A stretch of DNA of 38,455 bases from Pseudomonadota bacterium (GTDB lineage: Bacteria > Pseudomonadota > Gammaproteobacteria > SURF-13): contig JAQBXX010000012.1 in assembly GCA_027624315.1 (NCBI GenBank), forward strand, positions 1 to 38,455, written 5' to 3'. The translations under genes were made by a program, and so were the position numbers. Under the pieces are notes generated by a model. It searched no databases and had not been told where the DNA came from. It saw only the letters and a program-made list of their open reading frames with translations. This document shows, one piece after another, positions 1 to 38,455 of the stretch (the first letter of the stretch is position 1; every line of letters starts with the position of its first letter).

Positions 1-1
1 T

Positions 2-454
2 CCCGCACCGATGACGGCGCCCGCGGCCCCGGCTGCACCTGCACCGGTTCCCGCACCCGCTGCCGTTCCAGCAGCGCCTGCTCCCGCGCCTGCGGCGGCC
101 GCACCGGCACCGGCAGCACCCGCCGCTGCCTCGGCGGCCACAGAAGCGGCCCCCGCCCCCGCACCGGCATCCTCCGGCGGCGCGCTCGACATGGAGGCCG
201 GCAAGGCGCTCGCCAAGCAGAGCGGCTGTCTCGCCTGTCACAACATCGAGCAGAAGCGCGTCGGCCCGTCATGGAACGATGTGGGCAAGAAATACAAGGG
301 CGACGCGGGTGCGCGTGACAACCTCATCAAGTGGGTGCACGCCGGCGGCACCGGGCGCTGGCAGATGGGCACGATGCCGGCGTATTCGCCGCGCGTGCCG
401 GACGCCGACATCGAGAAACTGGTGGACTTCATGCTCTCGCTGCCCAAGGAGTAG
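2..454 (+). CDS. c-type cytochrome (class I, single CXXCH) with long Ala/Pro-rich linker; probably 5'-truncated by window edge
   Basis: ORF 11..454 and its frame is open to the left edge; 'SGCLACHNIEQKRVGPSW' heme motif and distal Met region 'MGTMPAYSP'; about 50 residues of AP-rich repeat precede the heme domain. Confidence 0.85.
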   Translation, partial: PAPMTAPAAPAAPAPVPAPAAVPAAPAPAPAAAAPAPAAPAAASAATEAAPAPAPASSGGALDMEAGKALAKQSGCLACHNIEQKRVGPSWNDVGKKYKGDAGARDNLIKWVHAGGTGRWQMGTMPAYSPRVPDADIEKLVDFMLSLPKE

Positions 455-504
455 CACATCACGCGGCCCTGTCACGGGGGCGCACACGGAAGCGCAGAAA
501 TATT

Positions 505-535
505 CCCTCCCCCCTTGCCTGCAACAAGGGGAGGG
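505..535. terminator. GC-rich hairpin downstream of cytochrome gene (terminator or dispersed palindrome)
   Basis: ccctccccccttg ... caaggggaggg inverted repeat; no long T-tract. Confidence 0.4.
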
Positions 536-580
536 TGTTGTTGTCCACGGTAGATGGATGACTTAGCCTGGCCAATCTTC

Positions 581-724
581 AGGGCACCTCTAAAAATGCG
601 TCTTTTGTCTTTATGCGGCGTTGAAATCCTGCTCGGAATGCTCATGTACTGGCGTGTACACTCCGCTTCCTCGCAGGCTTTCGCCTTGCCTAAAGACAAA
701 ATCCACTATTTTTAGAGGTGCCCT
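581..724. mobile_element. MITE-like non-autonomous element with about 33-bp imperfect terminal inverted repeats
   Basis: left end agggcacctctaaaaatgcgtcttttgtcttta and right end taaagacaaaatccactatttttagaggtgccct are imperfect reverse complements; flanking TTCA on both sides fits a 4-bp target duplication; no ORF inside. Confidence 0.6.
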
Positions 725-732
725 TCAGACCA

Positions 733-2199
733 ATGCATTCAATGGGGCACAGGACAGTGCGGCTGGCGTACAGGTGTTTGCCTGCGCTTGCAGTTGCCCT
801 GACAGTCAGTCTTCCGGCGGCGGCGGATAGGGCAGACCCTTTTGCCACCGGAGACCTGGTCGCCAAATCCCAGGCCGCCAGCATCAACAGAGCCGCAGCC
901 TCGCCCTGCAATTTCAGTGACGTGGACCAAGCGCCGCTGACGTTGCCCGACGTGGTGGAGCGCGCGCTGTGCAACAATCCGCAAACCCGTGAGGCGTGGG
1001 CGAACGCGCGGGCGCAGGCGGCACAAGTCGGTGTGGGCGAGGCGGCCTTTCTGCCCTCCCTCAGCGCCAGCGGCTCGTTCACACACAACAACACCAGCAG
1101 TACGACCAGCCATCAGGAGAGCGTGGGCCTGTCGCTCACCTATCGGCTGTACGATTTTGGCGGCCGCGACGCCACACTGGAAAATGCCAGACAGGTGCTG
1201 GCCGCGGTCAATGCCACGCAGGACGCCACACTCCAGTCCGTGTTTCTGGCCGCGGTGCAGGCGTACTACCAGCTCTTCGCCACTCAGGCGGCCGTGGATT
1301 CCGCAACCGAGGCGGAGAAATCCAGCCGCGAAAGTTTCAATGCCGCCGCCGCGCGCTACAACGTGGGCAGCGGCACGCCGGCGGACAAATTGCAGACACA
1401 GACCGCCTACTCGCAGGCGGTGCTGAACCGCATCCGCGCCGAGGGCGATGCCAGGAACGCGCAGGGCACGCTCGCCAACGTCATGGGACTCGATGCGAAT
1501 CTGGCGTTTGCCATCACGCCACCGCTGGCGCGCACGCCCGATGCCCGGTTCGAAGGCGATGTTGCGCGCCTGATCGAAGAGGCGCGCAGGAACCGGCCCG
1601 ATCTCGCCGCCGCGGAGGCGCAAATCAAGGCCGCGCAGGCCAACGTTGCGGCGGTGCAGGCGTCCGGCAAGCCCAGCATTTCACTCACCTCCGATCTCAC
1701 TCGCAGCGATACGAGCAGCGCCGGACCGCTCAACAGCGCCGCGCTGGGCGTCGCGGTGAGCATCCCGCTCTTTACCGGCTTCAATACCACATATCGCACC
1801 CAGGCCGCGCAAGCGCAGGTCGAAACCCGCACCGCGCAGCGCGACCGCCTGAGCCAGCAGGTGGCGCTCGACGTATGGAAGGCGTACCAGAACCTGACCA
1901 CGGAAACCCAGTCCCTGAAAACCAGCGCCGACCTGTCGGAGCGCGCAGCGATTGCCCGCGCACTGGTGAACCGTCCGCGTCTCATTCTGGCGGACGAGCC
2001 GACCGGCAATCTCGACACGGCGACCAGCCGCGAGATCATGCATATCTTCACGCGGCTCAACCAAGAGGACGGCATCACCATCCTGCTGGTCACCCACGAA
2101 CACGACATCGCGGCCTACGCCAAACGGCTGGTGCAGTTTGTCGACGGCCGGGTTGTCCACGATGGCGCCGTGACTCATCTCGAAGGGGCGCCTGCATGA
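733..2199 (+). CDS. chimeric ORF: TolC-family outer membrane efflux protein (N-terminal about 400 aa) joined to C-terminal half of a MacB/LolD-type ABC ATPase
   Basis: signal-peptide-like N-terminus, TolC-like repeats up to '[18 protein letters not shown]', then abruptly '[38 protein letters not shown]...[16 protein letters not shown]' (Walker B, D-loop, H-loop). The ORF can also start at GTG 718. Confidence 0.75.
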
Positions 2200-3335
2200 C
2201 AGGCGCGATGCTTGCGGAGGCGTGGCATGCGATGGGTGCGAACCGGCTGCGCACGTTTCTCACCATGCTCGGCATGGTGATCGGCGTCGGCGCCGTCATC
2301 CTGATGCTGGCCATCGGCCGCGGCGCGCAGTTTCAGGTGGAGCAGTCCATCGCGTCGATGGGCAGCAATTTGTTCATCATCCTGTCGGGCTCCTCGACCG
2401 CGGGCGGCGTGCGGCTGGGAGGCGGCGCGGCGCCCACCCTTACCCTGGGTGACGCGCAGGCCATCGCGGAGCTGCCCACCATCGCGGCGGTCGCGCCCAC
2501 CGTGCCCGGCGGCGCGCAGATCGTGTACGGCCAAAACAACTGGGGCACGCAGGTGCTGGGCACGACGCCGAGCTATCTCGATGTGCGCGACTGGCGCATC
2601 GAAGCCGGATATCCCTTCACCGACTCGGACGTGCGCTCCGCCACGCGTGTAGCGCTCGTGGGGCAGACCGTCGCAAAGAATCTGTTCGGCGAAGAGGAGC
2701 CGGTCGGCAAGACGATACGTATCAAGCAGAGCCCGTACCTTGTCATCGGGCTGCTCGCGGCGAAAGGGCAGAGCCTGGACGGACGTGATCAGGACGACAC
2801 CATCCTCGTTCCGGTGACCACCGCGCAACGCAAACTCTTCGGCACCCAGTTTCAGGGCACCGTGCGCTTCATCATGGCACAGGCCACCGCGCCGGAGGCC
2901 ATGGCGGGCACGGAACGCGCCATCAACCAGTTGCTGCGCCAGCGCCACCGCCTGCAGGAAGGCACGGACAGCGATTTCACCGTGCGAAATCTCGCCGCGG
3001 TCGCCAACACCGCGGCGGAAACCGCCCGCATCATGTCGCTCATGCTCGGCGCCATCGGCATCCGCATGGCCGTCGGCGCACGCCAGCGCGACATCCTGCT
3101 GCAATTCCTGCTCGAAGCCATCATCATTTCCGTCGTCGGCTGCCTGGTGGGAGTGATACTCGGCGTAGGCGGCGCGGTGCTGGCAAATAAAATCACCGGG
3201 ACCGCCGTAGTCATCACCCTGAGCTCCGTGGTCATGGCGTTCCTCGTCGCCGCTGGCGTAGGCGTCTTCTTCGGATTCTATCCCGCCAACAAGGCCGCCC
3301 GCCTGGAACCCATTGATGCGCTGCGATACCAGTAA
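2196..3335 (+). CDS. MacB-like ABC transporter permease (FtsX/MacB_PCD family), apparently with an internal deletion
   Basis: '[39 protein letters not shown]' N-terminus and '[25 protein letters not shown]...[17 protein letters not shown]' C-terminus; ATGA overlap with the preceding ORF; within ORF 996..3335. Confidence 0.85.
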
Positions 3336-3395
3336 TGTGGTTCCCCCCGCACCCTTCGCTTCGCTCTTCCCTCCGGGAGAGCCCCTATTTGTTTT

Positions 3396-3476
3396 CCCCT
3401 CTCCCTCTGGGAGAGGGCAGGGTGAGGGAGCGCGAAAATCAGCCCTCATCCTATCCTTCTCCCGGAGGGAGAAGGT
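3396..3476. repeat. two short intergenic palindromes (cccctctccctctgggagaggg and ccttctcccggagggagaagg)
   Basis: read directly; resembles dispersed intergenic palindromes common in proteobacteria. Confidence 0.6.
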
Positions 3477-3608
3477 ATCCGGAAAACAAGAATATTTTAT
3501 GCGCTGCTGAGCTAACGTCTTGATAGCTTGAAAGATGACACGCGAGGGCGCAAAGTGCCGGAATACAAGGCCGCATTTAGGCGGCATATTTCTAGTTATG
3601 CGTAAAAA

Positions 3609-3983
3609 ATGATCACTATCGCAGTAATCTGGTGCCTCATAGGCTTTCTGTTCGGCATACCAAGGTCGAAGGCGAGATATTTTGATGCTCTTGAAGAAAG
3701 AAAATCTTATAAGTCTGTTCTTGGCTGGTGGGATTATTTCGAGATTTGGGTCATTACATTATTTGAACAAGCCAAATGGACAATATTAGGGGTGCTTTCC
3801 GGAATTTCGTACATTGCTTGGTTTTTGCTCGAATTGGCCATAGCAAACAAAAAGGAACTGGAGAAGCCAAGTAATCTCGGTGCAATTGGCTTTAGTATAT
3901 TGGTCTTCATTCTTGGCGCAATCGCGCTCGAAAAAGCAAATGAAGAAAAAATTACACGCAGAAGAAAAGCGCATAACAAGTAG
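3609..3983 (+). CDS. small hypothetical membrane protein, candidate integron cassette ORF
   Basis: 124-aa ORF, AT-richer than surroundings, hydrophobic segments at both ends; stop codon lies inside the attC-like hairpin. Confidence 0.6.
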   Translation: MITIAVIWCLIGFLFGIPRSKARYFDALEERKSYKSVLGWWDYFEIWVITLFEQAKWTILGVLSGISYIAWFLLELAIANKKELEKPSNLGAIGFSILVFILGAIALEKANEEKITRRRKAHNK

Positions 3984-4042
3984 CTTCACCGGACAAAATA
4001 CTCGCTGCGCTCGCATTTTTCCGGTGAGCTAGCGCGGTAGGG
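3971..4042 (+). other. candidate attC recombination site of an orphan integron gene cassette
   Basis: GCATAAC box complementary to GTTATGC at 3595-3601; imperfect hairpin tagcTtcaccggaCaaaat...attttt ccggtgagcta with two same-strand unpaired bases and an unpaired central loop; R' box appears degenerate (gcgcGGTAGGGC). Confidence 0.5.
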
Positions 4043-4119
4043 CGCAATAACCAAAGGGCATTGCGCCGCATGTGTCTTAGGCAACTATCCGGTGCAATGC
4101 GCTCCGTTTATTGCACCCC
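4036..4119. repeat. dispersed inverted repeat (ggtagggcgcaataaccaaagggcattgcgcc / ggtgcaatgcgctccgtttattgcacccc)
   Basis: arms are near-perfect reverse complements. Confidence 0.7.
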
Positions 4120-4161
4120 ACGGCCTATTGCCAAATATGTACATTGTGCATATACTTATGC

Positions 4162-4428
4162 ATGCGCTTTCAATTCGACCCGCGAAAATCCGCTTCAAAT
4201 CTCAAGAAACACGGGGTTTCGTTCGCCGATGCTGAAGGCGTGTTCTTTGATCCGCTGTCCATACACCAGGCAGATTCCGGCGCGGAAGACGAAGAAAGGT
4301 TCGTTGCCGTCGGAATGGGAAGCTCCGGGCAGATTCTGGTGGTAGTGTATACGCTGCGCGGCGACGACATCAGGCTGATTTCCGCGCGCCATGCTACTCA
4401 TCGAGAGGCTATAACCTATGAAACGTGA
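4162..4428 (+). CDS. brnT: BrnT family toxin
   Basis: 'FQFDPRKSASNLKKHGVSFADAEGVFFDP...VVVYTLRGDDIRLISARHATHREAITYE' typical BrnT; overlaps the antitoxin gene. Confidence 0.85.
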   Translation: MRFQFDPRKSASNLKKHGVSFADAEGVFFDPLSIHQADSGAEDEERFVAVGMGSSGQILVVVYTLRGDDIRLISARHATHREAITYET

Positions 4429-4720
4429 ATATGATTTTTCCAAGGGTAAACGCGGCGCGCTGCTTCCGGCAAAGGGCAAAACGCGCATTACCATTTTCAT
4501 CGACGACGCAGTGCTTTCATTATTTCGGGCGCGCGCGGAAAAGGCAGGGACAGGTTATCAAACCATGATGAACGAGGCCCTTCGGGCATTCTTGTCTTCT
4601 CGTGCAGAGGAGCCGCTTACCGAGTCGGTGCTTCGCCAGGTCATTCGCGAAGAAGTACCAAAGCTGTCCCGGCCAGCAACACGCTCAGGCGGACGCGGCA
4701 AACAGCGCCGCGCCGCTTAG
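4418..4720 (+). CDS. brnA: BrnA family antitoxin
   Basis: 'KGKTRITIFIDDAVLSLFRARAEKAGTGYQTMMNEALRAFL' RHH-like BrnA pattern; directly downstream of brnT. Confidence 0.8.
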   Translation: MKREYDFSKGKRGALLPAKGKTRITIFIDDAVLSLFRARAEKAGTGYQTMMNEALRAFLSSRAEEPLTESVLRQVIREEVPKLSRPATRSGGRGKQRRAA

Positions 4721-4746
4721 CTAACAGAAACCTGGGGTCGAGTCTT

Positions 4747-4780
4747 GCAGTGATGCATTTGGTGTGGTGGGCTCACTGCA
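4747..4780. repeat. inverted repeat tgcagtga...tcactgca downstream of brnA
   Basis: perfect 8-bp arms. Confidence 0.4.
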
Positions 4781-4815
4781 TATATGCTCTTCCCCACTTT
4801 AAGCCGGGGAGAGGG

Positions 4816-4873
4816 TTGACAGCCTTCCTGTAATTACTTACCATAAAGTAAGGATTTGTATTATAAGTAAGGA
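4816..4873 (+). promoter_or_regulatory. putative promoter/operator of the AbrB-PIN operon
   Basis: TTGACA at 4816-4821; direct repeats agtaagga at 4847-4854 and 4866-4873 plus partly inverted ttactta at 4834-4840; immediately 5' of ATG 4881. Confidence 0.4.
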
Positions 4874-4880
4874 GATTCCA

Positions 4881-5126
4881 ATGTCCGGCGCACGGCTCAC
4901 CAGTAAAGGGCAAACCACTATCCCGAAAGAAGTAAGGGATTTTCTTCACCTTGAAGCGGGCGACAGGGTGGACTTCATTTTGCTGGATGACGGCAGGGTG
5001 TTGTTGCAGCCTGCTACCAGAGATGTATCCAGTCTCAGGGGTATGTTGCATCGCAAGGGTATGAAGAGCGTTTCCGTTGAGCAGATGAATGCAGCGATAA
5101 GAAAGCGTGCGGCACGCAATACATGA
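4881..5126 (+). CDS. AbrB/MazE-type (SpoVT-AbrB domain) antitoxin
   Basis: 'ARLTSKGQTTIPKEVRDFLHLEAGDRVDFILLDDGRVLLQP'. Confidence 0.88.
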   Translation: MSGARLTSKGQTTIPKEVRDFLHLEAGDRVDFILLDDGRVLLQPATRDVSSLRGMLHRKGMKSVSVEQMNAAIRKRAARNT

Positions 5127-5515
5127 AGGGGCTCGACACCAATATTTTGGTGCGCTACCTGACTCAAGATGAGCCCGATCAGGCGCTGCGCGCTGCGCGC
5201 TTCATCGAGAAGGCGAGTGCAGATGACCGGCTGTTGATTAACAGTGTTGTGCTTTGTGAGTTGGTGTGGGTATTGGAATCCGCCTATGATTTCCATAAGG
5301 AAATCATTGTTGATGTCATCGAGAAAATATTTGCGACCAGCCAATTTGAAATCGAAGACAAGAGCACCGCATGGCTAGCCTTTAATGACTATAAACGACA
5401 TAAAGCCGACTTCGCCGATTGTTTGATCGGCAGGGAAAACTCTGCTTTGGGATGCAGCGAAACAATGACTTTCGATAAAAGGCTTAAGGGGCTGGAGGGA
5501 TTCAAGCTGCTGTAG
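5123..5515 (+). CDS. PIN-domain toxin (VapC-like ribonuclease)
   Basis: 'MKGLDTNILVRYLTQDEPDQ...DFADCLIGRENSALGCSETMTFDKRLK' PIN acidic motifs; 4-bp overlap with antitoxin gene. Confidence 0.9.
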   Translation: MKGLDTNILVRYLTQDEPDQALRAARFIEKASADDRLLINSVVLCELVWVLESAYDFHKEIIVDVIEKIFATSQFEIEDKSTAWLAFNDYKRHKADFADCLIGRENSALGCSETMTFDKRLKGLEGFKLL

Positions 5516-5532
5516 GGAGTGCCGACTGACTT

Positions 5533-5555
5533 CCGGGCGGAGTAAGGCCGCCCGG
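5533..5555. terminator. hairpin ccgggcgg-agtaagg-ccgcccgg after the PIN gene
   Basis: perfect 8-bp stem, 7-nt loop; no T-tract, so possibly not an intrinsic terminator. Confidence 0.35.
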
Positions 5556-5632
5556 TACTCAATCAGCGTGATTTCCCGCGCCGGTAGGGGTGGTTTGGGT
5601 TATAATTTGCCTCCGCAACAAGGTGTTGGACA

Positions 5633-7435
5633 GTGGTTCCTATCTCGCATATTCGCAATTTTTCCATCATCGCTCACATCGATCACGGCAAGTCCACGCT
5701 GGCGGATCGCTTCATCGAGCTTTGCGGCGGGCTGACGGCGCGCGAGATGTCGGCGCAGGTGCTGGATTCGATGGATCTGGAGCGTGAGCGCGGCATCACC
5801 ATCAAGGCGCAGTGCGTGTCGCTCAATTACAAGGCGAGCAACGGCGAGACCTACCTGCTCAATCTCATCGACACGCCCGGCCACGTCGATTTTTCCTATG
5901 AAGTGTCGCGCTCGCTCGCGGCGTGCGAGGGGGCGCTGCTGGTGGTGGATGCGGCGCAGGGCGTGGGCGCGCAGAGCGTGGCCAACTGTTACATCGCCAT
6001 CGAGCAGGGCCTCACGGTGGTGCCGGTGCTGAACAAGGTGGACCTCCCCACGGCGGAGCCGGAACGAGTCATCAAGGAAATCGAAGAGATCATCGGCATC
6101 GAGGCCGAGGCTGCGCTGCACGTGAGCGCCAAGACCGGCCTCGGCGTGAAAGAGGTGCTGGAAGAGGTCATCCGGCTGGTCCCCGCGCCCGGCGGAGATG
6201 CCGCTGCGCCGCTGCAGGCACTCATCATCGATTCCTGGTTTGACAATTTCGTGGGCGTGATTTCGCTGGTGCGTGTGATGCAGGGCCGCATCAGCCCCAA
6301 GGACAAGATCAAGGTGATGTCTACCGGGCGCGCGTTCCAGGTGGAGAAGGTGGGCATCTTCACGCCCAAGCGCACCGAGACGCAGGGGCTAAGTGCGGGC
6401 GAGGTGGGTTATATGATCGCCGGCATCAAGGACGTGAACGGCGCGCCGGTGGGCGATACGCTCACGCACGTTGACCGCCCGGCGCTGAAAGCGCTCGCCG
6501 GTTTCAAGGCGGTGCAGCCGCAGGTGTTCGCGGGGCTGTTCCCGATCGACGCGGAAGATTACGAGGCGTTTCGCGAGGCGCTCGGCAAGCTGAAGCTGAA
6601 CGACGCCTCGCTGCATTACGAACCGGAGACCTCGCAGGCGCTGGGCTTCGGCTTCCGCTGCGGCTTTCTCGGCCTGCTGCACATGGAGATTGTGCAGGAG
6701 CGGCTGGAGCGCGAATATCAGCTCAACCTGATCAGCACCGCGCCCACGGTGGTGTACGAGGTGCTGACCACCAAGGGCGAGGTGCTGCGTGTGGACAGTC
6801 CGTCCAAGCTGCCGCCGCAGAACCAGCTTGCCGAGACGCGCGAGCCGATCATCCGTGCTGACATCTTCGTGCCACAGCAATTTCTGGGCGAAGTACTTGG
6901 TCTGTGCGAGGAAAAGCGCGGCACGCAGAAGAATCTGCAATTTCACGGCAAGCAGGTGTCGCTGTCCTACGATCTGCCCCTGAACGAGGTGGTGATGGAT
7001 TTCTTCGACCGGTTGAAATCTGTGAGCCGGGGCTATGCGTCCTTCAGCTATCAGTTTGACCGCTTTCAGGCCGCGGACCTGGAGCGGCTCGATATTCTCA
7101 TCAACGGCGAGCGCGTGGATGCGCTGTCGCTCATCGTGCACCGCGCGCGCAGCCAGAGCCGCGGGCGCGAACTGGTGGAGAAGATGAAGGAGATCATCCC
7201 GCGCCAGATGTTCGAGGTCGCCATCCAGGCGGCGGTCGGCACGCACGTGATTGCGCGCCAGACGGTGAAGGCGATGCGTAAAAACGTCATCGCAAAATGC
7301 TACGGCGGCGACATCTCGCGCAAACGCAAGCTGCTGGAAAAACAGAAGGCCGGCAAGAAGCGCATGAAGCAGGTGGGCAGGGTGGAAATTCCGCAGGAGG
7401 CATTTTTGGCGGTGCTCAAGGTAGGTAAACGATGA
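5633..7435 (+). CDS. lepA: elongation factor 4 (LepA)
   Basis: '[23 protein letters not shown]' G1 motif; full-length 600 aa; canonical position before lepB. Confidence 0.97.
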
Positions 7436-7517
7436 ATACTGATTTCATGCGCGCTTCTGTGATGCAGGCGGCACTGTATGAAGCTGCTCAAGGTAGATAA
7501 ACGATGAATGTTGATTT
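7414..7517. repeat. 72-bp-offset partial duplication of the lepA 3' end / lepB 5' start
   Basis: gctcaaggtaggtaaacgatgaatactgattt (7414-7445) vs gctcaaggtagataaacgatgaatgttgattt (7486-7517), 29/32 identical by eye. Confidence 0.75.
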
Positions 7518-8325
7518 TGCAGCAGTACTGTTAGGCGCGGTGGTGGTGTGCGGTGCCATCTGGGCGGTGGATGCCATGCTGTTCGCGCCGCGCCGGCGTG
7601 CGGAGCTAGCGCGGCTTCGTGCGAGCGCCGCGCCACAGCCTGAGATCGAGCGGCTGGAGCGCGGGCCGGTGCTGGTCGAATACGCCCGCTCGTTCTTCCC
7701 CGTGTTTCTGGCGGTGTTGGTGCTGCGTTCGTTTCTGGTGGAGCCGTTTCGCATACCCTCCAACTCGATGATGCCGACGCTGCTCACCGGCGATTTTATC
7801 CTGGTGAACAAATTCACCTACGGCATACGCCTGCCGGTGGCCGACACAAAAATCATCGACATCAATGAGCCGCAGCGGGGCGACGTGGTGGTGTTCCGCT
7901 ATCCGCTCGACCCCGCAGTGGATTACATCAAGCGCGTGGTCGGCGTGCCGGGCGACCATATCGCCTATTACAACAAGGCGCTTCGGGTGAACGGCCAGCC
8001 CATGCCGCAGGAGGCCATGGGCGTTTATAGTGGCGTGGGCGCGGGCAGCGGCATGACCGGCGCGGACTTGTTGCGCGAGTCACTGAATGGCGTGGTGCAT
8101 CCCATCCTGACCCGCCCCGGCCAAGCCACGCTGGAGGGTGAGTTCACCGTGCCGCCGGGGCAGTATTTCGTGATGGGCGACAATCGCGACAACAGCAACG
8201 ACAGCCGCTACTGGGGCACGGTGCCGGAGCAGAATCTGGTGGGCAAGGCGTTTATGATCTGGATGAATTGGGATGCCTCCAACGGTGGTGTATCATGGGG
8301 GCGCATCGGGTCGGGCATCCGGTGA
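7504..8325 (+). CDS. lepB: signal peptidase I
   Basis: 'FRIPSNSMMPTLLTGDFILVNKFTYG' catalytic Ser region and 'YIKRVVGVPGD' Lys region. Confidence 0.96.
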   Translation: MNVDFAAVLLGAVVVCGAIWAVDAMLFAPRRRAELARLRASAAPQPEIERLERGPVLVEYARSFFPVFLAVLVLRSFLVEPFRIPSNSMMPTLLTGDFILVNKFTYGIRLPVADTKIIDINEPQRGDVVVFRYPLDPAVDYIKRVVGVPGDHIAYYNKALRVNGQPMPQEAMGVYSGVGAGSGMTGADLLRESLNGVVHPILTRPGQATLEGEFTVPPGQYFVMGDNRDNSNDSRYWGTVPEQNLVGKAFMIWMNWDASNGGVSWGRIGSGIR

Positions 8326-8365
8326 TACGTCATTCTCGTTCAATGTGACTCACGAGGGAGAGGCC

Positions 8366-8737
8366 ATGTATAACACCCATACGCAACGCGGCATGTCGTC
8401 AGTCGGGTTTATCATCGTTCTTGCGCTGATCGGATTATTTGTGCTGGTGACGCTCAAGCTGTTTCCGGCCTACATGGAGGGTTTCAAGGTAACGGCCGCG
8501 ATGGAATCGATCAAGAGCCAGCCGGGCATCGGTGAAAAGAGCAAGGGTGAAGTCATCGATATGCTGATAAAACGCCTGGATGTGGATGACGTGGATAACG
8601 TCAAGCCGGGCAATATCGCTGTCCGGCCGCGCGATGGCGGCGGCTTGCTGCTCGGCGTCAAGCATGAAACCAGGGGCACCCTGTTCGGCAACCTCGATTT
8701 CGTAGTGCGCTTCGACAAGAGCGTGGAGTTGCATTGA
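8366..8737 (+). CDS. DUF4845 domain protein
   Basis: N-terminal TM 'GMSSVGFIIVLALIGLFVLVTLKLFPAYMEGFKV'; between lepB and rnc as usual in gammaproteobacteria. Confidence 0.85.
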   Translation: MYNTHTQRGMSSVGFIIVLALIGLFVLVTLKLFPAYMEGFKVTAAMESIKSQPGIGEKSKGEVIDMLIKRLDVDDVDNVKPGNIAVRPRDGGGLLLGVKHETRGTLFGNLDFVVRFDKSVELH

Positions 8738-9408
8738 GCGCGCCGCTCGAGCGCCTGTGCCCGACGCTTGGATACCGTTTTAGCAACGTCGGGCTGCTGG
8801 GAGATGCGATCACTCACCGCAGTGTGGCCGGCACCAACAACGAGCGGCTGGAATTTCTCGGCGATGCCATTTTGAATTTCGTCATTGCTGCGGAACTGTA
8901 CCAGCGCTTCCCCCAGGCGCGCGAAGGTGATCTCAGCCGGCTGCGCGCGAGCCTGGTCAAACGCGATGCGCTGGCGGAACTCGCGGGCAAACTGCATCTC
9001 GGCGACTATCTGAGTCTGGGGCCGGGCGAACTCAAGAGCGGCGGTCAGCGCCGCGCCTCCACGCTCGCCGACGCGCTCGAAGCCGTCATCGGCGCGGTCT
9101 ATCTGGACGGCGGTTTTGAGGCAGGCCGTGACGTGGTGCTGGGCCTGTATCGCGACTCGCTGCAAAACCTTACGTCGTCCGTGGGCATCAAAGACCCGAA
9201 GACCCGCTTGCAGGAATATCTCCAGTCGCGCCGCCAGCCCATACCGCAGTACAACGTGATCGAAGTGGCGGGCGAGGCGCACGCGCAGACCTTTCGCATC
9301 GAGTGCCGCGTAACGGGCATACCGCCCACCGAAGGCGTGGGCAGCACACGCAGGCGCGCAGAGCAGGAAGCGGCCGAGCAGGCGCTCCGGCTGCTGGAAC
9401 AGGGTTAG
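8734..9408 (+). CDS. rnc: ribonuclease III
   Basis: 'NERLEFLGDAILNFVIA' signature and C-terminal dsRBD. Confidence 0.97.
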   Translation: MSAPLERLCPTLGYRFSNVGLLGDAITHRSVAGTNNERLEFLGDAILNFVIAAELYQRFPQAREGDLSRLRASLVKRDALAELAGKLHLGDYLSLGPGELKSGGQRRASTLADALEAVIGAVYLDGGFEAGRDVVLGLYRDSLQNLTSSVGIKDPKTRLQEYLQSRRQPIPQYNVIEVAGEAHAQTFRIECRVTGIPPTEGVGSTRRRAEQEAAEQALRLLEQG

Positions 9409-9423
9409 GTAGGGCACCCACTG

Positions 9424-10302
9424 ATGCACTCCGGATACGCCGCTATTGTAGGCCGCCCCAACGTGGGCAAGTCCACGCTGCTCAACCACCTGCTCGGGCA
9501 GAAAATCAGCATCACCTCGCGCCGCCCGCAGACCACGCGCCACCGTATCCTCGGCATCAGCAGCGGCAGCGGTTTCCAGATCATGTATGTGGATACGCCC
9601 GGGCTGCACCACGCGGGTTCGCGCGCCATCAACAAATACATGAACCGCGCGGCGACGTCTGCCATGAGCGATGTGGACGTGCTGATATTTGTCGTCGAGG
9701 GGCTCTATTGGACGGAAGAAGACGACTACGTGCTGGAGAAACTCAAGGCGCTGAAGGCGCCTGTGATTCTAGTGATCAACAAGACCGACAGAATCCCCGA
9801 CAAAAAGGCGCTGTTGCCGCATATCCAGAAATTATCGGAAAAGATGAAGTTTGCGCACATCATTCCGCTTTCCGCACGCACCGGCGATAACCAGTCAGCG
9901 CTGGTGGATGCCGTGAAGGGCCTGCTGCCGGAAGGCGCGGCGCTGTATCCCGAAGACCAGATCACCGACCGCAGCGAACACTTCATGGCGGCGGAATTCG
10001 TGCGCGAAAAACTCATGCGCAGCACCGGGCAGGAAGTCCCCTATGCCGTCACGGTGGAGATCGAAAAGTTTACGCACCAGCGCGACGTGCTGCATATACA
10101 CGCTGTGATCTGGGTGGAGCGCGAGGGGCAGAAGGCCATCATCATCGGCGAGAAGGGCGAGCGTCTCAAGCGCATTGGCACCCAAGCGCGCATGGAGATG
10201 GAGCGCATGTTTCAGTCCAAGGTATTTTTGCAGCTTTTGGTGCGCGTGAAGGAAGGCTGGTCGGACGATGCGCGCGTAATGGCGCGTATGGGCTACGAAT
10301 GA
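9424..10302 (+). CDS. era: GTPase Era
   Basis: 'GRPNVGKSTLLNHLLGQKISITSRRPQTTRHRI' and KH-domain C-terminus. Confidence 0.97.
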   Translation: MHSGYAAIVGRPNVGKSTLLNHLLGQKISITSRRPQTTRHRILGISSGSGFQIMYVDTPGLHHAGSRAINKYMNRAATSAMSDVDVLIFVVEGLYWTEEDDYVLEKLKALKAPVILVINKTDRIPDKKALLPHIQKLSEKMKFAHIIPLSARTGDNQSALVDAVKGLLPEGAALYPEDQITDRSEHFMAAEFVREKLMRSTGQEVPYAVTVEIEKFTHQRDVLHIHAVIWVEREGQKAIIIGEKGERLKRIGTQARMEMERMFQSKVFLQLLVRVKEGWSDDARVMARMGYE

Positions 10303-11069
10303 GTGTCGCGCGCGTCAGCCTGCAGCCCGCCTTTGTGCTGCACCATCGACCGTACCGCGACACCAGCGCGCTGCTGGAGATTTTCACGCCCGAGTTCGGG
10401 CGCATCGGTCTGGTCGCGCGCGGACTGAGGTCGGCCAAGTCGCGTCTGCAAGGCGTGGTGCAGCCATTCTGTCCGTTGCTGGTTTCGTGGAGCGGGCGCG
10501 GCGAGCTCGCCACGCTCACTGGCTGTGAGCCGAGCGGCATGTTGACGAGGCTGGACGGCGCGCGCGTCCTCAGCGGTTTTTACCTGAACGAATTGCTGCT
10601 GCGGCTGTTGCACCGGCACGACCCGCATCCCGCGCTGTTTGAGTGCTACGCGCAAACGTTGCACCTGCTGCAGCAGCCAGACATGGAGCAGCGTGCATTA
10701 CGCATTTTCGAGAAGCACCTGCTGCGCGAGATGGGTTATGCGCTGATGCTGGACCACGAAGCGGAGAGCGGCGTGCCGATAGAGCCGGCAGAGATGTATA
10801 GTTATCACCTGGAGCGCGGCCCGCTAACCTGCGCTGCAGGGGCGTATGCGGGCATCCGCATACAGGGCCACAGTCTGCTCGCGCTGCTCAACGAAACCCT
10901 GCACGATGCGGCTAGCCTGCGTGAGGCCAAGCTGCTTATGCGCGCCGCGCTCGGCTTGTATCTCGGTAATAAACCATTGCGGAGCCGTGAATTGTATATC
11001 GACTTTCGCAAGAGTCGCGCGTTGTCGCCATCACCATCGTCGTCGCCTGTGCTGGAAAATGCATTATGA
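10299..11069 (+). CDS. recO: DNA repair protein RecO
   Basis: '[34 protein letters not shown]'; era-recO-pdxJ order. Confidence 0.95.
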
Positions 11070-11803
11070 ACAACGACATTCTGCTCGGCGTCAACATTGA
11101 CCACGTCGCCACGCTGCGCGCTGCGCGCGGCACGCGTTACCCGGACCCGGTACAGGCCGCCTTTGAAGCGGAGCAGGCCGGGGCGGACGCCATCACGCTG
11201 CACCTGCGCGAAGACCGCCGCCATATCCAGGAACGCGACGTGGAGATATTGCAAGGCACGTTGCAGACGCGCATGAATCTGGAAATGGCGGTGACCGACG
11301 CCATGCTCACATTCGCCGCGCGCATCAAGCCGTACGACTGTTGCCTGGTGCCGGAGCGGCGCGAAGAATTGACCACGGAAGGCGGGCTGGATGTCGCTGG
11401 ACAACTTCCGCGCATCACTGCGGCCTGCACCGCGCTCAAGGCTGCGGGTGTGCGGGTGTCATTGTTCATCGATGCCGATGCCCGCCAGGTGGAGGCCGCC
11501 GCGCGCGCCGGTGCGCCGGTGATCGAGATTCACACCGGGCACTACGCCGATGCGGAGGATGCAGGCGTGCGTGCACAGGAGTTGGAACGCATTATCAGCG
11601 CGGTGAAGCTCGGCAGGACGCTTGGATTACAGGTGAATGCCGGGCACGGTTTGAATTATCACAACGTCGCCGCCATCGCCGCGCTGCACGAGGTGAGCGA
11701 ACTCAACATCGGTCACGCTATCGTCGCGCGCGCTGTCTTTACCGGGCTGGCGGAGGCGGTGCGCGAGATGAAGCGCCTGATGCGCGAGGCGCGCCATGGC
11801 TGA
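11066..11803 (+). CDS. pdxJ: pyridoxine 5'-phosphate synthase
   Basis: '[49 protein letters not shown]'. Confidence 0.97.
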
Positions 11804-12185
11804 GCGCATCTTCGGCATCGGCACCGACATCGTGCGCGTATCGCGCATGCAGGCGAGCCTCGCGCGTTACGGCGAGAAGTTCGCGCGCCGCATCCTCACG
11901 CTTAATGAGCTTGCTGACTTTTCCCGCTGCGAACGTCCGGCGCATTTCCTGGCCAAGCGTTTTGCGGCCAAAGAGGCGGCAGTCAAGGCGCTGGGGCTGG
12001 GTTTCAGCGCCGGACTCACGCCGCGCAACATCGGCGTTGCGCACGAGAAAAGCGGCAAGCCGGTGCTTGAGTACCACGGCAAGGCGATAGCGCTGGTGAA
12101 AAAAATGGGCATCAGCGCGGGACACGTCAGCATCGCTGATGAAGACGATCACGCCGTGGCTTTTGTCACATTACTGGCGAAATAG
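11796..12185 (+). CDS. acpS: holo-[acyl-carrier-protein] synthase
   Basis: '[14 protein letters not shown]...[17 protein letters not shown]'. Confidence 0.96.
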
Positions 12186-12193
12186 TCACGTAC

Positions 12194-13084
12194 ATGATTT
12201 ATCCTACCATAGAATCATTTATTGGCAACACACCGCTGGTGCGATTGCAGCGCCTGCCGGGTGATACCACCAACACCCTGCTGGTTAAGCTGGAAGGCAA
12301 CAATCCTGCGGGTTCGGTGAAGGATCGCCCGGCGATGAGCATGATCAAACAGGCCGAGGCGCGCGGCGAGATCAAGCCGGGCGATACCCTGATCGAGGCC
12401 ACGAGCGGCAATACCGGCATTGCGCTCGCGATGGCGGCGGCGATACGCGGCTATCGCCTCACGCTCATCATGCCGGAGCACATGAGCGCGGAGCGGCGCA
12501 GCACCATGAAGGCCTTCGGCGCCGAGATCATTCTGGTGTCGCGCACGGCGGGCATGGAAGGCGCGCGCGACCTCGCTTTGCAGATGCAGGCCGAGGGCAA
12601 GGGCCGCGTACTCGACCAGTTCGCCAATCCCGACAACCCGCGCGCGCACTACGAAGGCACCGGGCCGGAAATCTGGCGTGATACGCAGGGCAAGATCACG
12701 CATTTTGTCAGTTCGATGGGCACCACCGGCACCATCATGGGCACCTCACGTTTTCTGAAAGAGAAAAATCCCGCGGTGCGCATTATCGGCGTGCAGCCGA
12801 GCGACGGCTCGCAAATCCCCGGCATCCGCCGCTGGTCCAAGGAGTATCTGCCGAAAATTTACGACCCCGCACGTGTGGATCAGGTCATGGAAGTGAGCCA
12901 GAGCGAAGCCGAAACAATGACGCGCGAACTCGCCGCGCGCGAAGGGATATTCGCCGGCATATCTTCCGGTGGCGCCGTGGCGGCGGCACTGCGCCTGTCG
13001 CGCGAGGTATCCAACGCCGTGATTGTCGCCATCGTGTGCGATCGCGGCGACCGTTATCTTTCCACCGGCGTATTTCCGGACTGA
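12194..13084 (+). CDS. cysM: cysteine synthase B
   Basis: 'GNTPLVRLQRLP...NNPAGSVKDRPAMSMI...EATSGNTGIALAMAAAIRGY'. Confidence 0.95.
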   Translation: MIYPTIESFIGNTPLVRLQRLPGDTTNTLLVKLEGNNPAGSVKDRPAMSMIKQAEARGEIKPGDTLIEATSGNTGIALAMAAAIRGYRLTLIMPEHMSAERRSTMKAFGAEIILVSRTAGMEGARDLALQMQAEGKGRVLDQFANPDNPRAHYEGTGPEIWRDTQGKITHFVSSMGTTGTIMGTSRFLKEKNPAVRIIGVQPSDGSQIPGIRRWSKEYLPKIYDPARVDQVMEVSQSEAETMTRELAAREGIFAGISSGGAVAAALRLSREVSNAVIVAIVCDRGDRYLSTGVFPD

Positions 13085-13092
13085 TACGCGCC

Positions 13093-13863
13093 ATGAACGT
13101 ACTGGTGTTTGATATTGAAACCGTACCGGACGTGGAAGGCGGACGGCGGCTGTACAAACTTGATGGCCTCAACGACAAGGAAGTCGCCGAGGTGATGTTT
13201 CATGCGCGCCGGCAGGAAACCGGCGGCTCGGAGTTCCTGCGCCTGCACCTGCACCGCATCATTGCCATCTCCGCGGTGGTGCGCACGCGCGACAAGGTGA
13301 AGGTGTGGTCGCTGGGTGAAGTGGATGCGCCCGAAAAGGAGTTGGTCACGCGCTTTTTCGACGGCATCGAAAAATACACGCCGACACTGGTGTCGTGGAA
13401 CGGCGGCGGGTTTGACCTGCCGGTGCTGCACTATCGCGCACTGCTGCACGGCGTGGCCGCGCCGAAGTATTGGGATACGGGCGAGGCGGACAGCTCCTTC
13501 AAATGGAACAACTATCTCAGCCGCTATCACTCGCGTCACACCGATCTCATGGACGTGATTTCCTTGTATCAACCGCGCGCTACGGCACCGCTCGATGAGA
13601 TCGCCACGCTGCTCGGCTTCCCCGGCAAGATGGGCATGCACGGCAGCCAGGTGTGGGACAGTTACATGCGCGGCGAGATTGTGAACATCCGCAATTACTG
13701 CGAAACCGACGTGCTCAATACCTATCTGGTTTATCTGCGCTACGAACTGATCCGCGGTCACCTGACTCAGGAAGCGTACGAGCAGGAATGTCAGCGATTG
13801 CGGGATGAATTGGTGCACGAAAATAAACCACACCTCAACGATTTTATCGCTGCCTGGCATTAA
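13093..13863 (+). CDS. predicted 3'-5' exonuclease (PolB-like / ribonuclease H-like fold)
   Basis: 'NVLVFDIETVPDVEGGRRLY' ExoI-type DxE motif; 'LVSWNGGGFDLPVLHYRAL'. Confidence 0.88.
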   Translation: MNVLVFDIETVPDVEGGRRLYKLDGLNDKEVAEVMFHARRQETGGSEFLRLHLHRIIAISAVVRTRDKVKVWSLGEVDAPEKELVTRFFDGIEKYTPTLVSWNGGGFDLPVLHYRALLHGVAAPKYWDTGEADSSFKWNNYLSRYHSRHTDLMDVISLYQPRATAPLDEIATLLGFPGKMGMHGSQVWDSYMRGEIVNIRNYCETDVLNTYLVYLRYELIRGHLTQEAYEQECQRLRDELVHENKPHLNDFIAAWH

Positions 13864-13882
13864 TACCCTTAACTTACACCTC

Positions 13883-13913
13883 CTTGCTACTTGCAACTTG
13901 TCACTTGCTACTG
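13883..13913. repeat. period-7 tandem repeat (cttgcta cttgcaa cttgtca cttgcta ctg)
   Basis: read directly; resembles the repeats flanking ftsA. Confidence 0.6.
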
Positions 13914-13920
13914 TTTCTAC

Positions 13921-15264
13921 ATGCCCCGCCGTTCGCGTAATTTAAAATCACTGCCGCAAGAGCCCGTGCCGGCGCACGTCGAGTCGCTCAACCATGACGG
14001 GCGCGGTGTGGCGCATATCGACGGCAAGGCCGTGTTCATCGAGGGCGCACTGCCGGGCGAAGAGGTGTTATTTACCTATGTCGTACAACACAAGCGCTAC
14101 GATGAAGGAACGGTCGCGCAAATTCTAAAACCGTCGCCGCAGCGTGTAACCCCGCGCTGCGCGCATTTCAACATCTGTGGCGGATGCAGCCTGCAACATA
14201 TGGATGCCGCTGCACAGATCGATGCCAAGCAACAGGTCCTGCTGGACAATCTCAGGCAGATCGGGAGAGTCGATCCGGAGCAGGTATTGCCGCCGCTGAG
14301 AGGCCCGCACTGGGGCTACCGGCGCCGTGCGCGGTTGGGGGTGAAGTTCGTCATCAAGAAGGACAAACTGCTGGTCGGCTTTCGCGAAAAGCGCAGCGCA
14401 CTGCTGGCCGATCTGGAGCGCTGCGAGGTACTGCACCCTTCGGTCGGAGAACGGCTGCCGGAATTGCGCGCACTTATTGCCGGTCTCGAAAGCTACAACT
14501 GCATTCCACAGATTGAAGTGGCTGTGGGGGATGAGGCGACGGCCCTGATATTCCGCAACCTGGCCGTGTTGAGCGGCTCCGATCAGGAAAAGATGCAGCA
14601 GTTCGGTGAGGCGCACGGCATGCAGATATATCTGCAACCGGCGGGGCCGGAGAGCGTGACGCTGATATGGCCTGAGACCGCGAGCTTGAGCTATCGACTG
14701 CCCGATGACGGACTCGAACTGATTTTTTCGCCGATCGATTTTATGCAGGTCAATGGCGAGATCAACCGTGCCATGATAGCGCGCGTCATCGGGCTGCTCG
14801 ACCTCAAGCCGCAGGAGTGGGTGCTCGATCTGTTCTGCGGGCTCGGCAATTTCACCCTGCCGTTGGCGCGTCACGCCGGTCATGTCACCGGAGTGGAGGG
14901 TGATGTGAAACTGGTGGAGCACGCGCAAAGCAATGCCAGATACAACGGTATCCACAATGCGGAATTTTATGCTGCCGATCTCAGTCAGGATTTGGCCCAA
15001 CAGCCGTGGGCCGAACAGCGCTTTGACAAGATTCTGCTCGACCCGCCGCGCACCGGCGCGCTGGAGATCGTCAGACAACTGCCGGTGTTCGGGGCCTCAA
15101 GAATTGTTTACGTCTCATGCAATCCCGCCACCCTGGCACGCGATGCGCAGGAGCTGGTGCAACGGGGATACAGACTGCTGAGTGCGGGCGTGATGGACAT
15201 GTTTCCGCACACCACGCACGTGGAATCCATCGCGTTGTTTGAAAAATACAAAGATAGTAACTAG
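13921..15264 (+). CDS. rlmD: 23S rRNA (uracil-5)-methyltransferase RlmD
   Basis: TRAM-like N-terminus, Fe-S motif 'CAHFNICGGCSLQH', 'LDLFCGLGNFTLPLA', 'LDPPRTGA...YVSCNPATLARD'. Confidence 0.94.
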   Translation: MPRRSRNLKSLPQEPVPAHVESLNHDGRGVAHIDGKAVFIEGALPGEEVLFTYVVQHKRYDEGTVAQILKPSPQRVTPRCAHFNICGGCSLQHMDAAAQIDAKQQVLLDNLRQIGRVDPEQVLPPLRGPHWGYRRRARLGVKFVIKKDKLLVGFREKRSALLADLERCEVLHPSVGERLPELRALIAGLESYNCIPQIEVAVGDEATALIFRNLAVLSGSDQEKMQQFGEAHGMQIYLQPAGPESVTLIWPETASLSYRLPDDGLELIFSPIDFMQVNGEINRAMIARVIGLLDLKPQEWVLDLFCGLGNFTLPLARHAGHVTGVEGDVKLVEHAQSNARYNGIHNAEFYAADLSQDLAQQPWAEQRFDKILLDPPRTGALEIVRQLPVFGASRIVYVSCNPATLARDAQELVQRGYRLLSAGVMDMFPHTTHVESIALFEKYKDSN

Positions 15265-15553
15265 TGATACAGGCAACTTAGTTCCTCCCCCTTGTGGGCG
15301 CGGAAAAGTACACGAGGCCACAGTTCTCGCTTCGCAAATGCTGCGCCTACAATTATTGACACACAGTTTGTAACTGCAACTACGGGAGTCGAGGCAAACT
15401 TATCAGAACAGCAAAGACTGGATAGTCCTATTCGACAACGCTGATCTCAGAAAACGAATCTTTCGCTATTACTTAAGAAGTTCAGACCTCATTAACAACC
15501 TTGAGTACCAGCAACGCAGAAAATACGAACTCGAAGGCAAGTTCAACGATCTT

Positions 15554-15748
15554 GTGCGGGACATAAAGTATAAATCACCTCAGTTAAGCCATGAGGAAGC
15601 GACGAAGATGGCCATCTCCTACATGGCGCAAGAAGATGCAGAGTATTTTCGTTTGAAGGATAGCGTACCGGAAAATGTGAAGAAGCTTGACAAGTTTAAA
15701 GCAGAAGCAAAGGAGCTTGCGGGTGCGCTTCAGAAAACGAATCCCTAA
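15554..15748 (+). CDS. hypothetical protein; frame open from 15374 with no ATG, possibly a 5'-degraded longer gene
   Basis: ORF from GTG 15554; upstream in-frame residues '...SKDWIVLFDNADLRKRIFRYYLRSSDLINNLEYQQRRKYELEGKFNDLV' look protein-like. Confidence 0.45.
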   Translation: MRDIKYKSPQLSHEEATKMAISYMAQEDAEYFRLKDSVPENVKKLDKFKAEAKELAGALQKTNP

Positions 15749-16460
15749 CCACCGCTCTGGGGCAATCATTGAGCACGAAAACGGTAAACTATCGGTGCAG
15801 GGCGGGGATAAGGAATACACACCTTGTTCCCGCAATCTTTCCTTTCGTGCCGAGGATCATTCGCTAAGCGTTGAAGAAGGACGCCACCTACGCCACTTAA
15901 ATGTTAGTGAACATTCTCTAAATTCTGGGGTGGAGCAGACCATAGAGGGAGTTGGTTCGTTTATTTATGAGAATATTACTTACGTTGTCCGAGAAATTGG
16001 TTTACAGATAGAGGCGAGGAGCCTAAAACTGATTATTCATCCGTCGTCAGACTTCTCGGAAAAGGAAAAAACCATTGACCTTTCTTTTTGGGGAGCCGAT
16101 TGTTCGATCAATATTTACATCCCTGATGCAATCTTTAATCAACTTGTGTCCGAGATTCGAGTTGGCCGCCTCAGGAAATTAGGATTCGGCGTAGGCCTCG
16201 ATGCCTACAAAACTGACACTGAGTTCGACATTTTTCTACGCCCGGATATCGGAGAATATTCCAGTATTCACAGTAGTGCATCTGGCAAAGTTAACGGTGT
16301 GGGGTGGAGTTGCGTACAATCGAAGACGGATTTTTGGCTAGATGTACTAGCTCAGCGTGTCTCAGGCCTTCACAGTTTGGTACAGGGAATGAAGACTTTG
16401 CTTGTTCGTATGGGCTTGATAATAATCGCGCTGTTAATCGCCTTACTCTTGTTCAAGTGA
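15723..16460 (+). CDS. hypothetical protein with C-terminal transmembrane anchor
   Basis: within ORF 15687..16460; C-terminal 'LLVRMGLIIIALLIALLLFK'; overlaps the preceding ORF end. Confidence 0.55.
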   Translation: MRFRKRIPNHRSGAIIEHENGKLSVQGGDKEYTPCSRNLSFRAEDHSLSVEEGRHLRHLNVSEHSLNSGVEQTIEGVGSFIYENITYVVREIGLQIEARSLKLIIHPSSDFSEKEKTIDLSFWGADCSINIYIPDAIFNQLVSEIRVGRLRKLGFGVGLDAYKTDTEFDIFLRPDIGEYSSIHSSASGKVNGVGWSCVQSKTDFWLDVLAQRVSGLHSLVQGMKTLLVRMGLIIIALLIALLLFK

Positions 16461-16471
16461 ACGATGGCTGG

Positions 16472-16523
16472 GAATAGAATAAAGGGGACGCTACCCTGAA
16501 TAGAATAAAGGGGACGCTACCCT
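16472..16523. repeat. perfect 26-bp tandem duplication (gaatagaataaaggggacgctaccct x2)
   Basis: 16472-16497 and 16498-16523 identical. Confidence 0.9.
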
Positions 16524-16626
16524 TATTTATAACGCTATGTTTTATTTTCAAGCAAACTTTTTCACGCCAGCATTCTTAGCGCCTTCTGCACCATGCCAAG
16601 CAATGGCCTTGAGCAGCTTACGATTT

Positions 16627-19600
16627 TCAACCCATCCACTTCCGTACATTGCGGAACATGCGCAGCCACGGGCCGTCGTTGCCCCAGTCGTCCGGATGCC
16701 AGGAGTTGGACACGGTGCGGATTACGCGCTCCGGGTGCGGCATCATGATGGTGAAGCGTCCGTCGGGTGTGGTGAGACCGGCGATGCCGAGTAGTGAGCC
16801 GTTGGGGTTGGCGGGATAGGCTTCGGTGGGATGGCCGCTGTTGTCCACCCAGCGCAACGCCACGATGCCCTGGGCCAAGGCCTGTTCCGGGCTCGTGCCC
16901 AGACGGAATGAGGCGCGGCCTTCTCCGTGCGCTACGGAAATGGGCAGGCGCGAGCCTACCATGTCGTGCAGGAACAACGACGGCGAGGCGGGAATCTCGA
17001 CCAGAGAGAACCGCCCCTCAAATTGCTCCGACGTGTTGCGCATAAACTGTGGCCAGTGTTCGGCACCCGGAATGAGTTCGTGCAGGTTTGACATCATCTG
17101 GCAGCCGTTGCAGATGCCGAGGCCGAAGGTATCGGGGCGCTTGAAGAACGCGCCGAATGCATCGCGCGCGCGTGCGTTGAACAGTATGGATTTGGCCCAG
17201 CCCTGCCCCGCGCCGAGCACATCGCCGTAGGAAAAGCCGCCGGGCGCGGCGAGACCCTGAAATTCGCTGAGTGAGATACGGGCTTCGAGGATGTCGCTCA
17301 TGTGCACATCGATGGCGAAAAATCCGGCGCGATCGAAGGCCGCAGCGAGTTCGATGTGGCCGTTGACGCCCTGCTCGCGCAAGATGGCGATGCGCGGGCG
17401 CAGGCCTTTTTTTATGTAAGGCGCGGCAATGTCGTCGTTTGGATCGAAGCTGAGTTGCGCGTTCAGGCCGGGATCGCGTGCATAGAGCAGGGCGTCGTAT
17501 TCCTGCTGCGCGCAAATGGGGTTGTCGCGCAGTGTCTGCATCCGGTACGACGTTTCCGACCAGGCGCGTTGAAGATTGATGCGTGTGTTGCTGAGCAGCG
17601 CCTGGCCATGCTGTGTCACCACAATATGATCGGTGCTGTTAAGCGTGCCGATGGTGTGTGTGTATTGTTCAAGTCCGGCAGCTTGCAGTATTTTTAATAC
17701 GGCGGTTCTGTCGGCGCGGCGTATCTGCACGACGGCACCCAACTCCTCGCTGAACAGCGCGGGGTGAATATCATTGCCGAGCTCATCAAGATTCAAGGTG
17801 ATACCGGTATGCGCGGCAAAGGCCATTTCGCATACGGTGGCAAACAGGCCGCCGTCCGAGCGGTCGTGATAGGCGAGAATGAAATTATTTTCGTTGAGCG
17901 ATTGCAGTGCAGTGAACAGCGCCTTAAGCAGCGCCGGGTCATCCACGTCCGGCGCCTGGGTGCCGATTTGGTTATAGACCTGTGCGAGCACGGAAGCGCC
18001 GAGGCGATTCTGCTGGCGTCCCAGATCGATGAGCAGCAGCTCAGTACCCCCCTGATCTACGCGTAACTGTGGCGTCAGTGTGCGGCGGCAGTCATGCACG
18101 CGCGCAAAGGCGCTGACGATGAGCGACAGCGGCGCAGTCACCGATTTTTCCACACCGTTTTCGCGCCACACGGTTTTCATGGAGAGCGAATCCTTGCCCA
18201 CCGGGATGGCGATGCTGAGCGCCGGGCATAATTCCATGCCGACTGCCCGCACGGCGTCATACAGCGCCGCGTCTTCGCCGGGGTGACCGGCAGCGGCCAT
18301 CCAGTTGGCGGAGAGTGTGATGTCGGACAGGTGAACAATACGCGCTGCGGCGATATTGGTGATGGCTTCGCCCACCGCCATGCGCGCGGAGGCCGCCGGG
18401 TTGATGAGTGCGAGCGGCGCGCGCTCGCCGAGGGCCATGGCCTCGCCGGTGTAGACATCGAAGCTCGTTGCGGTGACCGCAACGTCCGCCACCGGAGTCT
18501 GCCACGGACCGACCAGCTGATCGCGCGTCACCAGCCCGCCCACGCTGCGGTCGCCGATGGTGATCAGAAAACCTTTGTTCGCCACGGCGGGAAAACGCAA
18601 CACGCGCAGCGCGGCTTCGTGCAGGTCGATCTTGCTGTAATCAAACCCGGAAAGCAGCGGCGGCGCATGGCGCACGTCGCGCAGCATTTTCGGTGGTTTG
18701 CCGAGCAGCATGTGGAGCGCGAGGTCGATGGGCGTGTTGTGAAACTGCGCATCCACCAGTGTGAGCTGTTCGTCCATCGTGGCCGCGCCGACCACGGCAT
18801 AGGGGCAGCGTTCGCGCGCGCAGAGCGCGGCAAATTCGTCGCACCGCTCCGGTGCTACCGCCAGGACGTAACGCTCCTGCGCCTCGTTGCACCAGAGCTG
18901 CATGGGCGACATGCCGCTGTCGTCGCTCAGTATCTTGCGCAGTTCGATACGCGCACCGCGCGCACTGCCGTGCACCAGTTCCGGCAGCGCATTGGACAGG
19001 CCGCCCGCGCCGACATCGTGTAGCGAGAGGACGGGATTGGCATCGCCCAGTTGCCAGCACTGGTCGATCACTTCCTGGCAGCGGCGCTGCATCTCGGGAT
19101 TGCCGCGCTGCACCGAGGCAAAGTCGAGCGCCTGGTCGCCGCTGCCGCTGGTGATCGACGAGGCTGCGCCGCCGCCCAGCCCGATCAGCATCGCCGGCCC
19201 ACCGAGCACAATCAGTGCCGCGCGCGGCGGGATTTCATTTTTTTCGACATGCCCCGCCCGGATGTTGCCGACACCGCCCGCGAGCATGATGGGTTTGTGG
19301 TAGCCGCGCCGGTCGATGCCGTGTCCGGCTTGCACCTCTGCCTCAAAGGTGCGGAAGTAACCGCAGAGGTTCGGGCGGCCAAATTCATTATTGAACGCCG
19401 CTGCGCCGAGCGGTCCCTCGAGCATGATGTCGAGGCTTGACGCGGTGTGGCGTGGCTTGCCGAAGTCATGCTGTTCCCACGGTTGCATCGCACCGGGAAT
19501 GCGTAAATGTGAAACGGAAAAGCCGCACAATCCCGCTTTGGGTTTGGCGCCACGGCCGGTGGCACCTTCGTCGCGGATCTCGCCGCCGCTGCCGGTGGCT

Positions 19601-20523
19601 GCGCCCGGAAACGGCGAGATGGCGGTGGGATGATTGTGTGTCTCCACCTTCATCACGATATGTATGTCTTCGGGGTGATAGCGGTATTCGCGTCCCGCTG
19701 CCGGGAAAAAGCGCGCGGCGCGCGCGCCTTCCATGACGGCGGCATTGTCCTTGTAGGCGGAGAGGATGCCGTGCGGATGTTGCTGGTGCGTGTTGCGGAT
19801 CATAGCGAACAGCGACGCATCCTGGCGCACGCCGTCAATGATCCAGTCGGCATTGAATATCTTGTGGCGGCAGTGCTCCGAGTTCATCTGCGCGAACATC
19901 ATGAGCTCGACATCGGTCGGGTTGCGTCCAAGCGCCGTGAAGTTTTGCAGCAGATAATCGATTTCGTCTGCGGTGAGTGCGAGCCCCAGCGTCTGATCGG
20001 CCTTGACCAGTGCGTCCCGGCCGCCGCTCAGTACGTCGACAAGGACCAGCGGCGCGGGTTCCGTGCGCAGGAACAGTTTTTCGGCCTCACGCGCATCGTC
20101 CAGCAGCTGCTCTGTCATGCGGTCGTGAATGAGGGGTGCGATGCGCTCGCGCTCGGAGCTGGTGAGCGGCGCGCCGTTGGTTTTTACAAGGTGATAAATC
20201 ACGCCGCGCTCGATGCGCCGCACCTGATGGAGTCCGCAGATGTGCGCGATGTCGGTGGCCTTGCTCGACCACGGTGAGCGGGTGCCGATGCGTGGCACGA
20301 CCAGCAGGGGTGCACCGAGCGGAGTTTGCGTGCCGCCAGCGCCGTAGCTCAGAATCTTTTCGAGTTGCGCGTGCTCTGCGCCGGTAAGCTCGTGCGCGAG
20401 ATCAATGAAGTGGATGAATCTGGCGCCGACGCAGTCGAGATCGGGCACGGCCACGCGCAGGGCGGAGCGCAGCTTGTCCAGCCGGAACCCGGACAGTGCT
20501 TGCGGCCCGTGCAGTGAGAGCAT
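16627..20523 (-). CDS. purL: phosphoribosylformylglycinamidine synthase
   Basis: 1298-aa full-length; '[42 protein letters not shown]' and C-terminal glutaminase '[13 protein letters not shown]'. Confidence 0.97.
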
Positions 20524-20546
20524 GGCGAGCTTAGGGCTGTTCAGAT

Positions 20547-21674
20547 TTATTTCAATTGTTCGTGCAGCAATGCCAGTATGCGGTTCGCAGTTTCGGAGTT
20601 TTCCGGCGCACCGTCCTTGTTCAGTACGGAGACGCGCGTGGTGGCACCTTCACCCGTCACGCTGACCAGATATTGCACGTTTTCCGCTTTTTTGTCGCTG
20701 CTGCCCCAGAATTTCAGCTTGCCCAGGTAGCCGTCCTTCTTCTCCTCCTTGAGCGGATCGGCATAGCGCACGTAATAGAGACCGCGTGAACGGTCGCGGT
20801 CTTCCACCGTGAAGCCGACGCGGTCAAGCGCGATGCTGGTGCGGCGCCAGCCGCGCGAAAAGTCTTCATCCAGGGTAAGGAAGCTGTGGCCCTGCGCATC
20901 GCGCGTGAGCTGGGCGTGCGGCGCGTCTTTCGCGCGCGCGAGCAGTGATTTCGCCTTTTGCTCATCGACGCCGAAGAACACCGCCATGCGATTGAGCATT
21001 TCGATTTCCAGTTCCGGATCGGACGGGCGGCTTTGCCAGATGGTGGAGGTGCCCTGCACCACCTCTTCCACGCCGCGATGACTCAGGAAAAGCTCGGTGC
21101 TGTTGGGATCCTTGCCGCGCTCCAGGCGTACACGGTATTTGTCACGCGTGGCCGAGGAGTAGAGATCGTCGAACACCTTGCTGATGACGGAGCGGATGGC
21201 GTCTTTCGGGATGTCGGCGCGATTTTCCATCCAGTCGGTTTCCAGGATGCCGATGCGCGGGTCTTCTTCCTTGATCAGGAACCCGTTCTGCAGAAAGAAT
21301 TCACGTGCCTTGGGCCAGACCGTTTCCGGTGCGCCTTCCATCACGAGCCAGCGTTTGTCGCCGTCGCGCTCGAAGTGGATGTTGCTTTGCTGGGGTAACA
21401 CGTTTTCGCTGTGCGCGACCTGCGATCCGCCGCGCTCATCGGTGTAGGAGGATAAGGTCGCGCTGCTTTTCGGGTCGATGTCGGGCACCGCCATGGTGTC
21501 GTCGATGGTGGACTTGGTGAGGTCCGGCGGCACTTCCAGTGCCGGCAGCGTCCGGCTCTTTTTGTACTCGGCCTTTTTCTCCGGCGAGACCTCATCGAGC
21601 TTGTTACTGATGGCACTGCATGCGCCCAGGGTAAACAAGGCAAGCAGCAGTGAGCAGGAAAGAAAGCTACGCAT
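20547..21674 (-). CDS. bamC: outer membrane assembly lipoprotein BamC (NlpB)
   Basis: lipobox 'LFTLGACS'; next to dapA; '[11 protein letters not shown]' N-terminal region. Confidence 0.9.
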
Positions 21675-21681
21675 AAATTAC

Positions 21682-22569
21682 CTACTCATTAAAACGGATA
21701 TCGGCTTGTTGCAGAGCGCGCCGCACACGCGGCTGGCTGGGTGGCGACAAGGGCGTGAGCGGAAGCCGGATGCCGGGCGGGATCAGACCCATCTGGTGGA
21801 GTGCCCACTTGACCGGAATCGGGTTGGACTCGATGAACAAGTCCTGGTGCAGCGGCATGAGCCGCTGATTAATCGCATCGGCCTGTGTCCGGTCGCCGCG
21901 TAATGCGGCGGCGCACATCTCGTGCATGAGCCGCGGCACCACATTGGCGGTGACCGAGATTACACCCTTGCCGCCCATCAGCATCAACTCCATGGCGGTG
22001 GCGTCATCACCTGCATACAAATCCATTTTATCACCACAGCGGTCAAGAATCTCTCTCGCGCGCGCAATATTGCCGGTGGCTTCCTTGACGCCGATGATGT
22101 TGGAAACGGCGGCGAGGCGGGCCACGGTCTCCGGCAGCAGGTCGCACGCGGTGCGCCCGGGCACGTTGTAGAGGATTTGCGGTATGGGCACGGCCTCGGC
22201 CACCGCCTTGTAATGCAGGTAGAGGCCCTCCTGCGTGGGCTTGTTGTAGTAGGGGGTGACCAGCAGGCAGGCATCGGCGCCGCCCTGCAGGGCGCAGCGC
22301 GTAAGCCGGATCGCCTCGCTGGTGGCGTTCGCGCCCGTGCCCGCGATGACGGGTATGCGCCCGCGCACCCGCTCGACGACTTCGCGGATCAGCGCGCAGT
22401 GTTCGTCCTCGTCGAGTGTGGCGGATTCGCCCGTGGTACCGACCGCGACGATGGCGTCGGTGCCATTTTCGATGTGAAATTCGATCAGCCGCGCCAGGCT
22501 GTCATGGTCCAGCGCGCCGTCGGACGACATCGGGGTCACCAAGGCCACCATGCTGCCGTGAAACATCAA
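21682..22569 (-). CDS. dapA: 4-hydroxy-tetrahydrodipicolinate synthase
   Basis: '[24 protein letters not shown]', '[14 protein letters not shown]', '[11 protein letters not shown]', '[13 protein letters not shown]'. Confidence 0.97.
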
Positions 22570-22765
22570 GACTCTCCGTGTTACCCGATAAGTAATGCTG
22601 TGAGGCCCATTATGGGCTTTTTCGGTCTATTTTCAGTCACCTGCCGCAAGCGGGCATGGTACTTGCTCCCCTATTGTATGACAAGCTGTCGGCATGCGAA
22701 GATGATGCGGTTAAAGGGTTCAAAAAGGCAGCTCTAAGATGACCCGCGAGGGGTGAGGACACCGC

Positions 22766-24494
22766 ATGGCCATATCATCGTCCAATGTGAAATTTAAGTT
22801 GAGCGGGCTGACGCGCCGTCTGGTGCAGGATGGGCTGCTCACCGAAGTTAATGCGCAACAGGCCTACGAGCAGGCGTTCAAGGCGCAAATCCCGCTCGTC
22901 TCCTGGCTGGTAGAGAACAATATCCTCAGCAGCCGCGTGGTTGCCAATGCAGCGTCGCAGGAGTTCGGTGTGCCGCTGCTGGATCTGGCCGCCGTCGATA
23001 TGGAGCATGCCCCCGTTACCCTGGTGGCGGAAAAGCTGGTGCGCAAGCATCATGCGCTGCCCCTGTTCAAGCGCGGCAGCCAGTTGTTTCTCGCCATGTC
23101 CGATATCACCAATCTCCATGCGCTGGATGAGATCCAGTTCCACGCCGGCCTCAGCACCGCCTCGGTGCTGGTGGAGGAAGACAAGCTCGCCCAGGCCATC
23201 GAAAAGGCTATGGACGCGCGCGATACGTCGATGAGTGCGCTGACCGGATCCGACGTCGACGATCTTAACCTGGAAATCTCCGGCGGCGATGAAGACCTCA
23301 CCGCCGCCGACAGCGCTGCCGCCGATATCGACGATACCCCCGTGGTGCGCTTTGTGAACAAGGTGTTGCTCGACGCGATCAATAAAGGGGCGTCCGATGT
23401 CCACTTTGAACCCTATGAAAAAATCTACCGTGTGCGCTTCCGTCAGGACGGTGTGCTGCGCGAGGTGGCGGCGCCGCCGGTAGCCCTCGCACCCCGTCTT
23501 GCCGCGCGCCTCAAGGTGATGTCAAGGCTCGATATCTCCGAGCGCCGCGTGCCGCAGGACGGGCGCATGAAGATGCGGTTGTCCGCAAACCGCGCCATCG
23601 ATTTCCGTGTCAGCAGCTGCCCTACCCTGTACGGCGAGAAGATCGTGCTGCGTATTCTGGATCCTGCCAGCGCAAAACTCGGCATCGATGCGCTGGGCTA
23701 TGAAGAGGATCAAAAAAAGCTGTTCATGGATGCGATCCATCGTCCCTACGGCATGGTGCTGGTCACCGGCCCCACCGGCAGCGGCAAGACCGTGTCGCTC
23801 TACACGGCGCTCAACATCCTGAACACCGAAGACCGCAACATTTCCACCTGCGAAGACCCGGTGGAAATCAACCTGCCCGGCATCAACCAGGTCCATGTCA
23901 ACCCCCGGGCTGGGCTCACCTTCCCCTCGGCGCTCAAGGCCTTTCTGCGCCAGGACCCGGACATCATCATGGTGGGCGAGATTCGTGATCTGGAAACCGC
24001 CGAGATCGCCATCAAGGCGGCGCAGACCGGCCACATGGTGCTCTCCACCCTGCACACCAACGACGCGCCACAGACCTTGAGCCGCTTGGCCAACATGGGC
24101 GTGGCGCCGTTTAACATCGCCTCGGCGGTGTCGCTCATCATCGCGCAACGTCTGGCGCGCCGTTTGTGCAACCAATGCAAAAAGCCGCTCACCATCCCGC
24201 GTGAAGCGTTGCTGGAAGAGGGGTTCAAGGAGGCCGATCTCCCCAATGTCAAACTCTACAGCGCGGTGGGTTGCGAGCAGTGCACCGACGGTTACAAGGG
24301 GCGCGTGGGCATCTACCAGGTGATGCCGGTGACGGAGGCCATCGGCCGCATTATCATGGAGGGCGGCAACGCGATTCAGATCGCTGACCAGGCGAAGAAG
24401 GAAGGCGTGGCTGGACCTGCGCGAATCTGGACTCAAAAAGGTGCGCCAGGGCATGTCCAGTCTGGAAGAAATCAACCGTGTCACCAATGAGTAA
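22766..24494 (+). pseudogene. pilB: type IV pilus assembly ATPase PilB, frameshifted near the 3' end
   Basis: Walker A 'GPTGSGKTVSLYTALNIL' and 'CNQCKK...CEQCTDGYKGRVGIYQVMPV'; after 'QAKKEGV' the conserved tail continues in another frame ('DLRESGLKKVRQGMSSLEEINRVTNE', stop 24492-24494), fitting a one-base insertion near 24413. Confidence 0.8.
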
Positions 24495-24508
24495 TCCGGT
24501 GCACGTCC

Positions 24509-25738
24509 ATGGCTGAGAAAGCGAAAGCGGTAAAAAAACTCGATACCTACGTTTGGGAGGGCACCAACAAACAGGGTGCTCGCGTGCGCGGTGAATTGCA
24601 GGGCACCACGCTCACACTGGTCAAGGCCGATCTGCGTCGGCAAGGCATTAATCCGACCAAGGTCGCAAAAAATCCAAACCACTGTTTAGTGCGCGCAAAA
24701 AGGCGGTCACCGCCAAGGACATCGCCGTATTCAGCCGGCAGCTTTCGGTGATGATCGCCGCCGGCGTGCCGCTGGTGCAGTCGTTCGAGATTGTAGGGCG
24801 CGGGCACGAAAATCCCACCATGCAGGAGCTCCTGCTCACCATTAAAAATGACGTAGAAAGGCGGCAGTTCGCTGGCCGAGGCGCTGGAGAAACACCAGCT
24901 CCAGTTCGATGAGCTTTACGTCAACCTGGTGCGCGCCGGTGAGCAGGCCGGTATCCTCGAAGCCCTGATGAACAAAATTGCCGTGTACAAGGAAAAGACC
25001 GAGGCGATCAAGGGCAAGATCAAGAAGGCGCTGTTTTATCCTACGGCGGTGCTGGTGGTGGCGTTCATCATCACCGCCATTTTGCTCATCTTCGTGATCC
25101 CGCAGTTCGAGTCACTGTTCCAGGGCTTCGGCGCCGATCTGCCCGCGCTCACGAAAATGGTCATCAATCTCTCCGCTATTTTCCAGAAATGGTGGTGGCT
25201 GATTTTCGGCGGCCTGGGCGGCGGCATCTACGCGCTGATTGAGATGAAAAAGCGCTCCAAGCCGATGCAGCATTTCTTTGACCGCCTGTTGCTCAAGCTG
25301 CCGGTCATCGGTGCGATTCTCAACAAGGGTGCGATCGCGCGTTTTGCGCGCACGCTCTCCACCATGTTCGCCGCTGGCGTGCCGCTGGTGGAGGCGATGG
25401 AGTCGGTCGCGGGCGCCGCCGGCAACATCGTTTATTCCGACGCTATCCTGCGCATACGCGACGAGGTCTCCACCGGTACGCAGTTGCAGCAGGCGATGCG
25501 CAACGCCGACCTGTTTCCCAGCATGGTGGTGCAGATGGTGGCCATCGGCGAGGAGGCAGGCTCGCTCGATGCGATGTTGTCCAAGGTGGCTGATTTCTAC
25601 GAAGAGGAAGTGGACAACATGGTGGACTCGCTTTCCAGCCTGCTCGAACCTATGATTATGGCCATCCTCGGCGTGCTGGTGGGCGGCCTCGTGATCGCCA
25701 TGTATCTGCCGATATTCAAGATGGGATCGGTGGTATAA
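24509..25738 (+). pseudogene. pilC: type IV pilus inner membrane protein PilC, split by two compensating frameshifts
   Basis: ORFs 24509..24751 and 24929..25738 share a frame; the part between encodes PilC-like 'KKSKPLFSARKKAVTAKDIAVFSRQLSVMIAAGVPLVQSFEIVGRGHENPTMQELLLTIKNDVE' in another frame. Confidence 0.85.
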
Positions 25739-25768
25739 AAATAAGCTGATTTTTTATCTTAACTACCC

Positions 25769-25861
25769 AACGCAAAGACGCCAAGACGCAAAGGACGCAA
25801 AGTTTGCATTACAAAAAATTTCTTGGAATAGACGTTCTTTGCGTCTTGGCGTCTTTGCGTT
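25769..25861. repeat. long inverted repeat (aacgcaaagacgccaagacgcaaaggacg / cgttctttgcgtcttggcgtctttgcgtt)
   Basis: arms 25769-25797 and 25833-25861, near-perfect; between pilC and pilD. Confidence 0.85.
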
Positions 25862-25885
25862 GAACCGTCATCTTGTGTTCCCGCC

Positions 25886-26752
25886 ATGATTGACACGCTC
25901 CAGACACTGCCTTGGTTCTTCAACCTGTCTGCCGGTCTACTAGGCCTGATGGTCGGCAGTTTTTTGAATGTCGTTATCCATCGTCTGCCGCAGATGATGC
26001 AGCGCGACTGGCAGACGCAGTGCCGGGAACTGCTGGCCATGCCTGATGAATCATCCACAGCGCCTGCGCATTTCAGTCTTGTTACTCCACGCTCGCGTTG
26101 CCCGCAATGCGGGCATGGCATCACGGCGCTGGAAAACATCCCGCTGCTGAGCTATCTCGCGCTCAAGGGAAAATGCTCTGCGTGTGGCGCGCGCATCTCG
26201 CCACGTTATCCGCTGGTCGAATTGCTGACCGCGGCACTGTCCGCGGCGGTCGCCGCGCACTTTGGCTTTGGTTGGATGAGCGCGGCGGCGCTACTGCTCA
26301 CCTGGGCCCTGATTGCGCTCACCTTCATCGACCTCGATCATCAACTGCTGCCGGACTCGATCACGCTGCCGCTGTTGTGGGGCGGCCTGCTGCTCAGCCT
26401 GGGCGGCGTGTTCGTGGACAGCCCCACGGCGATCATTGGCGCGGCGGCGGGCTATCTCAGCCTGTGGACGGTGTACTGGCTGTTCAAGCTGCTCACCGGC
26501 AAGGAAGGCATGGGGCAGGGCGATTTCAAGCTGCTTGCGGTATTCGGCGCGTGGCTCGGCTGGCAGGCGTTGCCGTTGATCATTCTGCTCTCGTCGCTGG
26601 TGGGTGCGCTGGTGGGGATTTCCCTGATGCTGTTCCGCAACCACCAGCGCGACACCCCGATTCCGTTCGGACCTTACCTTGCCGCCGCCGGCTGGATCGC
26701 CCTGCTCTGGGGTGCGCCGCTGACGCAGGCCTATTTGAAGCTGCTGGGCTGA
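25886..26752 (+). CDS. pilD: prepilin peptidase / N-methyltransferase
   Basis: 'CPQCGHGITALENIPLLSYLALKGKCSACGARISPRYPLVE' and 'GKEGMGQGDFKLLAVFGAWLG'. Confidence 0.95.
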   Translation: MIDTLQTLPWFFNLSAGLLGLMVGSFLNVVIHRLPQMMQRDWQTQCRELLAMPDESSTAPAHFSLVTPRSRCPQCGHGITALENIPLLSYLALKGKCSACGARISPRYPLVELLTAALSAAVAAHFGFGWMSAAALLLTWALIALTFIDLDHQLLPDSITLPLLWGGLLLSLGGVFVDSPTAIIGAAAGYLSLWTVYWLFKLLTGKEGMGQGDFKLLAVFGAWLGWQALPLIILLSSLVGALVGISLMLFRNHQRDTPIPFGPYLAAAGWIALLWGAPLTQAYLKLLG

Positions 26753-27355
26753 ATGTATCGCGTCGGCCTCACCGGCGGCATCGGCAGCGGCAAGTCCACG
26801 GTCGCGCAGTATTTCAGCGCGCTGGGCGTGCCGGTCATCGACGCCGATGCCATCGCGCACGATCTGGTGGTGCCGGGTGCGCCTGCGCTGGCGCGCATCA
26901 CGCAGGTGTTCGGTGGCGAGGTGCTGGCGGCCGGCGGCGCACTCGACCGTGCCGCGCTGCGCCGCATCGTGTTCGCCGATGCTGCGCGGCGCAAGCAACT
27001 GGAGGCCATCCTGCACCCGCTGATCCGCGCCGAGATGGAGGCGCGCGTGGCACGGCTGGCTGCGGCCTACTGCGTGCTGTGTATCCCGCTGTTGCTGGAG
27101 ACGGGCCAGGCGTGGGAGGTCGAGCGCGTGCTGGTGGTCGATGCGCCGCATGCGCTCCAATACCAGCGCCTGATGGCGCGAGGCCTGGGTGTGGCGGAAA
27201 TCGCCGCCATCCTGCGCGTCCAGGCCGGCTGGCGTGAACGCCTCGCGGCGGCGCATGATGTGATCGAAAACGACCGCGATCTAGATCATGTGGAAAAGCG
27301 GGTGCGCGCGCTGCACGAGAGCTATCTGCGGCTCGCCCGCGCCGGCCGCAAATAG
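26753..27355 (+). CDS. coaE: dephospho-CoA kinase
   Basis: 'YRVGLTGGIGSGKSTVAQYFSALGVPVIDADAIAHDLV'. Confidence 0.96.
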   Translation: MYRVGLTGGIGSGKSTVAQYFSALGVPVIDADAIAHDLVVPGAPALARITQVFGGEVLAAGGALDRAALRRIVFADAARRKQLEAILHPLIRAEMEARVARLAAAYCVLCIPLLLETGQAWEVERVLVVDAPHALQYQRLMARGLGVAEIAAILRVQAGWRERLAAAHDVIENDRDLDHVEKRVRALHESYLRLARAGRK

Positions 27356-27414
27356 CGATTGCCAGCATTGTTTAAGTGCTACACAATAGCCCCAGTTTGC
27401 AGCCGGCGGTGGTG

Positions 27415-28188
27415 ATGGTGTCAGAAAAAATTACCTACGAACAGCCGCTTAACGAAAAGATACGCACCTTTCTGCGGCTCGAATTCCTGTTTCTCCAAAC
27501 GCAGCATAATCTGGAAGGAAGATCGGAATGGGACAGCCGCGCCGCGCTCTCCGGCCTGATTGAAATTCTCAATGTGTGCGGCCGCACCGACCTCAAGACA
27601 GAACTGTTACGCGAACTCGACCGTCACGGCATCATGCTGGCGCGTCTTGAGCAGGTGCCGGAAGTCGATCAGGCGCGGCTGAAAGATGTGCTGAGCGAAG
27701 TGGATGCGCTCATCGACCGCCTGCATGCCACCAGCGGCCAGTTCGGCCAATCGCTGCGCAACAACGAGTTCATCAGCAGCATCCGTCAGCGCAGCACCAT
27801 CCCCGGCGGCCTGTGTGATTTCGATCTGCCCGCTTATCATTACTGGCTGCAGCGTCCCGCCAAGGAACGTTTGGCGGATTTGCAGGAATGGCTGGCTCCG
27901 CTCGATCAGATGCGGCTTGGCATTGACGTCATCCTGCGGCTCACGCGCGAGAGCGCCTCACCCACGCAGGAGGTCGCCCCTGCGGGCTTCTTCCAGCGTT
28001 CGCTCGACCACCAGGATGCGCCCTGCCGGCTGGTGCGCGTCGCGGTGCCTGCGCGCCTGCCGTATTATGCCGAGATCAGCGGCGGCAAGCACCGCTTCAC
28101 GGTGCGCTTTCTGGCGCCGGTGACCGGCAGGCGCACGGTACAGGCCGCCGAAGACGTGGAGTTTGACCTGACCTGCTGTCTGACGTGA
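27415..28188 (+). CDS. zapD: cell division protein ZapD
   Basis: '[23 protein letters not shown]' N-terminus; between coaE and yacG. Confidence 0.93.
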
Positions 28189-28370
28189 GACGCGCAAAGA
28201 TCATCGCCTGCCCCACCTGTGGCAAAGATGCGGTGTGGGCCAAGGACAATCCCTGGCGACCCTTCTGCAGCGAGCGCTGCAAACTGATCGACCTCGGCGC
28301 CTGGGCGGACGAGTCCTACCGCGTCCCGGATACAGAGCAGAAACCGGAGGATAAGAACGGCTCAGAGTAA
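28185..28370 (+). CDS. yacG: DNA gyrase inhibitor YacG
   Basis: '[40 protein letters not shown]' zinc motif. Confidence 0.95.
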
Positions 28371-29336
28371 ATTTGCGATCACCTGCTCAGGCTGCGCCGC
28401 ATCCCACACCGTACTCAGCAGCGCGAGGCCCTGCGCGCCATGCCGCCAGGCCTCGTGCAGATGTTCCACTTTCATGCCGCCCAGCGCGTAGGCCGGCACA
28501 TTGCACTCCTCGCACAACTGCTGCAATCCTTCCCAGCCCAAGGTGGCGGCGCCGGGGTGGCTCCGCGTCGGCAGCACCGGCGAGAGCACCACGAAGTCCA
28601 CGCCGATGCGCTGTGCGTGCGCCAGTTCCTCGCTGTTGTGACACGAGGCCGCCACCCACTGTGCCCGGTTGAGCGGACGCTCGGTCAGTTGCATCAGACG
28701 CGCACTGCTCAGGTGTACGCCGTGGGCATTGAGTTCGCGCGCCAGTTCAGGCGCGGCGTTCAGGACAAGCTGTGCTGAATATTTATGGCACAGGCCCAGC
28801 GCCGTTTGCGCCAGTTCCCGGTAGTCTGCCGCGTCCAGTGTTTTTGCCCGCAACTGCACCAGCCGCGCACCGCCGCGCAGGCAGCGCTCCAGTGTGGCGA
28901 GGAACGCGCTGCTGCCGGCGGCGGGCTCTCCGGTAATCAGGTAAAGCGGCGGCAGCCGCAGCGCGCTGACAATGGGCAGATTGGCGGCGGGAAATTGTTT
29001 TTGCACGAGCTGTTCCAGTGTGACCCATTCGAGACGCTGCGCATCGTGCGGGTGCGGGGCTCCGTGCCATGCATCGACGCACCACACGTCGAGCAATACC
29101 GCCTGGTTGGGATACTGGTGACGGATGCGGATCAATGGACGCATGCGTGTGGGCACGATATTGAGCTCTTCCCTGAGTTCGCGCACGAGCACACGCGGTG
29201 CATCTTCACCGGACTCCACCTTGCCGCCGGGAAACTCCCATAGACCGCCCTGATGTTTGTGTTGTGGGCGTAGTGCGAGCAACACTTCGTTACGCTCATT
29301 GAAAACCGCCGCCGCAACCACATGTTGATGATTCAT
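28362..29336 (-). CDS. Nudix (MutT-like) hydrolase fused to thiamine-phosphate-synthase-like domain
   Basis: Nudix box '[24 protein letters not shown]' followed by ThiE-like TIM barrel '[31 protein letters not shown]...GVHLSS'. Confidence 0.92.
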
Positions 29337-29546
29337 GAGCAGTCACCGTTTATACATAGCGCCATAAATCGTTGTGAGCGGCTTGGTCGCTCCCGGCATC
29401 CTGCCTCCTGCGACACTAGCACATCCCTGTGCGTCGCAGGCGGGGAGCGGCGGAGCGGAGAAACCGGAGTGTACATTACAAGTCTGCCACCCGGATTCCG
29501 GGCACCGCACGCACCCGCATCAAAGACGCGCAGCAGATTTATTGCG

Positions 29547-30767
29547 CTATGTACGGTATTCCGCGTTGATGCGCACGTAGTCGTAGGAAAAATCACAGGT
29601 CCACACGGTGCTGGCATGCGACCCGCGCCCGAGATCGACGTTGACAGTAATTTCACTCTTGCGCATGACGTCCAGGCCGCGTTTTTCCTCGTAGTCTGCC
29701 GCGCGCCCACCGTCACGCACAATGCACACGTCATCGAGATGCAGCGTGATGCGGGCAATATCCAGGCCGGTTATGCCGGCGCGGCCCACGGCGGCGAGGA
29801 TGCGCCCCCAGTTTGGGTCGCTGGCAAAAAACGCGGTCTTGACCAGGGGCGAATGTGCAATGGCGTAGGCGACGGTATTGCATTCCTGTTCGCTCGCGCC
29901 GCCGTTGACGCGCACGGTGATGAACTTGGTGGCGCCTTCGCCATCGCGCACGATCAGTTGCGCGAGTTCGACGCATACCTCTGTGATCGCGTCGCACAAA
30001 ATGCGATACGCCGGATGGGCAATATGGTCGATACGCACGAGCGCGCTTTTGCCCGTGGCGATCAGCACGCAGGCGTCGTTGGTGGAGGTATCGCCATCCA
30101 CCGTGATGCGGTTGAAGGAGGCCTGTACCGCCTCGCGCAGGCATTGCTGCAATACTTCCTGGCGCACGCCGGCGTCGGTGGCGACAAAGGCAAGCATCGT
30201 CGCCATGTCGGGACAGACCATGCCGGAGCCCTTGGCAATGCCGGTGACGGTGACGGTACTGCCCTGAATATCAATCTTGCGCGAGACACCCTTTGGTACG
30301 GTGTCGGTGGTCATGATGCCGTGCGCGGCATCCTCCCAGCCTGTGTCGCTCAGTTTGGCGCATGCATCAGGGAGGCCGTGCACGATTTTATCTACCGGCA
30401 GCGGTTCGCCGATCACGCCGGTGGAGAAGGGCAGCACTTGGTTGCTCTTGCAATGCGCGAGCTGTGCCAGCGCGGAACAACACGTTGCTGCGTCATACAA
30501 GCCCTGCGCGCCGGTGCCCGCGTTGGCGTTGCCGGTGTTGATGAGCAGATAGCGCGGCGCCGTTTGCGCAAGATGCTTGCGCGCAATTGTAACCGGCGCG
30601 GCACAGAAGGCATTTTGGGTGAACACGGCGGCACAACTCGCGCCGGTGTCGATTTCCAGGATGACCAAATCACGCCGCCCCGGTTTCTTGATGCTGGCGG
30701 CGGCGGTGCCGAGGCGGATGCCGCGCACCGGGTGCAGTTGCGGCAAGGGCTTGATGTTTACTGCCAT
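29547..30767 (-). CDS. argJ: bifunctional glutamate N-acetyltransferase / ornithine acetyltransferase
   Basis: '[39 protein letters not shown]'; '[21 protein letters not shown]' autocleavage region. Confidence 0.95.
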
Positions 30768-30783
30768 GATTACGGAAGCTGAA

Positions 30784-33474
<2,691 letters not shown>

Positions 33475-33567
33475 AATGGGATGGGAAATGCCGGGCTACA
33501 GCGGCTCACCTCAGGGTTTCTCGACGGGTTTTTGGTGGGGGAGTATAGTACTACGTCGAAGGATTAT

Positions 33568-33586
33568 ACGCATTTTTAGAGGTGCC
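33568..33586. repeat. solo terminal repeat of the 581-724 MITE-like element
   Basis: acgcatttttagaggtgcc is the exact reverse complement of 583-601 (19 nt). Confidence 0.75.
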
Positions 33587-33587
33587 T

Positions 33588-33902
33588 GTGACTTTGCCAC
33601 GTCATTTTAAGGACTTGCTGGACGATGCCACGCTGGCGCAGCTTACGCGTCATGCCCGGCGTTTGCAGCGCGCTACGGAGGTGCTGCATGCGTGTCTCGG
33701 CGCGCCGGCCAACGCGCATTGTGTGGTGGCCAATGTGCGCGATGATGTGATGGTGATACATACCGACTCGCCCGCGTGGGCGGCAAAGCTGCGCTTTCAG
33801 GTGGGGACATTGCTCAGGCAGTTCAAACAGCAGGAGGGCTTTGCTGCACTGCGCACCATCCATATCAAGGCCTTTCCTGCGAGCCATAACGCAGTCGTGT
33901 AG
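33588..33902 (+). CDS. DUF721 / DciA-like protein
   Basis: small protein divergent from secA; 'NAHCVVANVRDDVMVIHTDSPAWAAKLRFQVGTLLRQF'; alternative GTG start at 33582. Confidence 0.75.
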   Translation: MTLPRHFKDLLDDATLAQLTRHARRLQRATEVLHACLGAPANAHCVVANVRDDVMVIHTDSPAWAAKLRFQVGTLLRQFKQQEGFAALRTIHIKAFPASHNAVV

Positions 33903-33999
33903 GTTGGGTTAGCGGCTTTATCGCGTAACCCGACAAACCCAAACTTCAGCCCCGGCTTTTGTTGGGTTACGGCGCAAAAACCGCGCCTAACCCAACCTA
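33900..33999. repeat. inverted repeat (taggttgggttagcggctttatcgcgtaacccgac / gttgggttacggcgcaaaaaccgcgcctaacccaaccta)
   Basis: near-palindromic arms between the convergent DUF721 gene and lpxC. Confidence 0.75.
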
Positions 34000-34908
34000 C
34001 CCTGCCGTTACCGGCTGCATGAAGGAGATCGGTGCCTCACGTGCGTCGTCGAAGGTGACGAGTTCCCACGCGCTTTCGTCGGCGGTGAGTGTGCGCAACA
34101 GCCGGTTGTTCAGCTCGTGGCCGGATTTGTGACCGCTGAAGGCGCCGATCAGGCTGCGTCCGAGCAGATACAGGTCGCCGATGGCATCCAGTATCTTGTG
34201 CTTCACGAATTCGTCTTCGTAGCGCAGACCGTCTTCGTTCAGAATGCGGTAATCGTCCATCACGATGGCATTATCCAGGCTGCCGCCGAGTGCCAGGCCC
34301 CGTTCGCGCAGCAGTTCCACGTCGCGCATGAAGCCGAAGGTGCGCGCGCGGCTCACCTCTTTCACGAACGAGGTGGTGGAAAAGTCAATGGCGGCCTCGC
34401 GGTGGCTGTCCTTGAACAATGGGTGGTTGAAGTCGATGCTGAAGGACACCTTGAAGCCGTTGAACGGCTCGAAGCGCGCCCACTTGTCGCCGTCTTCCAC
34501 CGTCACCGTGCGCTTGATGCGGATGAAGTGCTTGGGGGCGTTCTGCTCTTCGATGCCGGCGGACTGAATCAGGAAGACAAACGGCCCGGCGCTGCCATCC
34601 ATGATGGGCACCTCGGACGCGCTCAGGTCGATGTAGGCGTTATCCACGCCCAGGCCCGCGAGCGCCGACAACAGGTGCTCGACCGTGGAGATGCGCACGT
34701 TGCCGCGCACCAGGGTAGTCGACAGGCGGGTGTCGCCGACGTTTTCCGGGCATGCCGGAATCTCGACCGGGATCGGCAAATCAATGCGGCGGAATACGAT
34801 ACCGGTGTTTACGGCAGCGGGCCGTAAGGTGAGGTAAACCTTTTCACCGGTGTGCAGGCCAACGCCCGTAGCCCTGATGACATTTCTCAGCGTGCGTTGT
34901 TTTATCAT
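33997..34908 (-). CDS. lpxC: UDP-3-O-acyl-N-acetylglucosamine deacetylase
   Basis: '[31 protein letters not shown]...[20 protein letters not shown]'. Confidence 0.97.
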
Positions 34909-35115
34909 TATTCCCCATTTCCCTTGCATCAGGGGTGGTTCTAAGCAGACCAGTGCGGATGCTAGCACATCAAAACACCCCTTGCCTAGCCCTTTGCCCT
35001 CCTCATTCGTATCGCAAGCCCATGATAATTCTGGATTTCACCCTGCTATGGCGCGGCGTACCGACCTCCAGGCAGGGCCCGATACCTTTAGTTAGCAGCA
35101 CTTACACCTGTCACA

Positions 35116-36261
35116 TTAATCTGCCTGGCGGCGCAGGAAGGCCGGGATGTCGAGGTATTCGAGGCTGCTGTCCCCGCCGCTGGCGAAGCGTTCGCCGCCG
35201 AGCTTGTTACGGCTCACCGTGGGGATATCGAGCTCGCGGTAATCCGCCACCGGGCTGGGTTTTCTTGACACCAGGCGGACGGGGCGCTCTTCGCTCTTGG
35301 CACTGACCTGGCCGAGGCCGGTGGCCACGACGGTCACGCGCATCTCGTCGCCCATCTCCGGGTCGAGCACCGTGCCCACCACGACGGTGGCGTTCTCTGA
35401 GGCGAGATCCTTCACCGTGGCGCCCACCTCATCGAGTTCGCCGATGGACATGTTGGGGCCGGCGGTCACGGTCACCAGGATGCCGCGCGCACCCGCCAGG
35501 CTGATGTTTTCCAGCAGCGGGCTGGCGATGGCCGCCTCGACTGCGTTGCGTGCGCGGTTTTCGCCGCTGGCGACACCGGAGCCCATCATCGCCATACCCA
35601 TCTCCGACATCACGGTGCGCACGTCGGCGAAGTCCACGTTGATGAGGCCGGGGCGGGTGATGAGTTCGGCGATGCCCTGCACCGCACCGAGCAGCACATT
35701 GTTGGCCGCCTTGAAGGCTTCGAGCAGGCTGATGTTTTTGCCCAGCACGGTGAGCAGTTTTTCATTCGGGATGGTGATGAGAGAGTCCACGTACTGACTC
35801 AATTCCTTGATGCCGGTCTCCGCGATCAGCATGCGCTTGCTGCCCTCGAACGGGAACGGCTTGGTGACCACGGCCACGGTGAGGATGCCGAGCTCTTTTG
35901 CGATCTGCGCCACCACCGGAGCCGCGCCGGTGCCGGTGCCGCCACCCATGCCGGCGGTGATGAAGATCATGTCCGCGCCTTCGAGTATCTCGATGATGCG
36001 GTCGCGGTCTTCCATGGCGGACTGACGCCCGATGTCCGGGTTGGCGCCGGCGCCCAGCCCCTTGGTGATCGTGCCGCCGAGTTGCAGCACGGTGCGTGCC
36101 GAGGTGTTTTTGAGCGCCTGCGCGTCGGTGTTGGCGCAGATGAAGTCCACGCCCTCGATATTGGCCTGCACCATGTGTTCGACCGCGTTGCCGCCGCCGC
36201 CGCCCACGCCGATCACCTTGATGACTGCGTTTTGCGTAAAGGTATCGATCAGTTCAAACAT
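35116..36261 (-). CDS. ftsZ: cell division protein FtsZ
   Basis: '[20 protein letters not shown]' tubulin signature; C-terminal '[14 protein letters not shown]'. Confidence 0.99.
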
Positions 36262-36281
36262 TGCATTTCTCCTTTAATTGA

Positions 36282-36352
36282 AGTAGCGAGTAGCGAGGTG
36301 CTAGTGGCGAGTAACTAATTTCCAGTTGCCCGCTACTAGCCACTCGCCACTG
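36282..36352. repeat. period-7 repeat hairpin in the ftsA-ftsZ gap
   Basis: agtagcg agtagcg aggtgct agtggcg agtaact ... cagttgc ccgctac tagccac tcgccac tg. Confidence 0.75.
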
Positions 36353-36357
36353 TATTT

Positions 36358-37590
36358 TTAAAAATTTCCCTGGAACCAGCTTCTCATCCGCTCCCAGACG
36401 CCCTTGGCGCCTTTGATCCTTCTTCCTGCTTTGTAACCGTCGTGGTGGCGCTGGCCGAATAACAGCAGGCCGACGCCGGTGGCGTAAATCGGATTGCGCA
36501 CCACGTCTACCAGTCCGCCGATGTATTGCGGCAGGCCGAGACGCACCGGCATGTGGAAGATTTCCTCGGCGAGTTCGACCCCGCCTTCGATCTTCGACGT
36601 GCCGCCGGTGAGTACGATGCCGGCCGCGATCAGGTCCTCGAAGCCGCTGCGGCGCAGTTCGGCCTGCACCAGCGTGAACAGTTCTTCCAGCCGCGGTTCG
36701 ACCACTTCCGCCAGCGTCTGGCGCGCGAGCCTGCGCGCCGGGCGGTCGCCTACGCTCGGCACTTCGATAGTCTCGTCGGCCTGCGCGAGCTGGGTCAGCG
36801 CGCAGGCGTATTTGATCTTGATCTCTTCCGCGAATTGCGTCGGCGTGCGCAGCGCCACCGCGATGTCGTTCGTCACCTGATCGCCGGCAATGGGGATGAC
36901 GGCGGTGTGGCGGATCGCACCGCCGGTGAACACCGCGATATCGGTGGTGCCGCCGCCGATATCCACCAGGCATACGCCGAGTTCCTTTTCGTCATCGGTG
37001 AGCACTGCGGCGCTGGAGGCGAGTTGTTCGAGGATGATGTCGTCCACTTCGAGACCGCAGTGGCGCACACACTTGATGATGTTCTGCGCCGCGCTCACCG
37101 CGCCCGTGATGAGGTGTACCTTGGCCTCCATGCGCACGCCCGACATGCCGATGGGTTCGCGGATGCCTTCCTGGTTGTCGATGATGAATTCCTGCGGCAG
37201 GATGTGCAGCACCTTCTGGTCGGCCGGGATGGCCACCGCGCGCGCGGCGTCGATCACACGCTCCACGTCGCTGGCGTCCACTTCCTTGTCGCTGATGGCC
37301 ACGATGCCGTGCGAGTTGAGGCTGCGGATGTGCGAGCCCGCGATGCCGGCGTACACCGAGTGAATCTGGCAACCGGCCATGAGCTCGGCCTCTTCCACCG
37401 CGCGCTGGATGGACTGCACGGTGGATTCGATGTTCACCACCACGCCCTTCTTGAGGCCGCGCGAGGGATGCGAGCCGATGCCGATGATCTCGATGTTGCC
37501 CTCGCCGGTGATCTCACCCACGATGGCGACCACCTTCGAGGTGCCGATATCGAGACCCACAATCAGGTTTTTTTCTGTTTTTTTCGACAT
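36358..37590 (-). CDS. ftsA: cell division protein FtsA
   Basis: 'NLIVGLDIGTSKVVAIVGEI', 'CLVDIGGGTTDIAVFTGGAIRHTAVIPIAGDQVTNDIA'. Confidence 0.98.
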   Translation of the reverse strand: MSKKTEKNLIVGLDIGTSKVVAIVGEITGEGNIEIIGIGSHPSRGLKKGVVVNIESTVQSIQRAVEEAELMAGCQIHSVYAGIAGSHIRSLNSHGIVAISDKEVDASDVERVIDAARAVAIPADQKVLHILPQEFIIDNQEGIREPIGMSGVRMEAKVHLITGAVSAAQNIIKCVRHCGLEVDDIILEQLASSAAVLTDDEKELGVCLVDIGGGTTDIAVFTGGAIRHTAVIPIAGDQVTNDIAVALRTPTQFAEEIKIKYACALTQLAQADETIEVPSVGDRPARRLARQTLAEVVEPRLEELFTLVQAELRRSGFEDLIAAGIVLTGGTSKIEGGVELAEEIFHMPVRLGLPQYIGGLVDVVRNPIYATGVGLLLFGQRHHDGYKAGRRIKGAKGVWERMRSWFQGNF

Positions 37591-37605
37591 ACGGGTTCCT
37601 CAGTA

Positions 37606-37689
37606 AGTAGCTAGTAGCGAGTAGCTAGTAGCGAGATAACAGATGAAGCGCTGCATTGATTTTTCCTCGCTACTCGCCACTCGCTACTG
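37606..37689. repeat. period-7 repeat hairpin in the ftsQ-ftsA gap, extending into the ftsQ 3' end
   Basis: agtagct agtagcg agtagct agtagcg ag (37606-37635) and inverted ctcgctactcgccactcgctactg (37666-37689). Confidence 0.8.
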
Positions 37690-38455
37690 TTTTTAAACGC
37701 ACCGCGAGGCCGTTGCTGTAACGCAGATCGACTGCAACCACCGGCAGGCCGCGCGCCTGCAAGGTGGGCCAGGCGCGTACGAAGCGCATCAGGCGCGTGT
37801 AACTGTCGGCGCGGCCCAGCGCGAGTTCGGTGCCGTTGTCGAGCAGCAAATGAAACGCGCGCCGGTCGTCCTGCGTCAGCCGCGTCACGCGCAGCTTGAG
37901 CGGCAGCAGGGCCTGGTTCATGGCGTAGTAATGGCCGAGCAGGGCACTGTGCGCGCCGCGTGGCCCGCGGATCTCCGGCAGGCCGTCAGGGAAGCTCGTG
38001 CGCTCGGGCGTGAACAGTGCACCGCTGTTGTTGAGCAGACCGGTGCCTTGCACGACGCCAGACACAGCGCCGGACACAGCGCCGGAATCGGCGCCGGTTT
38101 CGCCCCAGCGGGCGATGGCAAGCTGCTCGGTGACCTCGACGCGCACGGTGTCGGGCCACACGCGCCGCACCGTCACCGTGCGCACCCACGGCAGGGTTTG
38201 CGCCGCATGGCGGATTGCCTCCACGTTCACACTGAGGAAGTTCCCGGCGGCCACACCCGCGAGCCGCTGCTGCAATTCCGCGGCGGTCACGTGCGTGAAG
38301 CGGCCTTCGATGCGCACCGCTTTGATCGGCAAGGTGGCGGGGTCAAGCAGCTTCATCACCAGCACGCCGGCCAGCGCGGCGAGCAGCACGCCGCCGGCGC
38401 CGAGCAGCAGCACGCGCAGGCGCGAACGGCGTCGCGGCTGGGGCGGGGTAGGCCG
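37670..38455 (-). CDS. ftsQ: cell division protein FtsQ (partial; continues past the right edge)
   Basis: POTRA region 'IKAVRIEGRFTHVTAAELQQRLAGVAAGNFLSVNVEAIRHAAQTLPWVRTVTVRRVWPDTVRVEVTEQLAIARW'; frame open to 38455. Confidence 0.93.
   Translation of the reverse strand, partial: RPTPPQPRRRSRLRVLLLGAGGVLLAALAGVLVMKLLDPATLPIKAVRIEGRFTHVTAAELQQRLAGVAAGNFLSVNVEAIRHAAQTLPWVRTVTVRRVWPDTVRVEVTEQLAIARWGETGADSGAVSGAVSGVVQGTGLLNNSGALFTPERTSFPDGLPEIRGPRGAHSALLGHYYAMNQALLPLKLRVTRLTQDDRRAFHLLLDNGTELALGRADSYTRLMRFVRAWPTLQARGLPVVAVDLRYSNGLAVRLKTVASGE

Follow-up and report, generated by a model that had tools for sequence, protein, structure and literature searches.

Integron attC sites without an integrase, lone or clustered, are described as CALINs, and a CALIN with a single attC can be true (IntegronFinder, PMC9024848). 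For Xanthomonas, the available excerpts of one report describe an ancestral integron with progressive loss of integrase activity and with off-locus CALINs (PMC12444791). According to further excerpts, IntI inserts cassettes at non-classical chromosomal sites, termed attG (Loot et al. 2024 Nat Microbiol; PMC11023631, PMC12444791, PMC12901181), and the cassettes of mobile integrons that carry a delta-attI upstream of the ORF are reported not to be excisable (PMC12901181).

Here, we analysed a 38,455-nucleotide stretch of DNA (hereafter, the window) from a 1.43-Mb, 53-contig draft genome of a gammaproteobacterium (G000). The small gene in its macB-lepA intergenic region very probably represents a single integron gene cassette that was inserted by IntI at an attI-like site and became stranded after the loss of the integrase. 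This interpretation is based on the observed boxes, the geometry of the attC site, the attI-like left border, an integrase remnant and other attC sites in the genome. An earlier sequence-only reading had proposed an orphan integron-like cassette at this position, and the boxes, a covariance-model match of the attC and the fold of the circular form all support that proposal.

The cassette and its attC site

GCATAAC (3971-3977) is the exact reverse complement (7/7 pairs) of GTTATGC (3595-3601), as the sequence-only reading had described for its start and end boxes, and the two boxes enclose an ORF at a distance of 376 bases from each other. Based on this R'/R'' complementarity and on the circular fold described below, the cassette in its inserted form (TTATGC ... 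attC ... G) was assigned to 3596-4036 on the plus strand. It is filled by an ORF of 124 aa (3609-3983, plus strand), the stop codon of which falls within the attC; the ORF is indeed AT-richer than its surroundings, with a G+C content of 40.5% vs 60.8% for the whole window. The product is probably a small membrane protein, as judged from three hydrophobic segments in the translation. Its top Pfam match is far under the cut-off, and no relatives were detected in plasmids, viral contigs, GTDB genomes or 369 genomes of the class. No copy of the cassette was found at any other place in these collections either, and mobility is therefore without comparative support. No promoter-like site was detected within the cassette or just upstream; expression, if any, probably occurs via read-through or an undetected promoter.

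The attC site (3971-4042, plus strand) consists of R'' (GCATAAC, 3971-3977), L'' (TTCACCGG, 3985-3992), a variable loop, L' (CCGGTGA, 4021-4027) and a degenerate R' position (GGTAGGG, 4036-4042). L'' and L' are in register with those of the attCs of relatives, and L' is identical to that of two undisputed attCs of the same genome (G000:C36:11032 and G000:C30:22126). Folding of the bottom strand, a check proposed by the sequence-only reading, yielded a hairpin at 3981-4031 (z = -2.75), and one of 200 shuffled sequences folded equally well. The fold, the presence of unpaired bases on one strand and an unpaired central spacer thus agreed with that reading, whereas the exact bases had to be corrected: the unpaired bases (EHBs) are at attC positions 12 and 20, corresponding to T3985/T3986 and C3994. 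Position 12 is left unpaired in 25 of 26 family attCs. The hairpin by itself is weak evidence, and the case draws its strength from the combination of features. When the cassette was closed into its circular form (3971-4036 joined to 3596-3601), all 72 bases of the attC folded and the R box paired in 7/7 positions, with a folding energy of -36.1 kcal/mol vs a shuffle mean of -17.1; none of 500 shuffles was equally good.

The search with attC covariance models, also proposed by the sequence-only reading, was carried out with models trained on the attCs of same-family relatives, the window site being left out. The final model (R3, 26 sites) matched 3971-4042 with 21.5 bits (E 0.0013), along with a second segment of the 38-kb window at 4685-4722 (22.5 bits), and the next match scored 11.7 bits. 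The first model had given 18.7 bits for 3971-4042 (E 0.059 over 155 kb). In an earlier model structure position 12 was paired, and unpairing it in R3 lifted the window score from 19.0 to 21.5 bits; this change was adopted after the window score was known, on the grounds that 25/26 training sites pair only that way. Because family attCs score 30-75 bits, the score of the window attC is real but modest, and most of the loss arises at the 3' core, where the GTTRRRY consensus is absent. A strict motif that combines R'' and L'' in register (AAC-N7-TYNASSGGAC) occurs once in the window vs 0.01 expected, a figure that is descriptive, not blind, because the motif was written to fit the window site and the family attCs. 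A looser composite of boxes and L-box cannot distinguish the site from a random match, about 0.6 such matches being expected per window. A search of the region against Rfam yielded only miRNA/snoRNA matches, all under the gathering scores. The sequence-only reading had also considered that the hairpin might be only a terminator. For 3971-4042 this was rejected on the strength of the strict motif, the covariance model and the circular fold, and since no relatives of the ORF were found, there is no other place in which a terminator could be conserved with it.

The left border

The left border of the cassette resembles an attI site, a feature that the sequence-only reading had missed. This attI-like site (3569-3601, plus strand) consists of a stem-loop (GCCGC-ATTTAG-GCGGC) followed by ATATTTCTA and the core GTTATGC; the crossover is predicted after G3595. 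We prepared a profile from 12 attI sites, derived from the intI-bearing relatives and from this genome's own attI. The 26 bases before G3595 scored 14.4 bits on it (chance 1-6e-6 by base composition), and a profile of non-family attIs alone gave a chance of 2e-6 for the same border. With the core included, the site scored 21.1 bits and the genome's own attI 34.4 bits, and among the 1758 GTT sites that 78 kb of its sequence contain, the next best scored 5.5 bits. The stem-loop was also scored as a terminator.

On a profile of attC 3' ends, by contrast with its attI score of +14.4, the border scored -16.2. The first cassettes in the intact integrons of relatives score +18 to +29 for attI (these attIs belong to the training set of the profile) and about -12 for attC, and the inner cassettes show the reverse. 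Therefore, the window cassette has the appearance of one in first position, next to an attI or an attI-like site. That the border might instead close an attC lying before the cassette was rejected, given the attC-end score and the lack of a complementary L'' upstream.

Nothing about the cassette is unusual except its attI-like border. The border might mean that the locus is the relic of a second integron platform between macB and lepA, with a true attI and its first cassette, from which intI has been wholly deleted. This interpretation, which keeps the cassette reading and differs only in the origin of the left border, is possible but doubtful. The score of the border is indeed in the range of true attIs, the cassette occupies the first position, and at two loci of the sister species G002 (L110:1709 and L112:799), one of which is the ancestral mnmG locus, attI-like sites head arrays that lack intI. 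However, the approximately 65 bases between the macB-side homology to the congener G001 and the attI-like site contain no trace of intI or a promoter, the similarity to attI ends approximately 26 bases from the core, and no second full intI was found in any same-family relative. Overall, a secondary site is a more likely target than a second true attI.

In the preferred reading, in which the cassette was captured at a secondary site and later stranded, IntI would have recombined the folded bottom-strand attC of the cassette with the attI-like site, in double-stranded form, between macB and lepA. A cut after G3595 would have linked the attI-like half of the host with the TTATGC end of the cassette, whose last G (4036) would have been joined to host sequence that is now a MITE-like repeat, so that no GTTRRRY core would be present on the 3' side. 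The lineage would later have lost the integrase, leaving the last 50 residues of IntI beside mnmG together with an attI and one decayed cassette, and with the integrase lost the cassette would have been stranded. IntI presumably carried out the insertion.

Similar attI-like sites head off-locus sequence at G002 L112:799, where attCs are present, and perhaps at G001 L049:180, where no attC was found. We tentatively propose that the IntI of this lineage put off-integron cassettes preferentially at mimics of its own attI, which comprise a terminator-like stem-loop and TNTTTCTA followed by G. If this is true, dispersed arrays would be headed by attI look-alikes, and likeness to attI would guide off-site cassette capture, unlike the loosely defined attG reported for E. 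coli. From the border follows a testable hypothesis on how the places of off-site insertion are selected.

Integron history, right border and neighbouring genes

The sequence-only reading had noted that the window contains no integrase, and our search of the genome for intI and attCs, which it had recommended, extended this observation: no intact IntI over the curated cut-off was found in the draft genome, although one may lie in a gap between the contigs. A C-terminal fragment of IntI was identified at G000:C34:17630-17785 (L035 9630-9790, plus strand), with 46 of 50 residues (92%) identical to the IntI of G001. It lies just upstream of mnmG, as does the complete intI of G001; the ancestral integron locus is thus seen broken beside mnmG. 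A piece of a DUF4381-like gene occupies the former place of the rest of intI on contig C34. Near the fragment, an attI is kept on the minus strand of L035 (core 8776-8770), as is one cassette (8776-7947, minus strand), which we take to be GIY-YIG-like and the attC of which has decayed (R'' ACCTAGC). As for the parts of a complete integron, the profile points to a putative attI at the window locus; in place of a functional intI beside it there is only the C-terminal fragment on another contig.

Other attCs in this genome are located on contigs C36 (two), C30 and C34. The two on C36 (L116 5033-5857) are clear and flank a RelE/HigA-like toxin-antitoxin (TA) pair downstream of an ntrC-type gene; at the matching locus, G002 contains a different array. 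AGC stands in place of AAC in three decayed R'' boxes of this genome (L035 7944, L035 15739 and window 4671). Full-length IntI is present in 4 of 5 same-family relatives (490-511 bits), with real arrays. In G002, intI has been wholly lost and attI and cassettes are kept beside mnmG, and lone or clustered attCs occur in both this genome and the sister species.

At the right border, a MITE-like dispersed inverted repeat (GTAGGGCGCAATAACC ... TTATTGCACCCCAC, 4037-4120, strand unassigned) occupies the 3' core. It has matches in G000, G001 and G002, six of them in this genome including the window and more in the congeners. The overlap between 3' core and dispersed repeat that the sequence-only reading had reported was thus borne out, as was the degeneracy of the core. 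The register given in that reading (GTAGGGC, with the crossover at G4037) is less likely, because attC-end profiling favours a crossover at G4036 (GGTAGGG), which makes GTAGGGCGCAATAACC, where the repeat starts, the host half. Either the cassette may have been inserted next to the repeat, or the repeat may have been inserted into the core. Since the core GGTAGGG overlaps this repeat, it is plausible that the cassette is now immobile. A copy of the repeat in G001 (L041, G001:C2:294147-294236) lies directly after an attC-like half site (GGTTAAC-AAGGCGC-TCCAGCG). Targeting of attC by MITE insertion was considered and rejected: this one G001 copy fits, whereas the surroundings of the other copies yielded no recognisable attC.

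The presence or absence of the cassette in relatives, a further comparison suggested by the sequence-only reading, gave a partial answer: the cassette is absent from both congeners, and the flanks are too rearranged to provide a clean empty site. The macB-lepA gap of G001 contains a MITE copy and lacks both the cassette and the 64 bases to its left. G001 is not claimed as an empty site, since other MITE copies are at least as close to that of the window as the one in G001 and the right flanks are not homologous; the two copies may be independent. The gap of G002 contains a different insert, presumably a DUF3800-like ORF, and no window cassette.

Other differences from G002 were observed on the macB side. 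The window is without approximately 1.9 kb (at 1900-2000) that contains the end of a TolC-like gene, a partner gene and the start of an ABC ATPase gene, and ORF 718-2199 consists of a TolC-like N-terminus fused to an ABC-ATPase C-terminus. A further 78 bp is missing inside the MacB-like permease (3040-3070), and the efflux operon looks broken. Elsewhere in the window, a 26-base unit (GAATAGAATAAAGGGGACGCTACCCT) is present twice in perfect tandem at 16472-16523.

The two TA modules that the sequence-only reading had placed directly after the cassette were both recognised by Pfam. The first consists of brnT (4162-4428, plus strand; BrnT_toxin, E 8e-28) and brnA (4418-4720, plus strand; BrnA_antitoxin, E 2e-10), and the second (4881-5515, plus strand) of a MazE/AbrB-type antitoxin (4881-5126) and a PIN-domain toxin (5123-5515). 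A possible decayed attC was detected by the covariance model over the 3' end of brnA (4671-4735, plus strand), with R'' GGCCAGC, not xxxxAAC, L'' TCAGGCGGAC, L' GCCGCTTA and no R'. Its R3 match at 4685-4722 has an E value of 0.0007, its G002 ortholog (L017 7702-7765) scored 27.3 bits (E 0.0002), and the AGC for AAC in its R'' is the same change as in both decayed attCs on C34. The brnA 3' end may thus represent a decayed attC, and BrnTA an old TA cassette.

On this basis, the locus could be a cluster of two cassettes, in which a BrnTA cassette comes after the 124-aa cassette and the MITE was inserted later at the intervening 3' core. The attC-like brnA end, shared with G002, and the occurrence of a different TA pair between two attCs on C36 are in line with such a cluster. 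We nevertheless consider it unlikely, because R'' has AGC, not AAC, no R' box precedes brnT, a G+C-rich hairpin in a coding C-terminus can mimic an L-box, and G002 has BrnTA without the window cassette or the MITE. The remark in the sequence-only reading that TA systems are common cassette cargo was partly upheld, by the pair on C36 and the L-box in brnA, and not for BrnTA as a cassette.

It is highly improbable that the locus has no integron history and is simply a small gene whose 7-base boxes arose by chance and whose hairpin is like that of an intrinsic terminator. In favour of this view, the hairpin by itself is only modestly unusual, GTTRRRY is absent from the 3' core, the attI-like stem-loop scores as a terminator and the looser composite is common by chance. 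However, the strict motif, the covariance match, the attI-like border and the shared L-box would have to fall together in register by coincidence, and the integron history of the genome is independently shown.

Comparison with known systems

The cassette in the window was most likely stranded at a sequence that resembles an integration site, which makes the locus a clear example of a phenomenon already known and not a new kind of element. It provides a well-resolved natural case, from an uncultured lineage, of a cassette left behind in a genome with a dead integron. The three congeners represent three stages: a complete integron in G001, attI and cassettes without intI in G002, and, in this genome, scattered cassettes together with a remaining piece of IntI.

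The locus resembles CALINs in having an attC-bearing cassette with no integrase nearby and a degraded integron in the genome. It differs from them in its attI-like left border, in a 3' core occupied by a MITE-like repeat and in the number of attCs, one clear site and, in brnA, one possible decayed site, where the default threshold is at least two. With Xanthomonas it shares an ancestral locus, the loss of the integrase and the dispersal of cassettes to other chromosomal loci; the excerpts available on the Xanthomonas CALINs contain no mention of attI-like sequences heading dispersed arrays (PMC12444791). Sites of the attG type are said, in the excerpts available, to diverge from both attI and attC, whereas the left half of the window site resembles the attI of its lineage; as for a recoverable empty site, neither G001 nor G002 contains a clean one. 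Delta-attI cassettes, as far as the excerpts describe them, likewise have a truncated attI sequence beside the cassette (PMC12901181), but they belong to class 1/2 integrons with an active IntI, whereas the window cassette is chromosomal and has no integrase. The sedentary chromosomal integrons of G001, G003, G004 and G005, unlike the window locus, keep a full-length intI beside attI, and they share with it the same attI-cassette-attC order and the same site sequences.
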